In this document: piece after piece, positions 1 to 64,000 of the stretch
Position numbering within the stretch: position 1 is the stretch's first letter
Layout of the letters: every line of letters begins with the position of its first letter
From: Acidobacteriota bacterium
Lineage (GTDB): Bacteria > Acidobacteriota > Terriglobia > Acidiferrales > UBA7541
DNA length: 64,000 bases
Direction of reading: 5' to 3'
Assembly: GCA_003223215.1 (NCBI GenBank)
Contig: QHYH01000093.1
Coordinates: forward strand, 62,001-126,000
The notes under the pieces: generated by a model
Told to the model about the DNA's origin: nothing
The model's database searches: none
What the model saw: only the letters and a program-made list of their open reading frames with translations
Position numbers and translations under genes: made by a program

Positions 1-143
1 TGCTCTTTGGCGTGAGCGTCTATGATCCGTGGGCCTACGGGAGTGTAGTCTTGATCCTCGTGTTTGTGGCGCTTTTGGCGTGTTACATCCCCGCCCGCCG
101 CGCGACGCGCGTGGATCCGCTGGTGGCGTTGCGGTACGAATAG
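1..143 (+). CDS. ABC transporter permease, C-terminal fragment (MacB/FtsX-like, ADOP type)
   Basis: This is the last 46 codons of a gene that begins before the window; the first complete codon is at 3 and the stop is TAG at 141-143. The fragment holds one hydrophobic segment ([16 protein letters not shown]) followed by the typical end of MacB/FtsX-type permeases, [17 protein letters not shown]. In this family the C-terminal transmembrane helix is followed by exactly this A-R-R-A-x-x-x-D-P-x-x-A-L-R signature. Such proteins work with an ATPase subunit in peptide, macrolide or lipoprotein export across the inner membrane. Acidobacteria carry large paralogous families of them. The substrate cannot be inferred from a fragment. 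Confidence 0.85.
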
Positions 144-886
144 GAATTGGCGCGATCCGGTTTGGCGGGCCGGTGGACTCGTTGAACGCCGCCTCCTCCT
201 AGCTTCTAGCCATTGCCGGGGCTCTTCTTGGCGGATCATCGAGAGCCCACCCAGATGTGCCTAATGCTTCTCGGGCCAGGTCGGGAAGTGGTTGCCAGCA
301 CGGAAACTAGGCGGACGCCCGATAGGCCAACAAGAGTCTCTTTGCATGAATCGCACGGTGACCTGTACGGGTGAACAGCTAATGTCCGCAACACATTGTG
401 CCAAAGAGGAACTGGAGCGGCGGGCAAGCGGTCGACAGAATGGGTAGGAGAGAGTTCTCTGGTTCCTGGAGGACACGCCCTCGCGGGTCAGCGGAGCCCG
501 GTTCAGCGTCCGCAGGACCCTTTTGTGTGGCCACGTGCCGTAACACCTCCCATTCGGGGGCCGATGGCCGCTCAGGTGGTGCCAGATATGGACCGAGCCT
601 TAGCCGCCATGGTTATCAGTCCGCGTTCGCAACAGGTTTTCTTGTACGGCACATGTCTTTGGATTGGAAAGCCCGGAACCCAAGCATTCTTCGGCAGAGC
701 CGATGAACCGCACATCAGGCCGTGGGAACCACTCGATTTTAGAGCCGAAGGCGATGAGTCCGGCCCGGCACCTTACCTGCCGTTGCCTTGCGCCAGTTTG
801 AGAAGGCTAAGGCCCCCCGATGGGTCATATCAAGTTCCTTTGGTCTCCCCGAGTTGCCAGATGAGTAGGCCCGGGGACAACCGGCA
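144..886. other. Gene-poor stretch, no supported gene
   Basis: This 743-base stretch follows the permease stop. Several open frames of 60-170 codons exist on both strands (the longest is plus 396-902), but their translations are rich in Arg/Pro/Gly/Trp, show no domain signature, and have no ribosome-binding site. I see no RNA gene, terminator hairpin with a T-run, or repeat. It may be decayed coding sequence. Confidence 0.4.
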
Positions 887-895
887 GTGTCCGCG

Positions 896-1219
896 ATGCT
901 GAAGCTATCCGACGTTTTGACGCACCTTTTGGAGTGGCATGACCGGCAGACGCCCTTGCGTATTCTGCTGTCCACGCCTGATGGCAAGTTTGCTTTTGAT
1001 TGCACGCTCGTGCGATTCTTCGACACGGGCATCTCCCTTCAACTCGCGGGCGACTCCGATTCTGTCGATCTCAACTTGACTGGATACGACTTCGAGGCCT
1101 TGGACCAAGAAACGGAGGAACAGGCGCACGAAGAACTTTCCGGCTCTGGGCGCGGAATCAAAGCCAATAGCAGCGATCGAACCCTGCTCATTCTGGAGAT
1201 GGTCGCGGTTTCTTCATAA
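896..1219 (+). CDS. Small hypothetical protein
   Basis: An open frame of 107 codons from ATG 896 (a GTG at 887 would add three residues). The translation has the composition of a real soluble protein. An N-terminal amphipathic stretch (LSDVLTHLLEWHDRQTPLRILLSTPDG) is followed by alternating hydrophobic residues suggesting beta strands (KFAFDCTLVRFFDTGISLQLAG), then an acidic segment (ALDQETEEQAHEEL). No signal peptide or membrane segment is visible. I do not recognise the family, and there is no convincing Shine-Dalgarno sequence before either start, so it may not be expressed. It stands alone, with gene-poor DNA on both sides. Confidence 0.45.
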   Translation: MLKLSDVLTHLLEWHDRQTPLRILLSTPDGKFAFDCTLVRFFDTGISLQLAGDSDSVDLNLTGYDFEALDQETEEQAHEELSGSGRGIKANSSDRTLLILEMVAVSS

Positions 1220-1837
1220 CGAAGTAAGAAGTACTATTGACAGTATTCGGGGAATGGCATAAAACTCGGCTGCCTCCCCGGCATCGTCGAGTCATTTTGG
1301 GGGCGGTGATCCCTTCACCGCATGTTTCGATTGCTGACAGATCTTCAATCCTGAATCCAGGTAGGTCGAACGGATTGCCACTTCCTGGAGGTAAGCCGGA
1401 CATGACGGATACAGAGAAGATGAAGAAACACATCACTTCGACAAAGAGGCTTGGGGAAGTTCTGCTCAGTCCCTTGGCAGTGATTACCATGCGATCTCGC
1501 AGCCGTTGGCGAATTCTCCGGATGGATGCGTCATCGGAGAGACTAACCGTCCTTGGCTCCAGAGAGGTACGCGACTAGCCGAAGCCGCGATGGCTGCGCA
1601 CGATGAGAAAGAGGATTTTGCCTTTCGAGCAAGCAACGGGTTTGCAGTGATGAGCGAGGGCGAGCGGAGGATACAAACACAACCCCACCTAACCGCTCGC
1701 CTTCCTCTCCACCAAGGGCGATCGAAGTTCCGAGCCGGGCGCGGCTTATTCCTTCCTTTGTTGCCTGGATCAGAATAGCGATTTCCCAAGCGGTGTGCCC
1801 GTTTTGGGCAGAATGAGGGCGAAGTGCCGGATTCGCG
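1220..1837. other. Gene-poor stretch with an inverted repeat
   Basis: A 618-base region between the small hypothetical gene and the 3' end of the ABC transporter gene. Open frames here lack domain signatures and ribosome-binding sites. A TTGACA at 1237-1242 with a weak TAAAAC 17 bases on could be a promoter but leads to no gene. A perfect 9-bp inverted repeat (1659-1667 and 1693-1701, ggcgagcgg/ccgctcgcc) encloses a 25-base loop. It lies downstream of the minus-strand transporter but has no T-run, so it is at most a poor terminator. Confidence 0.35.
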
Positions 1838-3748
1838 TTAGCTGGATTGGCCGCGCAGGATGCGGATGGCGTCCGGGACACCGGAACCACCGCGACCGTT
1901 GGCGCTGCCGGAGGATTCGCCGGGTTCCTCCAGGGTTGTGCTTTCGCCGGGCGCCAGGAAGAGATTGGTCTCGACGGCGTGCTGTTTGGTGTAGAGGTCG
2001 TAGTAGCGGCCGCCCTGCGCATAGAGGCTTTCGTGCGTGCCGCGCTCGATGATGCGGCCGGCCTCCACGACGAGGATTTGCTCGGCGCGGCGGATGGTGG
2101 AGAGGCGGTGCGCAATAACAAACGTGGTGCGGCCGCGCATCAGGTAGCGCAAGCCTTCCTGAATCAGCGCCTCGGATTCCGAGTCCAGGCTCGAAGTGGC
2201 TTCGTCCAGGATGAGGATGCGCGGATCGGCGAGAATGGCGCGCGCGATGGAAACGCGCTGCTTCTGGCCGCCGGAAAGCCTTACGCCGCGCTCACCGACC
2301 ACCGTGTCGTATTTTTTCTCAAAGGATTCGGCGAACTCATCGACGCGCGCGATGCGGCAAGCGGCGAGCACTTCTTCTTCCGTGGCGTGCGGCTTAGAGA
2401 AGGCCACGTTCTCGCGGATCGTGCCATCGAACAGAAACGTTTCCTGCAACACGACGCCGAGCTGCGTGCGGTAGGAGCTGAGCTGCACGGTCGACAGGTC
2501 GACGCCGTCCACCAGGATGGTGCCGCTCGAAGGGACGTAAAAGGCGGCAATCAAGCCGATGATGGTGGATTTTCCCGCTCCGGAAGGGCCGACGAATGCG
2601 GTTACGGTTCCCGGCTGGGAGACGAAGCTGATGTCGTGCAGTACTTCCTTGGGCGCTTCATAGGAAAAGCTGACATGTTCGACTTCCAGGAGACCGTTGA
2701 CGCGATGCATCGTTACGGTGCGGCCGGGGGCTTCGTCTTCCGGCTTCTCGTCGAGGATTTCGCGCGTGCGCTCGAGGCCGGTGATGGCTTCCGTGATTTG
2801 CGTGCCGATGGCAACGATTTGAAAAACCGGCGCGATGAGAAACGCCAGGAAGGCGCTGTAGGCAAACCACTGGCCGGGAGTCATGGCTCCGGCAAGCATC
2901 TTGCGGCCGCCTAACTCCATCATCAGCACGCTGACGGTGCCCAAGAGCATGGCGCCGGAGAGGCTCATTAGCGATGTGGCGGTCAGGGTCTTGAGCACGT
3001 TCTGGAGCAAGCGTGCGACGCCCGCGGAGAAAACCTTTTCTTCGCGCTGCTCGGCGTGATAGCCCTTCACCACGCGCACGCCGCTCAGCGATTCGGTGAG
3101 CCGGCCGGTGACTTCGGCGGTGATTTTGGGGCGGGCGCGGAAGATAGGGCGAATGGTTTTGAACGCCTGGCTGATGCCGATGCCGAAAAGCAGCAGGATG
3201 CCGAACGCCACGGCGGTCATCTCCACGCTGGTGTGAATCAGGTACACCAGGGCGATGGCCGCGGTCATCAGGCCACCAACAAACTCGACCAGCCCGGTGC
3301 CGATGAGATTGCGGACACCTTCCACGTCGCTCATGATGCGCGAGACGAGCGCGCCGGTTTTGTTGGCGTCATAAAACGAGATGGGCAGGCGGCCGATGTG
3401 CGCCTGCACCTGCTTTCGCAGTTCGGTGATCATCTTCTGGGCGGATTTGGAAAGCAACTGCGTGAGGCTGAACGACGTGAGGCCCTGAATGATCGTCGCG
3501 GCGAGCACGCCGAGCGCGAGCGGCGTGAGGAGATGGATCTGGTGGTGGAGGACGACGTTGTCCACAAAATACTTTGTGGAAGCGGGCAGCACGAGACCGG
3601 AGACGCGGTTGACGGCCATTAACAGGAAGCCGAGGATCAGCAGGCCGCGGCGCGGCTTCATGAGCGCCCAAACGTCGGGAAGATTCTTCCACGCGTTCTC
3701 GCGCTTCTTCTCTTTGGATACCGCTTTGGGGTTGCTGTCAGTGCTCAT
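1838..3748 (-). CDS. ABC transporter, fused permease-ATPase (MsbA/lipid-exporter type)
   Basis: A 636-residue half-transporter. An N-terminal membrane domain (about residues 35-320, six predicted helices) is followed by an ABC ATPase domain (about 350-590). Walker A is GPSGAGKST (387-395), the signature motif LSGGQKQR (491-498), Walker B ILILDEA (511-517), with the switch His in IAHRLST (547). Homodimers of this architecture export lipids (MsbA flips lipid A-core) or drugs and peptides; the sequence alone does not fix the substrate. I chose ATG 3748 (MSTDSNPK) because the 46 in-frame residues upstream do not look like transporter sequence and would run into the neighbouring gene. The C-terminal 50 residues are a low-complexity Gly/Ser tail. 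The flavoprotein gene lies 134 bases upstream on the same strand. Confidence 0.9.
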   Translation of the reverse strand: MSTDSNPKAVSKEKKRENAWKNLPDVWALMKPRRGLLILGFLLMAVNRVSGLVLPASTKYFVDNVVLHHQIHLLTPLALGVLAATIIQGLTSFSLTQLLSKSAQKMITELRKQVQAHIGRLPISFYDANKTGALVSRIMSDVEGVRNLIGTGLVEFVGGLMTAAIALVYLIHTSVEMTAVAFGILLLFGIGISQAFKTIRPIFRARPKITAEVTGRLTESLSGVRVVKGYHAEQREEKVFSAGVARLLQNVLKTLTATSLMSLSGAMLLGTVSVLMMELGGRKMLAGAMTPGQWFAYSAFLAFLIAPVFQIVAIGTQITEAITGLERTREILDEKPEDEAPGRTVTMHRVNGLLEVEHVSFSYEAPKEVLHDISFVSQPGTVTAFVGPSGAGKSTIIGLIAAFYVPSSGTILVDGVDLSTVQLSSYRTQLGVVLQETFLFDGTIRENVAFSKPHATEEEVLAACRIARVDEFAESFEKKYDTVVGERGVRLSGGQKQRVSIARAILADPRILILDEATSSLDSESEALIQEGLRYLMRGRTTFVIAHRLSTIRRAEQILVVEAGRIIERGTHESLYAQGGRYYDLYTKQHAVETNLFLAPGESTTLEEPGESSGSANGRGGSGVPDAIRILRGQSS

Positions 3749-3882
3749 TCGTCGGGAGCCCAGCCCTCGCTGTTGGATGCGGGACGGGCGGACATAACTA
3801 CATGGCCAAATCCAATCAAATTGTTGCGTTAGCGCTGCTTCGGATCTGCTAAAGCCTGCCCCTCGACCGTCGGCAATTCGCC

Positions 3883-5073
3883 TCAATCACCGACGGCGCC
3901 GGTATTGCCTGCATGCGCTCGGGCTGGGCGGTCGAGGTTCAGCACGCTAGCGATGAAATCGCTGATGGTGACGCCCAGGTGGCCCCAGAGGCGGCGCTTC
4001 AGGCTGGAATAGTCCTGAGTGCCGCTGAAGAGGTCGCTCATCAATTGCCGGAAAACAGGGCTGCGTCGGATGAATTGCACCATGCGCGTGGTTACGGCGG
4101 TTCCGAGAAAAGAGCCGCGATAGAAACGGCGGACGATGCGCGCGGCAAATTCCAGCTCGGTCGAGAATGCGGCCTTGATCCAGGCCGGATATTTCTCCGG
4201 GCAGCCTTGCGCCAGCGAACGGCCAAGAAGCTCGCCGGAGCGGATTGCGTAGAACAGCCCTTCGCCAGTGAGCGGATCGACCCAGGCGGCGGCGTCGCCG
4301 ACCAGCGCCCAGTTCTTGCCGACAACGTTGCGCTGCGAAAGCGTGCGCTCTTGCGGCGAGGGCAGGACGTGGCTGTAGAACTTTGCGCCTTCCGTTGGAA
4401 GGTTCTGCTTCTCGACAAACGTTTGCAGATGCCCGCGAAGCTCCGCGCTGGTATGCGAGGACATGCTGCCGCAGATTCCGACAGAGAGATGATCGCTGCG
4501 CGGGAACGACCAGATGTAGCCTTCAAATTGCGGCAGGAATTTGATGGTGATGGAGTCGGCGTTCTGCGGCACGAAGTAGCCCTGCGTCATTTCCAACTCG
4601 TCGCGCTGGAGCGCGCGGCTGCCCGGGACAAGTTGGTTGCGCGCCCCCGCTGCGAGGACGAGAAAATCGGTTTCGTGCCATTCGCCTTCGACCGAGAACC
4701 GCGGCTTGGTTCTTTCGATGTCCACGCTCAACACGCGGGACCGCTGCACCTTGCAGCCGGCGGCCTGTGCGCGATCCAACAAGAGGCCGTTCAGCACCTT
4801 TCGCGAATAGATCACAATGGGATGCTGCATTTCGAGCGTCGCGCGATGCTCCTGGCTGCTGATCAGCTCGACGGAATGAACTAGCTTTTTCGGATAGGAA
4901 TTGTCGAGCAGGAACGGGAAGCACTGGATGGCTTTGTGGGTGAGGCCGCCACCGCAGGGCTTTTCCCACGCGAGGTGCTCGTCATAGAGATTTACTTGGT
5001 GACCCGCGCGAGCAAGTTGCTCGCCGCACATGGCCCCGGAGGGCCCGCCGCCTATGATTGCAATTTGCGCCAT
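3883..5073 (-). CDS. FAD-dependent oxidoreductase, geranylgeranyl reductase family
   Basis: A 396-residue flavoprotein. The N-terminus is a Rossmann FAD-binding motif (IAIIGGGPSGAMCGEQLA, from residue 4) followed by the acidic YDEH that contacts the ribose. A second FAD motif, GDAAAWVDPLTGEGLFYAI (about 270-290), is typical of the geranylgeranyl reductase/ChlP branch of the p-hydroxybenzoate hydroxylase-like superfamily. The CGGGLT motif near residue 41 is also characteristic of that branch. Members reduce isoprenoid side chains of quinones, chlorophyll or archaeal lipids; the substrate here is unknown and a menaquinone tail is only a guess. It sits between a lipid-type ABC transporter and a membrane hydrolase on the same strand, which would fit membrane-lipid metabolism. 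Confidence 0.85.
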   Translation of the reverse strand: MAQIAIIGGGPSGAMCGEQLARAGHQVNLYDEHLAWEKPCGGGLTHKAIQCFPFLLDNSYPKKLVHSVELISSQEHRATLEMQHPIVIYSRKVLNGLLLDRAQAAGCKVQRSRVLSVDIERTKPRFSVEGEWHETDFLVLAAGARNQLVPGSRALQRDELEMTQGYFVPQNADSITIKFLPQFEGYIWSFPRSDHLSVGICGSMSSHTSAELRGHLQTFVEKQNLPTEGAKFYSHVLPSPQERTLSQRNVVGKNWALVGDAAAWVDPLTGEGLFYAIRSGELLGRSLAQGCPEKYPAWIKAAFSTELEFAARIVRRFYRGSFLGTAVTTRMVQFIRRSPVFRQLMSDLFSGTQDYSSLKRRLWGHLGVTISDFIASVLNLDRPARAHAGNTGAVGD

Positions 5074-5173
5074 ACCTGTTTTTCGCCGCGGCCCTGCACT
5101 TTCCTCTCCCGAACGAATCCCTCACACGAATCCCCGACGGCTGCCGACAAGGGGCTGCTCGGGTAAAACGTCC

Positions 5174-6688
5174 TCAGGTGACGGGGAAGATCACCAGGCA
5201 AAAACCAGCCAGGAGTATAGCACCGAATACCGCTGCAGCGGCGGCCGAGCCGGTCTCGTGTCGCACAATGTCCATCCCCCTGCGCTCGAGCAGGTGGAGC
5301 AGCGCGAAATAGGGCAAAAGCAGCACCATGAGGATTTCGCCGCTGTGGAAATACAAGAGGCCGATGACCAGGGCCAGCCACGCCGCCGCTCGTAGCGACA
5401 ATCCGGCAACGAAGCGGCGGCGCGGGCTCGCGTCGGCGGCGGGGCCGAGACAGATTTCTTCCGCAATGTGGTAGGGAAGGAATGCAAGCAGAAGAAAAGG
5501 GAAGCGCGCCCACCTGGTCGGCGTCAGCCAAGCTTCATAGATGGATAGCTCGAGCCACGCGCTGAACAAGAGAAACAGAATCAGGGCTGCGAAAATGGCG
5601 ACGAGCAATCCTGACTTCCAGCGAGAGAACTGTTCGCGCAAGGATCTCCAGTGCAAGGATGCCAGCACGATGCCGAGAATCAAAAGAAAGCCTGCGAGGT
5701 AATCGCCCTCATACAAGCGAATCGCGTGCAGGGGATTCCAGAAACGCAGCAGGATGACGACGAGGACGGCTCCCACTGCAAATTCGGGAAGCATACGGGT
5801 CCAGGCGAAGGAATTTCCCGTAGCCGTTTCTTTTTCGCCAGTCTGTTTCTTTCCGGTGATCTCGCGCAGGAAAGGACTGGCCAACAAGAGCAATCCCGCG
5901 AATCCCGCGAGCGCGCCGTAAAGTTCGCCGTGCGATGGCATTCCGGGCGTTCCTTGGAGTTCGAAGGCCTTTGCCGTCCAGTCCTGGAGCGCGCGGACGG
6001 CGGTGCTACTGAAGATCAGGCTGGCGTGCGTGGCGCCGGGCACGACGAGGTACTGGGCGGCGTCGTTGTTCGCAACGGCAACCAGGTCCCTAGCATTACC
6101 GCGCATGGATTCCGGCTCGTGCCCGCCGCTTACGACTAAGAACCGCTGCGCCATCGGCCCAGGGTCCTGATACAGCAGCATTTCTGGCTGCACGCCGTGC
6201 GCGGCTCGCATCGGTGCCGGAGAAATGGCCACGACTCCGGCCACCGGGACCTTTGCGCCAACGCGCAGAGCGATAGCAGCGCCCATGGAGTGACCGGCCA
6301 GGATGGTTCGACCGGGATTGGCCAGCCCGCGCGACACCAGACCGGAGACAAGGGCCTCGGCGCAATCTTCGGCGCGTTGCGGCGAAAAGGGGCCGGGGCT
6401 GTGGCCGTGTCCTGGCAAGTCCGGAACATAGACGCGCAGGTTTTGCTCAGCGAATCCGCCAGCGAGAAAAGCCATGACTTTTTTGTTCGCGACAAGACCG
6501 GGAAAGAGCACTACCGTTCCTTGCGGCGCGGCATCCTTCTTGTCGAAGATGGTGGTTTCTAGTTTGCAGCCGCCGGCGGGAAGGAGATACGTCTTTTCAC
6601 GATAAGGTTTTAAAGATGCCAGCAAGAAACCTGCGCCGACAAGAAGAATTCCAGCCATGGCACGTGTTTTTCGTGATTTCATGGTCAA
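5174..6688 (-). CDS. Alpha/beta hydrolase fused to a C-terminal multi-pass membrane domain
   Basis: A 504-residue protein. Residues 10-26 form a signal anchor. Residues 55-245 form an alpha/beta-hydrolase fold with the nucleophile elbow GHSMG (132-136, Ser134) and a catalytic His in GATHASL (His221); a PGHGHSPGP loop lies near residue 92. From about residue 255 to the end there are around seven hydrophobic segments, including [13 protein letters not shown] and a final [15 protein letters not shown]. The hydrolase part is therefore tethered to a membrane domain I cannot assign to a family. Substrate unknown; lipases, esterases and acyltransferases all share the fold. It is the 5'-most gene of a minus-strand set with the flavoprotein (100-base gap), and its start faces the divergent rfaE2 gene 110 bases away. 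Confidence 0.75.
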
Positions 6689-6798
6689 AGACGGGCTCCG
6701 GAGGCGGCGCGTCTCGCGCGCGTGATAAAATAGGAGACTCAGGCGTGGCCGCGATTTCTTTTCAGTGCCTACACGGGGATCCCTTGCCTTCGAAAGCC

Positions 6799-7326
6799 AT
6801 GAAGTTAGAGGAGGCGATTTTGCGGTTTGGCCGCGAGAAACGCAATGGCCCGGCCTCCCGAGCCAGGCGCCGCGTGGTCTTCACCAACGGCTGCTTTGAC
6901 CTGCTGCACCCGGGGCATGTTCGCGGCCTGGAGCAGGCGCGCCAGATGGGTGATGTGCTGCTTGTGGGGCTGAACAGCGATGCGAGCGTGCGGCAATTGA
7001 AAGGGCCGACGCGGCCCGTGATTCCAGAGGCCGAGCGTGCCGAAATTCTCTCGGCGTTGGAATCCGTTGATGCCGTGGTGATCTTCGATGAACCGACTCC
7101 GCGAGAAGTGATTTCGCGTTTGCTTCCTGATGTTTTGGTGAAAGGCGGCGATTGGCCCGATGACCAGATTGTCGGCCGCAAGGAGGTGGAGGCGGCGGGC
7201 GGCCGCGTCGTCTCCCTTCCCTTTGTCCCGGGCTATTCGACCAGTGCGATTCTCGAAAAGATTCGGGAAGGCTTCGCAAAAAAGCCTCGGCTAAAAGGGC
7301 GGCGCGCCTCGCGCGCGGATTCCTGA
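6799..7326 (+). CDS. rfaE2: D-glycero-beta-D-manno-heptose 1-phosphate adenylyltransferase (RfaE domain II)
   Basis: A 175-residue nucleotidyltransferase of the cytidylyltransferase-like family. The nucleotide-binding signature [12 protein letters not shown] (30-41, containing HxGH) and the late motif GYSTSAI are diagnostic for the C-terminal half of HldE/RfaE. It makes ADP-heptose from heptose-1-phosphate and ATP, a precursor of the LPS inner core. The kinase half is absent here, so heptose kinase must be a separate gene elsewhere, as is common outside gammaproteobacteria. I chose ATG 6799 ([11 protein letters not shown]) because it matches the family's usual N-terminus; upstream in-frame sequence is unrelated. 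mfd follows after 10 bases, so co-transcription is likely. Confidence 0.9.
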
Positions 7327-7336
7327 TCGTCCAAGC

Positions 7337-10300
7337 ATGATACTTCCGGCAGCCCGCGAAAGGTTAGAAGCATTGCTGCGCCACCCTTCGATGGAAGGCG
7401 CATTGGGGGAGTTGCGCGCAAACGCGGGCGTCGTTTCGATTACGGGCCTGCACGATGTTGCGAAAGCATTGGTTGCCGTTTACCTCATGAGCGCATTGCG
7501 GCGCCCCGCTTTTTTCCTGACCGGTTCGAATCGGCGCGCCGAAGCACTTGCGGAGACGCTTCGTTTCTTCACAACCATTTTTTCCGGAGCTGCGAGCAGC
7601 GTAGCCACCCTTCCGTCTTTTGATCGACTGCCGTGGGAATCGCAAAGCCCGCACGCCGACATTCTGGAGCGCCGAGCCACAACCTTGTTTCGCCTAGCCG
7701 ACGGACAAATCTCTCTCGTGATTGCGCCGATGGCTGCGGCGCTCTGGCGCTATCAAGATCCGGCCGCCTACCTGTATCTGACAAAAACTCTGGCGAAGGA
7801 CAGCGAGATTGCGCACGAGGAATTGATCACCCATCTCGGCTCGGTGGGCTACACGCGGACGGAGATGGTGGAGCTGCCCGGGCAATTCGCGGTGCGCGGC
7901 GGCATCATCGATGTGTTTTCACCGGAAGCGCCACGGCCCGTGCGCATCGAGTTGCTGGGCGACACGGTGGAATCCGTGCGCGAGTTCGACGCACGGACAC
8001 AGCGTTCGATTGCGCCGGTGGTTCGAACCACGCTGCTGCCGTTGACCGAGTGGGCGGTGCCTGCCCCAGAAAACAGGGATGCGGAAGGCTCCCTGAATTG
8101 GGAATCCGCCCCGGCGTTTGGGCCTTCCGGAGAACCCGGCTCGGCTTCTCTTTTCGAACTGGCCGAGAGCTCGCTGCGGCCGATAGTGTTTCTCGACGAG
8201 CCGCAAAGTCTGCGCGAAGGGGCCGCGCAGCACCTCGCCGTGGCGACGGAAGTTTACGAACGTCACGGCCGTGCTAATTCACCGCCGGCTGCTCACTATT
8301 TCTGGAGCGAAGAGCAGACGGCCGCAGCGCTTGGGAAGACCTCGCAAATTCATCTTGAGCAACTCGCGCTGAGCATCGGCTCGACGCCGCAATTCGAAGT
8401 CGCTTCCCGCCCGAGTACGCGGTTTCACGGCGATGTGGTCGCTTGCATGGGCGATGTGAAGTCGCAGCTGGCGGCTGGCGGCCGCGTGTTTCTGACCGCC
8501 GCCAGCACCGGAGAGATCGAACGGTTTGCGGACATCTGCCGCGAGTACGAAGTGCCCTATGTGCTGGGCGAATCCGAGAAGGCGGCCGCCGGGTTTACCG
8601 CCGAGGGCGCGCAAGAGTCCGCCGGGATGCTGCTCATTCGGGCGCCTTTTGCGGAAGGCGTGACGTTTCCCCGGGCGAATCTGACCCTCTACGGTCATGC
8701 AGACCTGTTTGACGTCACGCCCACGGTCGAGCGCCCCAGCCACAAAATCCGTACCTCCGGTTTTTTCAGCGATTTTGCCGAGCTCAAACCCGGCGATTTT
8801 GTGGTGCACGTGGACCATGGCATCGGGCAATTCGAAGGACTTCGCCAGATCGAGTCGGACGGGCATCGCGGCGAGTTCATGCTTCTGCGCTATTTGGAGG
8901 ATGCGCGGCTGTACGTTCCCTTGGAACGCATGGACCTGGTGCAAAGCTACCGGGTGCTCGAAGGCGCGCATCCGCAGCTCGACAAGCTCGGGGGCACGGC
9001 GTGGAACACGCGCAAGACGCGCGTGCGCAAATCGCTGGAAGACTTGGCGGACCAGCTTCTCGAGTTGTACGCGCAGCGGAAAACCACCCCGGGCTTTGCG
9101 TTTTCGCCGGACGGCAATTTTCAGCGCGAATTCGAAGATGCTTTCGAATTCGAAGAGACGCCGGACCAGATCGCGGCTATCAGCGACATCAAGAAGGACA
9201 TGGAGAAAAGCGAGCCGATGGATCGGCTCCTCTGCGGCGATGTGGGCTACGGGAAAACGGAAGTAGCGATGCGCGCGGCCTTCAAAGTCGTGATGGATAG
9301 CAAGCAAGTCGCGGTTCTCGCGCCGACGACGGTCCTTACCTTTCAACATCTCGAAACCTTCAAGAAACGGTTTGCCGCCTTTCCCGTGCGCATCGAATTG
9401 CTGAGCCGCTTCCGTAGCGCGGTTGAGCAAAAGAAGGTTCTGGCCGATCTCGAAGCCGGGAAAGTAGACATTGTGATTGGCACGCATCGCCTGCTTTCGA
9501 AGGACGTGAAATTTGCGGACCTAGGACTGCTCATCGTCGACGAAGAACAGCGCTTCGGAGTGGCGCACAAAGAGCGGCTGAAGGAAATGCGCAAGAATGT
9601 CGATGCGCTTGCGCTCTCCGCCACGCCGATTCCGCGGACGCTGCACATGTCTCTGGTGGGGCTGCGCGACATGTCGTTGATCGAAACGCCGCCGCGGGAC
9701 CGCCTGGCGATTCAAACCGCGGTCGCGCCCTTTAAGGAAGATCTGGTGCGCAGCGCCATCGAGAACGAGTTGGCGCGCGACGGGCAAGTCTATTTCATCC
9801 ACAATCGCGTGGAATCCATTTACTCACTCGGGACCATGGTCGCAAACCTGGTTCCCAAGGCGCGCGTGGTCGTGGGTCACGGTCAGATGAGCGAGAAAGA
9901 ACTGGAAAGCGTGATGCTCAAATTCATCCGCGACGAAGCCGATGTGCTGGTGGCTACAACCATCGTCGAAAATGGCCTGGACATTCCCCGCGCCAACACG
10001 ATCCTGATCAATCGCGCCGACCGCTTGGGCCTCGCCGAGCTTTACCAACTGCGAGGCCGCGTGGGTCGTTCCAGCCAGCGCGCTTATGCCTATCTGCTGG
10101 TTCCGCCTGAAACCACGCTCTCCGACATCGCGCGTAAACGCCTCGCAGCGATGAAGGAATTCAGCGAACTGGGCGCGGGCTTCCGCATCGCCGCCCTCGA
10201 CCTGGAGTTGCGCGGCGCAGGCAACATGCTTGGCCGCCAGCAGCATGGCCACATCGAGGCCATCGGGTTCGACATGTATTGCCAAATGCTGGAGCGCGCG

Positions 10301-10771
10301 GTGGCCAAACTGAAAGGCGAGGAAGCCGCCCCGGACTTGCGGACGACGCTGAGCCTGGGCTTGGATGTGCGCATTCCGCAGGAATACATCCCGAGCGAAA
10401 ACCTTCGCCTGCGAACCTACAAGCGCATCTCGACCATCGGCACCGAGGAGGAAAAGCACGACGTTCGCAAGGAGTTGCAAGATCGCTTTGGCGCTCTTCC
10501 TCCGTCGGTAGAAAACCTTTTGGACTATGCTCTACTCAAATCCCTGTGCGAGCGGCTGCGGATCTCCTCGGTCGAGCGTCAAGGCAGCCGGATTGCGGTG
10601 CGCTTCCACACCGAGACCACGGTCGATCCCGCGAGGCTCGTAACCGTAGTGCGCTCACGCGCCGGCATCAAGCCCGATCCGAGCGGCGTGCTGTGGATCG
10701 AATTGAAGCGCGGCGAACCGGTCCCGGTGGTCCTGAGAAACGTATTGCTTGGGCTTCAAGGGCAGAGCTAA
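7337..10771 (+). CDS. mfd: Transcription-repair coupling factor Mfd
   Basis: A 1144-residue SF2 translocase, the normal length for Mfd. The N-terminal third is UvrB-like, with motifs such as FDRLPWESQSPHADI. A CarD-like RNA-polymerase-interaction domain lies near 480-540 (PGDFVVHVDHGIGQFEGL). The helicase core carries Walker A GDVGYGKTE (634-642), the DEEQ box (735-738), and the motif SATPIPRTLHMS that is typical of Mfd/RecG. The C-terminal TRCF domain follows (RISSVERQGSRIAVRF). Mfd displaces stalled RNA polymerase at template lesions and recruits UvrA. It follows rfaE2 by 10 bases and is followed by the surA-like gene after 21. Confidence 0.97.
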   Translation: MILPAARERLEALLRHPSMEGALGELRANAGVVSITGLHDVAKALVAVYLMSALRRPAFFLTGSNRRAEALAETLRFFTTIFSGAASSVATLPSFDRLPWESQSPHADILERRATTLFRLADGQISLVIAPMAAALWRYQDPAAYLYLTKTLAKDSEIAHEELITHLGSVGYTRTEMVELPGQFAVRGGIIDVFSPEAPRPVRIELLGDTVESVREFDARTQRSIAPVVRTTLLPLTEWAVPAPENRDAEGSLNWESAPAFGPSGEPGSASLFELAESSLRPIVFLDEPQSLREGAAQHLAVATEVYERHGRANSPPAAHYFWSEEQTAAALGKTSQIHLEQLALSIGSTPQFEVASRPSTRFHGDVVACMGDVKSQLAAGGRVFLTAASTGEIERFADICREYEVPYVLGESEKAAAGFTAEGAQESAGMLLIRAPFAEGVTFPRANLTLYGHADLFDVTPTVERPSHKIRTSGFFSDFAELKPGDFVVHVDHGIGQFEGLRQIESDGHRGEFMLLRYLEDARLYVPLERMDLVQSYRVLEGAHPQLDKLGGTAWNTRKTRVRKSLEDLADQLLELYAQRKTTPGFAFSPDGNFQREFEDAFEFEETPDQIAAISDIKKDMEKSEPMDRLLCGDVGYGKTEVAMRAAFKVVMDSKQVAVLAPTTVLTFQHLETFKKRFAAFPVRIELLSRFRSAVEQKKVLADLEAGKVDIVIGTHRLLSKDVKFADLGLLIVDEEQRFGVAHKERLKEMRKNVDALALSATPIPRTLHMSLVGLRDMSLIETPPRDRLAIQTAVAPFKEDLVRSAIENELARDGQVYFIHNRVESIYSLGTMVANLVPKARVVVGHGQMSEKELESVMLKFIRDEADVLVATTIVENGLDIPRANTILINRADRLGLAELYQLRGRVGRSSQRAYAYLLVPPETTLSDIARKRLAAMKEFSELGAGFRIAALDLELRGAGNMLGRQQHGHIEAIGFDMYCQMLERAVAKLKGEEAAPDLRTTLSLGLDVRIPQEYIPSENLRLRTYKRISTIGTEEEKHDVRKELQDRFGALPPSVENLLDYALLKSLCERLRISSVERQGSRIAVRFHTETTVDPARLVTVVRSRAGIKPDPSGVLWIELKRGEPVPVVLRNVLLGLQGQS

Positions 10772-10792
10772 ACTCATCCGGTGAGGATATTG

Positions 10793-12061
10793 ATGCGAAA
10801 ACGAGATGCCATTGTGGTGTTTTGCGCGGCACTGGCGCTCGCGGCCCTGCCTGCCGCCGGCCAGTCTCCGGAGAAGCCGGAGTCCAGCTCGCAGTCGCCT
10901 CAGCCTGCCGCTTCTCAGGGGAAGCCTGCGCCTCCGCCGGCTGCAAAGCCGAAAGGGGCAGAAGCGACCCTGCCCGCTGACCCGGAAGCTGCCGGCAAGA
11001 CCGTTGAAGAAATCATTGCGCGCGTCAACAACGAGATTATTACCCTCTCCGAGTACGAGAAGGCGCGCCAAACCGCCGAAGAAGACGCCAAGCAGGAGTG
11101 CCAGGGCCACTGCACGCCGGAGCAATTACAGGCCGATATAGGAGACCGCCGGAAAAATGCGCTGCGCGAACTGATCGATCAATCGCTGCTGGTCCAGCGC
11201 GGCAAGGATATGGGACTGAACGTCGAGGCCGACGTGATCAAGCAGCTCGACCAGATTCGAATCCAAAACAAACTGGACAGCATGGAAGCCTTGGAAAAGG
11301 CGGTCACTTCGGAAGGAATAAACTGGGAAGACTTCAAGAACAATATCCGCAACCACATCCTCACGCAGAAAGTCATCAGCAGCGAAGTTGGGTCGCACAT
11401 CAGTATTGGCGAAGACGAGGTCAAGAAGTATTACGAAGCGCACAAATCCGAACTTGTGCGACCGGAAGCGGTGGCGCTCCGCGAGATCGAGGTCAGCACG
11501 CAGGGAAAGAGCCCCGATGAGCTGCCGGGCCTGAAGAAGAAAGCGGAGACAGCGCTCAAGCGAGTTCAGGATGGTGAAGACTTTGGCGAAATCGCCAAGC
11601 GGTACTCCGACAGCAGCACCAAAGACCAAGGCGGCCTTTTGGGCGTTTACAAGCGCGGGGAACTTGCCAAAGAGCTCGAAGACAAAGTCTTCAACATGAA
11701 GAGAAACGAGCTTACCGACGTGCTAGAGACCAAGCAGGGCTACCTGATTCTTCAGGTGCTGGAGCACTACGACGAAGGACAGCAACCGCTCGATAAGGTC
11801 AGAAATGAAATCACGGACAAACTGTACACCGCCCGCCTGGAGCCCGCCATGCGCGAATATCTCAAGACGCTGCGCGAGCAAAGCTACGTGATTATCAAGC
11901 CTGGCTACCAAGACGTTGCGGGTCCCGGCAGCTCGGAAATCCAGGAAGTGAGTGCCATGCCCGAAGTCAGCAAGCAAAAGAAGGGGCACAAAAAATTCCT
12001 GCTTTTCGGCAAGCGGTCGGGTTCGAGTTCCGGGAACTCCACTGGAGATACCGGTAAATGA
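10793..12061 (+). CDS. surA: Periplasmic peptidyl-prolyl isomerase, SurA/parvulin type
   Basis: A 422-residue secreted chaperone. The N-terminus is a Sec signal peptide (FCAALALAALPAAGQS) followed by a Pro/Ala/Gln-rich linker to about residue 60. A SurA N-terminal chaperone domain (about 70-215, beginning VEEIIARVNNEIITLSEYE) is followed by one rotamase domain (about 225-330: VALREIEVST, FGEIAKRYSDSSTKDQGGLLG). E. coli SurA has two rotamase domains, so this is the single-parvulin form. It assists folding of outer-membrane proteins. ATG 10793 is preferred over GTG 10781 because GAGGA lies just upstream with good spacing. The C-terminus ends in a Lys-rich, then Ser/Gly-rich tail. Confidence 0.85.
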   Translation: MRKRDAIVVFCAALALAALPAAGQSPEKPESSSQSPQPAASQGKPAPPPAAKPKGAEATLPADPEAAGKTVEEIIARVNNEIITLSEYEKARQTAEEDAKQECQGHCTPEQLQADIGDRRKNALRELIDQSLLVQRGKDMGLNVEADVIKQLDQIRIQNKLDSMEALEKAVTSEGINWEDFKNNIRNHILTQKVISSEVGSHISIGEDEVKKYYEAHKSELVRPEAVALREIEVSTQGKSPDELPGLKKKAETALKRVQDGEDFGEIAKRYSDSSTKDQGGLLGVYKRGELAKELEDKVFNMKRNELTDVLETKQGYLILQVLEHYDEGQQPLDKVRNEITDKLYTARLEPAMREYLKTLREQSYVIIKPGYQDVAGPGSSEIQEVSAMPEVSKQKKGHKKFLLFGKRSGSSSGNSTGDTGK

Positions 12062-12119
12062 ACAGGCCTTCTTCATGAAGTAGGTTCTTCGTGGATAAAC
12101 TGGGCTAAAATACCGTCCG

Positions 12120-13106
12120 ATGAAGACTCCGCTCGTCTCTGACCTGAATTCCGAGCAGAACATCACAACATTTTTCCTCGTTTGCGAAAAAGAAATTCGC
12201 AGTACGCGCGAAGGAAAGCCGTATTTGCGCTTGGAGCTTGGCGACCGCAGCGGGACCATCGAAGCGCGTATGTGGGACCAGTTCGAAGCGGCGGCAAAGG
12301 GCATTCAGCGAGAAGATTTCGTGAAAGTCCAGGCGCGCGTCGAAATCTATAAGAACCGGCCGCAGCTTTCGGTGATCCAGGTGCGCCTGGCGAAGCCCGA
12401 AGAAATTGACCTCTGGGATTTTTTGCCGCAAACCAAGGCCGATGTTGGAAAACTGTACGCGCAGTTACTGGAGTATGCCGGTCTCATCTCGAATCCGTGG
12501 CTGAAAAAGCTGGTCACCGGCATTCTCAACGAACCGGCGATCGCGGCAAAGTACAGGCGCGCACCCGCGGCGAAGGTTATGCACCATGCCTATCTCGGCG
12601 GGTTGCTGGAACATGTGGTCAGCCTTTGCGGGCTGGCCAAGGTGGTGGCGACACACTATCCGGAACTCGACCTCGACCTGCTGTTGACGGCAGCGATTCT
12701 GCATGACGTCGGCAAGCTCGATGAGCTCTGCTACGAACGGGCCATCGGCTACACCGTCGAGGGCCATCTGCTAGGGCATATCGTCATGGAAATGGAGACG
12801 GTTTCGAGAGCGATTGACCTTATCGAAGGGTTTCCGCCGAAGCTGAAAACGGTCGTGCAGCATTTGCTCATCAGCCATCACGGCCGCTATGAGTTTGGTT
12901 CACCCAAGCTGCCGATGATTCGCGAGGCCCTGGTCTTCCATTATCTTGACGATCTCGATTCGAAACTAGCCGCGGTTCGCGCGGCCCTCGAGCAGGAGAC
13001 CGGCGAACCCGAGTGGTCGGCGTACTCGGGTGCGTTGGGACGTAAATTCCTGCGGCTGGAAGAATTTCTGAAGAATTTCGCGCTCACGCCTCCCGACAAA
13101 ACATAA
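12120..13106 (+). CDS. 3'-5' exoribonuclease, YhaM/CBF1 family (OB fold plus HD domain)
   Basis: A 328-residue protein with two domains. Residues 10-100 form an OB-fold nucleic-acid-binding domain (ITTFFLVCEKEIRST, GDRSGTIEARMWD). Residues 150-290 form an HD phosphohydrolase domain with His195-Asp196 (AAILHDVGKLDEL), an upstream HHAYLGGLLEHV, and a downstream ISHHGRYEFGSP. This order and length match B. subtilis YhaM, a Mn-dependent exoribonuclease that trims RNA and can act on single-stranded DNA. A TAAAAT box ten bases before the start may be a -10 element. dusB follows after 145 bases. Confidence 0.88.
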   Translation: MKTPLVSDLNSEQNITTFFLVCEKEIRSTREGKPYLRLELGDRSGTIEARMWDQFEAAAKGIQREDFVKVQARVEIYKNRPQLSVIQVRLAKPEEIDLWDFLPQTKADVGKLYAQLLEYAGLISNPWLKKLVTGILNEPAIAAKYRRAPAAKVMHHAYLGGLLEHVVSLCGLAKVVATHYPELDLDLLLTAAILHDVGKLDELCYERAIGYTVEGHLLGHIVMEMETVSRAIDLIEGFPPKLKTVVQHLLISHHGRYEFGSPKLPMIREALVFHYLDDLDSKLAAVRAALEQETGEPEWSAYSGALGRKFLRLEEFLKNFALTPPDKT

Positions 13107-13251
13107 CCGTCCTGCCCTATCCTAAGTCGGGGCGCATTTGCTTGCCGGATGACCTTTCCCGCAACTACACTTGATTGGAGGAGCAAGCGACGGCAAGGGC
13201 GGGGAAACAACGCGCAAACTGACGCGGAAACCCGACAGGTGAAGGAAAGCA

Positions 13252-14325
13252 ATGTTTCCTGCGGAATACAAAATTCGAGACTTGACGATTCGCCCGGCGG
13301 CGGTGCTGGCGCCCATGGCGGGTGTGACCGACACGCTGTTTCGCCGCGTGATTCGCGGCCTCGGCGGGTGCGGCTTGCTCATGACCGAGTTCACCAGCTC
13401 GGAAGGCATCACACGGAGCGCCGCAAAGACGCTGCGCTATTTGTATTTCCAAGAAGATGAGCATCCCATCACGGCGCAGCTTTTTGGCGCAAATCCGGCG
13501 GTTATGGCCGAGGCGGCCAGGATGGTGGAAGACCTCGGCTACGACGCCGTGGACATCAACCTCGGCTGCCCCGCGAAGAAAGTGGTGAAATGCGGCGGGT
13601 CGGGACTGCTGCGCGACCTGCCGCTGCTCGAACAAATCTTTTGCGCGGTGCGCCGAGCAGTGAAAATTCCGCTAACCATCAAGCTGCGCGCGGGGTGGGA
13701 CGAAAAATCCATCGTTGCGGTCGAGGTCGCTCGACTGGCGGAAAGTATCGGCGTTGAAGCGGTCGCGGTGCATCCGCGCACGCGCATGCAAGGCTACGCG
13801 GGTAGGGCCGACTGGTCGATAATCGCGGCCGTGAAGCAAGCGGTGAAGATTCCCGTCATTGGCAACGGGGACATCAGCCGCCCGGAAGATGCCGAGCGCA
13901 TGTTCCGCGAGACGTGCTGCGACGCCGTGATGATCGGCCGCGCAGCGGCCAGCAACCCGTGGATCTTCCTTCAGATGCAAGAGTTCGCGGAAACCGGGCG
14001 CTATACGATCCCCACCGAAGCCGACCGCTTCCGGTTACTGATTGACTACTATCGACGGATTTATGCCGCCAACCCGCCCGACGGCGTAGGCAAAATGAAG
14101 CAGTTCGCTTGCTGGTTTACTCATAGCGTGGGGAACGGCAGCGAGCTTCGCAGAATCGTACACGCGGCGCGAACCTCAGGCGAAATTCTCTCGAACGTCG
14201 AGAGTTTTTTCGAGGGCCGAGCGGCCGCTTTGGCTGGCCCCAGCCCGGTGGGGGCCGGCAGAAGTGAGGATCCTGCCTATGGGCCCAGGCAGCGGGTCGG
14301 CTGCGAGGCAACGCTCGGAACGTAG
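13252..14325 (+). CDS. dusB: tRNA-dihydrouridine synthase
   Basis: A 357-residue FMN enzyme that reduces specific uridines in the tRNA D-loop. The TIM-barrel begins at VLAPMAGVTDTLFRR. The catalytic Cys is in NLGCPAKKV (Cys106). A KLRAGWDE phosphate-binding segment, VHPRTRMQGYAG, and GNGDI (FMN phosphate contacts) follow in the usual order, and GRAAASNPWIF closes the barrel. These features best match the bacterial DusB subgroup. ATG 13252 has an AGGTGAAGGA ribosome-binding site. The last 30 residues (after EGRAAALAG) look non-homologous, and the 3' end overlaps the PilZ gene by 47 bases, so the two are probably translationally linked. Confidence 0.92.
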   Translation: MFPAEYKIRDLTIRPAAVLAPMAGVTDTLFRRVIRGLGGCGLLMTEFTSSEGITRSAAKTLRYLYFQEDEHPITAQLFGANPAVMAEAARMVEDLGYDAVDINLGCPAKKVVKCGGSGLLRDLPLLEQIFCAVRRAVKIPLTIKLRAGWDEKSIVAVEVARLAESIGVEAVAVHPRTRMQGYAGRADWSIIAAVKQAVKIPVIGNGDISRPEDAERMFRETCCDAVMIGRAAASNPWIFLQMQEFAETGRYTIPTEADRFRLLIDYYRRIYAANPPDGVGKMKQFACWFTHSVGNGSELRRIVHAARTSGEILSNVESFFEGRAAALAGPSPVGAGRSEDPAYGPRQRVGCEATLGT

Positions 14326-14641
14326 AATTGAAGTTCACCTGCCCATGCACGTGCGCGGACGCGACGCGTGCGGCGCCACCTTTGAGGAAGATACCTCCAG
14401 TGAAAATCTTTGCCGCGGCGGCGCGGCTTTCTTGACACGCTTCGACATGGCCATCGGTTCGGACCTCGAGATTCGCATTCCATTCTCGAATTATGCTGCG
14501 CGGCGGGGCGATGCAGACTTCTCCACGTCTGGACGCGTGATCCATGTTCGCGATGCCGCTTCGTTGGGGGAAAGGTTAGTGGGCGTGCAGTTCACCGGCC
14601 CGCGGTTCCCGCGGGTCTTTCGGTCGGAATCCACTGGCTGA
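14279..14641 (+). CDS. PilZ-domain protein (c-di-GMP receptor candidate)
   Basis: A 120-residue single-domain protein. RQRSERRIEV near the N-terminus supplies the RxxxR motif of PilZ domains. The second motif, normally D/N-x-S-x-x-G, is present in a loosened form (DTSSENLCRGGAAF). A closing GRVIHVRDA...VGVQF strand matches the end of the PilZ beta-barrel. PilZ proteins bind cyclic di-GMP and act on motility or exopolysaccharide machinery; stand-alone copies are numerous in Acidobacteria. ATG 14279 follows a GTGAGGAT ribosome-binding site that lies inside dusB. The imperfect second motif leaves c-di-GMP binding uncertain. Confidence 0.75.
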   Translation: MGPGSGSAARQRSERRIEVHLPMHVRGRDACGATFEEDTSSENLCRGGAAFLTRFDMAIGSDLEIRIPFSNYAARRGDADFSTSGRVIHVRDAASLGERLVGVQFTGPRFPRVFRSESTG

Positions 14642-14705
14642 GCTATTTCTTTCGCTCACCGGTCAGTCTCTGGACTTAGTCCGTGCGTCTGATGTCTTCC
14701 TTTAC

Positions 14706-14952
14706 CATGTGGGCCGTAAAGCCTCGGCGTTTTTAGGCCGAGGATATAAGGCCACTCTTTTCTTTTCCTTTCCGTACTGTTCTATATTTCTTGTGTCTGA
14801 ACCGACCTAGGGGCGGGCAGCCCAAAAGTAAAGCCTCTTCGTGGTCCTCCGCTGAAGTAGGGCGGTTGTGGGAGGAACCCACCGAAGCCTTCTGGGGAAA
14901 ACAAAGCGAGAGGCCGTAGGAATCCTCGCCGCTTGCGGCGGGGAGGATGTCA
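14706..14952 (+). mobile_element. TnpB-less IS200/IS605-type element (solo omegaRNA/PATE-like)
   Basis: A 247-base element without a transposase gene. The left end carries a perfect 7-bp hairpin (14722-14728 with 14737-14743, cctcggc/gccgagg) followed by atataaggc. I recognise this arrangement from left ends of IS605/IS1341-type elements. The right end carries an imperfect hairpin (14922-14948) ending in gggaggatgtca, the conserved right-end sequence of many TnpB elements. The five bases before the left end are TTTAC, a T-rich target/TAM-like site of the kind used by this family. There are no target duplications, as expected for this mechanism. Boundaries are inferred. No tnpA or tnpB lies anywhere in the window, so it would have been mobilised in trans. 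Confidence 0.75.
14808..14952 (+). ncRNA. Putative omegaRNA (reRNA) scaffold
   Basis: The 3' half of the element resembles TnpB-associated guide RNA scaffolds. It is structured and GC-rich, with segments recalling known scaffolds (cctccgctgaagtagggcgg near 14847, ggaggaacccaccgaagcc near 14872, ggccgtaggaatcctc near 14912), and ends at the right-end hairpin and gatgtca. In known systems the guide begins immediately after this end, so the predicted guide would start at 14953 (cctcctaagaaatgtg...) and be provided by flanking DNA. The 5' boundary is a guess. Expression and a partner nuclease are not shown by the sequence. Confidence 0.6.
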
Positions 14953-15960
14953 CCTCCTAAGAAATGTGTTGAGGTACCAGCTGTTCCCGAAGGGATCCCT
15001 TACGCCCGCCGAGCGGTCGCCATAGGGCTTGTCCGTTGGCGGCTCAACGGAGATGGCCCCAGCCCGCAGGGCTTGCGCGTACATGGCGTCAGCGTCTGGG
15101 ACATAAACGTGCAGCAGGCAGGGCTTTGGCTGATACTCTCCGTGGGCTTCGTCGATTTCGAGCGTGGCGTTGCCGATCCGCATGGTAGCGTGCATGACGA
15201 TTCCCTCCGGCGATTTGTGCACGCCCACCGCTTGCGCCCCGAATGCCGCTTCCATGAACGGAATCATCTTGTGCGCCTCGCGAACGTGCAAATACGGTTG
15301 CACGCTACGCAGTCCTTCGGGTCCCGGCGTCCATCCTTTGGGTGTAGCGATGTACCAACGATTGCCAAATGCGTCTCTGAGGGCGCCCCAGCGATCGCCT
15401 GAAGGATGGTCGTCGGTTGGCCTGTAAATCGCGGTGGCGCCTGCCTCGAGGGCCCGGTCAAACGTGGCATCGGCGTCGTTGACGTACAGGTGGATGTCGG
15501 TTGGAGCCGGCGAAACCTGCTGATTCGCGTCTGCCGTTTCGATGACGCCGTTGCCGATGGCCACTTCCGCATGCATCAACTTGCCGTCCGGCATAGGCAC
15601 GCGCAGCCGTTCGGCCGCGCTAAAGGCCTTCTTCAAGAACTCGATGAACTCGGACGCGCCGTTGACGATGATGTAGGGCGTGATGGAGGTAAAACCCGGC
15701 CGCATGTAGTGGACGGCCCTCGCTGGCACTGCCGCTACAGATGATTCCGAACCCTCGCGCATGGACATGGACGCTCTCCTTTGCAGACTGGATTTGAGTG
15801 CGGCTCGAAACTTTTGTCGCGGGAGCAGCCGCAACTCTCGCGCGATGGCTGTCAGTCGCCGAAGGTCGCGGTGGGGCGCCTTTTCCGGGCGTGGCTCGAG
15901 TGACACGAGCATGGCCCTCACAACCTCGTCTAATTGTTCGAAGAGGGGACGCCTAGGCAT
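14950..15960 (-). CDS. Double VOC-domain (PhnB-like) protein with a helical N-terminal extension, partner of the sigma factor
   Basis: A 336-residue protein. Residues 1-75 are a charged, helical extension (LFEQLDEVVRAMLVSLEP; LRRLTAIARELRLLPRQKF) seen in acidobacterial proteins of this type. Two VOC/glyoxalase-like domains follow (about 85-205 and 215-332), each with the PhnB-type ending: DAFGNRWYIAT and DPFGNSWYLNT. Start ATG 15960 overlaps the end of the sigma factor gene by 8 bases, implying translational coupling and a functional link. ECF sigma factors with linked or fused accessory domains are known, but the role of this pair is unknown. The stop codon (TGA, 14952-14950) lies inside the inserted element; with the element removed the frame would continue nine codons (VKEDIRRTD) to a stop. 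The protein is thus probably slightly truncated. Confidence 0.8.
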   Translation of the reverse strand: MPRRPLFEQLDEVVRAMLVSLEPRPEKAPHRDLRRLTAIARELRLLPRQKFRAALKSSLQRRASMSMREGSESSVAAVPARAVHYMRPGFTSITPYIIVNGASEFIEFLKKAFSAAERLRVPMPDGKLMHAEVAIGNGVIETADANQQVSPAPTDIHLYVNDADATFDRALEAGATAIYRPTDDHPSGDRWGALRDAFGNRWYIATPKGWTPGPEGLRSVQPYLHVREAHKMIPFMEAAFGAQAVGVHKSPEGIVMHATMRIGNATLEIDEAHGEYQPKPCLLHVYVPDADAMYAQALRAGAISVEPPTDKPYGDRSAGVRDPFGNSWYLNTFLRR

Positions 15961-16555
15961 GGCGGCCCTCCATTCGCGCTCGCAATCGCTCGAGCGCGCG
16001 CAATTGCAGTTGCTTGATGGCTCCTTCGCTTTTGCCAAGCCGCTCCGCGATTTCCCGGATGCTGCGCTGGTCGACGAAGCGCTCGTGAACGACGCGTTGC
16101 TGAATTTCCGGAAGCTGGCTTACCAGTCGGAACAACCGCGCGCGGTGTTCGATGGCGCGAATGTCGAGATGCACGCCGGGATCGGCGAGGTCGTTGGGCA
16201 TAGAATGTTCGCGAGATGCCCGCTTGGAGCGATCGATGACAGCGTTCGCTGCGATCCGCAGCAGCCAGGCCGCGAAGGGCACTCCGCGCCACTCGTAGGT
16301 CTTCAAATTGGCGAGCGCCTTGTAGAACACTTCAGACGTCACGTCTTCAGCGGTTACGCGGTCGTGTACGCGGCCGGCCACGAAGCCGTACACGCGGTCG
16401 AAATGCAATTCGTAAAGCGCGTCAAATCTCGCCGGATCGTTTTGCGCCGCTTCGACAAGCCGGCGCTCTTCCGCCGATGCTGTAGCGCCCGCCTTGTCAG
16501 GCGCAGGGCTCTGGAGAGGAGCTTTTTCACTTCCTCGGCGTCCGGTGGCCTTCAT
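15953..16555 (-). CDS. RNA polymerase sigma-70 family factor, ECF type
   Basis: A 200-residue sigma factor with region 2 (about 40-115: ARFDALYELHFDRVYGF, AEDVTSEVFYKAL, FAAWLLRIAANAVID) and region 4 (about 140-190: LPEIQQRVVHERFVD, SIREIAERLGKSEGAIKQL). Regions 1.1 and 3 are absent, which defines ECF. ATG 16555 has an ideal AGGAG ribosome-binding site four bases upstream; the in-frame sequence above it (NLQKKCRNFF) is not sigma-like. It overlaps the VOC gene by 8 bases. Upstream (minus strand) lies GTAACTTTTT near 16590, which resembles ECF -35 elements (often containing AAC); autoregulation is possible but unproven. Confidence 0.9.
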   Translation of the reverse strand: MKATGRRGSEKAPLQSPAPDKAGATASAEERRLVEAAQNDPARFDALYELHFDRVYGFVAGRVHDRVTAEDVTSEVFYKALANLKTYEWRGVPFAAWLLRIAANAVIDRSKRASREHSMPNDLADPGVHLDIRAIEHRARLFRLVSQLPEIQQRVVHERFVDQRSIREIAERLGKSEGAIKQLQLRALERLRARMEGRHA

Positions 16556-16683
16556 CGTTCTCCTGAATAATAACTGGCCACCGGGGAAAAAGTTACGGCA
16601 CTTCTTTTGTAGGTTGACGGCCCGCAAAACACCAAGCCGCGTCCGCGCACGGCCGGAACGTGGCTCCTGCTTTCTCGGTCAAA

Positions 16684-18456
16684 CTATCTGGCGCACAGGC
16701 CGGTCGTGACGACTTTTTTGTTGGGCTTGAGCTGGTAGGTGAAATAGGGAACCGCTACGCGGAAAGACTGTGGGTCGTTATTGGCGCAATGGCCGGGGCT
16801 CTGCTGCGAGCAAAGCGGGCTGGCGAGGTGGTCGTCCGAGTAAGCGATATTGGCGCGGTGCTGCGTGTCCAAAGCTACTTGAAAGAAGTCAGCAAGGGCG
16901 CGGCTATCGCTGTTGGAACAACCGGTGCCGTTGGTACACACGGTTCCCGCATGGATGACGTGGTCACTGGCAGCATGCTGCGTGAACACCGGGACAGCAG
17001 CGTTACCGTCGACGCTTTCGGCCGCATAGACATTCCACTGTGCCCAGCAATCGTTGGTGCCGTCGGTGCAGGACGGCTGCATCGCGGCGACGTTGTTGGA
17101 GTTGCCGGCGCGGTTCGCTCCGAGCCAGGTCACCACGACGTGCCCGTAGGCGTCGGCGGCGACCCAGGGGAACACGTTGGCTTTGCCCACGGTCGACCCG
17201 CTGTTCACGCGCACGGGTGCGGTCCAAGTGTTTCCCAGATCCGAGGAGGAAGAGAGGAACACGTTCTGGTTGTCTGACCAGACCGCATAAACGTTGCCGA
17301 AGTTATCAACCGCGAGGGCAGGGAAAATATTGTTGTTCCCGTTTGTTGCTCCCGGCGACCCTTGAGGACTGGTGAAGACCTTGTGGTCGGTAAATGTGAA
17401 AGTAGCTGCGCCTTGGCCCGCATCCGTGGAAACCCCGACATAGACGGTGCGCTGCGGCCCGCTGTTCAGGTTCTCCGTAGCGTTGTCCGGAGCGGTGAAC
17501 GCGACGTAGAGGTTCCCCTTGCTGCGGCACGCGCTGTGTTCGACCTTGATCTGTGCCGCGGTGTTGGCGCTGTCGGTGGGCGCCAGGCTGCTCGCCGCAG
17601 GCAGGGTTGCCGCATCAATGGCTTCGCCCAACCCAGCCATGTATGTCAGGCCGCCATTGTTGGAGCGCTGTACGTTGATGTTGAACGTGGCCAAGTCATG
17701 GTACGCGACATAAACCGTGGATGTATCGCTCGCGGCGTCGTTCCACATGCGGTCGTCTCCGGGAATCAGCGCGGCAACGACATTGGGCGGGGTGAAAAAC
17801 GAGTCGCCGCGGTTTCGGGAGTTTGTCGCGGTGAACCCGGGCGCGAGCGTCAGGCTTGTCAGCGCGAGATTGGGAATCGCGGAGTTGTTGGGATCCGGCA
17901 GGTTGACGGCGATATCCGCATCGCCGCCACCGGGAGCTAGGCCCAGATTTGTGGCACTCCCGGTGTTATTGACGCAGCCGCCGCCACTCAGCCCAAAAAT
18001 GCCGCAATTGTCTGGTTGCCCTTCGTATTTGAAGGGCAGCGTACCATTCGCGTTGGGCACGCCGTCGATTGATTGGCTCCAACGCCAGAGGTCAATACCG
18101 CCGGGCACGCCACGTATGGACTCCACATAAATCGTGCCCTGGGAATCGACGCGGTCGCCGGGTTCCACGCCTTTTACGATGAAAGCTAGAGGGCTCGAGC
18201 CTGTGGGAACCGGGGCTAATTGAGGCAGGCAAAGGCTTTGATTGGGGCTGAAGCCGTCCGTACCGGGCCCGACGAAGGCGGGAATCGCCTCAGCTCCCCC
18301 GCCCGCACCCGTTTGGCTGGGACAGGCGTGCTCGTTGGCAGGGTCAGGGTAGGAAGTCTGCGCGCTGACGGTGCGGCGGGTGTCCAGGGAGAATACGGAC
18401 ATCAGAATAAGTAGCAATACTCCTTCGGTGAACAGCACAGGCAAGAGCTTGCGCAT
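16684..18456 (-). CDS. Exported BNR/sialidase-like beta-propeller protein
   Basis: A 590-residue secreted protein. The N-terminus is a signal peptide (LLPVLFTEGVLLLILMSVFS, processed near TVSAQ). The body has repeated strand motifs with Asp-box-like signatures SSSDLGNTW and RSNNGGLTY (consensus S-x-D-x-G-x-x-W), and propeller phrases such as VYVAYHDL, LYVAFTAPD and VYAVWSDNQ. These indicate a sialidase-superfamily propeller. I do not see the Arg triad or FRIP motif that would prove sialidase activity, so it may only bind glycans or be a surface protein. Several Cys pairs suggest disulfides, fitting periplasmic or extracellular location. ATG 18456 has AAGGAG at optimal spacing. An unusual structured leader lies upstream. 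Confidence 0.75.
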   Translation of the reverse strand: MRKLLPVLFTEGVLLLILMSVFSLDTRRTVSAQTSYPDPANEHACPSQTGAGGGAEAIPAFVGPGTDGFSPNQSLCLPQLAPVPTGSSPLAFIVKGVEPGDRVDSQGTIYVESIRGVPGGIDLWRWSQSIDGVPNANGTLPFKYEGQPDNCGIFGLSGGGCVNNTGSATNLGLAPGGGDADIAVNLPDPNNSAIPNLALTSLTLAPGFTATNSRNRGDSFFTPPNVVAALIPGDDRMWNDAASDTSTVYVAYHDLATFNINVQRSNNGGLTYMAGLGEAIDAATLPAASSLAPTDSANTAAQIKVEHSACRSKGNLYVAFTAPDNATENLNSGPQRTVYVGVSTDAGQGAATFTFTDHKVFTSPQGSPGATNGNNNIFPALAVDNFGNVYAVWSDNQNVFLSSSSDLGNTWTAPVRVNSGSTVGKANVFPWVAADAYGHVVVTWLGANRAGNSNNVAAMQPSCTDGTNDCWAQWNVYAAESVDGNAAVPVFTQHAASDHVIHAGTVCTNGTGCSNSDSRALADFFQVALDTQHRANIAYSDDHLASPLCSQQSPGHCANNDPQSFRVAVPYFTYQLKPNKKVVTTGLCAR

Positions 18457-18539
18457 GGAGTTCTCCTTCGGACACAAATTCGTGCAGGGCTGAGGCCCCT
18501 CCGCGAGTCCTTGGCCTGCTCTCCCGGTCGGTTGGCGAA

Positions 18540-18607
18540 GCGGGTGGTCATTCACTGTTTCAAGGAGGCACGGACCCGAAGGCAGCTGTCGGCCACCCGC
18601 TCCTTGA
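18540..18607 (-). other. Possible pseudoknotted leader of the sialidase-like gene
   Basis: Two interleaved perfect 8-bp pairings are present: gcgggtgg (18540-18547) with ccacccgc (18593-18600), and tcaaggag (18560-18567) with ctccttga (18600-18607). They share base 18600. The order B-A-B'-A' cannot fold as nested hairpins: it gives an H-type pseudoknot or two alternative hairpins. It lies 84-151 bases before the start codon, inside the presumed 5' untranslated region. I do not recognise a known riboswitch class. Confidence 0.35.
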
Positions 18608-18618
18608 GGCACGCGTCA

Positions 18619-18647
18619 GCTATAGTGCGAGAACCGGGTTTGGACAA
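18619..18647 (-). promoter_or_regulatory. Putative sigma-70 promoter of the sialidase-like gene
   Basis: On the minus strand TTGTCC (18647-18642) and TATAGC (18624-18619) are separated by exactly 17 bases. Each hexamer matches four of six consensus positions. Transcription would start near 18612 and give a leader of about 155 bases that includes the interleaved inverted repeats. Confidence 0.35.
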
Positions 18648-18871
18648 TACGGTGGATACTCTAATCAAGGCAAGTGTAAAAACCTGAGGGACTCCGCCGG
18701 TGAACTTTTTTTTGGGGCTGCCAGTCGTGGCTTCCCTCGAGCAGCCGAACCTTGCCGATTCGGTGCTTCCTTGCCAACGCGGTCCTCATGGCGTAATTCT
18801 CCAAACCGGAGCGGGGTTCCGCACCCGTCACGGCGGCCTTCGCGTTGCTCGAAAACCATTGATCGACTGGC

Positions 18872-20128
18872 TTACTCGGGCAGGATCACCGGTTTTGCGC
18901 GCGGCAATGCTTCGAGCGTCGCTTTGTCCAGGTTTAGGTGCGCGGCGACAAGTTCCGGAGGCGTGTGCGAGAGCCACTCGGAAAGCGCCAGATCCTGGTA
19001 ATAGCTGCTCTTGAACATTTCCAGGAATTTCAGGTCGTGGCTGCCGGTGTTTTCGACGTAATGCGGCAGCGCCTTTTGTACGTAGCCCACGTCACCGGTT
19101 TCAAAGTCCATTGTTCGCGCGCGGCCTCCTGTGGCGAACACGGTCATGCGCCCCTTGCCGCTGATGAAGAATTGCCATTCGTCAGCATTGGGATGCCAGT
19201 GCAACTCGCGCAAACCACCGGGCTTCAGGGTGACCAGCGAGGCGGCGATATTCTGCGCGATCTTGAAATTGCTCGAGTCAATGATGCGCACCTCGCCGCC
19301 CTTTGTGCGCTTTGTAGGCGGTTGCTGCATGGTGCGAAAGGCAAAATCGATCGGCGAGGCTCCCAGTGCTCCCGCCGCCCTGCGCTGGTCCTCGGCAAGC
19401 GGTCCGGGGACTTCGGCTTGAAAAATGAACCGCTCCTTGTTGGGCATAACTTCCACGGCCGCCCGGGGCACTACAAAATTTCTCGAAACGATGTCCTGCG
19501 GCGTATGCGCCATCCAGTCGGACAGCAAAACCGTCTCATATTCCGAGAAGTTGCCATCGTCAAACACCAGCAGGAATTCCGTGCCGTCGGGCGGGAGCCC
19601 CTGGATGGAGTGCGGTATCCCCGGCGGGAAATACCAGAGATCCCCTTCCTTCACGTCGGTGACGAAACTCTTTCCGTCGGCATCGATACAAGTGATGCGC
19701 GCCGTCCCATATAGCATATAAGCCCACTCCGCGGCCGTGTGCCAATGCAATTCGCGGACGCCGCCAGCGGTGAGCCGCATGTTCACACCCGCGAGGGTTT
19801 TTGCAACCGCCAGCTCGCGCACGGTGACCTCGCGCGACCATCCGCCTTCATGCAGGCGTTTGTGCGCGATGGAGAAGGGATACTTGAAGGTTTGCACGCC
19901 GCCCGCATCGGTCGGTGGCGGGTTAACCGAATCCAGGTTTTCCTCATCTAGCGCCGGGTTTTTGGGGACCGGTTCGCTTCGGCTTCGCTCGCTCTTTGCT
20001 TTGCGTGCTGGATCCTGGCTTTGTCCCGCGGTATGGTTTGCGGCGAGCATCCCCGCTGCCAGAGCTGCCGAGCTGGCTCCCAAGAATCCACGCCGCGTCC
20101 AACGCTCCTTTTCCGACTCGTCAAGCAT
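18872..20128 (-). CDS. oxdC: Oxalate decarboxylase (bicupin), Tat-exported
   Basis: A 418-residue bicupin. A twin-arginine signal (TRRGFLGASSAALAAG, from about residue 11) indicates folded export. Cupin 1 has the Mn ligand motif ELHWHTAAEWAYML and cupin 2 ELHWHPNADEWQFFISG; both carry the HxH...E set. The lid segment that distinguishes decarboxylase from oxidase in B. subtilis OxdC (SENST, with Glu162) is present here as SEYET after DDGNF, so the catalytic Glu is kept. The reaction is oxalate to formate and CO2, Mn- and O2-dependent. ATG 20128 has AGGGAGG eight bases upstream, whereas an ATG 24 bases earlier would place this ribosome-binding site inside the gene. Export fits degradation of plant or fungal oxalate. 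Confidence 0.9.
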   Translation of the reverse strand: MLDESEKERWTRRGFLGASSAALAAGMLAANHTAGQSQDPARKAKSERSRSEPVPKNPALDEENLDSVNPPPTDAGGVQTFKYPFSIAHKRLHEGGWSREVTVRELAVAKTLAGVNMRLTAGGVRELHWHTAAEWAYMLYGTARITCIDADGKSFVTDVKEGDLWYFPPGIPHSIQGLPPDGTEFLLVFDDGNFSEYETVLLSDWMAHTPQDIVSRNFVVPRAAVEVMPNKERFIFQAEVPGPLAEDQRRAAGALGASPIDFAFRTMQQPPTKRTKGGEVRIIDSSNFKIAQNIAASLVTLKPGGLRELHWHPNADEWQFFISGKGRMTVFATGGRARTMDFETGDVGYVQKALPHYVENTGSHDLKFLEMFKSSYYQDLALSEWLSHTPPELVAAHLNLDKATLEALPRAKPVILPE

Positions 20129-20430
20129 GTATACTGCCTCCCTTGGTTTCACCCGGCTTTCTTCTGAATTGTCCGGTGCTCGATAACCTACCTTGATCGT
20201 TGCCGCGATACAACCCCAAGATTAAGCATGATGAAAGAGGGCCGCTCGCACACTCGTCAAGCATCCCGCCGCGGGCCTTCCATTTTTTGGAACGGTTCGA
20301 GTTCCTGGCCGATATAAAGGGCGGTCCTACCAGGTTCTCCCCAAGCAAAATCAGGGACCTGCCTGATTTCATTGCGTGTGTTTTCGGATTGTGCTTAGGA
20401 ATCATCTTGGCAGATTGGACGCTTATTCTT
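20129..20430. other. Divergent intergenic region, oxdC / receiver-like gene
   Basis: A 302-base region between divergent starts. It contains short AT-rich patches (gatataaag near 20312) but no convincing -35/-10 pair. A sigma-54-like string (tggcagattggacgct, 20408-20423) lies too close to the start at 20431 to be a useful promoter. No terminator or repeat was seen. Confidence 0.35.
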
Positions 20431-20958
20431 ATGAAAGTGCTGCTAGCCGATGATAGGCAGGGTCACCGGGATTCTTTGCGCAGACTCATCCAGCGGGATC
20501 CCGAGGTCCAGGTCAGCGGAATCGCCGAAGATGCCGAGAACGCTCCCGGCAGCGTGATAGCGCGCGAGTTGCGGCGTACTTTGGATGGCTGCCCTGTCTG
20601 CGACGGCGGGTATCGCGACCATTCCTTCGTGATTCTCGCTACCGTGGCCATCGAGGCACAATGGCAAAGCGCGCTGCACGTGAAGCAATACTACGATTTT
20701 CTTGACGAACGCCGCTGGCAGGAACTTCTCCGCCTGCGGGAGTGGAATGACGCGGCAGATACGCTCATCGGCTTTGCGTTTCGCTGCGCCGGGGGACGCG
20801 TCGGAATCGTCACCATGCTTAGTCCGGCCAGGCCCGGTTTGCCTGACACTCCATTGCATTACGTGATCCTCCCCGAGGAGGAAGGGAACAGCCTGCAAGC
20901 GCTCATTCCACCCGAAAAGTGGCATCCCTTGCGGTCAACGTCTGCCGCCCCACCGTAG
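20431..20958 (+). CDS. Chimeric protein: truncated response-regulator receiver start plus unknown domain
   Basis: A 175-residue frame. The first 38 residues (MKVLLADDRQGHRDSLRRL, IQRDPEVQVSGIAEDAENA) are clearly the first beta-alpha-beta of a LuxR/NarL-type receiver, with the acidic pair ADD. The phosphorylatable Asp strand and the rest of the receiver never appear. From residue 40 the sequence switches to an unrelated segment containing CPVCDGG and VILATVAIEAQWQSALHVKQYYDFLDERRWQELLRL in one long helix-rich run, then strands (GGRVGIVTMLS, LHYVILPEEE). I do not recognise this domain. Either it is a recombinant gene that borrowed a receiver's start, or the receiver resemblance is a relic. The ABM gene follows after 24 bases. 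Confidence 0.55.
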   Translation: MKVLLADDRQGHRDSLRRLIQRDPEVQVSGIAEDAENAPGSVIARELRRTLDGCPVCDGGYRDHSFVILATVAIEAQWQSALHVKQYYDFLDERRWQELLRLREWNDAADTLIGFAFRCAGGRVGIVTMLSPARPGLPDTPLHYVILPEEEGNSLQALIPPEKWHPLRSTSAAPP

Positions 20959-20982
20959 GCTATACTGCTCCGGGAGGGGTGC

Positions 20983-21272
20983 TTGCCGCTTCACACGTTT
21001 GTTCATTTCGAGCCGGTGCCCGGAAAAGAGGACCTGCTTCGCGAAGAGTTAAGGCTGCTCTTGGCGCCGACACGTGCGGAGCCTGGCTGCATCCGCATTC
21101 ACCTCTACGAAGCGCTCGGTGGGCCGCTGGTCTTTTACATTCACTCCGAGTGGGTAGACGAAGGGCGTTCGATGGCCACCCCAAATTGCCGCACATGACG
21201 CGCTTTCTCGGTCTCGTGGGAGAGCTTACCACCCATCCGGTGAAAGGCATTCGCACCAAGCAGATCGGCTAA
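20983..21272 (+). pseudogene. Antibiotic biosynthesis monooxygenase (ABM) domain protein, frameshifted
   Basis: The first 61 codons from TTG 20983 (ribosome-binding site GGGAGGGG) encode an ABM-type dimeric alpha-beta barrel: LHTFVHFEPVPGKEDLLREEL, then PGCIRIHLYEA and PLVFYIHSEWVDE. After Asp-Glu the frame goes wrong and stops at 21198. The expected continuation (AFDGHPKLPHMTRFLGLV, ending GIRTKQIG) is intact in the next frame and ends at 21272. One missing base near 21163-21166 explains both. Intact, it would be about 96 residues, the normal length. ABM proteins are small cofactor-free or heme-linked oxygenases. A sequencing error is an alternative to a real mutation. Confidence 0.75.
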
Positions 21273-21339
21273 CACCATTCCGAGGCGAATGCTCGCATAG
21301 CCACGCGGCGCGCCGTGCTGGAGCTCGTTTCCGGCGAGC

Positions 21340-21891
21340 TTAAGCCGCCGATCCGCCGGCCTTGGCCGCGCGCATTTGCTTCACCATTTCTTGGAATTGC
21401 CGCGTCAAATGCGGCACGATTCCCAGCTGCCGCTCGACGAGCATCAACTGCGCGCGATGATGCATTTCGTGTTCTTTCGCGGACAACAGCTTTTCAAAGC
21501 GCGTCTTCATGCTCTTCCCATCGGGTTCGGTCACGTTTTCGGCCAGGAATTCCGGAGTCAGCGTCTCTAACCACGCCGAGAACTGCTCACCTTCCGTTCG
21601 CAGCAGCTCCAGGATCTCTGCCTTCGTTCTTGGCCTAGCCTCCTCGGCGTTGAACTTGTCCATCATTCCAAAGAAATCATAGCCCACAAGCGTGGACAGG
21701 CGCTTCTTGCGGACCTCTTCCCAGATTCGCGTGGAAATCGCCACGTGCGTCAGCATCCGCGCCACGCTCCGCACTTCGGGTGCGGACACGAAACTGTATT
21801 TGTCCTCTGGAATATCCTGTGCCACCTGGATGGTGTTTTTGCGCACGGTGCGAAACCCGTTTGCCAATTCTTTTCCGCCGTAAATACTCAT
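21340..21891 (-). CDS. DinB-family protein
   Basis: A 183-residue four-helix-bundle protein of the DinB/YfiT-like superfamily. The three metal-ligand histidines are visible: one in MLTHVAIS (about residue 48) and two in the late motif AKEHEMHHRAQLML (about 138-148). Family members include metal-dependent thiol transferases such as bacillithiol S-transferase and many uncharacterised stress proteins, so the reaction here is unknown. The C-terminus (MRAAKAGGSAA) is short and flexible. It stands alone, convergent with the broken ABM gene and 105 bases from rsmI on the same strand. Confidence 0.85.
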   Translation of the reverse strand: MSIYGGKELANGFRTVRKNTIQVAQDIPEDKYSFVSAPEVRSVARMLTHVAISTRIWEEVRKKRLSTLVGYDFFGMMDKFNAEEARPRTKAEILELLRTEGEQFSAWLETLTPEFLAENVTEPDGKSMKTRFEKLLSAKEHEMHHRAQLMLVERQLGIVPHLTRQFQEMVKQMRAAKAGGSAA

Positions 21892-21996
21892 GGAGACACC
21901 TCGCTAATGAAATCTGTCTGCTTGGGGCCGCGTAAACTGCTTACTTCGATGCGGCGTCCTTGTCCTCGGTCACGCCCCGCGAGGTGGGCTTTTCGG

Positions 21997-22902
21997 CTAG
22001 CCTTCCTCGCCGCTGTGGACCTCGCCCGACCGGCCGCCCACTATCTGACTATATGCCGCCCGGCGCGTCAGTCCGCGTTCCTTGGCCGCCAGCTTGAGGG
22101 CCTCTTTGCGATCCAGTTTGGCCTGGTGCATCAGTTCTTCGACGCGCGCGGCAAGCGACTGCGCCGAGTCGCTTTGTGCGCGCCCCTCGGCCGCCTCCGG
22201 GGGGCCGACAAGGAGGGTAATCTCGCCGCGGGCCGGGCGTTCTTCGAGCGCGGCGGCAATCTCAGAGAGCTTGCCGCGCACGAATTCTTCGTGGAGCTTG
22301 GTCACTTCGCGCGCCAGGCACGCCTGCCGGTCACCCAGAGTCTCCAGCGCCTCCGCCACGCATTCGGCGACGCGGTGCGGCGCTTCGTACAGGATGATGG
22401 TGCGCTCCTCGATGCGCAGCCGTTCGAGGGCGCGTCGCCGCTCCCCGCTTCGCGCAGGCAAAAATCCCACGAAAAGAAATTCCTCGCTGGGCATCCCGGA
22501 AGCGGAGAGGGAAGCGAGCAGCGCGGACGGCCCTGGAATCGGCACCACGAGGATGTGGTGCCGCAGACAAAGGGAGACCAGCCGGTGTCCCGGGTCGGAT
22601 ACCAGCGGCATTCCCGCGTCACTCACCAGCGCGATTTTCGCGCCTTGCTCCATGGCCACCACCAGTTCCGGCGCGCGCGTCAGTTCGTTGTGCTCGTGGT
22701 AGCTGACCAACGGCTTGCGAATGCCGTAGTGCGTGAGCAGCTTCTGCGTGTGGCGCGTGTCTTCGCACGCGATCTGATCGGCTTCTTTGAGGATGCGCAG
22801 AGCGCGCAGCGTGATGTCCTCCAGGTTGCCGATCGGCGTCCCCACAAGGTACAAACAGCCCGCGGGAGTCTGTGGCTCTCGGGCCGGATCGTTGGCGGTC
22901 AT
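21997..22902 (-). CDS. rsmI: 16S rRNA (cytidine(1402)-2'-O)-methyltransferase RsmI
   Basis: A 301-residue tetrapyrrole-methylase-fold enzyme that 2'-O-methylates C1402 of 16S rRNA using S-adenosylmethionine. Diagnostic motifs are GTPIGNLEDIT, CEDTRHTQKLL, ALVSDAGMPLVSDPG and the SAM-binding PIPGPSALLASLS; a later FVGFLP is also typical. ATG 22902 (MTANDPAREP) is chosen because the 32 in-frame residues above it are Arg-rich and non-homologous. The C-terminal part (RKEALKLAAKERGLTRR) matches the family's helical tail. It is divergent from fmdB, with 137 bases between. Confidence 0.93.
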   Translation of the reverse strand: MTANDPAREPQTPAGCLYLVGTPIGNLEDITLRALRILKEADQIACEDTRHTQKLLTHYGIRKPLVSYHEHNELTRAPELVVAMEQGAKIALVSDAGMPLVSDPGHRLVSLCLRHHILVVPIPGPSALLASLSASGMPSEEFLFVGFLPARSGERRRALERLRIEERTIILYEAPHRVAECVAEALETLGDRQACLAREVTKLHEEFVRGKLSEIAAALEERPARGEITLLVGPPEAAEGRAQSDSAQSLAARVEELMHQAKLDRKEALKLAAKERGLTRRAAYSQIVGGRSGEVHSGEEG

Positions 22903-23039
22903 GGCGACCAGTCTAGCATGCGCGGGAGTGCTCGAGCGCCGGCGGCAGGGAGATCGCTGTACAAAAACGCCGCCGCGTCGCGGCAGGCTCTGTAGCAATG
23001 CTATACTTCATTTTTTGTAGTGCTTGAGGAGGAGCGTCT

Positions 23040-23342
23040 GTGCCCCTGTACGAGTACAAGTGCCTGAAGTGCGGCCGGAGAACGGAGAAAATTGAAAATG
23101 TTGACGGCCCGCATTTGCGGAAATGCCCGCACTGCGGCGGCAAAGCGGAACCGATGATATCGGCGCCGGCGATTCAATTCAAGGGTGCGGGATGGTACGT
23201 GACCGACTATGCGAACAAAACCGGCGGCGGCGAAGCGGATAAGCCGGCCTCGGGAGCCGCGGAAACGGCGGGCAAAGGCGCGGAAGCGAAAGAAACGGGT
23301 TCTAAGGACGCAAAAGAAAAAAAATCCGCGAAGAAAAAGTAG
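23040..23342 (+). CDS. FmdB-family zinc-ribbon protein
   Basis: A 100-residue protein starting at GTG 23040 with a GAGGAGG ribosome-binding site. The N-terminal 45 residues are a FmdB zinc ribbon: MPLYEYKCLKCGRR, then CPHCGGKAEPM, giving two CxxC knuckles. The remainder (GWYVTDYANK, then a Gly/Ala/Lys-rich tail ending KEKKSAKKK) is low-complexity and basic. FmdB was named as a putative regulator of formamidase but the role of the family is unknown. A TATACT box near 23002 is a candidate -10. galU starts 18 bases downstream, so the two are probably co-transcribed. Confidence 0.9.
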   Translation: MPLYEYKCLKCGRRTEKIENVDGPHLRKCPHCGGKAEPMISAPAIQFKGAGWYVTDYANKTGGGEADKPASGAAETAGKGAEAKETGSKDAKEKKSAKKK

Positions 23343-23360
23343 ATCGCGCGAGGAGCCGGA

Positions 23361-24275
23361 ATGGCCGAAACAACGCAGGGAAAGGGCGCCGCGGGACGCA
23401 AGCTGCGCAAAGCGGTTTTGCCGGCTGCCGGGCTAGGCACGCGATTTTTGCCCGCGACCAAAGCACAGCCCAAGGAAATGCTTGCCGTCGTCGATAAGCC
23501 GCAGATTCAATACGTCGTGGAAGAATGCGCGGTTTCCGGCATTGAGCACATCATTATCGTTACGGGCAAAGGGAAAAATTCGATCGAGGATCACTTTGAC
23601 TCCTCACCGACGCTCGAGCGCTTCCTGGAAGAAAGAGGAAAAAAGGAACAGGCGGCGATGGTGCGGAAGATCAGCGACATGGTGCAGGTGAGTTACACGC
23701 GCCAGAAAGAGCCGCTCGGCTTGGGACACGCGGTGCTGGTAGCAAAGGATCTTGTGGGTGACGAGCCCTTCGCGGTTCTCTTGGGTGACGTGCTGATCCC
23801 CGGTCCCAATCCGGCCACCAAGCAACTCATGGAGGTGTATTCCGCGACGGGTGTAGGGGCCATCGCGGTCGAAGAAGTGCCCAAGGAGAGAACGCATCTC
23901 TATGGGGTTATCGATGGCGAGCCGGCGCCGCAGCCGCCCTTTGGGGCGCGGCTGTTGCGAATTCGTGATGTGGTGGAAAAGCCGAAGCCAGAGAAAGCTC
24001 CATCCAATCTGGCGATCACCGGCCGCTACGTTTTGCCGCCACAGATTTTTGATTGCCTGGCGCGCACTAAGCCCGGCGCAGGTAACGAGATCCAGTTGAC
24101 CGACGCGCTGCGCATCCTGGCGCAGGAAGATGGTTTGTGGGCGTACATTTATGACGGTGCGTCTTACGATGCCGGCGACAAATTGGGATTCTTGAAAGCG
24201 ACAGTGGAAATCGCACTGCAGAACCGGGAGTTTGGCGGGGAGTTTCGCGAGTACCTGAAGGGTCTAAACTTGTAG
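23361..24275 (+). CDS. galU: UTP-glucose-1-phosphate uridylyltransferase
   Basis: A 304-residue nucleotidyltransferase making UDP-glucose from UTP and glucose-1-phosphate for envelope glycans. The nucleotide-binding loop is LPAAGLGTRFLPATK, followed by KEMLAVVDKPQIQYVVEE. Later family motifs are GLGHAVLVAKDLVGDEPF, DVLIPGPNP, and RYVLPPQIFDCL with NEIQLTDAL. Length and order fit bacterial GalU rather than RfbA. It sits between fmdB and tsaD with gaps of 18 and 2 bases, probably one transcript. Confidence 0.95.
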   Translation: MAETTQGKGAAGRKLRKAVLPAAGLGTRFLPATKAQPKEMLAVVDKPQIQYVVEECAVSGIEHIIIVTGKGKNSIEDHFDSSPTLERFLEERGKKEQAAMVRKISDMVQVSYTRQKEPLGLGHAVLVAKDLVGDEPFAVLLGDVLIPGPNPATKQLMEVYSATGVGAIAVEEVPKERTHLYGVIDGEPAPQPPFGARLLRIRDVVEKPKPEKAPSNLAITGRYVLPPQIFDCLARTKPGAGNEIQLTDALRILAQEDGLWAYIYDGASYDAGDKLGFLKATVEIALQNREFGGEFREYLKGLNL

Positions 24276-24277
24276 TC

Positions 24278-25411
24278 GTGGAAGCGAACACGCGCATTTT
24301 GGGCATCGAATCCTCCTGCGACGAGACCGCCGCGGCTGTGGTTGTCGACGGGCGTGAAATTCTGTCCAGTATCGTGGCGTCGCAACTCGACGTGCACCGC
24401 AAATATGGCGGCGTCGTGCCGGAACTGGCTTCCCGCGAGCATTTGCGGCAAATCGTGCCGGTGGTCCGCGAAGCGCTCGGGCAAGCGCGCCTGAAGCTGC
24501 AAGAAGTGGACGCCATCGGCGTGACACAAGGACCGGGCCTGGTCGGCGCGCTGCTTGTGGGAATTACCTACGGGAAGACCCTGGCACAATCACTGGGAAA
24601 GCCGCTCGTGCCGGTCAACCATCTGGAGGGCCACGTCCACGCCGTTTTTCTTGAAGCGCACAAAGCGCGGCGCATTCCCAAATTGCCTGCCGTGTGCCTG
24701 ATTGTTTCCGGAGGCCACACGCTTCTTTGCGAAGTGAACGCCGAAGACCCCGGTGTTCCGGTGGCGGGCGCGCTTTTTCGCTACCGCAGGCTCGGACAAA
24801 CGCGCGACGACGCGGCGGGCGAAGCTTATGACAAAGTCGCGAAGTTGCTGGCGCTTGGCTACCCGGGAGGGCCCATTCTTGACCGGCTGGCGGCTGCCGC
24901 CGAGATAGCCTCCCCGCCGGTGAAGTTCGGCCCGACAAAGACCCGTGGCAACCCGCTCGACTTCAGCTTCAGTGGCCTGAAAACCGCAGTGCTCTATCAT
25001 TTACGCGAACATGCGGAATACTCCGGCGAGATTCGCAAGCGAGAAGAAGCCCTGGCGCGCGGCGAACGAAAATTCGACCAGTTGCTCCCGCTTTGCAGCA
25101 AAACCACGCTTGGGCTTGTGCGGGAATTTCAAAATGCGGTGGTTCGCGATCTGGTGGACCGCACCATGGCCGCCGCAGAGAAACTCGGGGTTGCGACGGT
25201 TTTGGTGTCTGGCGGCGTGGCCGCCAACAGCCAGTTGCGCACGACATTCGAGGAACGCGCGCGGCCTGTCGGTATCGAGGTGTTCTTTCCCAGCCGAGCG
25301 CTCTCTACGGATAACGCCGCCATGATCGCGGCGGCCGCGTATGCGCGATTTCGGGCGGGCAGGCTTGCGGATGTCACCCTGAATGCTGACCCAAGCCTCG
25401 CGCTCGCCTAG
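24278..25411 (+). CDS. tsaD: tRNA N6-adenosine threonylcarbamoyltransferase
   Basis: A 377-residue ASKHA-fold enzyme that, with TsaB and TsaE, transfers the threonylcarbamoyl group to A37 of ANN-decoding tRNAs. Motifs: LGIESSCDETAAAVV at the start, metal-binding histidines in NHLEGHVHAVF, the nucleotide-binding VSGGHTLLCEV, and VSGGVAANSQLR near the C-terminus. DDAAGEAYDKVAKLLALGYPGGP is a textbook TsaD segment. Start is GTG 24278, only two bases after the galU stop, implying coupling. Its partner tsaB is also in this window at 30774, though not in the same operon. Confidence 0.95.
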   Translation: MEANTRILGIESSCDETAAAVVVDGREILSSIVASQLDVHRKYGGVVPELASREHLRQIVPVVREALGQARLKLQEVDAIGVTQGPGLVGALLVGITYGKTLAQSLGKPLVPVNHLEGHVHAVFLEAHKARRIPKLPAVCLIVSGGHTLLCEVNAEDPGVPVAGALFRYRRLGQTRDDAAGEAYDKVAKLLALGYPGGPILDRLAAAAEIASPPVKFGPTKTRGNPLDFSFSGLKTAVLYHLREHAEYSGEIRKREEALARGERKFDQLLPLCSKTTLGLVREFQNAVVRDLVDRTMAAAEKLGVATVLVSGGVAANSQLRTTFEERARPVGIEVFFPSRALSTDNAAMIAAAAYARFRAGRLADVTLNADPSLALA

Positions 25412-25438
25412 GAAAATGGAACGCGAGGAGAATCATTC

Positions 25439-26569
25439 GTGAGAATCGCGAAGTCGCTTCTTTTGAACATATTTCTATTGTGCGCTGTTTGTTCGGCGAG
25501 CGCGGCCGCGGCCCAGACGACGCGATGGACCGAGCAAAAGGCGAACGAATGGTACGCAAAGCAGCCGTGGCTTATTGGGAGCAATTACATTCCGCGCTCG
25601 GCGATCAATGAGCTGGAAATGTGGCAGGAGGCGACTTTTAATCCGGAACAAATCGACCAGGAATTTGGCTGGGCCGAATCCCTCGGCATGAACACGATGC
25701 GCGTCTTCCTGCATGACTTGCTCTGGCAACAGGACGCTGATGGTTTCAAGAAGCGCATCAACGAGTTTTTGACGATTGCAGCGAAACATCGCATTCGACC
25801 GGTCTTTGTGCTCTTCGATTCTTGCTGGGATCCTCTGCCGCACCCGGGGCCGCAGCACCCACCGATTCCCGGCGTTCACAATTCCGGCTGGGTGCAAAGC
25901 CCGGGCGCCGTCGCGCTGGGGGATGCGAAGCAGTACCCGCGGCTCAAAGCCTATGTGCAAGGAGTAGTAGGAGCATTTGCGAAGGATGATCGCATTCTGG
26001 CCTGGGACATTTGGAACGAACCCGGCAACCGCAATATGGGCAGCTATGCGAAAGAGGAATTGAAGGATAAAACGGCGCGCGTGCTGGTGCTTCTGCCGCA
26101 GACGTTTGAATGGGCGCGCGAAGTGAATCCCACGCAGCCGCTGACCAGCGGGGTCTGCTGCGTGGACCAGGCGCCCGATGGATCCCATCTTGGCGAGCTC
26201 GAGCAGATTCAACTACGCGAATCCGACATCGTGACTTTTCACAACTACAGCTGGCCCGAATACTTCAAGAGGGAAGTTGCCTGGCTCAAGAAATACAATC
26301 GGCCCGTCATCTGCACGGAGTTTATGGCGCGCTCTGTGGGCAGCACCTTCGACACGATTTTGCCCATCGCCAAGGAAGAAAAGGTGGGAGCGATCAACTG
26401 GGGATTCGTCGTCGGCAGGACGCAGACGAATTTGCCCTGGGAATCGTGGCAGCATCCCTACATCCTCGAGCCGCCTCCGGTGTGGTTTCATGAAGTGCTG
26501 CACCCTGACGGAAAGCCGTATCGCGAAGGGGAAGCGGAGCTGATCCGCCAGCTCACCGGAAGAAAGTGA
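25439..26569 (+). CDS. Secreted glycoside hydrolase, GH5-like (clan GH-A)
   Basis: A 376-residue exported protein starting at GTG 25439 with GAGGAG upstream. The signal peptide is LLLNIFLLCAVCSASAAAAQ. The remainder is a TIM barrel with a probable acid/base Glu194 in WDIWNEPGN and a probable nucleophile Glu294 in ICTEFMAR. Other clan GH-A features are LGMNTMRVFLHDLLW near strand 2 and FHNYSWPE near strand 6. This supports a retaining beta-glycosidase acting on plant or fungal polysaccharide; cellulase, mannanase and xylanase specificities cannot be separated here. tsaD ends 27 bases upstream and the 5-oxoprolinase genes follow. Confidence 0.82.
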   Translation: MRIAKSLLLNIFLLCAVCSASAAAAQTTRWTEQKANEWYAKQPWLIGSNYIPRSAINELEMWQEATFNPEQIDQEFGWAESLGMNTMRVFLHDLLWQQDADGFKKRINEFLTIAAKHRIRPVFVLFDSCWDPLPHPGPQHPPIPGVHNSGWVQSPGAVALGDAKQYPRLKAYVQGVVGAFAKDDRILAWDIWNEPGNRNMGSYAKEELKDKTARVLVLLPQTFEWAREVNPTQPLTSGVCCVDQAPDGSHLGELEQIQLRESDIVTFHNYSWPEYFKREVAWLKKYNRPVICTEFMARSVGSTFDTILPIAKEEKVGAINWGFVVGRTQTNLPWESWQHPYILEPPPVWFHEVLHPDGKPYREGEAELIRQLTGRK

Positions 26570-26644
26570 TCATCGGTCTTGACAAAACCGAACAGTTGGA
26601 CCGGATGACTTTTGGCGGCGTCGAAGCGGTATACTCTCGCGGAC

Positions 26645-27343
26645 ATGCCCGCGAAGAAGAGCGCCGGAGCGCGATTCGAACCAGCCAGCGATCAGTCGCT
26701 GCTCGTCTATTTTGGCGAACAAATCACACTCGAAGCAAACGAGAACGTCAGAAGGCTTCTGCATCTGCTGGAGCAGGAACCGATTCCCGGTGTCGACAAC
26801 CTGCATCCGGCGTATTGCTCGCTGCTGGTAAAGTTTGCGGCGTTGAAGTGGCGGCACCAGGAGCTGGAAAGACAGCTCCGCAAATACCTTGGCCGGCTAA
26901 ACAACGTGAGGTTGCCAGAGCCGAGGCTCGTGGAAATTCCCGTGTGCTATGGTCGGGAGTTTGGACCGGACCTTGACGAAGTCGCCGCGATGCATGGAAT
27001 TACGCCGGAGCGCGTCATTGAGCTACACACCTCGGCGACTTATCTTGTCTATTTCTTGGGATTTGTGCCGGGTTTCGCCTATCTTGGCGAATTGGCGCGA
27101 GAATTGGTGACCCCGCGATTGCTATCGCCGCGCAGGAAAGTGCCGGCCGGAAGCGTAGGGATTGCCGGCAACCAGACGGGAGTATATCCGTTTGAAACTC
27201 CGGGCGGATGGAGATTGCTGGGGCGCTCGCCCCTGGCGATGTTTCGGACCGATAGAGACGGTCTCTGCCTTCTCTCCATCGGCGATCGCGTGAGATTTGT
27301 GCCGGTTTCGCGGGAACGGTTCGCGGAGTTCGAACGCGCATGA
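26645..27343 (+). CDS. pxpB: 5-oxoprolinase subunit B (KipI-like)
   Basis: A 232-residue protein of the KipI/PxpB family. The N-terminus (ASDQSLLVYFGEQITLEANENVRRL) and late motifs (YLVYFLGFVPGFAYLGEL, TPRLLSPRRKVPAGSVGIAGNQ, YPFETPGGWRLLGRSP) are family hallmarks. With PxpA and PxpC it forms the ATP-dependent 5-oxoprolinase that opens pyroglutamate to glutamate. ATG 26645 is favoured over an upstream in-frame TTG; a TATACT box 10-15 bases before it is a possible -10. It overlaps pxpC by four bases (ATGA), indicating translational coupling. Confidence 0.92.
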   Translation: MPAKKSAGARFEPASDQSLLVYFGEQITLEANENVRRLLHLLEQEPIPGVDNLHPAYCSLLVKFAALKWRHQELERQLRKYLGRLNNVRLPEPRLVEIPVCYGREFGPDLDEVAAMHGITPERVIELHTSATYLVYFLGFVPGFAYLGELARELVTPRLLSPRRKVPAGSVGIAGNQTGVYPFETPGGWRLLGRSPLAMFRTDRDGLCLLSIGDRVRFVPVSRERFAEFERA

Positions 27344-28308
27344 AGGTCATTGAAGTGCTGGCGCCGGGGCTGCTCACAACCGTGCAGGACTTGGGGCGAG
27401 AAGGCTTCGGCCCGATGGGCGTCTCGCCTTCCGGTGCGGCCGACCCGGTCGCACTGCGTATCGGTAACCGGCTGGTGGGAAACGCCGCAATTGCCGCCGC
27501 ACTCGAGATGACGCTTCTCGGCGGAACGTTTCTGTTCCCCGAAGGGGCTTTGGCGGCTCTCACGGGCTCGGATTTCGGCGCGGCACTGGACGGCGCGGAT
27601 CGTCTGCCGTGGGCTTCGTTCGAAGTGAAGCCTGGCCAAACCCTTCGGCTGGGAGCAACGCGTTCGGGCGCCCGGTGTTATTTGTGCCTACAAGGCGGAA
27701 TCGCCGTGAAACCGTTTCTCGGAAGCGCATCCACGCATCTTTTGAGCGGTCTCGGCGGTTACCAGGGCAGAGCCTTGCGCAAAGGAGACGTGCTGAAGAC
27801 GGGAGACTCAGACGGCGGCCCGAACCGCACTCTTGGTACGAATCGCTGCAAAAAGGTGACGCCAAAGATCCTGGAGGGTCTTCGGCCACGCAAGATCCTG
27901 CGCGTCACCCCCGGCCCGCAAAGGGGTTGGTTCTCGCAAGCAGCCGAGAAAGTCTTTTATGGCGGCACCTACGGTGTTTCCGAAGAGGCAAATCGCATGG
28001 GTCTCAGGCTTCACGGCCCGCCCGTTCCCGAAGGCGCACACGGCGGAATGATTAGCGAAGGCGTGTCGTTGGGTGCCGTGCAGATCGCCGCTGACGGGAT
28101 GCCCATTATCTTGTCTGTGGAGCAGCAAACCACCGGCGGATATGCGAAGATGGCCAACGTCATTTCGGCGGACTTCGGCAGCCTAGGCCAGCTTCGCCCG
28201 CGCGATGAAATTCGTTTCAGACGTGTGACCTTCGAAACCGCGCGCAAGCTGCTGATGGAGCAGGAGAAGTTGCTGACCGCGAAGGACTCGATTGTGGAAA
28301 CGATCTAA
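27340..28308 (+). CDS. pxpC: 5-oxoprolinase subunit C (KipA-like, biotin-dependent carboxyltransferase fold)
   Basis: A 322-residue protein of the KipA/PxpC family. Diagnostic segments are VLAPGLLTTVQDLGREGF at the N-terminus, GVSPSGAADPVALRIGNRLV, and near the C-terminus VSEEANRMGLRLHGP with SEGVSLGAVQIAADGMPIIL. It works with PxpB and PxpA in the cytoplasm to hydrolyse 5-oxoproline, a spontaneous breakdown product of glutamine and glutathione. Start codon overlaps the pxpB stop. pxpA follows after 97 bases. Confidence 0.93.
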   Translation: MKVIEVLAPGLLTTVQDLGREGFGPMGVSPSGAADPVALRIGNRLVGNAAIAAALEMTLLGGTFLFPEGALAALTGSDFGAALDGADRLPWASFEVKPGQTLRLGATRSGARCYLCLQGGIAVKPFLGSASTHLLSGLGGYQGRALRKGDVLKTGDSDGGPNRTLGTNRCKKVTPKILEGLRPRKILRVTPGPQRGWFSQAAEKVFYGGTYGVSEEANRMGLRLHGPPVPEGAHGGMISEGVSLGAVQIAADGMPIILSVEQQTTGGYAKMANVISADFGSLGQLRPRDEIRFRRVTFETARKLLMEQEKLLTAKDSIVETI

Positions 28309-28405
28309 GATCGCTTAGCGCCTCTGTCGTTCTCGAGCGGCGCGAGCAATCGCGGCAAAATCCTTAGGCGGAAGGAATCCCAGAAATCCCGGGGAGACGA
28401 AGCGA

Positions 28406-29227
28406 GTGACGCGTATCGACATCAATTGCGACATGGGCGAACTGCCCGAGGCTGTTGGCGACGGCACGCAGGAAGCCCTCCTGCGCTCGATCACCTCTGC
28501 AAACGTGGCCTGCGGCGGGCACGCGGGGGACGAACGCACCATGCAAACCACCGTTGAGCAGGCCCTACGCGCTCGAGTGGCGGTTGGAGCTCATCCGGGC
28601 TATCCGGATCGCAAGAACTTCGGCCGGCTTGAGTTGAAGATGCCTTTGGATGCGGTTCGAGACTCCCTCTGCGAGCAGGTTCGCGCGCTTGCAAGCGTTG
28701 CTGCCGCGTGCGGCGCGAAGCTTGTTCACGTTAAACCACACGGTGCGCTTTACAATCAGGCGGTGAAGAATCGCGAACTGGCGGAAGCTATCGCGAATGG
28801 TGTGAGCGAGGCTGCTCGAGCCGAAAGCGACAGCTTGCGCAAGGATATCGTCCTCGTTGGACTCGCAGGCTCGGCAATGCTCGATGTTTTCCGCCAAGCA
28901 GGCTTCGCCGTCGCCGCCGAAGCCTTTGCCGACCGCCGCTACGAATCCGATGGAACCTTGCGCTCCCGTAAATTCGCAGACGCGCTCGTCCGAGACCCGG
29001 CGGAGGCCGCCAGACAAGCCCTCAGCATCGCCGAGCGCGGCATCGTGACCGCTCACGACGGCACCGAAGTGAGGCTCAGCGCCGAAACCATTTGCATCCA
29101 CGGCGACACGCCTGGCGCCCCGCAAATTGCGGCGGCGGTCGCCCGCACCCTCCGCGACGCCGGCGTAAGTCTAAGTGCGCTTGCGGTGGCAGCGAATCAG
29201 ACCGGGAAATGGGCACCGCGAAGGTGA
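28406..29227 (+). CDS. pxpA: 5-oxoprolinase subunit A (LamB/YcsF family)
   Basis: A 273-residue member of the LamB/YcsF family. It opens with IDINCDMGE and continues with SANVACGGHAGDERTM, GAHPGYPDRKNFGR, LVHVKPHGALYNQ, and the late EAFADRRYESDGTLRSR; all are invariant family blocks. The start is GTG 28406. PxpA supplies the catalytic half of ATP-dependent 5-oxoprolinase. The stop at 29227 is three bases from the stop of the convergent exported-protein gene. Confidence 0.95.
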   Translation: MTRIDINCDMGELPEAVGDGTQEALLRSITSANVACGGHAGDERTMQTTVEQALRARVAVGAHPGYPDRKNFGRLELKMPLDAVRDSLCEQVRALASVAAACGAKLVHVKPHGALYNQAVKNRELAEAIANGVSEAARAESDSLRKDIVLVGLAGSAMLDVFRQAGFAVAAEAFADRRYESDGTLRSRKFADALVRDPAEAARQALSIAERGIVTAHDGTEVRLSAETICIHGDTPGAPQIAAAVARTLRDAGVSLSALAVAANQTGKWAPRR

Positions 29228-29230
29228 ACG

Positions 29231-29845
29231 TTATTTCTTCTTATCCGAATTCGGCGACTCGACGTAGACAAGGTTGAGTATGCTGCCCGCACCGCTAGGT
29301 TGGATTCCCACGATATGCTGTTTTTCCTTCGTTCCCGCCTTGAAGGTCATTTCGCCTGGGCCAGGTTTATCCGTTTCGCAGCTGAGCTGGTTCGAGGATT
29401 GGCTCTCGTTTTTGTCCCCGGCTTCGGAAGAGGAGGCACCACAGTCCAGTACCGTCCCGTATTTTGCCAAAGCCTTCTTGTAGAAGGTGGCGACTTTTTG
29501 CGGTGAATCGTTGGAATCCAGCGTGACGACGGCCAGCTTGAACGCGAACGAGTTGCCCCAAAGTCCAAACTTCCCCGAGGATTGATTTTCGTCCTTGTCT
29601 CGATGAGGCCTTGCTCCCGGATAGATAGGCAATCCAACATCCTTGGCGCTGGCTTCCGCGTCGAAGTAAATGCCCGCGCCCTGCGAGCCCTTGCCGCTCG
29701 CTGAGTCCTTGTCCGGCTTTTCCTGAGCTGCCAGAGATAAGGCCGAGCACAGCATCCCACAGGTCACAACCAATGCTAGCGCTCGTGCGAGGGCATGAAC
29801 GCTTTTTCGAGAATCGGGCACTTCTCGCCATGTTCTTGTGTTCAT
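29231..29845 (-). CDS. Exported protein of unknown function
   Basis: A 204-residue protein with a signal peptide (LALVVTCGMLCSALSLAAQ, cleaved near residue 40). The mature part has a VGLPIYPGARPHRD motif and VATFYKKALAKYGTVLDC, a pattern I associate with conserved acidobacterial secreted proteins in which a 'pYPGA' strand precedes an FYK helix. Function is unknown. Two cysteines (DCGASS, LSCETD) could form a disulfide. A purine-rich AAGGGGGG precedes ATG 29845. It is convergent with pxpA and lies downstream of carD, from which it is separated by the carD terminator. Confidence 0.7.
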   Translation of the reverse strand: MNTRTWREVPDSRKSVHALARALALVVTCGMLCSALSLAAQEKPDKDSASGKGSQGAGIYFDAEASAKDVGLPIYPGARPHRDKDENQSSGKFGLWGNSFAFKLAVVTLDSNDSPQKVATFYKKALAKYGTVLDCGASSSEAGDKNESQSSNQLSCETDKPGPGEMTFKAGTKEKQHIVGIQPSGAGSILNLVYVESPNSDKKK

Positions 29846-29904
29846 GAAATTCCCCCCTTCACGGTACGTGCAACGTCACTGGAAAGTTCCCCGCTACCGA
29901 AGAA

Positions 29905-29935
29905 ACAAAAAGCGGGCAAGAGCAACTTGCCCGCT
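29905..29935 (-). terminator. Rho-independent terminator of carD
   Basis: Read on the minus strand, a perfect 10-bp stem (agcgggcaag/cttgcccgct, 29935-29911) with a five-base loop is followed by TTTTTGTTTCTT. It begins 31 bases after the carD stop. This is the clearest intrinsic terminator in the first half of the window. Confidence 0.9.
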
Positions 29936-29966
29936 TCGGAAAAGCGCTGCCGCAGAACCGGCAAAG

Positions 29967-30488
29967 CTATTCGAATTTCTCCGTCATGATGGGGAACTGC
30001 AGCTTGGCCTTGGCGAGCGACTTTACCACCAAGACCTCGGCCAGTTCGGCAGTGGTGTTCTTGGCGGTGGCCATTTCGCTGACGAGCAGGTACTTGGCGC
30101 GCTCGAGCATTTTCTTTTCACGGAAGGAGAGAGGCTTGCTACGACTGAGGGAAACGAGGCTCTTCAGCACGGCGGCCACTTCAATGAGCGACCCCGTGCG
30201 CATGCGTTCGGAGTTCTCCTTGAAGCGGTGCTTCCAGTCCGGATGCGAGTTGAGTTTGCCCTTTTCAAGGAAGCCCAGGACTTTGATGGATTCATTTGAG
30301 CGAATGACGGACCGTAGGCCTACCGTGCCGGCGTTCGACTGCGGCACCATCACGCGCAATCCGCTGGAAACAATACGTATCATGTAGTAACGCTCGGTTC
30401 TGCCATTCAACACACCGTAGTTGATCTGCTCCACAATGCCTACACCATGATTCGGGTAAACCACTTTGTCGCCGATCTTATAGTCCAT
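29967..30488 (-). CDS. carD: CarD family transcriptional regulator
   Basis: A 173-residue protein. The N-terminal Tudor-like RNA-polymerase-interaction domain (about 1-60: YKIGDKVVYPNHGVGIVEQI, RYYMIRIVSSGLRVMVP) is followed by the helical DNA-binding domain (about 70-160: SLIEVAAVLKSLVSLSR, LSFREKKMLERAKYLLVSE). CarD binds the RNAP beta subunit and stabilises the open complex at rRNA and housekeeping promoters. I place the start at ATG 30488 because MDYKIGDKV is the canonical N-terminus; the frame stays open far upstream but that sequence is unrelated. It has its own near-consensus promoter and a strong terminator, so it is a single-gene unit. Mfd in this window carries the related RNAP-interaction domain. 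Confidence 0.95.
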   Translation of the reverse strand: MDYKIGDKVVYPNHGVGIVEQINYGVLNGRTERYYMIRIVSSGLRVMVPQSNAGTVGLRSVIRSNESIKVLGFLEKGKLNSHPDWKHRFKENSERMRTGSLIEVAAVLKSLVSLSRSKPLSFREKKMLERAKYLLVSEMATAKNTTAELAEVLVVKSLAKAKLQFPIMTEKFE

Positions 30489-30519
30489 GATTTTGGATGC
30501 CCCCCACGAAGCTAAATGG

Positions 30520-30548
30520 AGTATAGGAACTTGTGCTGTAAGAGTCAA
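30520..30548 (-). promoter_or_regulatory. Near-consensus sigma-70 promoter of carD
   Basis: On the minus strand TTGACT (30548-30543) and TATACT (30525-30520) are separated by exactly 17 bases, five of six consensus positions each. The transcription start would be near 30513, giving a leader of about 25 bases. Such strength suits a constitutive, abundant RNAP-associated factor. Confidence 0.75.
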
Positions 30549-30773
30549 GGATATATCCTGTGGAATGAAGAGGTTAGAGAAAAATCGATCCAAATTTGGC
30601 AGCCGAATTGCTGAGGCTGCCGCCCGGGGAGGTTTCCAGGTAGCACCATGCGCTCCCCCAAACATGCCGTTCGGGGCGCGCATCCGACCAAACACTGGTG
30701 AAACAGTTGTTTCTCTTCCTTCCTTGATCTTGCGCAGGTCTGGTTGCGTCTGGCGTTGCGGTAGAATGCGGAT

Positions 30774-31487
30774 GTGATTGTCCTGTCGATAGATACGTGC
30801 GATGGGCGGGGGAGCGTGGCGGTCCTCCGAGACGAGGTGATTCTCGCCGTGTTGTCTCATGAAACGAACCAGGAGTACTCGTCCTGGCTGCTTCCCGCAG
30901 CGAGTGCGGTGCTTAGAAATGCCGGGCTTCGCATGGACGAGGTAGGCGGCTATGCGGTCGCGGCTGGGCCCGGATCGTTTACCGGGGTGCGCGTGGGGTT
31001 GACGAGTGTCAAGGCTTGGGCCGAAGTGTACGGCAAACCGGTGGCAGGTGTGTCGCGGCTTGAGGCTTTTGCCGCGCAGGCGAGTCGCACGTCCCGTGTC
31101 GCGGCGTTTGTCGACGCGCAACGCGGACAACTGTTCGGAGCAGTTTATCGGCAAGACGGCTCCGGGTTGGCCAAGATCGGCGAAGAGATGGTGATTGCTC
31201 CGGCAAAATTTGTCGAGACCGCGGTCGAACTGGCCAATGAGGAGAAAATCACTTGGGCTTCGTCCGACGCTTGGCTCCTTAGTGGCGAGGGCGCTTGGAG
31301 AGAGCGAGAGAAGCGCGGTGAGTCCATCGAGCAGGTATCAGCAACGCTCGCGGGAATCCTGGGGCGCATCGGCCTTAGACGGCTGAAGGAGGGAAAAACG
31401 ACCGACGCCGTTGGACTCAACGCGAACTACGTGCGGCGGTCCGACGCAGAGATTTTTTGGAAAGGCGGCGCGGCGCATGGCCACTGA
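30774..31487 (+). CDS. tsaB: tRNA threonylcarbamoyladenosine biosynthesis protein TsaB
   Basis: A 237-residue ASKHA-fold protein, an inactive paralogue of TsaD that scaffolds t6A synthesis. Motifs: VLSIDTCDGRGSVAVL at the start, HSWLLP replaced here by YSSWLLPAASAVL, and the hallmark AAGPGSFTGVRVGLTSVKAWAE. The start is GTG 30774. It overlaps rimI by 11 bases; the pairing tsaB-rimI is widespread. The divergent carD start lies 285 bases away. Confidence 0.93.
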   Translation: MIVLSIDTCDGRGSVAVLRDEVILAVLSHETNQEYSSWLLPAASAVLRNAGLRMDEVGGYAVAAGPGSFTGVRVGLTSVKAWAEVYGKPVAGVSRLEAFAAQASRTSRVAAFVDAQRGQLFGAVYRQDGSGLAKIGEEMVIAPAKFVETAVELANEEKITWASSDAWLLSGEGAWREREKRGESIEQVSATLAGILGRIGLRRLKEGKTTDAVGLNANYVRRSDAEIFWKGGAAHGH

Positions 31488-31965
31488 ATTACGGCAAGAG
31501 CGGGCGAGGCCTGCGATGCGAATGCTGCGCGCGGAAGACGCCGAGGCAGTTGCGGAGATTTTGCGCCAAGCGCCGCAAGCAGTGTTTTGGCCGGAAGCGA
31601 GCGTGAAAGAAGTCCTCGAATGGAAGGGAAGCCTAGGTCTGGTTATCGAGGCGGCTGGAAAAGTCGTGGGTTTCCTGATCGGGAGGCAGACCACCGAGGA
31701 AGCGGAAGTCTTGAATCTGGCGGTGGCGCCGCAAGACCGGCGAAAAGGCACCGGCGGTAGGCTTTTGCAAGCGGCGGTCGAGGAGTTTCGAACGCGCGGC
31801 GCAAACCGCGTGTATTTGGAGGTTCGCGAATCCAACGCGGCGGGAATCGCTTTCTACGAAAAGCACGGGTTTTGGAAGGCAGGTCGCCGCGAAGGATACT
31901 ATCGCGACCCCGTCGAAACAGCCATCATCATGCAGAAGAGGTTCGAGGATTCACGCGAAAGGTAG
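31477..31965 (+). CDS. rimI: Ribosomal-protein-alanine N-acetyltransferase (GNAT)
   Basis: A 162-residue GNAT enzyme. The acetyl-CoA loop appears as VAPQDRRKGTGGRLLQAA, preceded by EAEVLNLAV (motif A strand) and followed by VYLEVRESNAAGIAFYEKHGFWKAGRREGYY, split here into the usual RimI E-V-R-x-S-N-x-x-A motif. RimI acetylates the N-terminal alanine of ribosomal protein S18. Start ATG 31477 (MATELRQE) lies inside tsaB. Association with tsaB is the main argument for RimI over other GNATs. Confidence 0.85.
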   Translation: MATELRQERARPAMRMLRAEDAEAVAEILRQAPQAVFWPEASVKEVLEWKGSLGLVIEAAGKVVGFLIGRQTTEEAEVLNLAVAPQDRRKGTGGRLLQAAVEEFRTRGANRVYLEVRESNAAGIAFYEKHGFWKAGRREGYYRDPVETAIIMQKRFEDSRER

Positions 31966-32113
31966 CTTGCGATTACCCGCTTCTTCCCAGAGCTCTGACC
32001 CGGCCTTGCGCTCACACCTTGCCACGGTTCTCCCTGAATGGCCTTGCCGAGGCACGCCGGAAGGCCCTGAATCTGATACTGTTTCTCTCCGCATCTGACG
32101 GATGGGAGGAGAA

Positions 32114-34459
32114 ATGGTTCACAGCGGATGGACATCGCGAGCAGCAAGTCGTGTGGCGCGAGCGAAGCACCGGCTGACGGCAGCCTGCCTGGTGGCAGCG
32201 ATCGCCACAACTCCGAGCGCATATGGCCAACTGCGGGATTCCGCCGCGAAATTAATCGCGCGCACGATGGGCAATCCGGAATTTCGGCCGAAGTCCTTCC
32301 GCGGCGGCACTTGGCTCGGGAACGGCGATTTCTATCTGGACTTAGAACCCTCTGCATCGGGGATTGGCAGCGACATCGTGAAGTACGCGACCGCGACCGG
32401 TAAAAGAGAAATCTTCGTTCCGGCTGAACGTTTGATCCCCGCGGGCCAGACAACGCCGCTGCCTGTCGAGGATTACAGTCTCTCCCCGGACGGACACCGC
32501 GTTCTCGTGTTCAGCAACTCGAAAACCGTGTGGCGCCAGAACACGCGCGGTGATTATTGGGTCCTCGACCTCGCGAGCGGCGCGCTGCGCAAGCTCGGAG
32601 GCGACGCGCCGGCGTCGAGCCTGATGTTTGCGAAGTTTTCGCCGGACAACGGCAAAGTCGGCTACGTTCGTGCAAACAATATCTATGTGGAAGATCTGGC
32701 AAGCGGAAAAAGCACACAATTGACCTACGATGGCTCGGATACCACCATCAACGGAACATCCGACTGGGTGAATGAAGAAGAGTTCGATATTCGCGACGGC
32801 TTTGCCTGGAGCCCCGAGAGCCGCGCTATTGCCTTCTGGCAGTTCAACATCAGCGGCGTGCAAAAGTACACGCTGATTTACGACCTGGGCGCGCCGAGAG
32901 GCGAAATCGTCACCGGAATTCCCTATCCGGGCCTAGGGCCCTATCCCCACACCCTGGAATACCCGTATCCGCTGGCAGGTACGCAGAATTCCGCAGTTCG
33001 CGGGGGTGTCGTAAGCGCCGCGGGCGGGCCGGTGGTTTGGATGCAGGCGGCAGGAGATCCTCACAATCATTACATTCCGGAGATGGGCTGGGCGGATTTC
33101 GGCCATGTGCTGATTCAACACATGAACCGGTTGCAGAACCGGAACGAGTTTCTGCTGGCCGATGCGGCAACCGGCGCCTCGCGCACGCTGTTTGTGGATG
33201 AAGATCGGGCTTGGGTGGAGGCGAACCACGACGTTTCCTGGATCAATCAAGGGCGCGAATTCCTGGCGCTCAGCGAGCGCGACGGCTGGCGGCATTTGTA
33301 TCGTGTGGCGCGCGATTCTGGCAAGGCCCAGGTGGTTACGCGCGGCGATGCGGACATCGTCAGTGCGGATCGCGTTACTCCCGACGAAAAGTGGGTCTAC
33401 TTCATGGCCTCGCCTGAGAATGCGACGCAGCGTTACCTCTACCGCACGCGGCTGGACGGCACAGGGGCGTGGGAACGCCTGACGCCCGATCTGCCGGGTA
33501 CACATTCCTATACCATTTCGCCGAATGGCGAATGGGCTTTTCACACCTACTCTTCCTTCGATATGCCGCCCGCTTTTGACGTGGTGCACCTGCCCGATCA
33601 TAGAGTGATGAGAAAGACGATAGATAACGCCGCCATTGCCGGGCGTGTGAAGCCTCTATCGGGTGGGCCGGCGGAATTTATGAAGGTGGATGCGGGTAAC
33701 GGCCTGACGGTGGACGCGTGGCTGCTGAAGCCGCCGGATTTCGACTCGGCGAAAAAATATCCGCTGATCGTGTATGTCTATTCCGAGCCGGCCGGACAGA
33801 CCACGGCTGATCACTGGCCATCGCTGTTCAATCGCGCCTTAACCGGTGCCGGATATCTGGTTGCCAGCTTTGACAACCAGGGCACGCCTGCTCTACGGGG
33901 CCGCGAGTGGCGCAAGATGATCTACGGAAACGTTGGGCAGCTCTCCTCGCAAGAGCAAGCGACGGCCCTCGAGTCGCTCGAAAAAACTCATTCGTTCATC
34001 GATCCGAAACGCGTCGGAGTGTGGGGATGGAGCGGCGGCGGGACCGAGACGCTCAATCTGATGTTCCGCTACCCTGACGTTTACAGCGTGGGGGTATCGG
34101 TGGCTTCCGTGCCGGACCAGCGGTTGTACGACACGATCTACCAGGAGCGGTATTTGGGGTTGCCTCAGGACAGTCCAAAGGCCTACGAGCAAAGCTCGGC
34201 AATCAATTTTGCTTCCGGCCTGCGCGGCGATTTGCTGCTGATGCATGGCTCGGGAGATGACAACGTGCATTTCCAAGGGTTTGAACTGCTGGTCAACAGG
34301 TTGATTTCGTTGGGCAAGCAGTTCGATATGCGCATGTATCCGGGCCGGACGCACGCGATCTCCGAAGGCAAAGGTACGAACTTGGACGTCTTTACCAATA
34401 TTCTGGGCTACTTTGAAGAGCACTTGCCGCCGAAAGTGTCGAACACCGCGTCTCGCTGA
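32114..34459 (+). CDS. Dipeptidyl peptidase IV family serine protease (S9B), exported
   Basis: A 781-residue peptidase. After a signal peptide (LTAACLVAAIATTPSAYGQ) comes a DPP-IV N-terminal beta-propeller (about 80-520), including YSLSPDGHRVLVFSN and SDWVNEEEFDIRDGF; its double Glu (EE) is the motif that binds the substrate N-terminus. The C-terminal alpha/beta-hydrolase domain has Ser640 (GWSGGG), Asp715 (GSGDDNVHF) and His747 (RTHAI) in the right order. It removes X-Pro or X-Ala dipeptides from peptides in the periplasm or outside the cell. ATG 32114 has GGGAGGAG immediately upstream. The gene follows rimI after 148 bases. Confidence 0.93.
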   Translation: MVHSGWTSRAASRVARAKHRLTAACLVAAIATTPSAYGQLRDSAAKLIARTMGNPEFRPKSFRGGTWLGNGDFYLDLEPSASGIGSDIVKYATATGKREIFVPAERLIPAGQTTPLPVEDYSLSPDGHRVLVFSNSKTVWRQNTRGDYWVLDLASGALRKLGGDAPASSLMFAKFSPDNGKVGYVRANNIYVEDLASGKSTQLTYDGSDTTINGTSDWVNEEEFDIRDGFAWSPESRAIAFWQFNISGVQKYTLIYDLGAPRGEIVTGIPYPGLGPYPHTLEYPYPLAGTQNSAVRGGVVSAAGGPVVWMQAAGDPHNHYIPEMGWADFGHVLIQHMNRLQNRNEFLLADAATGASRTLFVDEDRAWVEANHDVSWINQGREFLALSERDGWRHLYRVARDSGKAQVVTRGDADIVSADRVTPDEKWVYFMASPENATQRYLYRTRLDGTGAWERLTPDLPGTHSYTISPNGEWAFHTYSSFDMPPAFDVVHLPDHRVMRKTIDNAAIAGRVKPLSGGPAEFMKVDAGNGLTVDAWLLKPPDFDSAKKYPLIVYVYSEPAGQTTADHWPSLFNRALTGAGYLVASFDNQGTPALRGREWRKMIYGNVGQLSSQEQATALESLEKTHSFIDPKRVGVWGWSGGGTETLNLMFRYPDVYSVGVSVASVPDQRLYDTIYQERYLGLPQDSPKAYEQSSAINFASGLRGDLLLMHGSGDDNVHFQGFELLVNRLISLGKQFDMRMYPGRTHAISEGKGTNLDVFTNILGYFEEHLPPKVSNTASR

Positions 34460-34580
34460 AACCGCGACACCTGCTGGTTGGCGTCGTTTGTTCCGGCCGC
34501 TTGCATCGGCCGGAGGAATGCCTTCGCGGATGGAGGTTGCCTGCGAAAGCGCACCGGACCGAAATACTGCCAGTTGCCTC

Positions 34581-34608
34581 TTGACGTGGCTCGGCGAAGT
34601 GGTATCGT
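34581..34608 (+). promoter_or_regulatory. Putative sigma-70 promoter before the DUF465 gene
   Basis: TTGACG (34581-34586) and TATCGT (34603-34608) are separated by 16 bases. The start codon at 34659 is about 45 bases downstream of the expected transcription start. The hexamers match five and four of six positions. Confidence 0.4.
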
Positions 34609-34658
34609 TCGCTCATGTAGTATTCACATTCCATTAACGAAATCGTCAGGAGGAACGC

Positions 34659-34916
34659 ATGGCAAGCGCGCAGCGGGCACCTCGGGACGTGCTTCTCCAG
34701 GCAGACGCTGACTATCGGCGTCTGGCAGAGCAGCACCGGCAGTACGATTTAGAACTTCAACGCATCTCCAAGTCTCCCTACCTCAATGCAGAAGACCTCC
34801 TGGAAGAAATCAAACTGAAAAAGATGAAGCTCCACTGTAAGGATGAAATGGAGCGGATTGCTGCGCGGATTCTGCGGGAGCAGCAGGATCCAAGCAATAC
34901 CAGCTTTGCGGCATAG
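34659..34916 (+). CDS. Small coiled-coil protein, DUF465 (YdcH-like)
   Basis: An 85-residue, highly charged, helical protein. The core DADYRRLAEQHRQYDLELQRI and the C-terminal EEIKLKKMKLHCKDEMERIA match the YdcH/DUF465 family: two helices joined by a short turn (SPYLNAEDL). Function is unknown in any species. ATG 34659 has CAGGAGG at optimal spacing, and a candidate promoter lies at 34581-34608. psd follows after 78 bases. Confidence 0.85.
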   Translation: MASAQRAPRDVLLQADADYRRLAEQHRQYDLELQRISKSPYLNAEDLLEEIKLKKMKLHCKDEMERIAARILREQQDPSNTSFAA

Positions 34917-34994
34917 GAAACTGTCGTAGAATGGCCATGCTTGCTCGCCTCGGCTGAAACGCGAGCGAAAAGGCGGAGGTCTACGCGCGTCAGC

Positions 34995-35681
34995 ATGGTC
35001 AAAGAAGGCTATTACTTTGGGCTGCCGCCGCTCGTAGCCGGTGGCGCCGCTCTCCTGCTTCATTGGTATCTTTCCGCCGCTGTATCGGTGTTCCTTGCTC
35101 TGTTTGTGTTCTCTTTCTTTCGTGATCCGGATCGCGTGATTCCCGCGGAACCTGGCGCGGTCGTGTCGCCCGCCGACGGCCGAGTGGTGGTTGTAACGGA
35201 AGAGGAAAACGCCGGGCGCCCCGGCCAGCGCCTGAGCGTTTTCCTGGCGATCTGGAACGTGCACGTGAACCGCGCCCCTGCCTCCGGAACGATAACGAAC
35301 CTGGATTACCGCCCGGGGAAATTTCTCGCCGCAATGCGCGAACGGGCCTCGCTCGAAAATGAACAGAACGTGTTTACGCTTTCGACCGAAGCTGGCGAAA
35401 TGGTATTCAAGCAGATTGCCGGACTCATTGCGCGGCGAGTAGTCTCTTGGAAGAGGCCGGGCGAACCAGTCCTTCGCGGAGAGCGCATCGGGCTGGTGCG
35501 CTTCGGCTCCCGTGTGGATGTTTGGCTGCCTAAGGGGGCGGAGATACTAGTGAAGACAGGAGAGCATGTGAAGGGCGGCTCCAGCCTGATTGCCAGGTGG
35601 CCAGCGAAGCGTACTTCGAATCGGTCGGAGGGGAAGGGTGCGGCGGAAGCAAATCTGGCGGCGACGGGGAAGCCGTCGTGA
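34995..35681 (+). CDS. psd: Phosphatidylserine decarboxylase (short form)
   Basis: A 228-residue pyruvoyl-dependent enzyme converting phosphatidylserine to phosphatidylethanolamine at the inner membrane. A hydrophobic N-terminus (LPPLVAGGAALLLHWYLSAAV) anchors it. Motifs: FFRDPDRVIP, SPADGRVVVV, LAIWNVHVNRAP, and the self-cleavage site near RFGSRVDVW (Ser172 would become the pyruvoyl group). Length matches the small archaeal/actinobacterial-type Psd. ATG 34995 (MVKEGYYFG) matches the family start. The tail after IARWPAKR is low complexity. pssA follows, so the two sequential steps of PE synthesis are adjacent. Confidence 0.93.
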   Translation: MVKEGYYFGLPPLVAGGAALLLHWYLSAAVSVFLALFVFSFFRDPDRVIPAEPGAVVSPADGRVVVVTEEENAGRPGQRLSVFLAIWNVHVNRAPASGTITNLDYRPGKFLAAMRERASLENEQNVFTLSTEAGEMVFKQIAGLIARRVVSWKRPGEPVLRGERIGLVRFGSRVDVWLPKGAEILVKTGEHVKGGSSLIARWPAKRTSNRSEGKGAAEANLAATGKPS

Positions 35682-35757
35682 CCGTGCTCGCGAGCAATCC
35701 GCTGCCGACCTTGCGCAAGGAACTGTCGCGCCCGGCGCTTCGACCGAGGAGCAAGCC

Positions 35758-36594
35758 ATGATTCCCACCGCGGCGCCCGACCAACACGAGATTCCCTTCA
35801 CCGAGCGGCGGTTTCGCCGCCAAAGGTTTCGCCGGCGCGGCATCTTTCTCCTGCCGAGCTTATTCACGGTTGGAAATCTTCTTTGCGGCTGGTATGCGTC
35901 GGCTGTCGCACTGACCGGCAACGGAGACGATCTGGACCGCGCAGCGAAAGCCATTGGCTTGGCGATCCTGTTCGATTCGCTGGACGGGCGGTTGGCCCGC
36001 TTACTGAAAGCAAATACCGATTTTGGCGTTCAGTTCGACTCGCTCGCCGATGTCGTCAGCTTCGGAATTGCGCCGGCCTTGCTTTCCTACGCCTGGGGCG
36101 TCCAGTACCTGCCGGGGTTTGGACATTCTGCGCTCATTCAACAGATCGGACATTTCGGGTGGTGGTTCTGCTTCGCGTTTGTTGTCTGTTGCGCCTGGCG
36201 GCTCGCGCGTTTCAACGTGCAGGGCATGGCTCCGGGAGGCTCGAAGTATTTCATTGGAATGCCCACTCCCGCCGCGGCGGGAGTGATTGCAGCAACGGTC
36301 CACGCCTTTCCGGCACCACTGCAGGATGACAGGTGGTCCATCGTGTGGATCTGTATCACGCTGGCTTTGGCCGCGCTTATGACCAGCACCATTCGGTTTT
36401 ACAGTTTCAAAGACATCCCCTGGACGCGTAAGCAGCCGTCCCTTGCCGTGGTCCTCCTGGCGCTGCTCTGCGCGGCGATCTGGAGGTGGTCGGAGTCGGT
36501 TTTGTTTCTGATAGCGTCCTCCTATGCGATTGTTGGGGTCATCTTGCATGTCCTTCGTTTTGCACGGCACCGGCTGGCTTCGCGGACGGTGTGA
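35758..36594 (+). CDS. pssA: CDP-diacylglycerol-serine O-phosphatidyltransferase
   Basis: A 278-residue integral membrane enzyme making phosphatidylserine from CDP-diacylglycerol and L-serine. The CDP-alcohol phosphotransferase signature is complete: DSLDGRLARLLKANTDFG then QFDSLAD, fitting D-x2-DG-x2-AR-x8-G-x3-D-x3-D. About seven hydrophobic segments follow, including FLIASSYAIVGVILHVL. ATG 35758 has GAGGAG upstream; the frame is open further upstream but overlaps psd and is Arg-rich. It sits directly after psd and four bases before the next gene. Confidence 0.93.
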   Translation: MIPTAAPDQHEIPFTERRFRRQRFRRRGIFLLPSLFTVGNLLCGWYASAVALTGNGDDLDRAAKAIGLAILFDSLDGRLARLLKANTDFGVQFDSLADVVSFGIAPALLSYAWGVQYLPGFGHSALIQQIGHFGWWFCFAFVVCCAWRLARFNVQGMAPGGSKYFIGMPTPAAAGVIAATVHAFPAPLQDDRWSIVWICITLALAALMTSTIRFYSFKDIPWTRKQPSLAVVLLALLCAAIWRWSESVLFLIASSYAIVGVILHVLRFARHRLASRTV

Positions 36595-36597
36595 TTC

Positions 36598-37626
36598 ATG
36601 CCTTCGATCGAAAGGGAATCTCAACGTATTGTAATTGCCGGTGCGTCTTCGCTGGTCGGCGCGGAGTTGAAGACGCTGCTCGAAGAGGGTCAGTTTTCCG
36701 GCTGGGATTTGCGGTTATTGGATGAGGAAGCGGCGGCGGGAACGCTGACCGAAGCAGGCGGAGAACCCGTTGTGATCCAGCCCGTGGACGAGGGCAGTTT
36801 CGAACGCGCGCGCTTCGTTTTCTTCACCGGGTCTCCTCAATTTGTTGAGACCAACCTCGCTGCTGCACTCGCGGCTGGGGCGGTGGCCATCGACTTTACG
36901 GGCAAAATCTCAACGAAAGACCAGCCCTCTAGCCCCTGGTTTCCCAAGCTTGATGAGTTTTGGAGCACTCCAATTGGTCCAAAAGTTCAACCAAACGGCA
37001 CGCACTTCTGGATTCCTTCGGCTGCTGCCGTTGCCGCCACTTCGCTCTCCTTCGGGCTGAGACCGGTTGGACTGAAGAGACTGAGCATTACTTTCCTTCG
37101 GCCGGTCTCCGAAGCGGGAAGGGAGGGAATCGAAGAACTCGAGAGCCAGACCGGTCGGTTGCTCTCCTTGCAATCTGTCGGGAAGCCGGTTTTCGACACC
37201 CAGGTTGCCTTCAACCTGTTGGAGCGATATGGGCCTGCGAGCCGGCAGAACCTCGCTGCGGTCGGCAAAGCTCTTCGTGAAGAGATCACTGCGTGCGTCT
37301 CGAATCAGAGAGCGGTACTGCCGGCCCTGCAGGTGCTTCACGCGCCAACGTTTTACGGGGTGATGTTTTCTGCCTGTGCGGAACTGGATCCTGGGGTAGC
37401 GGATAAGGAATCGGTCAGCAACGCGTGTCGGGAAGCTGGGTTTTCCGTGGTAAGAGACGAGGACTGCACCCCAAGCAACGTCAGCGCTGCGGGGGAAAAT
37501 ACCATCCAGCTTGGCCTTCCGCAATCGGACCCAACGGTCCACGGAACATGGTGGTTTTGGGGAGCGGCAGACAATGTTCGATTACCCGCATGGAATGCCG
37601 TGAGGCTGGCGGAGAAGCTCTTGTGA
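36598..37626 (+). CDS. Aspartate-semialdehyde-dehydrogenase-like protein lacking the catalytic Cys
   Basis: A 342-residue protein with the two-domain architecture of ASADH/USG-1. The N-terminal Rossmann domain begins IVIAGASSLVGAELKTLLEE and includes the family's FFTGSPQFVETN and AGAVAIDFTG. A dimerisation domain follows, with LRPVSEAGREGIEELESQT and the late HAPTFYGVMFS. In active ASADH the Cys lies in a P-N-C-S-T loop; here the equivalent is IPSAAAVAATSLSFGL, with no Cys. Catalysis as ASADH is therefore unlikely. The related E. coli USG-1 protein is likewise of unknown function. Its position between pssA and lptE (start GTGA overlap with lptE) points to an envelope-related or regulatory role, which is inference. 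Confidence 0.8.
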   Translation: MPSIERESQRIVIAGASSLVGAELKTLLEEGQFSGWDLRLLDEEAAAGTLTEAGGEPVVIQPVDEGSFERARFVFFTGSPQFVETNLAAALAAGAVAIDFTGKISTKDQPSSPWFPKLDEFWSTPIGPKVQPNGTHFWIPSAAAVAATSLSFGLRPVGLKRLSITFLRPVSEAGREGIEELESQTGRLLSLQSVGKPVFDTQVAFNLLERYGPASRQNLAAVGKALREEITACVSNQRAVLPALQVLHAPTFYGVMFSACAELDPGVADKESVSNACREAGFSVVRDEDCTPSNVSAAGENTIQLGLPQSDPTVHGTWWFWGAADNVRLPAWNAVRLAEKLL

Positions 37627-38147
37627 GGATCGGACGAACCGCCTTTGCGGTTGTGGCGGCAAGCGCACTCCTTGCCGGCTGCGGCTACCGCGTTGCGGGG
37701 CGCAGTGATGGGCTGCCGAAAAGCATTCACGTGATTGCCGTGCCGGCGCTGGAAAATAAGACCACAAGTTACAGGATCGAGCAGAGATTGACAGCGGCGA
37801 CGGTGCACGAGTTTTTGGCGAAGACGCCCTATCGCGTGGTGTCCGACCCGGCTACGAGCGACGCGGTGCTGCGCGGGAAAGTGCTCAGTCTGGAGGCGGT
37901 CCCACTGCTGTTTGACACCACCACGGGGCGGGCCACGACGATGCTGGTGACGGTGAAGTGCGAGGTCAACTTGGAGGACCGCGAGACAGGAAGACTGCTC
38001 TATCACACGGACAACTTTCTGTTTCGCAACCAATACGAGATTTCGACCGATGTGAAAAGCTTCTTCGAAGAGCAGGATCCGGCTCTCGACCGGCTGGCGC
38101 AGGATTTTGCCGCGCGGCTGGTGGCAGTGGTGACGGAGAACTACTAG
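37623..38147 (+). CDS. lptE: LPS-assembly lipoprotein LptE
   Basis: A 174-residue lipoprotein. GTG 37623 overlaps the previous stop (GTGA). The signal peptide ends in a lipobox LLAGC (Cys20). The body shows the LptE pattern: CGYRVAGRSDGLPKSIHVIAVP, ENKTTSYRIEQRLTAATVHEF, then DAVLRGKVLSLE and QYEISTDVKSFFEEQDPALDRLA. LptE plugs the LptD barrel and delivers LPS to the outer leaflet, which confirms a diderm envelope. The longer in-frame sequence upstream is part of the previous gene in another frame. Confidence 0.9.
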   Translation: MRIGRTAFAVVAASALLAGCGYRVAGRSDGLPKSIHVIAVPALENKTTSYRIEQRLTAATVHEFLAKTPYRVVSDPATSDAVLRGKVLSLEAVPLLFDTTTGRATTMLVTVKCEVNLEDRETGRLLYHTDNFLFRNQYEISTDVKSFFEEQDPALDRLAQDFAARLVAVVTENY

Positions 38148-38305
38148 AAAGGGCTAAAAAGCGGCTCCAGCCTTTCGAATGATTTGCCCTGCCAGCACCG
38201 CTCCGGACGAGCGGAGAAAAGGGAAGCCTCGAGCCAACTTAAAGTATTACTTGAAGGAGCTCCAAGCGTTGATCGGTTGCGATTTGGCCGGAGAGGCAAG
38301 GCTAA

Positions 38306-39361
38306 ATGACGCGCATTTCGGCGAATGAACTGCTGTCGCGGCTGGAGAAGGGGAAGGCCATCCCTGCCATTTTGCTGCTGGGAGAAGAGCCTTATTTGCG
38401 GGACCGTTGCCGGGCGCTGCTGATGGAGAGATACGTGCCGGATGCGGCGCGGCCCTGGGCCGTGTCGCGATATTCGGCGGACCGCAGAGAGACGCAAGCG
38501 GCGCTCGAACAGGCGCAAACCATGGCCATGCTTTCCCCGGTACAATTGGTTTTCCTCGAGGACGCCGAGGCCATCGAAAGCCTCGGCGAGAAAAGCCGCG
38601 ATGATGCCGTCGAGCTTCTTGCCGCTTACCTGAATGATCCGGCGCCATTCACCGTGCTGGTGATCGAAGCCCTGCGATTGGATCAGAGAATGAAGTGGGG
38701 AAAGTTGCTGACAGAGAAAGCGCTGGTGGTAGAGTGCGGGCTGGGCGAAAACCTCGACGAGCGCCAGGCCGCCGCGGTGGCGCTGGCTGGCGCGATGGGT
38801 AAAGAGCAGGGCGTCGCCTTCGAACCTGGAGCGGCCGAAGACTTGGCGGAGTTCGTGGCCGCGGATTTAATGCGGCTCAGGACGGAAATCGGCAAGCTCG
38901 GAACGTTTGCGGCGGGGAGAAAACAGATTCGACGCGAAGACGTCCGCGCTCTGGTGGTTTCGGAAAAAACGACTACGGTTTGGGAACTGGCAGCCATGCT
39001 GGCCTCGCGCCAGGGAAAGAAAGCTCTCGAGTTTCTGGACCGTCTGTTGCGCGAAGGCGAAGAGCCGCTGCAAATGCTGGGCGCGATGACTTGGATGTAC
39101 CGCAAGCTGATCGAAGCCAGCGAGCTACGCGGCGTCACGAACGGCTGGGGGGCGGCGCGAGCGCTCGCGATGCGCCCGGAGCAGGCGCAATTGGCGCTCG
39201 AGAGCGCAAGAAAAATTCCGAAAGCGCATTTGCTCGCGGGATTAGCCGCGTTGCAGCGAGCCGATGAACGGCTGAAAGGTGGCAGGGAAGACGCCCGCGC
39301 CGTGATGGAGTTTTTGATCGCGGAATTAACTGGCGGAGAAGCCTTGGCGGCACGCCGTTAG
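38306..39361 (+). CDS. holA: DNA polymerase III, delta subunit
   Basis: A 351-residue clamp-loader subunit that opens the beta sliding clamp. The N-terminal AAA-like domain begins AILLLGEEPYLRDRCRALL; the middle includes LVFLEDAEAIESL and LVIEALRLDQRMKWGKLL. The C-terminal collar domain has TTVWELAAMLASRQGKKALEFLD, broken by GEEPLQMLGAMTWMYRKLIEAS. No Walker A is expected in delta. It follows lptE after 158 bases. A 7-bp hairpin without a T-run (39375-39393) separates it from the convergent gene. Confidence 0.88.
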   Translation: MTRISANELLSRLEKGKAIPAILLLGEEPYLRDRCRALLMERYVPDAARPWAVSRYSADRRETQAALEQAQTMAMLSPVQLVFLEDAEAIESLGEKSRDDAVELLAAYLNDPAPFTVLVIEALRLDQRMKWGKLLTEKALVVECGLGENLDERQAAAVALAGAMGKEQGVAFEPGAAEDLAEFVAADLMRLRTEIGKLGTFAAGRKQIRREDVRALVVSEKTTTVWELAAMLASRQGKKALEFLDRLLREGEEPLQMLGAMTWMYRKLIEASELRGVTNGWGAARALAMRPEQAQLALESARKIPKAHLLAGLAALQRADERLKGGREDARAVMEFLIAELTGGEALAARR

Positions 39362-39374
39362 AGGATTTCCGCTG

Positions 39375-39393
39375 ACCGGCGCATTCCGCCGGT
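39375..39393. terminator. Weak hairpin between convergent genes
   Basis: A perfect 7-bp stem (accggcg/cgccggt) with a five-base loop lies between the stops of holA (+) and the YCII-ABM gene (-). No T-run follows on either strand, so intrinsic termination would be poor. Confidence 0.3.
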
Positions 39394-39401
39394 TGGTGAT
39401 A

Positions 39402-40022
39402 CTAGGTGTGGTCCGAGAGTGTGATCTCGGAGTGGCGCACGCGGCGGTCGAAGTCAGTCAGCAGCGCGGCGGCTTCGGGAGCGACGACCGCGGCTTCCAG
39501 GTCAGGGCCGGCGAAGGCGCGGATGGCATCGAGCGAGCGCCAGCTGGTCTCGACGAAAATCTCCACTGCATTGCCCGTCTGACGAGTAGAAACAGTAGCT
39601 CCCAGAAAACCGGCGACGCGGCGTAGTTCCGGAAGCACGCTCTTCGAAAAATGCTCGAGATACTTCGGCAACTGCGCCTCCGTGGTGCGCGCCGACCAGT
39701 GGCGGAGGATGGCGCCGGATGCCCTGGCAGCGGGGGAGCGTTGTTCGTTGCCAACGACGACTTTCCAGGGGCGCACTTCCCACTTTTTGACCAGACCACT
39801 CACGACGTAAGGATCTTTCCGGGCGAATTCTTCAACCTTGCTCCGGTCATCGACTCGAAATACCAGCAAAGCACGGTCGACGGGATCATCGAACGCGCCC
39901 GCGAGCAGCAATTCCCCGCGCTCGCGGACTTCTCTGGCCATAAGCAAATGCATTTCGCGGAATTCCGCGCGCCGGGCCACATAGTCATCCACGGTGTCAT
40001 AGAACAATGCGTAGTAGCTCAT
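39402..40022 (-). CDS. YCII domain fused to an ABM-like domain
   Basis: A 206-residue two-domain protein. Residues 1-90 are a YciI-like domain (YYALFYDTVDDYVARRAEFREMHL; GELLLAGAFDDPVDRALLVF; DPYVVSGLVKKWEVRPW) with the family's conserved His and Asp. Residues 105-200 form an ABM/dabb-type domain (LRHWSARTTEAQLPKYLEHF; FLGATVSTRQTGNAVEIFVE; AIRAFAGPDLEAAVVAPEA). Both are ferredoxin-like dimeric alpha-beta barrels, so the fusion may fold as a pseudo-dimer. Activity is unknown. Start ATG 40022 has GGAG upstream. rpsT lies 159 bases upstream on the same strand. Confidence 0.8.
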   Translation of the reverse strand: MSYYALFYDTVDDYVARRAEFREMHLLMAREVRERGELLLAGAFDDPVDRALLVFRVDDRSKVEEFARKDPYVVSGLVKKWEVRPWKVVVGNEQRSPAARASGAILRHWSARTTEAQLPKYLEHFSKSVLPELRRVAGFLGATVSTRQTGNAVEIFVETSWRSLDAIRAFAGPDLEAAVVAPEAAALLTDFDRRVRHSEITLSDHT

Positions 40023-40181
40023 ATCCGGCTCCGCTACAACGAGTGAACCAGCCAATTGTAAGGGCAATCCCTTGTGATTTGGTCTTTTCGAGAAAAATAG
40101 AAAGACGCGGCTGCTCGAGCTTCTCGACTCTGAGGAGGGAAGAGCGGTCTGAAAGCGGAGACGGAAAACCTGCAAACGGCC

Positions 40182-40487
40182 TTACTTCGCCGCCTTGGCC
40201 TTAACGGCGTTGTAAGCAAGGGTTAAACGCGACTTGTAGCGGTTGCCGGTATTTTCGTGCAGCACGCCCTTGGTAATGGCCTGGTCGATGGCAGACATGG
40301 TGGGGTAGAGCAGATTGCCCGCCGCGGTGGGGTCACCCGCGGTGAGAGCGGTGCGAAAGCGGCGCATCATGGTGCGGACGCGTGTGCGGTTGATGCGGTT
40401 GACTTGGGCCCGTTGACGAGCTTGCGCCGCGCGCTTCAAAACCGACTTTTTCTTCTTCTTGACTTTGGTAGGCTGTCCCTGGGCCAT
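40182..40487 (-). CDS. rpsT: 30S ribosomal protein S20
   Basis: A 101-residue, strongly basic protein. It starts with a Lys-rich stretch (TKVKKKKKSVLKRAAQARQRAQVNRI), then RTRVRTMMRRFRTALTAG, DQAITKGVLHENTGNRYKSRL and an Ala/Lys-rich end, matching S20 in order and length (slightly long at the N-terminus). S20 binds 16S rRNA early in 30S assembly. ATG 40487 has AAGGAG upstream, and a good promoter lies 35-63 bases further up. Confidence 0.95.
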   Translation of the reverse strand: MAQGQPTKVKKKKKSVLKRAAQARQRAQVNRINRTRVRTMMRRFRTALTAGDPTAAGNLLYPTMSAIDQAITKGVLHENTGNRYKSRLTLAYNAVKAKAAK

Positions 40488-40521
40488 CTATTGCTCCTTG
40501 GGCGTATTATCCAAGTTTCTA

Positions 40522-40550
40522 ACGTTAAACGAGGCTTCTAGCTTTGTCAA
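40522..40550 (-). promoter_or_regulatory. Sigma-70 promoter of rpsT
   Basis: On the minus strand a perfect TTGACA (40550-40545) is followed after 17 bases by TAACGT (40527-40522). The transcription start would be near 40515, about 28 bases before the rpsT start codon. Confidence 0.6.
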
Positions 40551-40917
40551 ACGCGGGAAAAGTCGGTCGCACAGCGGTCAAACCGGTGCTCATGGGAATC
40601 CTATCCGGCGTAGGCGGAGCCGTCGCGGGCTTCTCGCCATGAGTATTACTGGTCAGACTCGATTGGCTTGATGGTCCAGGGGGATGTTTGTTTTCCGGCT
40701 TGTCTTCGTGCCAGCGATGGCTTCGGGTCTCTACGGATACAGGTCGTCCTTAACCGGGATGCAAACCCGCGGCGAGGTGCAAAATTCAGACTAACCCACC
40801 ACCCAAAGGTCCACTTGAAGCTGCCACGGAGCAGCAGCCCATCAGGCCCGCCGCCGCGGCTGGCGGGATTGCTGCGGGAAGGACTGGTTCTCCAAGCCGC
40901 CCAAAAAGCACGACGAG
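40551..40917. other. Intergenic region before the AAA+ gene
   Basis: A 367-base region between the rpsT promoter and the TTG start of the AAA+ gene. Reading backwards from 40918 in the AAA+ frame, the sequence stays open to a stop at 40816-40818 and translates plausibly close to the start (DWFSKPPKKHDELRLL) but has no ATG, GTG or TTG. No terminator, tRNA or repeat was recognised. Confidence 0.4.
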
Positions 40918-42381
40918 TTGCGGCTGCTGATCAATTCGCAGCACCCGATCATTACTGTCGAGACGCCGGAAGAGGATCGCGTGGAAGCGCTGCTCCTGGA
41001 CGTCGCCGCGGAGCTGGGTGTTCCGCTCTACGAATGGAGCGTCACGACCGGTCTGGCAAAGGCCCACGGCGCGCCCCTGTACAACACCGACAGTCCGGAG
41101 CAAGGGCTCGCGAACATCGCGCTGATTCAGGGCGACGGGATTTTCTTGTTGAAGGATTTTGCGCGCTACTGCGACAACGACAAGATTTGCCGGAGGCTGC
41201 GCGACCTGGCTGAGAAGTTTCGAACCGGGCGGCGTTCGATTGTGCTGACGGCCGCGAAAATGGAGCTGCCTCCGGACCTGGAAGGCGATGCCATGCCTTT
41301 CCAGTTGGGCCTGCCGGAAGTGGAGGATTTGCTACGCGGAGTGAAGCAGGTGCTCGCGGAGCTAAGCCGTGATCGGCACATTGCTATCGCGCTCGATGTT
41401 CCCGCGATGACGCAACTGGCGCAGAATCTGGTTGGCCTGCCGGAGGAAGAGGCCCTGCGCGCGCTGCGGAAGAGCGTGCTCGAGCGAGGGAAGGCCGATG
41501 CGGGGTTGCTCGATGCGGTGCGGGAAGCGAAGCGCGAAGCACTCAAAACCGAGGGATTGTTCGAAACGGTGCGGCGAGACGCGTCATTTATGGACGTGGC
41601 GGGGTTGCGGCACCTCCGTGACCGGATTGCGAAGAGAAAGAATGCCTTGACTCCCGAAGGGCGGCGGTTCGGGCTGGTGCCGCCAAAGGGCGTGCTTATC
41701 ACTGGGGTGCAGGGTTGCGGGAAGAGCCTGGCCGCCCGCGCGGTCGCGGGCGAGTGGGGATTCGAATTGGGGAGGCTGGACGCGGGCGCCCTCTACGACA
41801 AATACGTCGGCGAGAGCGAGCGGCGGCTGCACAAAGCGCTGGAATTGGCGCAGAAACTCGCTCCGCTGGTGTTGTGGATCGACGAAATTGAAAAGGCGTT
41901 TGCCTCGGCCGGCTCGAGCGGCGACGCCGACGCCGGTTTGTCGCAGCGGCTGCTTGCCACACTCCTGACCTGGATGCAAGACCGCGAGGGTGGTGTGTTC
42001 CTGGCGGCAACTTCGAACAACATCACCGTGCTGCCGCCGGAGATGCTGCGCAAAGGGCGATTTGATGAGATTTTTTTCGTAGATTTGCCGAATAGGGAAG
42101 TGCGCGCGGCGTTGTTTGCCCTGCACTTGAAAAAGCGCGGCCGGGACGCGGCAGGATTCGACCTGGCGAAATTAGCCCTCGCGAGCGAAGGCTTCTCCGG
42201 CACGGAAATCGAACAACTCATCGTTGCCGGACTGTACACGGCGTTCAACGCCAAGCAGCAATTGACCACCGACGTCCTGCTCGCAGAGATTCAGAGCACG
42301 CAGCCGCTCAGCGTGACACGCGCGGAAGAGGTGCAGTCCATCCGCGAATGGGCCAAGACCCGCGCCGTGCCCGCGGATTAA
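40918..42381 (+). CDS. AAA+ ATPase, Ycf46-like
   Basis: A 487-residue AAA+ protein. Residues 1-200 resemble the Ycf46 N-terminal domain (LLINSQHPIITVETPEEDRVEALL; IFLLKDFARYC; IVLTAAKMELPPDLEGD). The AAA+ core has Walker A ITGVQGCGKSLAA (about 262-274), Walker B LVLWIDEIEKAF, sensor 1 FLAATSNN and an arginine-finger region MLRKGRFDEIFFVDLP. Cyanobacterial and plastid Ycf46 is linked to bicarbonate use and photosynthesis regulation, but the bacterial role at large is unknown. The first usable start is TTG 40918 without a clear ribosome-binding site; protein-like sequence continues upstream in frame, so the true N-terminus may be lost or start at a non-standard codon. Confidence 0.85.
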   Translation: MRLLINSQHPIITVETPEEDRVEALLLDVAAELGVPLYEWSVTTGLAKAHGAPLYNTDSPEQGLANIALIQGDGIFLLKDFARYCDNDKICRRLRDLAEKFRTGRRSIVLTAAKMELPPDLEGDAMPFQLGLPEVEDLLRGVKQVLAELSRDRHIAIALDVPAMTQLAQNLVGLPEEEALRALRKSVLERGKADAGLLDAVREAKREALKTEGLFETVRRDASFMDVAGLRHLRDRIAKRKNALTPEGRRFGLVPPKGVLITGVQGCGKSLAARAVAGEWGFELGRLDAGALYDKYVGESERRLHKALELAQKLAPLVLWIDEIEKAFASAGSSGDADAGLSQRLLATLLTWMQDREGGVFLAATSNNITVLPPEMLRKGRFDEIFFVDLPNREVRAALFALHLKKRGRDAAGFDLAKLALASEGFSGTEIEQLIVAGLYTAFNAKQQLTTDVLLAEIQSTQPLSVTRAEEVQSIREWAKTRAVPAD

Positions 42382-42953
42382 GCGTCCCTAGACAGGGTCC
42401 TGCGAAGAAACGTGTTGGCCTGTTCGAAGCGCCGTGCCATCCTGTCTCCATCGCACGCCCGTTCCAGAAACGTTTCCGCATCCCACTCGCTCCGTTGGAC
42501 GCCGAAAAAGTCTCCGCCGTAGATGTGAATCGCGCCCGTCAGGCGCCCGATGGGGTTGGTCACGGAATGGATGATGTCTTCTCCCAGCTCGACCGTGTCT
42601 TTTTCACAAAGGGCCTTTGCTCCCGCGGCTTCAAGCCTCCGGCTGCTGTCGGCAGGCAAGCGTCGCCAGAAAATATTGTCTTCGCGGCCGGAGTAGATTC
42701 CAATCACGGCCCACATCTTGTGATTGTGCGGCAGCAAGGTCATCCAAGGCGCCCAGATCACGTTCAGGATGGTGAGATCGCTTCCCTGGTAGAGTTTCTG
42801 CATCTCCGCGCGCTTGGGCTCACCGAGCGCGGAAACCAGGGAAGCGCGATCGGAAAGCGACCGCGCTAAAATCTCGCTGATAGGCGCCTGGGGAGCATTT
42901 TCCCGGACTGCCTTTCGGCAGTCTGAGACGAGCTGATCGAGGTCAAACTTCAT
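42378..42953 (-). CDS. Cysteine-dioxygenase-like cupin
   Basis: A 191-residue cupin of the cysteine dioxygenase-like superfamily. The first cupin motif is LLPHNHKMWAVIGIYSGREDNIFW, where HxH supplies two iron ligands; the second is EDIIHSVTNP with the third His. A final IHIYGGDFFGV is typical of the RmlC-like fold. Related enzymes oxidise thiols (cysteine, 3-mercaptopropionate), but I cannot prove the substrate. Start ATG 42953 (MKFDLDQLVSDCRKAV) is chosen because the sequence above it is non-homologous. The stop overlaps the end of the AAA+ gene by four bases (convergent). Confidence 0.75.
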   Translation of the reverse strand: MKFDLDQLVSDCRKAVRENAPQAPISEILARSLSDRASLVSALGEPKRAEMQKLYQGSDLTILNVIWAPWMTLLPHNHKMWAVIGIYSGREDNIFWRRLPADSSRRLEAAGAKALCEKDTVELGEDIIHSVTNPIGRLTGAIHIYGGDFFGVQRSEWDAETFLERACDGDRMARRFEQANTFLRRTLSRDA

Positions 42954-43060
42954 CGCCGGCCCCCGCGAAGCCAGGGTGAGATGCAAGGTATTGTACCCCC
43001 GTTTCTTACCGACCATTCCGCAGTACGCGCGTCTCCGGACCAAGGTCGTCACCCACGGTC

Positions 43061-43092
43061 AGGAAGTCAGGAAGTCAGGAACTCAGGAACTC
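43061..43092. repeat. Four 8-bp tandem repeats
   Basis: Two aggaagtc units are followed by two aggaactc units, head to tail, in the 272-base gap between the cupin gene and phoH. The pattern A-A-B-B suggests stepwise duplication by slippage. No function is apparent. The rest of the gap contains only a good but unused AGGAGG near 43170. Confidence 0.85.
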
Positions 43093-43225
43093 GTAGCTTG
43101 ACCCGAGCCCAGTGCTGCGCTAGGGTGTAAAGAGTTTCTCCTAGGCGGCGCCAAGCCCCCTATGTGTAGCGAGGAGGAATCCCACGAGCAAGCCGGTTCC
43201 GGTAAGCCGAGAACCTTCCAATTGG

Positions 43226-44254
43226 ATGCGACGTACCGTTCACATTTCCGGACAAATTGAACCCTTCTTTGGCACGCTCGATGAAAACGTGCGCCTGCTT
43301 GAAGACTCGCTGCATGTGCGCACGCATCTGCACGACACGCGGCTGGCCATTGAAGGTGAGCAGGATAACGTGGACCGTGCGGTGACCATCGTCGAGGAAT
43401 ACAATCACCTGACCCGGCACGGGCACAAACTTTCGTCTTCGGAAGTGAAGTCGCTGGTCCGGGTGGCGACCGAAGAGCCGCACGAATCGCCGCGAGGCAT
43501 GTTCGAGCACGGCCGCGCGCGCTCGTTTGGCAAAAAGCAGGTCACGCCGAAAGGCGCCAATCAGCGCCATTACATGGAGGCGATCGAGAAGCACGATATG
43601 GTTTTTGCCACCGGGCCCGGCGGCACGGGGAAAACGTACCTCGCGGTGGCCATGGCGGTGAGCGCGCTGCTGACCAAGCAGGTGAACCGCATCATCCTGG
43701 CGCGGCCGGCGGTCGAAGCCGGCGAGCGGCTGGGATTTTTGCCGGGAACATTGCAACAAAAAATCGATCCTTACATGCGGCCGCTGTACGACGCGCTGTA
43801 TGACATGCTGGACGCGGACAAGCTCGAACGCTTCCTCGAAAAAGGCATCATTGAAGTGGCGCCGCTGGCGTTCATGCGCGGGCGCACGCTAAATGATTCG
43901 TTCGTGATTTTAGACGAAGCGCAAAACACAACGAGCGAGCAGATGAAAATGTTCCTGACGCGGTTGGGCTTCAACTCGAAAGCGGTAGTCACCGGGGACG
44001 TGACGCAGATTGACTTGCCGCAAGGAAAGAAGAGCGGGTTGGTCGAAGCGCTTGAAGTGTGCGGCAAGATCGAAGGAATCGGCTTGGTGCAATTCGGAGA
44101 AAGAGACGTGGTACGTCACAACCTGGTGCAGCAAATCATTCGCGCCTACGAAGACTATGAAACCGCCCATCCGCAGCGTGGCGGCGCGAACGGGAAAGCG
44201 GCCCCGGCAAGAGAGTCCGGGAAAGAATCCGAGCAAGAAATTCCGCAAGGATGA
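43226..44254 (+). CDS. phoH: PhoH family protein (PhoH/YbeZ ATPase)
   Basis: A 342-residue PhoH-like ATPase. Residues 1-80 form the small N-terminal domain found in YbeZ-type members (FGTLDENVRLLEDSLHVRTH; AVTIVEEYNHLTR). The ATPase core has Walker A ATGPGGTGKTYLA (about 130-142), ARPAVEAGERLGFLPG, and Walker B DSFVILDEAQNTT, followed by KAVVTGDVTQIDLP. PhoH/YbeZ partners YbeY in RNA metabolism; here phoH and ybeY overlap by four bases. ATG 43226 lacks a clear ribosome-binding site, the nearest being AGGAGG about 50 bases upstream with no in-frame start beside it. Confidence 0.93.
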   Translation: MRRTVHISGQIEPFFGTLDENVRLLEDSLHVRTHLHDTRLAIEGEQDNVDRAVTIVEEYNHLTRHGHKLSSSEVKSLVRVATEEPHESPRGMFEHGRARSFGKKQVTPKGANQRHYMEAIEKHDMVFATGPGGTGKTYLAVAMAVSALLTKQVNRIILARPAVEAGERLGFLPGTLQQKIDPYMRPLYDALYDMLDADKLERFLEKGIIEVAPLAFMRGRTLNDSFVILDEAQNTTSEQMKMFLTRLGFNSKAVVTGDVTQIDLPQGKKSGLVEALEVCGKIEGIGLVQFGERDVVRHNLVQQIIRAYEDYETAHPQRGGANGKAAPARESGKESEQEIPQG

Positions 44255-44706
44255 TTCTAAATCAGCAGCACGAGGTGCGCCTGGCGCTGCGTCCTCTGGA
44301 ATCGTTCTTGCGCCGCGTGCAGAGGGAACTCGGCTTGAAACCATCCGGCATGACCGTTTGTTTGGTGAGCGCCGCGGGAATGGCACGCTTGAACCAGAAC
44401 TTTCGGAGGAAACAAGGACCGACCGACGTGCTCTCGTTTCCGACGGCCGCGAAGCAGAAACCGGTGCGTTTTCGGCATCGACTGCACGTGACGAACTCCG
44501 GCAGGCACGAGTATTTGGGAGACATCGCGATTTCGCCGGCAACCGCACGGCGTTACGCGAAAAAACAAGAACGTCCCCTTGCAAGTGAGCTTCGCGTGCT
44601 GATTCTGCACGGCGTTTTACATTTGCTCGGTTACGACCATGAAACCGATCATGGCCAGATGGATAGAATCGAGCGGAAGCTGCGCAAGCGCTTCGGGTTG
44701 AGTTGA
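44251..44706 (+). CDS. ybeY: Endoribonuclease YbeY
   Basis: A 151-residue zinc metalloprotein required for 16S rRNA 3' maturation and ribosome quality control. The metal motif HGVLHLLGYDHETD (HxxxHxxxxxH) is intact. RRKQGPTDVLSFP precedes it and YLGDIAISPATARRYA is also typical. It overlaps phoH (ATGA) and the downstream corC-like gene (TGATG), so all three are translationally coupled, an arrangement shared by many bacteria (ybeZ-ybeY-corC). Confidence 0.95.
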   Translation: MILNQQHEVRLALRPLESFLRRVQRELGLKPSGMTVCLVSAAGMARLNQNFRRKQGPTDVLSFPTAAKQKPVRFRHRLHVTNSGRHEYLGDIAISPATARRYAKKQERPLASELRVLILHGVLHLLGYDHETDHGQMDRIERKLRKRFGLS

Positions 44707-45992
44707 TGTATCTAAGCTGGATTTACGCGCTCAGTGTCGTGCTGGTGGGCCTCACGCTGCCCATTTTCTCCTACCTGACACTGATTTACCGCGAGTTGGG
44801 GCGCATGACCACCGGCCGCGTTCACGAACATCTGGACATCTTCGAAGCGGAAATCGAACCAAAGCTGAAAATCAACCGGCGTAGCGGCGGCCGCACCTTC
44901 CGCATCCTCGGCCATTTCTGGCTGGCGTTTTTGGTGCTGGAAACGACGCGCGGGGTGGTGTACTTCGTTCCGAGCACTTGGGAATCGCTGATCGAGTTTT
45001 GCGTGTTTGTCATTCTCGAAGTGGTTTTCGCCATGCATTTTATCCCGGACATGTTGCTGTACCGCACCACGGGCCGCTGGCTGCTTCCGCTCCTGCCGCT
45101 CATTCGAAGCGCGATGTGGCTGGTCTGGCCGGTGCGCGTGTTTCTCGAAGGCGCGGAGTCGCTCGCGCGGATTTCCGAACAGGAAGCGGAAAAGACCGAG
45201 GAGCAGCGCACGGAAGAAGGGATAGAGGCGCTGGTGGAAGCCGCGGAGGAAGAGGGCATCATCGAGCCGGAGCAGGCGGATTTGATCGAGCAAGTGGTGG
45301 AATTCAGCGACAAGCGTGTGCGCGAGGTGATGACTCCCCGGCCGGATATCGTGGCCATTTCTGCAGAGTCTACTCTCGAGGAGCTGCATGCCAAGGTGGT
45401 CGAAACGAAATTCAGCAAGATTCCGGTCTACGAGAAATCGCTGGACGACACTTTCGGCGTGGTCTTCGCGCAAGATCTTTTGCAAATCGCAGATCCGGAT
45501 TTGCCCAAGCGAAGAGTGCGCGAGCTGGTGAAACCGGTTTTGTTCATGCCGGAGACCAAGATTGGATCGGAGTTGTTGCGCGAGATGCGCCAAAAGGGCC
45601 ATCCGCTGGCCGTGGTCATTGATGAACACGGAACGGTGGCGGGAATCGCCACGGTGGAAGACCTGGTGGAAGAGATCGTCGGGGAGAGCGGCAACAGCGG
45701 AAAGCCGCTCGCACCGGACGTGGTTCGCGAACCGGACGGCGGATTGGTCATGCGCGGAAGCATGGCGATTGATGCGGTGGAGGAGTTGCTGGGTGTGCGT
45801 TTTGGCGAGGAAGCCGATGAGACGGTGACCACGCTCGCCGGCCTTTTGAATCATGTTACCGGCAAAGTGCCGGCCTCCGGAGACAAAATTGAAATGGAAG
45901 GCCACCGGTTTGAAGTGGTGGAAGCAAACCAAAGAAAAGTGTTGCGAGTGCGAATCCGCAAACAGATGAAAGCGGTTCCCACAACGACGTAG
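44706..45992 (+). CDS. Hemolysin-family/CorC-type CBS-domain membrane protein
   Basis: A 428-residue protein. The N-terminal part is membrane-embedded but short, with three hydrophobic segments (LSWIYALSVVLVGLTLPIFS; LAFLVLETTRGVVYFV; FCVFVILEVVFAMHFI). A CBS pair follows (about 200-320; REVMTPRPDIVAISAEST; VIDEHGTVAGIATVEDLVEEIVG), then a CorC/HlyC C-terminal domain (EEADETVTTLAGLLNHVTGKVP). Family members are linked to Mg/Co efflux and to sodium or nucleotide sensing; 'hemolysin' is historical. Start ATG 44706 overlaps ybeY in TGATG. The membrane part is less clearly DUF21 than usual. Confidence 0.85.
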   Translation: MYLSWIYALSVVLVGLTLPIFSYLTLIYRELGRMTTGRVHEHLDIFEAEIEPKLKINRRSGGRTFRILGHFWLAFLVLETTRGVVYFVPSTWESLIEFCVFVILEVVFAMHFIPDMLLYRTTGRWLLPLLPLIRSAMWLVWPVRVFLEGAESLARISEQEAEKTEEQRTEEGIEALVEAAEEEGIIEPEQADLIEQVVEFSDKRVREVMTPRPDIVAISAESTLEELHAKVVETKFSKIPVYEKSLDDTFGVVFAQDLLQIADPDLPKRRVRELVKPVLFMPETKIGSELLREMRQKGHPLAVVIDEHGTVAGIATVEDLVEEIVGESGNSGKPLAPDVVREPDGGLVMRGSMAIDAVEELLGVRFGEEADETVTTLAGLLNHVTGKVPASGDKIEMEGHRFEVVEANQRKVLRVRIRKQMKAVPTTT

Positions 45993-46059
45993 GTACACGG
46001 AAACATAGCAGACTTGGAGCCACGGGATAGGCCATCCAGCTCTGCAGGGAGGACAGTCG

Positions 46060-47847
46060 ATGCTCCGCGCGAGGGCCAGAGAGCTTTCTGCGGCTGTTGC
46101 CTTTCTGACGATGATGGCCGTGCCCATCCGTGCGCAACAGCAACGAGCGGCGGAAGAGCCTGCGACGGACATGCACTGGGCCGTCAAGATTCCCATGCGC
46201 GATGGAGCGAAGTTGAACGCGACAATCTTCGCCTCGCACGGGCAGAAGGAGCCACAGCCGGTGATCTTCACGTTTACGCCTTACATCGGCGATTCGTATA
46301 CGGACCGTGCGCTGTACTTTGCAAAGCATGGCTATGTGTACGCGCTCGTGGATGTGCGCGGACGCGGCAATTCGGGAGGGGAATTCGAGCCGTTTGCGAA
46401 TGAGAGCCGCGACGGCTACGACGTGGTGGAATGGTTCGCAAAGCAGCCGTATTGCAACGGAAAAGTGACGATGTGGGGTGGTTCTTACGCGGGATTCGAT
46501 CAGTGGACGGTTCTGAAAGAGTTTCCACCGCACCTGGCTACGATCGTTCCCGCCGCCGCCGCGCATCCCGGGGTGGATTTCCCGTTCCAGTACAACATTT
46601 TTGGCACTTACGAGATGCAATGGCTCACCTTCACGAGCGGAGTCACGGGCAACAGCAACCTTTTTGGAAGCAGCAGTTTTTGGGCGAGCAACGCGCGCGA
46701 AATGTACATGGCGCACTCGGCATTTCAAAGCTATGACAAGCTGGTGGGAAATCCGTCGGCGGTGTTTCAGAAATGGCTAGCGCATCCGGTTCCTGATGCG
46801 TACTACGACGCGATGGTGCCTTCTCCCGAACAATACAAGAAAATCAGCCTGCCGATCCTGACGATTACCGGACATTACGACGGAGATCAGCCGGGAGCTT
46901 TCACTTATTACAAGCGGCACATGCAATACGGAACGCCGGAGGCTAAAGCACAACATTACTTGATCATTGGGCCGTGGGACCACGCGGGAACCCGCACGCC
47001 AAAGGCGGAAGTCGGGGGATTGAAATTCGGCGCAGCAAGTGTTCTCGATCTCAACAAGCTGCACACGGAATGGTACGACTGGACGATGAAGGGCGGTCGA
47101 AAGCCGGAATTCCTGAAGAAGCGCGTGGCTTATTACCTGGTTGGAACGGAGGAGTGGAAGTACGCGGATAGCCTGGAGAGCCTCACAAACACGACGAAGA
47201 CATTTTATTTAAGCTCGGACGGCGCGGCCGGCGACGTGTTTCATTCTGGCGCGTTGCGCGAAAGCAAAGCCGATGGGGGCGCGCCGGGCGATTCTTGGAT
47301 CTACGATCCGCTGGATACACGCCCCGGCGCTCAGGAGCCGGAGGACGATCCCAATTATCTGACGTCGCAACGGGCAGCCATGAACCTGTACGGAGAGGGC
47401 GCGGTTTATCACACCGAGCCCTTTCTGGAAGCCACGGAAGTGACGGGATTTGCAAGGCTGACGCTGTGGTTGAAGATGGATGTGCCGGACACGGACCTCG
47501 AGGCGGACTTGTTTGAAATTCTGCCTGGCGGCAGCTCCGTGTCACTTACGAGCGCGACCATGCGAGCGCGGTATCGAGAGTCTGTCCGAGACGCGAAGCT
47601 CGTGCCGGCCGGAGCGACGGAGGAATACGTGTTTGACAATTTCACTTTTTTCTCGCGGCGCATCGCTGAAGGGAGCCGGCTGCGGCTGATCGTGAGCAGC
47701 ATCAATTCGACGGGGACAGAGAAAAACTACAATAGCGGAGGCGTGGTCGCAGCCGAGACTGGGAAAGATGCGAAGACTGCACATATCAGCCTGATTCACG
47801 ATAGCGCGCATCCCAGCCGCCTGGAGTTGCCGATCGTAAAGCCCTGA
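46060..47847 (+). CDS. CocE/NonD-type hydrolase (peptidase family S15), exported
   Basis: A 595-residue secreted enzyme. After a signal peptide (AAVAFLTMMAVPIRAQQ) is an S15-type alpha/beta-hydrolase: oxyanion Tyr in TFTPYIGD, VDVRGRGNSGG, the nucleophile in MWGGSYAGFDQW, an Asp in TGHYDGDQPG and the His in IGPWDHAGT. A C-terminal jelly-roll domain (ATEVTGFARLTLWLKM; AEGSRLRLIVSSINS) completes the X-Pro dipeptidyl-peptidase/cocaine-esterase architecture. Substrates of most members are unknown; acyl amides, esters and X-Pro peptides are possible. Its stop overlaps the era start (TGATG), so they may be co-transcribed. Confidence 0.9.
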   Translation: MLRARARELSAAVAFLTMMAVPIRAQQQRAAEEPATDMHWAVKIPMRDGAKLNATIFASHGQKEPQPVIFTFTPYIGDSYTDRALYFAKHGYVYALVDVRGRGNSGGEFEPFANESRDGYDVVEWFAKQPYCNGKVTMWGGSYAGFDQWTVLKEFPPHLATIVPAAAAHPGVDFPFQYNIFGTYEMQWLTFTSGVTGNSNLFGSSSFWASNAREMYMAHSAFQSYDKLVGNPSAVFQKWLAHPVPDAYYDAMVPSPEQYKKISLPILTITGHYDGDQPGAFTYYKRHMQYGTPEAKAQHYLIIGPWDHAGTRTPKAEVGGLKFGAASVLDLNKLHTEWYDWTMKGGRKPEFLKKRVAYYLVGTEEWKYADSLESLTNTTKTFYLSSDGAAGDVFHSGALRESKADGGAPGDSWIYDPLDTRPGAQEPEDDPNYLTSQRAAMNLYGEGAVYHTEPFLEATEVTGFARLTLWLKMDVPDTDLEADLFEILPGGSSVSLTSATMRARYRESVRDAKLVPAGATEEYVFDNFTFFSRRIAEGSRLRLIVSSINSTGTEKNYNSGGVVAAETGKDAKTAHISLIHDSAHPSRLELPIVKP

Positions 47848-48821
47848 TGCGAGAAGAAGAGAGTGTTGGGAAGAAACAAGCGTTTCGTTCTGGATTCGTT
47901 GCCATTGTTGGACGCCCGAACGCCGGAAAATCCACGCTGGTCAATCGCCTGGTCGGCCAAAAAATCGCCATCGTCACTTCCAAACCGCAGACCACCCGCA
48001 ATCGCATTCAGGGAATTGTAACCAGCGCGGAAGGCCAGATCATTTTTATCGATACGCCCGGCATGCACGAAGCGAATTCCGCGCTCGGCAGGCAAATGAT
48101 GCAGGAGCTTGCCGCGGCGCTCGAAGGAATCGACGTTCTTCTGCTTATGATGGATGTCAGCCGCCCGGAGCTGAGGGCGGACGAACTGTTGCTCGAAAAG
48201 GCCCGGCGGTTTCGCGGCAAAACCATCCTGGCACTGAACAAAATCGATCGCTTGCCAAAGCCCAAGTTACTCCCAGTGACGGAATCGTTCGCGAAGGCTT
48301 TCGATTTTGCCGCCATTGTGCCGGTTTCGGCGCTAAAGGGTTCCGGCTGTGATGCCTTGCTTAAAGAGATCTGGAAGCATTTGCCGGAGGGTGCGCCGTA
48401 TTTTCCGGAAGACCAAGTGACCGACCAGCCGGAGCGGTTCCTGGCCTCGGAAATCATCCGCGAAAAGGCGATTCAGGTGATGTATCACGAAGTGCCATAC
48501 GCACTGGCCGTGTTTGCGGAAAAGTTTGAAGAGACCCCCAAGCTTCTGCGGATTGAGGCGCTTCTGAACGTCGAGCGAGATTCACAAAAGAAAATCCTCA
48601 TCGGGCACAAGGGGGAAATGATCAAGAGAATCGGAACGGAAGCACGCAAAGAATTGGAGCGTCTTTTCGGAACGAAAATCTACCTTGGGCTGCACGTGAA
48701 AGTGGCGCCGGACTGGCGCGAAAATCCCCAGAAAGTGAGAGAACTCGATTGGCGGCATCAGCTCGAAGAGCTCACAGAGGCTGCCCATGACCGCGAAGAC
48801 CAGGAAGACCAGGAAGAATAG
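47847..48821 (+). CDS. era: GTPase Era
   Basis: A 324-residue GTPase that binds the 3' end of 16S rRNA and helps 30S assembly. G1 is GRPNAGKST, the switch region KPQTTRNRIQGI, G3 DTPGMHE, G4 ALNKIDRL and G5 PVSALKG. The C-terminal KH domain has ERDSQKKILIGHKGEMIKRIG and ends LHVKVAPDWREN. The start overlaps the S15 hydrolase. The position near ybeY is functionally consistent: both act in 16S maturation. A hairpin terminator follows. Confidence 0.97.
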   Translation: MREEESVGKKQAFRSGFVAIVGRPNAGKSTLVNRLVGQKIAIVTSKPQTTRNRIQGIVTSAEGQIIFIDTPGMHEANSALGRQMMQELAAALEGIDVLLLMMDVSRPELRADELLLEKARRFRGKTILALNKIDRLPKPKLLPVTESFAKAFDFAAIVPVSALKGSGCDALLKEIWKHLPEGAPYFPEDQVTDQPERFLASEIIREKAIQVMYHEVPYALAVFAEKFEETPKLLRIEALLNVERDSQKKILIGHKGEMIKRIGTEARKELERLFGTKIYLGLHVKVAPDWRENPQKVRELDWRHQLEELTEAAHDREDQEDQEE

Positions 48822-48847
48822 GGAGCGGTGGCTCCCTGTCTTTCTTG
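48820..48847 (+). terminator. Probable terminator of era
   Basis: A 7-bp stem (agggagc/gctccct) with a four-base loop overlaps the end of the era stop region and is followed by gtctttctt. The T-run is interrupted, so efficiency is uncertain. Confidence 0.5.
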
Positions 48848-48893
48848 CCGTCAGCTAGCAAGCCTCCGGCTTGTCGCCGTCTTTTTGCTTCAG

Positions 48894-49514
48894 CTAGTAG
48901 GCCGACGGCGACCCGCCCTGGCCGTATCCACCGAAAGTCCAGCGCAGCGAGACCGTGGTATAGAGGCCGTACGGGCCGGTGGTGCGGAGGTCGGCTGGGC
49001 CAAGCAGGCGGCTGTAACGTCCCAGATAGTCGACCTGGTGCTGGGTCAGGCGCAGTTCGAAATTCCGCGGCAACCGGTAACCGGCTCCAATCGATCGGTC
49101 ATAAGCGATCGGCTCCATGGATTCTTCGTAGCTGACCTGCGGTATGTTCCTCCCGAAGCTGAATCTTGGCTCGAAGAACAAGAAGAGATGGCGCGCGAAG
49201 GTTTGCCCTAGGGGGTGCATCTCTATATATCCGCTAAAGAGGTAGCGCGCATAGGCGGTGCACTGGGAGGCGGCTCCACCCGCGGTCGACGGTTGAGGAA
49301 ACATGCAGCGGCCTAGGTCGGGCTCGTTGTGCGAAGGCGCCACGGCAAATTCCGTGTAGCCGCGAATCCAGTTGTGTGGAAAAAAGGTCGGGGGCGGCGA
49401 AGCTTCGACGGCGTGACGGGAAGAGCTGAAGGCTTCGTCAGTGACTGTTTGCGAGATGGCGGCGGGAGCCAAAGGGACGGAGAGGGCAGACAGAATCAGA
49501 GCGATCTTTTTCAC
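48894..49514 (-). CDS. Exported protein, possible outer-membrane beta-barrel
   Basis: A 206-residue protein from GTG 49514, which has AAGGAGA at ideal spacing. Signal peptide: KKIALILSALSVPLAPAAIS. The mature part has alternating aromatic and polar strands (RGYTEFAVAP; RYLFSGYIEMHPL; LFLFFEPRFSFG; AGYRLPRNFELRLTQHQVDYLG) and ends near YTTVSLRWTFGG, consistent with a small beta-barrel with a C-terminal aromatic-rich strand. I do not recognise a named family, although acidobacterial proteins with this pattern exist. It stands alone between era and ntrX. Confidence 0.65.
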   Translation of the reverse strand: MKKIALILSALSVPLAPAAISQTVTDEAFSSSRHAVEASPPPTFFPHNWIRGYTEFAVAPSHNEPDLGRCMFPQPSTAGGAASQCTAYARYLFSGYIEMHPLGQTFARHLFLFFEPRFSFGRNIPQVSYEESMEPIAYDRSIGAGYRLPRNFELRLTQHQVDYLGRYSRLLGPADLRTTGPYGLYTTVSLRWTFGGYGQGGSPSAY

Positions 49515-49748
49515 GCAGTGTCTCCTTAGCCGTCGATCCATCGTGATGAAACAGAGTGGGAATTCGTCATCCCCCTGAACAACGCGATTGGAAAAAGCGC
49601 GGGTGGCTAACAGCGCCGCAAAACCGCCGCTTTGTTAATTCTTTGTTTCCAACGGCAACCCGAGTTTGCGAGGATTGTATACGAATGGTGATTTTGCGAA
49701 GGGAAAAAGAACTGGGTTTGCCGTGATTTAGTCAACCGCCCCTTGCGC

Positions 49749-51107
49749 CTAATCCGGCGCCGCGATTCCGAGAGATTTCATTTTGCGGTAGAGGTGGCTG
49801 CGTTCGAGGCCGAGGGCTGTTGCCGTCTGAGTCATATTCCAGCGGTGCTCTTGCAGCTTGCGAAGAATGAACTCGCGCTCATAGGCACTGCGGGCTTCGT
49901 GGAGCGTCGAGTAGGGATGGTGCGGGCTTTCGGCAACACCGCGAAAGAGTTCGGGCGGGAGATGATGGGGCTCGATGCGTGCCTGGGGACATACGATGAC
50001 AAGCCTCTCCACGAGATTCCGCAGCTCACGAACATTTCCTGGCCAAGGATAGCGCAGCAGGATTTCCATGGCGGCCTCGCTGAGTTCTCGGGTTTTCTTG
50101 CTGTAGCCGGAGCTGAACTCCCTGAGGAAATAGTTCGCTAAGGTGGGTATGTCCTCCCGGCGATCCCGCAAGGGCGGAACATAAAAGGGAATGACGTTCA
50201 GCCGATAAAACAGATCCTGGCGGAAGGCGCCGCGGGAGATCTCCTGCTCCAGATTCTTGTTTGTCGCGGCGACGACGCGCACGTCAACGTTCGAGGCGAC
50301 GTTGGAGCCCACGCGCTCAAAACGCTGTTCCTCGAGGACGCGGAGCACTTTCGACTGCGTGCGCAGACTCATGTCGCCGATCTCATCCAAAAACAACGTG
50401 CCGCCGTCAGCTTTCTGGAATTTCCCTATCTTGTCCTCGGTGGCGCCCGTGAAGCTACCCTTGATGTGGCCGAAGAGTTCGGACTCGATCAGCTCTTCAG
50501 GGATTGCCGCACAATTCACTTCCACGAATGGACCCTTGGCGCGAAGGCTGGCCGCATGCAGGGCGCGGGCCACCAATTCCTTGCCGGTTCCGCTCTCTCC
50601 GTAGATCAGCACGCGGCCGTTGGTGGGGGCGGTGACGGTTATCTGCTGACGCAGCGCTTTCATGGGCACACTGCCACCAATAACCTGGTAACGATGGCCC
50701 AGCTCGTTTCGCAACAGCAGGTTTTCTTCTTCCAGGCGGCGCTGCTGGATGGCATTGCGCACCAAGACGATGATTTTTTCCAGAGAAAGGGGCTTCTCAA
50801 TGAAGTCGAAGGCGCCAAGTTTAGTGGCTCGAACGGCCGTTTCGATGGTTCCATGGCCGGAAATCATGATGACTGCCGGCGGGTGAGGCAGCGCCTGAAT
50901 GCGGCTAAGAGCTTCGAGGCCGTCGATCCCAGGAAGCCAGACGTCGAGAAGCACAACCTCCAAATCGCCCACCGCGGAACGTTCCAAGGCTTCCTCGGCC
51001 GACCCCACCGCATCCACTTGATAGCCTTCATCCCGCAGGATGAGAGTGAGGGACTCGCGAATGCCAGCCTCGTCGTCGACGATGAGGATGTGTGGCCGCA
51101 GCGTCAT
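49749..51107 (-). CDS. ntrX: Sigma-54-dependent response regulator, NtrX/NtrC type
   Basis: A 452-residue activator. The receiver (1-120) has the acidic pair IVDDEAG and phosphorylatable Asp in LLDVWLPGIDG. The AAA+ domain (about 140-380) has Walker A YGESGTGKELVA, the sigma-54 contact loop GSFTGA (variant of GAFTGA), Walker B GGTLFLDEIGDMS and RLNVIPFYVPPLRDR. A FIS-type helix-turn-helix closes the protein (TQTATALGLERSHLYRKMKSLG). It overlaps the kinase gene by four bases. NtrY/NtrX pairs regulate nitrogen, redox or envelope functions depending on lineage; the targets here are unknown. Confidence 0.92.
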   Translation of the reverse strand: MTLRPHILIVDDEAGIRESLTLILRDEGYQVDAVGSAEEALERSAVGDLEVVLLDVWLPGIDGLEALSRIQALPHPPAVIMISGHGTIETAVRATKLGAFDFIEKPLSLEKIIVLVRNAIQQRRLEEENLLLRNELGHRYQVIGGSVPMKALRQQITVTAPTNGRVLIYGESGTGKELVARALHAASLRAKGPFVEVNCAAIPEELIESELFGHIKGSFTGATEDKIGKFQKADGGTLFLDEIGDMSLRTQSKVLRVLEEQRFERVGSNVASNVDVRVVAATNKNLEQEISRGAFRQDLFYRLNVIPFYVPPLRDRREDIPTLANYFLREFSSGYSKKTRELSEAAMEILLRYPWPGNVRELRNLVERLVIVCPQARIEPHHLPPELFRGVAESPHHPYSTLHEARSAYEREFILRKLQEHRWNMTQTATALGLERSHLYRKMKSLGIAAPD

Positions 51108-53344
51108 AGGGCGGTAGGGGACCCGTTGTGGTCGGCAACGGAAGCAGCCGGCAATTCCGCGGCGGGTAACTCGATCACGAAGCGGGAGCCAACGGGGAAA
51201 TTGTCCTCAACATGGATGCTCCCGCCGTGCTCGGCGATGATGCGCGCCGCGATGGCCAGCCCCAGGCCGGTACCTCGATCCTTGGTCGAAAAATGCGGCA
51301 GAAAAAGCTTGTCTTTGTCTTCGGGAGAAATGCCATTGCCGGTATCCGCGACGGAAATTTCCACGGCCTCAGCGTCGGGAAGCGACTTTGTGGAAACAGT
51401 GATCTCGCGGAAAGAAGAATTCTCCAATGCTTCGGCAGCATTGTCGATGAGATTCACGACCACGCTGCGCAGCAACCCGGCATCCGCTCGCACCGTAGCG
51501 ACATTCTCCGCGAAATTGCTCTTCAAGGTGATGCCATCCAGCCTTTCTGAAAAGACTTCAACGGCTTCCCGAACGATGGCATTGGGGTTGGCCGAGGCGA
51601 GTTTGGCCGCAGGGAAGCGCACAAATTGAGAAAACTCATTGACGAGTGAGGCGAGCGTGGACACTTCCCGTTCAATCAAACGCGAGCACTCCTGAACAAG
51701 CTTCGCCAATTCCGAATCGGCGGAAGCCCCGGGTTCGAAGGATTCTCGTTTTTCCAGGAATCGAGAGAGTCGCTGTGCGGAGAGCTGAATGGGGGTCAAG
51801 GGGTTCTTGATTTCGTGCGCAATGCGGCGAGCCACTTCCTGCCACGCCTCCGTCTTCTGGGAGCGGAGCAACTCCGACAAATCATCGAAGACCAGCACAA
51901 AACCCGTGTTCGCGCGGCGCGGGCCGAGAGAACTTACCGTAACAGCCAGATGCAACACGCGCCCCCCGACCACGGTTTCCATTTCCCGGGACACCACTCC
52001 CATGCGGAGAGACCGGCGCATCAAGTGTTGGACGGTGCGTGCAGAATCCGCACCCAGCAATTCCTCCAGGGATTCGAGCCCGCCTGCATCCATCCCGAAC
52101 ATCCGCGAAACGGAGGTGTTGCTCCGCAAAATGGCTCCCGAACTGTCGAGCGAGATCACTCCGGTAGGAATATTTTCGAGCACGGTTTCCATCAATTGCC
52201 GCCGCCGCTCCAGCTCTTGTACTGCTTGTTGCAGGCTGCGGGTGAACTCATCGATCTGTGCCCGGCTGTCGCGCAACTGGGTGGTCATGGTGTTGAACGA
52301 GCGCACCAACACCCCAAGTTCGTCCTGAGCCTGTTCCGGGACCTGATAATCAAAGTTGCCGGAAGAAACTTCGCGGGTGCCTTCCGCGAGCGCCTGAATG
52401 GGAACCGTGACTTGCTTGGCGAGAAACAGCGCCACCCACATGACCGACGACAACAGCAGAACGGTAAACAGCAGGAGGATGAGAAGCATCTGGTGCTTGA
52501 GGGCACGGAGATCCTGCTTGGCCTGATAGTATTCGCGAGTTTGCGTCTGAATGGCGGCGAGACGCGTCAGCACACCCGGGCTCGCGCGGTAAGCCGCCAC
52601 AATGAACCCCGCTGGTTTTCCATCTTCGAAATTCGGCACGCGCGCGCCGAAATAATTTTTCCCTTCCGCCTCCCAAACCTCCACGCCGCTCTCCAGTGAA
52701 CGCAGGTATTCGCCTGACGCGGTGGGCTGCATGCAGATGGCTCCGCGGCGGTCCTCCGGCTGATTGTCGCAAACAATCCCACCGCGGACAGGCGTTCCGC
52801 TTTGATCGAGAATCCAGACCGCATCCGCACCTTTCGCGAAAGCGTCTTGCATAAAGTCATCGCCCGGTTTTTGTGCCGCCGATTGCACCTGTAGAGCTAG
52901 CGCTCGAAGCCGCGGCAACTGGCCGCGACCAAGGTCATTCAAGAGCTTTTGCGTTTCTTCCGATGCGATCTCAAGTGGCTTGGGAAACCACAACAGCAAG
53001 CTTCGATTGATGAGGGAGTAGCTGACAATAAACATGAACACGATCGGCAGCAGGGACAACGCCATTGCGCCGACAACCATCTTGGTTTTGAAGCGAGCGC
53101 CAAGTTGTTCGCGGCGGCGCTCGACCCAGAGCCGCAGTGTGGTGCGGCCAAGAATCAGCAGGAAGACCAAAAGCGCTGCGGTGACAAAGCTGGACACCGC
53201 GTAGAGCACCATCACTTCGCGCCAGCTCTTTGGGTGGAAGGGCACATCGAGGGAGCCGAACGTAAATACGACTGCGAGCAACAAGGTAAGGAGAATTCCG
53301 CCGATCCCCAAGCCCCAGCGCTGTTTGGATTCCAGCCTGCTCAT
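51104..53344 (-). CDS. ntrY: Membrane sensor histidine kinase, NtrY type
   Basis: A 746-residue kinase. Three N-terminal membrane segments (GIGGILLTLLLAVVFTFG; VTAALLVFLLILG; ALSLLPIVFMFIVSYSLI) precede a large extracytoplasmic sensor region with several Cys (VCDNQPEDRRGAICMQ, about 210-225). A fourth segment (LLILLLFTVLLLSSVMWVALF) leads to HAMP, a PAS domain (VLENIPTGVISLDSSGAIL), HisKA (RRIAHEIKNPLTPIQLSA, His phosphoacceptor) and a HATPase domain (NLIDNAAEAL; DTGNGISPED; GTGLGLAIA). This is the NtrY layout. ntrY-ntrX are transcribed away from pilB, sharing a 321-base divergent region. Confidence 0.92.
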   Translation of the reverse strand: MSRLESKQRWGLGIGGILLTLLLAVVFTFGSLDVPFHPKSWREVMVLYAVSSFVTAALLVFLLILGRTTLRLWVERRREQLGARFKTKMVVGAMALSLLPIVFMFIVSYSLINRSLLLWFPKPLEIASEETQKLLNDLGRGQLPRLRALALQVQSAAQKPGDDFMQDAFAKGADAVWILDQSGTPVRGGIVCDNQPEDRRGAICMQPTASGEYLRSLESGVEVWEAEGKNYFGARVPNFEDGKPAGFIVAAYRASPGVLTRLAAIQTQTREYYQAKQDLRALKHQMLLILLLFTVLLLSSVMWVALFLAKQVTVPIQALAEGTREVSSGNFDYQVPEQAQDELGVLVRSFNTMTTQLRDSRAQIDEFTRSLQQAVQELERRRQLMETVLENIPTGVISLDSSGAILRSNTSVSRMFGMDAGGLESLEELLGADSARTVQHLMRRSLRMGVVSREMETVVGGRVLHLAVTVSSLGPRRANTGFVLVFDDLSELLRSQKTEAWQEVARRIAHEIKNPLTPIQLSAQRLSRFLEKRESFEPGASADSELAKLVQECSRLIEREVSTLASLVNEFSQFVRFPAAKLASANPNAIVREAVEVFSERLDGITLKSNFAENVATVRADAGLLRSVVVNLIDNAAEALENSSFREITVSTKSLPDAEAVEISVADTGNGISPEDKDKLFLPHFSTKDRGTGLGLAIAARIIAEHGGSIHVEDNFPVGSRFVIELPAAELPAASVADHNGSPTAL

Positions 53345-53665
53345 TGGCTAGTTCGCCTCACAAAGTCTGCGGTGACAAAAATCTCCTATCGGCCGACAAA
53401 TTCGCTGCTTTCGCGGCTGACCGTTTGGGTCATGGGCAGCGGCCGGTGAAAAGAATGTGTCGCGGGTGTATGCTGAAGCATCTCTCTGGCAAGATAGCAT
53501 CCTGAGGAGGCAAGTCAAGATTTCCACCTGTCCGGGCGCAGAAAAACCTGCCCGAGCGGACAGGTATTAGCGATTTCAAAACGAGCCACGAAATTCCGGC
53601 TTCGCTCTTCGTCATCCTTTGTTAAGGTGGGCATTGGGTGCAGGCCCCCTAGGGAGTAGCTGCGG
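53345..53665. other. Divergent intergenic region ntrY / pilB
   Basis: A 321-base region holding the starts of the ntrYX and pilB transcripts and the inverted repeat described separately at 53526-53565. I found no clear -35/-10 pair. A tgggcattgggtgca string before pilB resembles -24/-12 but its spacing is one base short, so I do not call it a sigma-54 site. Confidence 0.4.
53526..53565. promoter_or_regulatory. Inverted repeat between ntrY and pilB
   Basis: A 9-bp perfect dyad (acctgtccg at 53526-53534, cggacaggt at 53557-53565) with further inner complementarity (ggc/gcc) surrounds a short A-rich centre. Both flanking genes point away, so it is not a terminator. It may be an operator, a cruciform, or an element in the pilB leader. 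Confidence 0.45.
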
Positions 53666-55384
53666 ATGTCCGTCCGTCTTGGCGAAATACTGGTAAAAGA
53701 AAGTCTGATCACACAGGACCAGCTCCAGAAGGCTCTCGAGTTCCAGCGCGCCAATGGAGGCAAACTGGGAAGCTGCCTGACCAGAATGGGTTTCATCAGC
53801 GATGATGACATCACCGGCGTGCTCTCCCGCCAGTATGGCGTTCCCTCGATCAATCTGAAGTATTACGAAATCGATCCCAACGTCATCAAGCTGATTCCTC
53901 AGGACACCGCCACGCGTTATCAGGTCATTCCGCTCTCGCGCGTCGGTTCCGTTCTAACCATCGCCATGACGGATCCCACGAACGTCTTCGCAATGGACGA
54001 CATCAAGTTCATGACTGGTTTCAATGTGGAGCCGGTGGTGGCGTCCGAAGCGGCGATTGGGGATGCCATCACGCGGTTTTACGGAGGCGCATCCTCCAAC
54101 ACCGAGGAACTCACGAACTTGATGAAAGACCTGGCCGAAGAGGAACAGGAACTGGAGCTGGCGGCGGAGGAGTCAGAGCTCGATACGGCGACGCTCGAAA
54201 AAGCCGCCGAAGAAGCTCCCATCATCAAGCTCGTCAACCTGATTCTGACCGACTCCGTAAAGCGCGGCGCGAGCGACATCCACGTTGAGCCCTACGAGAC
54301 GGAATTGCGCGTGCGTTTCCGAATTGACGGACAACTCCAGACCGTCATGTCTCCGCCCATGCGCCTGAAGGACGCCATAACCAGCCGCGTAAAGATCATG
54401 GCCAAGCTGGACATCGCAGAAAAGCGCTTGCCCCAGGACGGCCGCATCATGATCAAGTACAAGGCGGAAGGCAAGAAGAAGGAATTGGACTTCCGTGTGT
54501 CCACCGTGCCCACACTGTACGGCGAAAAGATCGTCATGCGGTTGCTCGACAAGGAAAACCTCCGCTTGGACATGACCAAGCTCGGTTTCGAATCTTCGTC
54601 TCTGGAAAGATTCCACCGCAACATCATGAAACCCTACGGCATGGTGCTGGTGACCGGTCCGACGGGTTCCGGGAAAACCAACACCCTGTATTCCTCCGTC
54701 GCCACCTTGAACACCGTAGACACCAACATCATGACCGCGGAGGATCCCGTCGAGTTTCAATTGAGTGGAATCAACCAGGTGCAGATGAAAGAGCAGATAG
54801 GCTTGAACTTCGCCGCTGCGCTGCGCTCCTTCCTCCGCCAGGACCCCAATATTATTCTTGTCGGCGAGATCCGCGACTTCGAAACTGCGGAAATCGGCGT
54901 AAAGGCGGCTTTGACCGGTCACTTGGTGCTCTCCACTCTGCATACCAATGACGCTCCTTCAACCATCAGCCGTTTGATGAACATGGGCATTGAGCCATTT
55001 CTCGTGGCTACTTCGGTGAACTTGATCTGTGCGCAGCGACTCGTGCGGCGAATCTGTACGAATTGCAAGGAAGAGTTGCAGGTTCCCCCGCAGGCCCTGA
55101 TTGACGCGGGCTATACTCCGGAAGAAGCAAAAACCACAAAGATTTATCATGGCAAGGGTTGCACCACGTGCGGCAAGCGTGGCTATAAGGGACGTACCGG
55201 CTTGTACGAAGTGATGGAAATCAATGATGAATTGCGCGAGCTCATTCTTGTCGGCGCTTCTGCATTGGAATTGAAGAAGAAGGCCATCGAGCAGGGAATG
55301 ATCACGCTGCGGCGCAGCGGTCTGATCAAGGTGGCGGGCGGGCAGACGACCATGGAAGAAGTCCTGCGCGAAACGGTTCTATAG
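53666..55384 (+). CDS. pilB: Type IV pilus assembly ATPase PilB
   Basis: A 572-residue secretion ATPase that powers pilus extension. The N-terminal GspE-II/MshEN domain (1-150; RLGEILVKESLITQDQLQKAL) is the region that binds c-di-GMP in some members. The ATPase domain has Walker A TGPTGSGKTNTL, Walker B ILVGEIRDFETAEIG, the Asp box GASDIHVEPYE and His box TGHLVLSTLHTND. A tetracysteine zinc motif (CTNC about residue 465 and CTTCGKRG about 495) separates PilB from PilT. pilT follows after 15 bases. A c-di-GMP link would fit the PilZ protein elsewhere in the window. Confidence 0.97.
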   Translation: MSVRLGEILVKESLITQDQLQKALEFQRANGGKLGSCLTRMGFISDDDITGVLSRQYGVPSINLKYYEIDPNVIKLIPQDTATRYQVIPLSRVGSVLTIAMTDPTNVFAMDDIKFMTGFNVEPVVASEAAIGDAITRFYGGASSNTEELTNLMKDLAEEEQELELAAEESELDTATLEKAAEEAPIIKLVNLILTDSVKRGASDIHVEPYETELRVRFRIDGQLQTVMSPPMRLKDAITSRVKIMAKLDIAEKRLPQDGRIMIKYKAEGKKKELDFRVSTVPTLYGEKIVMRLLDKENLRLDMTKLGFESSSLERFHRNIMKPYGMVLVTGPTGSGKTNTLYSSVATLNTVDTNIMTAEDPVEFQLSGINQVQMKEQIGLNFAAALRSFLRQDPNIILVGEIRDFETAEIGVKAALTGHLVLSTLHTNDAPSTISRLMNMGIEPFLVATSVNLICAQRLVRRICTNCKEELQVPPQALIDAGYTPEEAKTTKIYHGKGCTTCGKRGYKGRTGLYEVMEINDELRELILVGASALELKKKAIEQGMITLRRSGLIKVAGGQTTMEEVLRETVL

Positions 55385-55399
55385 AATTGAGGATGACGG

Positions 55400-56518
55400 A
55401 TGGCTGGGATTACGCTCAGTGAGCTGTTGAAGAAGATGATTGAGATGGGGGGGAGCGACCTCCATATCACTACCAATAGCCCCCCGCGGGTTCGCGTGCA
55501 TGGAAAACTTCGTCCGCTGGACATGCCGCCGCTCACCGCCGCGGATACCAAGTCCCTGGCCTACAGCGTGCTGACCGACGCGCAAAAGCACCGCTTCGAA
55601 GAAAACCTGGAGTTGGACTTTTCGTTTGGCTTGAAGAGCCTGGCGCGTTTTCGCGGAAACTGCTTCAATCAGCGCGGCGCCGTCGGCGCCGTGTTCCGCA
55701 CCATTCCGTGGGACATCAAGGGATTCGATGCGCTTGGGCTGCCCACGGTGGTGAAGGGCCTTTGCGATAAGCCTCGTGGATTGGTCCTGGTCACCGGGCC
55801 AACGGGCTCCGGTAAATCGACCACGCTCGCCGCCATGCTGGACAAAATCAACAGCGAGCGCGAAGAACACATGATCACCATCGAGGACCCCATCGAGTTT
55901 TTGCACAACCACAAACGGTGCCTGGTCAACCAGCGCGAGGTGCACGCCGATACTCATTCTTTCGCGAATTCGCTCCGCGCCGCGTTGCGCGAAGACCCAG
56001 ACGTGGTACTGATCGGCGAGATGCGCGACCTGGAAACCATCGAATCCGCGCTGCGCATCTCGGAGACCGGGCACTTGACTTTTGCGACGCTGCACACCAA
56101 CTCCGCCTCTTCGACGATCACCCGCATCATTGACGTTTTTCCCGCCCACCAGCAGCCGCAAATCCGCGCGCAGCTTTCCATGGTGCTCGAAGGAGTTCTT
56201 TGTCAGGCACTCTTGCCTCGAGCCGACGGGCGTGGCCGGGTCATGATTATGGAAATCCTTGTGCCCACCCCGGCCATCCGCAACCTGATTCGCGAGGATA
56301 AAATCCATCAAGTCTATTCCGCGATGCAGACAGGCACGGGACAAACCGGCATGCAGACGTTCAATCAGGGGCTTGCCAACGCCTATTCCGGCAAGTTGAT
56401 CACCCTGGACCTGGCGTTGTCGCGTTCATCGAATCCCGATGAACTGCAGGACATGATTAACCGTGGGGTGACAACTTCGGGCAACGGGATAAAAGCACCC
56501 ATAGCCACCAGGCGTTGA
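55400..56518 (+). CDS. pilT: Type IV pilus retraction ATPase PilT
   Basis: A 372-residue retraction ATPase. Motifs: Asp box GGSDLHITTNSPPR, Walker A TGPTGSGKSTTLAAM, Walker B VVLIGEMRDLETIESAL, His box TGHLTFATLHTNSA and the PilT-specific AIRNLIREDK near residue 292. No zinc cysteines, as expected. It depolymerises the pilus for twitching motility and DNA uptake. It is located between pilB and pilC, probably one operon (gaps 15 and 53 bases). Confidence 0.97.
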   Translation: MAGITLSELLKKMIEMGGSDLHITTNSPPRVRVHGKLRPLDMPPLTAADTKSLAYSVLTDAQKHRFEENLELDFSFGLKSLARFRGNCFNQRGAVGAVFRTIPWDIKGFDALGLPTVVKGLCDKPRGLVLVTGPTGSGKSTTLAAMLDKINSEREEHMITIEDPIEFLHNHKRCLVNQREVHADTHSFANSLRAALREDPDVVLIGEMRDLETIESALRISETGHLTFATLHTNSASSTITRIIDVFPAHQQPQIRAQLSMVLEGVLCQALLPRADGRGRVMIMEILVPTPAIRNLIREDKIHQVYSAMQTGTGQTGMQTFNQGLANAYSGKLITLDLALSRSSNPDELQDMINRGVTTSGNGIKAPIATRR

Positions 56519-56571
56519 GGGTTGGCGGAAAACAACGAGCCAGAGGATAAAGAGATTTAGGAGGCAAGCTG

Positions 56572-57783
56572 ATGCCGGATTACAAATATCAAGGAACGAG
56601 CCGAAGCGGCTCGAGCGTTAGCGGCGTGATGACCGCGTCGAACAAGACGGAACTGGCGAGCATTTTGAAGCGCCAGCAGATCACCGCCACCAAAATGACC
56701 GAGAAGGGAAAGGAATTCAATATTCCCACGTTTGGCGGCGGCGTTTCTTCGAAAGAGCTGGCCATCTTTACCCGTCAGTTCTCGGTCATGATTGACGCCG
56801 GTCTGCCGCTTGTCCAGTGTCTCGAGATTCTCGCAAGCCAGCAGGAAAACAAGACCTTTCAAAAGGTGTTGACCGGGACGCGAGCCCAGGTGGAAGGCGG
56901 CGCCACGCTTTCTACGGCCATGCGCAGCTCCCCGAAGGCCTTTGATGCTCTCTATGTGAACATGGTGGAAGCGGGCGAGACCGGCGGTATTCTCGACACC
57001 ATTCTCCAGCGGCTCTCCGCGTACATCGAAAAAAACGTCAAGCTGCAGCGAGCCGTGAAGTCTGCGCTGGTCTACCCAGTGGGCGTGCTGACCGTCGCCG
57101 GGAGCGTCATCACGCTGCTTCTCTGGAAGGTCGTCCCCATTTTCGCGACGTTGTTTGCGGGCCTGGGCGTGGATCTTCCGCTTCCCACCCGGATCGTCAT
57201 CGCACTGAGTCACTTCATCGGGAGCATTTTCGGCTTTCTGCTTTTGGTGGCCATCTGCGGCGCCATTTTCGCGCTGAAAGTTTGGTATGGCACGCCGCAA
57301 GGCCGTTTTATACTGGACACGATTATCCTGAAAATGCCGGTCTTGGGCACCCTGATGAGGAAGATCGCTGTTGCCCGCTTTACGCGAACTCTGGGAACGC
57401 TGATTTCGAGCGGCGTGCCCATCCTGGAGGGCTTAGACATCACGGCCAGGACCGCGGGTAACGCGGTCGTCGAGAAGGCCTTGATGAAAGTGAGAAAGTC
57501 GCTCGAAGAAGGCAAGTCGTTGACCGAGCCCTTGAAGGAATGTGACGTTTTCCCCGGCATGGTCACGCAGATGATTGCGGTTGGCGAACAGACCGGCGCC
57601 ATGGACGCCATGTTGCAGAAGATCGCCGATTTCTATGAGGAAGAAGTGGATGCGGCCGTGAAAGACTTGCTAACCGCTCTTGAACCCATCATGATTGTGT
57701 TTCTCGGCTTAGTGGTGGGCGGCGTCGTTGTTTCCATGTACTTGCCGCTGTTCTCGCTCATCGGGAAGCTGGCCAACCACTAG
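56572..57783 (+). CDS. pilC: Type IV pilus inner-membrane platform protein PilC
   Basis: A 403-residue protein of the T2SF family with the two usual repeats: about 70-195 (LAIFTRQFSVMIDAGLPLVQCLEIL; MVEAGETGGILDTIL) and 270-395 (FTRTLGTLISSGVPILEGLDITA; MIAVGEQTGAMDAML). Hydrophobic segments lie near 170 (VLTVAGSVITLLLWKVVPIF), 210 and the C-terminus (IMIVFLGLVVGGVVVSMYLPLF). It couples PilB/PilT to the pilus base. The ribosome-binding site is GGAGG. A hairpin terminator follows. Confidence 0.95.
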   Translation: MPDYKYQGTSRSGSSVSGVMTASNKTELASILKRQQITATKMTEKGKEFNIPTFGGGVSSKELAIFTRQFSVMIDAGLPLVQCLEILASQQENKTFQKVLTGTRAQVEGGATLSTAMRSSPKAFDALYVNMVEAGETGGILDTILQRLSAYIEKNVKLQRAVKSALVYPVGVLTVAGSVITLLLWKVVPIFATLFAGLGVDLPLPTRIVIALSHFIGSIFGFLLLVAICGAIFALKVWYGTPQGRFILDTIILKMPVLGTLMRKIAVARFTRTLGTLISSGVPILEGLDITARTAGNAVVEKALMKVRKSLEEGKSLTEPLKECDVFPGMVTQMIAVGEQTGAMDAMLQKIADFYEEEVDAAVKDLLTALEPIMIVFLGLVVGGVVVSMYLPLFSLIGKLANH

Positions 57784-57815
57784 CCGCGCTGCGCCCGCGG
57801 GTCGATAACCTCTCG

Positions 57816-57849
57816 AGAGGGCGGGGAGCTACTCTCCGCCCTCTGTTTT
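57816..57849 (+). terminator. Probable terminator after pilC
   Basis: A 9-bp perfect stem (agagggcgg/ccgccctct) extended by a G-U pair and gag/ctc, with a three-base loop, is followed by gttttcc. The short T-run suggests partial termination, letting some transcripts reach pilS. Confidence 0.6.
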
Positions 57850-57901
57850 CCTGCCTGGATTTGGGGATGCCCTGATGGCTCGCTGAGGGCGCGGGGAAAT
57901 C

Positions 57902-59515
57902 ATGGACCAGAGTTTTGCGACAAAAGCTTGGCTGGAATGGCTGGCGCGTGTCCGGCTGCTCACGATCACGCTCATTCTGACGGTGGGTGTTGTGTGGCCG
58001 CAATATGTGCCGGGTCTGAGCCCCAACCGGTTTTTTCTCACCCTGATCATCTTCTGGATCACGGTCGGAATCCTTCACCTTATCCTGCTCCGGTGGCTGC
58101 CCCGGGCATCCTGGCACGGCGGCATGCAAGTGGCCGGCGACGTCGTGATGGTGACCCTGCTGGTTTACCTGACTGGTTCGCAGGAGAGCTATTTCATCTC
58201 GCTTTATCTGCTGGTCATTATCGTAGGCAGCATCGTTTTTTCCCGTCGCGTCGCGTTCTTCAACGCCGCCGTCTGTTTCTCGCTCCTCACTGCCCTGACT
58301 CTTCTGGCCTATACGGGGAAACTGCCTCGCACATCCACGGCGTTGCCGCCGATCGAGAACCTGCGCACCTGGCTGGTTATGAATCTCTTGGGTTTCCTGG
58401 CAGTTGCCTATCTGACCAGCCTGCTTGTCCACTCGCTTCGGAGCAAGGGGCAGGAACTCGAGGAAAAACGCGAAGAACTTCTGAGCCTCCAGGATTTCAC
58501 GCAGGACATTATCCATTCCATGCGTGGCGGCTTGATCACCACGGACCTTGCGGGAGTTATTCTGCTCCTCAATCGCACCGGCGAGGAGATTTTGGGACAT
58601 CGGTTCGCGGATGTGCGCGGGAAAAAACTTCAGGAGCTGAACCAGGATTTCTGGCTCCCCGGGCAGTATCCGAATGTCGAGAAACTCTCTCTTAGAAAAG
58701 AGATCCATTTTCGGACTCCACAGGGCGAGGTGCGCTATCTGGGAATCAGCGTGTCCCCGCTGCGCCTGGGAACCGAGGAACGCAGCGGCTTTGTCTTCAA
58801 CTTTCAGGACCTTACGGACTTGCGCCGGCTGGAGCAGGAGGTGGCCACCAAAGAGCGCATGGCCGCGTTGGGGCGTCTCTCCGCCGCCATCGCCCATGAA
58901 ATCCGGCAGCCCTTGACGGCCATGGCCGGCGCCGTAAAAGAACTGGCTCGCCTTGTGCCTCTCGAAGACGATGAAAAACAGCTGGTTAACATTGTCAGCC
59001 GGGAATCCGAGCGGCTCAACAACATCATCACGGATTTTCTGAACTATTCACGAGAAAAGACCTACAAGTTTCAGGAAGCGGACGTCAGCGCTCTTCTCGA
59101 TGAAACTCTGACGCTCGTGGAGAAGAAACCTGAGGTTGCTTCCAAATTCCAGATCGTGCGGGCTTTCAACGGTCAAGAGCTGCGAGCGCGTGTGGACGCA
59201 AACAAGATTAAACAAGTGTTTTGGAACCTATGTGATAACGCCCTCCGGGCGATGCCGGCCGGCGGCACGCTTACTGTGAAACTCGAGCCGTATCCATTCT
59301 GGTTGCGCATTGCCTTTCAGGATACGGGGATTGGCCTGGATGCCAAACAAAGAGCTAAAATTTTTGAGCCCCTTCAATCCGGGTTTGAGGGCGGCACGGG
59401 TTTAGGATTATCGATCGTCTATCAGATCGTACAGGCCCACAGCGGGAAAATCAGCGTGATCTCGGAGAAGGATCGCGGCGCAGAATTCATCGTCGAATTA
59501 CCGCGAGTCGCGTGA
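57902..59515 (+). CDS. pilS: Sensor histidine kinase PilS
   Basis: A 537-residue kinase. Six hydrophobic segments (about 18-180, e.g. [55 protein letters not shown]) form a membrane sensor like that of PilS. A PAS domain ([22 protein letters not shown]) follows, then HisKA ([21 protein letters not shown]) and HATPase ([32 protein letters not shown]). In Pseudomonas PilS senses inner-membrane PilA levels and controls PilR. It is followed six bases later by pilR. The NtrX/NtrY system is a separate pair. Confidence 0.93.
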
Positions 59516-59521
59516 GGCACT

Positions 59522-60937
59522 ATGCAGGGAACGAAAGCCGCAATAAAGGAAGGCGCGCGAGAGTTGCCGCATATTCTCGTCGTGGATGACGAGAAGTCGA
59601 TTTGCGAGCTCTTAGAGATCACTTTTCGCAAGGAAGGTCATCGGGTGGAAGTCGCCAACAGTACCGAGGCCGCCAAACGCAAGCTGGAATCGCAGATCTT
59701 CGACATCATCATTTCCGACATTCGTATGCCTGGGGAAGATGGCGTCGACTTGCTGAAATTCGCCAAAGAAATTGCCCCGGATTCCTTTTTCGTGTTGATG
59801 ACCGCACTCCCCGCCCTGGACACCGCCATCGCCGCACTCAACTCCGGCGCCGACCGCTATGTCATTAAGGATCATAACCACATCGATCAATTGCGCCGCG
59901 CGGTCCAGGAGGTCAGCGAAAGCCTCAGATGGAAAAAGGAGGCCGGTTACCTGCGTCGGGAGTTGCGGCGGCTAACCGGGCTAGACAACATCATCGGGCA
60001 AGGCCCTAAGATGCACGCGATTTTCGATTTGATTCAGACCGTAGCGCCACAGTCGAGCCGCGTGCTGATTACCGGGGAGAGCGGCACGGGGAAAGAGCTG
60101 GTGGCCCGCGCGATTCATGAGAACAGCGCCCGCTCCCAGGCTCCGTTCATCACCATCAACTGCGGCGCCTTTCCCGAGACGCTCCTGGAGTCCGAGCTTT
60201 TCGGCTACATGAAAGGTTCTTTCACGGGGGCCAACGAGAACCGGCCGGGCTTATTCCAGGCTGCTCACGGTGGCACCCTGTTTATGGACGAGATTGGCAA
60301 CATGAGCCTGACCATGCAGGTAAAGCTTTACCGCGTTCTCCAGGAAGGCAAGGTCCGGCCTATCGGCAGCACGGCAGAGTCGGATGTGGATGTGCGTATT
60401 ATCGCCGCAACGAACAAAGACTTTGAAAAGGAAATCGCCGAAGGCCGGTTTCGCGAGGACCTCTATTACCGCCTTAGCGTGATTCCCATCCAAGTTCCTG
60501 CTTTGCGTGAGCGCCGTGAAGATATTCCGCTGCTGGCCCGGCACTTCCTGGAGCGCTTCCGCAAAACGATGGAGAAACCCATAGACGCGATTTCGCCGGA
60601 AGCGATGAGCAAGCTCGAAGCCTACGACTGGCCGGGGAACGTGAGAGAACTTGAAAACACCATGGAGCGCGCCGTGGCCTTGGAGACGGGCAAGGAGATT
60701 TCCGTGCGAGTCCTGCCCGACCGGATCCTGGGTTATGCGGGAACGCCGCTGGGAGCTGCTGAGGGCATCGAACTGCCGGAAGACGGCGTGGATTTTGAAA
60801 AGGTCGTCGCGGCTACCGAGCGGATGTACCTGCAAGCGGCCCTCGAGAAAGCCGGTGGCGTTCGCACGCGGGCCTCGGAGTTCCTCAAAATCACCTATCG
60901 TTCCTTCCGGCATTATGCCAAAAAGCATAGTCTCTGA
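59522..60937 (+). CDS. pilR: Sigma-54-dependent response regulator PilR
   Basis: A 471-residue activator. Receiver (about 18-130) with the acidic pair VVDDEKS and phosphorylatable Asp in IISDIRMPGEDG. The AAA+ domain has Walker A ITGESGTGKELVA, the sigma-54 loop GSFTGA, Walker B GGTLFMDEIGNMS and LSVIPIQVPALRERREDIP. The C-terminus is a FIS helix-turn-helix (ASEFLKITYRSFRHYAKKHS). Adjacent genes encode the pilins, each with a -24/-12 motif upstream. The direct prediction is that PilR activates these pilin promoters. Confidence 0.94.
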   Translation: MQGTKAAIKEGARELPHILVVDDEKSICELLEITFRKEGHRVEVANSTEAAKRKLESQIFDIIISDIRMPGEDGVDLLKFAKEIAPDSFFVLMTALPALDTAIAALNSGADRYVIKDHNHIDQLRRAVQEVSESLRWKKEAGYLRRELRRLTGLDNIIGQGPKMHAIFDLIQTVAPQSSRVLITGESGTGKELVARAIHENSARSQAPFITINCGAFPETLLESELFGYMKGSFTGANENRPGLFQAAHGGTLFMDEIGNMSLTMQVKLYRVLQEGKVRPIGSTAESDVDVRIIAATNKDFEKEIAEGRFREDLYYRLSVIPIQVPALRERREDIPLLARHFLERFRKTMEKPIDAISPEAMSKLEAYDWPGNVRELENTMERAVALETGKEISVRVLPDRILGYAGTPLGAAEGIELPEDGVDFEKVVAATERMYLQAALEKAGGVRTRASEFLKITYRSFRHYAKKHSL

Positions 60938-61278
60938 TTATGATTAGCCTGGATGAGCCATCGCCTGGAAGCCTGGCGAGCGAGCCTTTTTTCCGTCCCG
61001 TGACGAGCGCATCCCGTTCAGGGAGTGGCCTCCCAAAGCTGATTTTGGTTGACCTTATAAGGCTTTCCGAATGGACAAAAACTGTCGACAAAAAGGGCCC
61101 ATCGACATCTGAGGCCCATCCCGAGACAGAGATCACGGTTAGCTGTCTCCGTAACTACCTTGTTTTCAGTGAGATGCTATTCGGAATACATGCATTGCCA
61201 TTGTCCTGCAGATTGGTCATCCACATGCCCCTACCAGGTGCAAGTGCTTTGGCACCTCAAAATTCCTAAGGAGATAGC
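60938..61278. other. Intergenic region pilR / pilA1
   Basis: A 341-base region. It has no gene-like open frame (a run-on frame from 60940 to 61269 has no domain). It contains the sigma-54 site at 61214-61229 and the ribosome-binding site AAGGAG before pilA1. PilR-binding enhancer sites are expected upstream, but I cannot define a repeat for them. Confidence 0.4.
61214..61229 (+). promoter_or_regulatory. Sigma-54 (-24/-12) promoter of pilA1
   Basis: tggtcatccacatgcc carries GG at the -24 and GC at the -12 positions with exact consensus spacing (TGG-N9-TGC). The start codon of pilA1 is 50 bases after its last base, matching the other two pilin genes. The match outside the GG/GC core is weak. 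Confidence 0.6.
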
Positions 61279-61809
61279 ATGAAGAAAGAAAAGGGTTTCT
61301 CTCTTATCGAGCTCTTGATTGTCGTGGCGATCATTCTGATCATCGCGGCCATCGCCATTCCGAACTTGCTGCGTTCGAAGATCGCGGCCAATGAATCCTC
61401 GGCCGTGGGTTCTGTGCGCACGATTGGTACCGCAGAAGTGACGTATTCTTCAACTTGGGGTACCGGCTTCTCACTTGACTTGGCGTCTTTGGGGGGGCCG
61501 TCCCCTTGCGTCAACGCGGCTCCGGGCGCAGCGTGCCTCATTGATTCGCTTCTGAGCCAGGCTCCTTTCACGAAGAGCGGCTACAAGTTCAACGCGGCCG
61601 GAACCAAGCTAGTGGGCGTCATCTACAACGGGTTCGAAGTGAACGCCACGCCAACCACGTATCAGACGACGGGCGTGCGCGCCTTTTGCGATGACCAGAC
61701 TGGCGTGCTGAAGTTCGTCGCGAACGGTGCTGCGGCCATCGGGATAGGTAACGATACTTGCGCCGGCGTGGGGAACGCTCCCCCAGTTTCTGGTCCGGTT
61801 GGCAACTAA
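61279..61809 (+). CDS. pilA: Type IV pilin, copy 1
   Basis: A 176-residue major-pilin-like protein. The prepilin leader is short and basic (MKKEKG), cut before Phe7 in the GFSLIELLIVVAIILIIA motif with Glu5 of the mature chain. The helix ends IAIPNLLRSKIAANESSAVG, an acidobacterial pilin signature. The globular part has four Cys (PCVN, ACLID, FCDD, TCAG), which allow disulfides. ATG 61279 has AAGGAG upstream. Promoter and terminator are described separately. It differs from copy 2 by seven bases and four residues. Confidence 0.95.
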   Translation: MKKEKGFSLIELLIVVAIILIIAAIAIPNLLRSKIAANESSAVGSVRTIGTAEVTYSSTWGTGFSLDLASLGGPSPCVNAAPGAACLIDSLLSQAPFTKSGYKFNAAGTKLVGVIYNGFEVNATPTTYQTTGVRAFCDDQTGVLKFVANGAAAIGIGNDTCAGVGNAPPVSGPVGN

Positions 61810-61834
61810 TTTCATCTGCGAGTCCGTCAACCAG

Positions 61835-61870
61835 GGGAGGAAGCTCTTACTTCCTCCCTTTTCTTTTTTG
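61835..61870 (+). terminator. Rho-independent terminator of pilA1
   Basis: A perfect 9-bp stem (gggaggaag/cttcctccc) with a six-base loop, followed by ttttctttttt. It lies 25 bases after the stop and is a textbook intrinsic terminator. Confidence 0.9.
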
Positions 61871-62392
61871 GGACGCTCGAGGAGCCAGCCACTTCTCCTT
61901 CAAGCGAAGCAAGTAAACGCTGCTGCATTTGCCGGCGTTGGTTCCGGCCTGATCCACGAATTGGCTTGCGTCAGCGAGCTTGTCGGAATCCGGATTGCCA
62001 GGTGGCTCGCCGGCGGAAGAAGCAAAAACAATGGCGAGAGTGTAATCCGGACTATTTCATCGCGCGTCGGATTCTGGATCGCAGGAAAAGCTGATCGTGC
62101 GCCTGACCCGCTACGCTCACCGCCACCGTTGAGCCAACTTCCCTGGGACATCGCGCACTAGCGGGTATCATTCCCGCTGAGCGCTGTCGAGCAGGTATGG
62201 CACCGAAGAATTCGCCATCCATTGACCATTTGCGGCTCTTTGTTGTGACACAAAATGGCATATCTTAATAGCCAAAATGGGACGTAGGCCAACATCCATA
62301 TGTTAGCTCGTTTTTCCTACCCCACCATAAGCATGAGATATTACGGTACTTAGCGAAGCTGGCGAACCGCAGAGCGCCGTTGGCGGTGAGCC
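61871..62392. other. Intergenic region between pilA1 and pilA2
   Basis: About 520 bases without a supported gene. Open frames are short and have no domain. An AT-rich patch (near 62255-62275) breaks the GC-rich composition. The sequence shows no obvious similarity to the region upstream of pilA1 apart from the shared -24/-12 motif and ribosome-binding site further down, so the two pilin copies do not share their flanks. Confidence 0.4.
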
Positions 62393-62408
62393 TGGCCCCC
62401 TTCGTGCA
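62393..62408 (+). promoter_or_regulatory. Sigma-54 (-24/-12) promoter of pilA2
   Basis: tggcccccttcgtgca matches TGGC-N8-TGCA, with invariant GG and GC at correct spacing. The start codon is 50 bases beyond its last base, as for pilA1. Confidence 0.75.
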
Positions 62409-62457
62409 CAGTTTGAGAACGTGCTCAACGCACGTCATAGCTTCTCAAGGAGATTTC

Positions 62458-62988
62458 ATGAAGAAACAAAAGGGTTTCTCCCTTATCGAGCTCTTGATTG
62501 TCGTGGCGATCATTCTGATCATCGCGGCCATCGCCATTCCGAACTTGCTGCGTTCGAAGATCGCGGCCAATGAATCCTCGGCCGTGGGTTCTGTGCGCAC
62601 GATTGGTACCGCAGAAGTGACGTATTCTTCAACTTGGGGTACCGGCTTCTCAGTTGACTTGGCGTCTTTGGGGGGGCCGTCCCCTTGCGTCAACGCGGCT
62701 CCGGGCGCAGCGTGCCTCATTGATTCGCTTCTGAGCCAGGCTCCTTTCACGAAGAGCGGCTACTTGTTCAACGCGGCCGGAACCAAGCTAGTGGGCGCCA
62801 TCTACAACGGGTTCGAAGTGAACGCCACGCCAACCACGTATCAGACGACGGGCGTGCGCGCCTTTTGCGATGACCAGACTGGCGTGCTGAAGTTCGTCGC
62901 GAACGGTGCTGCGGCCATCGGGATAGGTAACGATACTTGCGCCGGCGTGGGGAACGCTCCCCCAGTTTCTGGTCCGGTTGGCAACTGA
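62458..62988 (+). CDS. pilA: Type IV pilin, copy 2
   Basis: A 176-residue pilin starting MKKQKGFSLIELL at ATG 62458 (AAGGAG upstream). It is copy 1 with seven base changes in 531 (about 98.7% identity): Glu4 to Gln, a Leu to Val, a Lys to Leu and a Val to Ala, one silent change, and TAA to TGA. The four Cys and the prepilin peptidase site are unchanged. A longer in-frame start at 62380 is rejected because it precedes the promoter. The copies may be alternative pilin subunits or a dosage pair. Confidence 0.95.
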   Translation: MKKQKGFSLIELLIVVAIILIIAAIAIPNLLRSKIAANESSAVGSVRTIGTAEVTYSSTWGTGFSVDLASLGGPSPCVNAAPGAACLIDSLLSQAPFTKSGYLFNAAGTKLVGAIYNGFEVNATPTTYQTTGVRAFCDDQTGVLKFVANGAAAIGIGNDTCAGVGNAPPVSGPVGN

Positions 62989-63003
62989 TTCTCGTTCCTT
63001 CAA

Positions 63004-63032
63004 GGGGGGAAGCCCAGCTTCCCCTCTTTTTT
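63004..63032 (+). terminator. Rho-independent terminator of pilA2
   Basis: A stem of eight pairs (ggggaagc/gcttcccc) with a three-base loop is followed by tcttttttc. It begins 16 bases after the stop. Like pilA1, this gene is monocistronic. Confidence 0.85.
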
Positions 63033-63168
63033 CGTAGGATGGAGTCCCAGAATGGACTACACCCTAGCGAGCAAAGGTCTCCGATTGGTACCCCAAGAGC
63101 TTGCAAGTAAGTGGAGTTTTGACACGTCTCTTTGTATTGGACACGGGGAAGTTATGGTTCCAAAAACA

Positions 63169-63580
63169 GCCAACGAGTCAAGCGCTGTTTCTTCCGTTCG
63201 GCAAATCAACACGGCGGAAGGCACCTACGCTTCGAGCTGGGATTCGTTACGCTCCGGCCTTGGCAAATCTTGGCGGCCCCGTCCCTTGCCTGGTGGGCAC
63301 CGCGGCCGCCGCGTGTCTTCTTGACCGCTTTTGAGGACGGGAACGTTCACCAAGAGCGGCTATGTGTTCAGTGCAGCGGGGACTAATCCGGATGCGAACG
63401 AAAGGCACGCTCAGCGGATACGAAGTGAATGCAACGCCGGCCACGCTGCAAACCACTGGAGTGCGGGCTTTCTGCTCCGATGCTTCCGGTGTGGTTCGAT
63501 TTGTCATTCCGGGCGCAGCGATCGGTCTGGCCGCCGGAGTCGCGACGCTATCCGGGGTTGCCGGCCCTGTCGGCAACTAA
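63169..63580 (+). pseudogene. Headless, frameshifted pilin remnant
   Basis: Homology to the pilins begins at mature helix position ANESSAVSSVRQINTAEGTY and runs to GVAGPVGN and TAA at 63578-63580. The prepilin leader and hydrophobic helix are missing; what precedes is unrelated. The homologous segments lie in alternating frames: frame 1 to YASSWDS, frame 2 (LANLGGPVPCL, ACLLDRF), frame 1 (FTKSGYVFSAAGTNP), then frame 2 (LSGYEVNATPATLQTTGVRAFCSD). At least three frameshifts are needed. It cannot make a pilin, but it retains sequence similar enough to serve as a recombination donor. Confidence 0.85.
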
Positions 63581-63714
63581 CTCTCAGGCTTCCGCAGGAG
63601 GTTTTGTTTTATCCCCCTCCCTGAGCAGGTTTGCCACCACGTCTACGCCTTGAGGCTCTCCGCCGGGACCCGGTAGCAGAACATGGAAACAGGTAGTACG
63701 GACGGTTTTTCCCG

Positions 63715-63730
63715 TGGCATCGTGCGTGCA
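63715..63730 (+). promoter_or_regulatory. Sigma-54 (-24/-12) promoter of the fourth pilin gene
   Basis: tggcatcgtgcgtgca is an excellent match (TGGCA-N7-GTGCA with GG and GC at the correct spacing). The GTG start is 51 bases beyond the last base, nearly identical to the other two pilin genes. Confidence 0.8.
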
Positions 63731-63780
63731 CTACTTCGTGTGTACCCGGGCCTAGAGGGCTTATGGAGGAGGATTCTCTC

Positions 63781-64000
63781 GTGCCAAAGACGATGAAGAA
63801 GCAACGAGGCTTCTCCCTTATAGAATTGCTGATCGTCGTGGCGATCATTCTGATCATCGCGGCCATCGCCATTCCGAATTTACTGCGCGCCAAAATCGCG
63901 GCAAACGAGTCTTCTGCGGTCGCCTCGCTCCGAACCATAAATACGGCGGAGGTCACCTATTCCTCGAGCTGGGGTGCGGGTTATGCGGCCACGGTGGACA
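63781..64000 (+). CDS. Type IV pilin, copy 4 (5' part)
   Basis: The first 73 codons of a pilin that continues past the window. From GTG 63781 (GGAGGAGG upstream) it reads MPKTMKKQRGFSLIELLIVV in its first 20 residues; ATG 63793 is an alternative giving a leader like copies 1 and 2. The helix and IAIPNLLRAKIAANESSAVAS follow, then TINTAEVTYSSSWGAGY. It is clearly paralogous but more diverged than copies 1 and 2. Its own sigma-54 promoter suggests it is functional. Confidence 0.9.
   Translation, partial: MPKTMKKQRGFSLIELLIVVAIILIIAAIAIPNLLRAKIAANESSAVASLRTINTAEVTYSSSWGAGYAATVD

Follow-up and report, generated by a model that had tools for sequence, protein, structure and literature searches.

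The element and its insertion site

In this study, we revisited a short element without genes of its own in a window of 64,000 nucleotides (the whole stretch of DNA that was analysed) from the genome of an Acidobacteriota bacterium. It is preceded by a dusB-like gene and by a short ORF whose end is at 14641, and followed by a VOC-like ORF on the minus strand (14950–16038); both gene names come from a reading of the translations rather than from a family search. The element itself is non-autonomous, 248 bp long and located directly 3' of TTTAC (Table 1). The stop codon TGA of the VOC-like ORF is supplied by TCA of the element (14950–14952); judged by eye, the former stop would have been TAA from TTTAC, and the length of the protein is apparently unchanged by the insertion.

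Table 1. Positions of the element and its parts in the window
Feature	Positions	Strand	Basis
TTTAC, target/transposon-adjacent motif, host DNA	14701–14705	+	Sequence inspection
Whole non-autonomous element, PATE-type, IS605-like	14706–14953	+	Empty site in G018; copies
Left end, hairpin and GGATATAAGGC	14706–14752	+	Sequence, folding, copy alignments
Linker, fast-changing, with weak promoter-like TTCTTT-17-TATATT	14753–14803	+	Copy comparison; no promoter in stricter scan
Solo-specific 5' leader, hairpin 14810–14814/14820–14824	14804–14830	+	Not found in 18 tnpB loci
OmegaRNA scaffold	14831–14952	+	tnpB-linked homologues, covariation, folding
Relic C-terminal codons of tnpB, ASSWSSAEVGRLWEEPTEA	14833–14889	+	By-eye alignment to G018 TnpB ACSQSSAEVRPSWQAPTEG
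Right-end hairpin	14924–14946	+	Folding, covariation
Predicted guide; in the host flank, antisense to the 3' end of the VOC-like ORF	14954–14971	+	Sequence, empty site

The features named in the preliminary description, TTTAC and a hairpin at either end, are all present in the sequence, and both end hairpins are predicted by folding of the window element. The left-end hairpin has the arms CCTCGGC and GCCGAGG (14722–14728 and 14737–14743) and is followed by ATATAAGGC; the right-end hairpin terminates in GGGGAGGATGTCA, and the right end, with which the 149-base block 14804–14952 closes, reads GATGTCA. Hairpins near both ends are what characterizes PATE- or MITE-type members of the IS200/IS605 group. 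The ORF list of the window holds no ORF of 80 aa or more within the element, in agreement with the earlier view that it carries neither tnpA nor tnpB.

The boundaries follow from a genus-mate (G018, locus L181), in which the syntenic neighbourhood lacks the element and represents an empty site. In the window the joint reads TTTAC followed by CTCCTAAGAAATG, and in the empty site CTAC followed by CTCCCAAGAAATG, which places the element at 14706–14953 without target duplication and the start of the guide at 14954; one C is common to both sides of the joint, and the cut could equally be placed one base leftward. The element had initially been described as a unit of 247 bases ending at 14952, with a guide from 14953; its start is retained, and its end and the guide each move by one base. 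Insertion 3' of a short fixed motif without target duplication, as observed at this one empty site, is also the mode of IS200/IS605 elements. A search with the right flank gave a match in 23 of 61 genomes, the host included, and in one of these (G032) the flank matches on the right side only. TTAC lies at most 22 nt 5' of the left end at 42 of the 53 places recognized by a strict left-end pattern among the 133 examined; these 53 include one or more plainly false matches.

Copies, leader and RNA structure of the family

A covariance model of the block 14804–14952 (R1), built from 48 aligned solo blocks that had been picked for an alignment (A1), picks out 48 host places with E values of up to 0.1, the window copy included, and the search for other copies that had been suggested thus shows the element to be one of dozens. 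A BLAST search of the host also gave 48 matches, some of which are two pieces of one copy, and 20 further matches are near full length with 82–93% identity. In 13 other genomes, chosen because they had matches, R1 finds 139 places, 85 of which were examined, those omitted being mostly weaker. Within a class-wide draw of 399 genomes, 14 have an R1 match, namely 11 of the host's genus (the host among them) and three of family f11 (G365, G297 and G395); the copies in G297 and G395 are linked to tnpB, and none of the four copies examined from the 12 in G365 is. At 47 of the 48 host places (two with less than 100 nt of upstream DNA) and at 73 of the 85 places examined in relatives (one with 117 nt), no upstream tnpB was detected. 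Both a likeness to IS200/IS605 elements and omegaRNAs and related copies in acidobacteria were thus found, the absence of which would have spoken against the original proposal.

Most solo copies share a leader: its strict pattern is present in 82 of 120 solo copies (30/47 in the host and 52/73 in relatives) and in 0 of 13 tnpB-linked copies, and a profile search did not find it in 18 tnpB loci (best E value 2.8). The exact leader pattern occurs in 25 stretches among genome contigs, all titled Acidobacteria MAGs and many of them gp2, in a search from which records of the host genome were possibly left out; none was found in viral contigs. The outer pair of the leader hairpin is G-A in the window copy. 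In a tree of 123 scaffolds, all 13 tnpB-linked scaffolds and one tnpB-less, leaderless copy (G024:C149) fall on one side with an ultrafast bootstrap value of 100, and FastTree supports the same split with 0.984 on 130 rows, these being the rows among 133 that were long enough for the respective tree. The best −35/−10 score upstream of the leader has a mean of 6.88 of 12 compared to 6.06 in shuffles, the highest of 200 of which reaches 6.30; since the copies are related and the shuffles did not preserve dinucleotides, this excess is only suggestive. Several copies in G011 and G015 have TTGATT-17-TAAACT or TTGCCT-17-TATATT at this place, the box is weak in host copies, and a strict promoter scan of the window found none in the linker.

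Some copies have an unusual make-up. In L018 (G000:C248:9699–9939) and L082 (G000:C174:208–450), the left end and linker diverge from the main subfamily and the leader and scaffold are almost identical to it, a pattern that resembles the outcome of an exchange of the guide block from one element to another. L101 (G000:C104:80817–81307) consists of two elements of different subfamilies, arranged head to head with their right blocks about 200 bases apart. L086 and L087 (on G000:C163 and G000:C99) are derivatives of about 145 bases that have lost the left hairpin; a shared GTAAAGCC forms the junction between their left end and scaffold. The copies G017:C184:17141–17282 and G028:C48:2339–2480, from the genomes of two species, have identical flanks over 290 and 120 bases, possibly owing to cross-contamination of MAGs or a very recent transfer.

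RNAalifold predicts 27 pairs on the aligned blocks, 16 of them with two-sided changes. Paired cells amount to 96.7% against 82.7% in shuffles, the covariation score is 0.382 against 0.148, and two-sided changes number 162 cells against 43.6, with far lower values in slid controls, although these controls overstate the signal because the rows are related and the alignment that was counted had also supplied the structure. The number of further pair types is ordinary (37 against 34.9 in shuffles, 97 of 500 of which reach 37). Two-sided changes are also found outside the end hairpin, in helices 1, 2, 4 and 5, and the family hence has the conserved RNA structure of a TnpB omegaRNA. The sister copies L005 and L009 are more stable than all 200 shuffles (z −3.3), whereas the window copy has a z value of −0.97 over its full length and of −1.56 over the block (13/200 shuffles). 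Its minimum-energy fold differs from that of the sisters and loses the UCUCGG/CCGAGA stem, the 50-nt piece with this stem being predicted at −9.8 instead of −15.6 kcal/mol. Among its deviations from the host consensus, three fall in the scaffold and one in the leader, and the folding predictions indicate that the scaffold of this copy is damaged.

The Rfam search suggested in the preliminary description gave no match above the gathering score in the window. The family HgcC (RF00062) was rejected as an assignment for 14842–14966, with 23.3 bits against a cut-off of 50 and an E value of 0.0023. HgcC nevertheless resembles the scaffold and right end below that cut-off, and it may itself be an IS605 right-end RNA, a view on which nothing was found in the literature among the matches listed.

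Relationship to tnpB and tnpA genes

In three relatives (G018, G030 and G017), uninterrupted TnpB frames overlap this scaffold at their 3' end; the frames are 400 aa long in G018 and G030 and 397 aa in G017. These proteins carry OrfB_IS605, TNB and HTH domains and match the solved structure 8bf8, which we take to be ISDra2 TnpB, with an E value of 1.5e-47; an AI-designed nuclease (9yyg) matches better. The motifs GLDWG, EDL and NAD, which presumably hold the RuvC residues of TnpB, are present in the proteins of G018 and G017. Given this position of its homologues in relatives, the solo scaffold is by sequence an omegaRNA homologue, for which transcription, TnpB binding and guided cleavage are predicted, and together with the covariation this bears out the earlier assignment of the right end to an omegaRNA scaffold. 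A trace of tnpB is also visible in the window copy, where ASSWSSAEVGRLWEEPTEA and ACSQSSAEVRPSWQAPTEG of the G018 protein are identical at 11 of 19 positions when aligned by eye.

The ends likewise resemble those of elements with tnpA or tnpB, which, with the copies and the empty site, supports the IS200/IS605-TnpB type proposed from the sequence. The right end resembles the ends of the G018 and G030 tnpB loci (nhmmer E values 8e-17 and 2e-17), and the left end resembles those beside two decayed tnpA genes (L034 and L035) and the G018 tnpB (nhmmer E values 2e-7 to 3e-5 among the loci searched). In the host, these two decayed genes are the only tnpA genes adjoined by left ends clearly similar to that of the element. 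The host has 12 tnpA matches, three of them uninterrupted and of full length (on C195, C116 and C42), and none of the three has a clearly matching left end. The tnpA gene on C190, which has one stop, shows a fair left-end match, and that of its intact relative on C116 is weak (5.0 bits and E 2.8; E 0.097 in a second search). L027 (G000:C116:43945–44298) encodes an uninterrupted Y1 TnpA of 146 aa, and its left end has a weak similarity to that of the solo elements, on which it is a candidate for moving them in trans.

The sole tnpB-linked R1 place in the host, C116:68097–68257, is a decayed remnant, other host tnpB matches are 28–36% identical, and an intact tnpB with a matching right end, which had been called for in the host genome, was not found in the assembly. 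This assembly is 97.65% complete, and repeats may break it. Several host tnpB genes are cut off by the end of their contig, the C25 gene has its right end beyond the contig, and those right ends that can be read look different. Given this negative result, the dependence on a TnpB encoded elsewhere, as first put forward, is conjectural for the host. TnpB service looks to have been lost there, leaving the family stranded at least for TnpB, and movement in trans by a host TnpA may still occur.

A probable guide RNA apart from its nuclease gene

We propose, with a probability of about 0.82, that the element is a PATE/MITE-type non-autonomous relative of IS605. It is best read as a stand-alone omegaRNA gene that TnpA would move and TnpB would serve in trans. 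According to this model, a tnpA-tnpB element would have lost both genes and retained the ends cut by Y1 TnpA, with insertion after TTAC and no duplication, as well as the whole omegaRNA scaffold; most copies carry the solo-specific leader, often behind a promoter-like box. Internal transcription through the right end would yield an omegaRNA with flanking DNA as its guide, and a TnpB encoded elsewhere would bind this RNA and cut the empty site left by excision, the repair of which would restore the element. Such transcription, and the action of TnpB and TnpA in trans, seem slightly more likely than not.

A different possibility is that the family is a MITE purely at the DNA level, of which TnpA needs the ends and in which the scaffold is a passenger that never serves as a guide. 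That no intact host tnpB with a matching right end was found would fit this explanation, and so would four insertions that G015 and G017 have in common, with similar flanks: in three pairs the block differs at 13/144, 15/135 and 8/128 sites, compared to 6/452, 22/542 and 24/545 in the upstream and 5/181, 13/181 and 10/184 in the downstream flanks. Only in the fourth pair, in which the upstream flanks do not align, does the block change less than the downstream flank (2/144 against 7/185), and orthologous blocks are therefore not better kept than their flanks in three of the four pairs. Against it stand the conservation of the block of 149 nt, with two-sided changes in helices beyond the end hairpin and with fewer changes than in the linker when host copies are compared, and sister copies far more stable than shuffles. 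Private substitutions in 16 aligned host copies (L018, L082 and L020 omitted) number 4/416 in the leader, 20/1956 in the scaffold, 14/778 in the left end and 27/709 in the linker; leader and scaffold together (24/2372) differ from the linker, a pyrimidine tract that aligns poorly, with P=4e-6, and scaffold and left end are not separated (P=0.09). The order of the regions is the same for all substitutions with the three omitted copies included. We consider the purely DNA-level explanation unlikely. The poor conservation of orthologous copies suggests rather that conservation acts on the spreading family than on each copy, as it seems to do here.

The same comparisons bear on domestication, an option left by the preliminary description, in which the guide RNA would serve the host as a repressor or defence guide. 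A scaffold conserved without tnpB and insertions shared by two species could be taken in its favour, but a guide kept by selection for a remote target was found neither by flank clustering, nor by the search for second sites, nor in the orthologous copies: among 47 host copies with downstream DNA no mutually similar flanks were detected at E 1e-3, the host genome offers no further exact match to the window guide, and the shared copies fare no better than their flanks in three of the four pairs. At three mismatches this guide has two other sites against one in the control, and nothing suggests a host target. With the stem damaged in the window copy as well, domestication is highly improbable. 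Equally hard to credit is an origin of the copies by separate, recent deletions within full IS605 elements, with no lasting solo family; the shortened copies joined at GTAAAGCC and the G024 copy that groups with tnpB-linked scaffolds speak for it, but the confinement of the leader to solo copies and the fully supported separation of the scaffolds oppose it. Returning to the stand-alone omegaRNA gene, the lack of an intact host tnpB with a matching right end, the 47 differing guides and the poor fold suggest that the window copy is probably a relic.

Elements of this kind have been described before. A PATE-like IS605 element of Halanaerobium hydrogeniformans (PMC7290912) is about 271 nt long; it lacks tnpA and consists of a left end with a hairpin, the final 58 nt of tnpB and a whole right end. 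Ours has the same composition of left-end hairpin, tnpB 3' remnant and whole right end without tnpA; unlike that element, for which one copy is given, it exists in dozens of copies in several species, with a leader not seen in tnpB-linked copies and with evidence of RNA covariation. The reRNA or omegaRNA of ISDra2 TnpB, as outlined in PMC8612924, is about 150 nt long and comes from the 3' end of tnpB and the right end, with a guide from the flank and a motif at the left flank, which in IS608 is TTAC. The scaffold, predicted flank guide and left-flank motif are alike here, whereas tnpB is missing from our element. TnpB guide RNAs are, according to PMC10278001, cut from tnpB mRNA, a route that is closed to an element without tnpB. 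The available text of PMC12558985 makes no mention of PATE, HgcC or in-trans action, and the passages of PMC11870625 and PMC10711439 hold nothing bearing on a solo TnpB guide RNA. Among the matches listed, by titles and abstract openings, no literature on a solo TnpB guide-RNA family in acidobacteria was found, a result from which novelty cannot be concluded.

Guide RNAs separate from their nuclease genes are also known with another nuclease or host. Altae-Tran and colleagues reportedly described stand-alone omegaRNAs of IscB in 2021, and Meers and colleagues are said to have discussed PATEs with Geobacillus TnpB in 2023; the guide RNA in both cases stands apart from the nuclease gene, as it does here.

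The element is therefore of a known kind, a PATE-type element, in an unusually informative form, namely a many-copy solo omegaRNA family with its own leader. In soil acidobacteria, this family looks like a guide RNA living apart from its own nuclease. Its many gene-less copies open to experiment the question of whether a guide RNA is able to propagate as a non-autonomous element with the help of a nuclease acting in trans, the kind of step that is needed on the way from TnpB towards separate guide and nuclease genes, and the leader, the scaffold and the TnpB proteins of relatives provide defined parts for a test of service in trans. More tentatively, and with somewhat less than even confidence, the family might be a lasting lineage of selfish stand-alone omegaRNA genes, which split from the tnpB-borne ones before several species of the genus separated, acquired its own promoter and leader hairpin, and spread as a parasite of TnpA and TnpB encoded elsewhere. 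If this is true, guide and nuclease would evolve apart here, as the separate guide and effector genes of CRISPR systems do.
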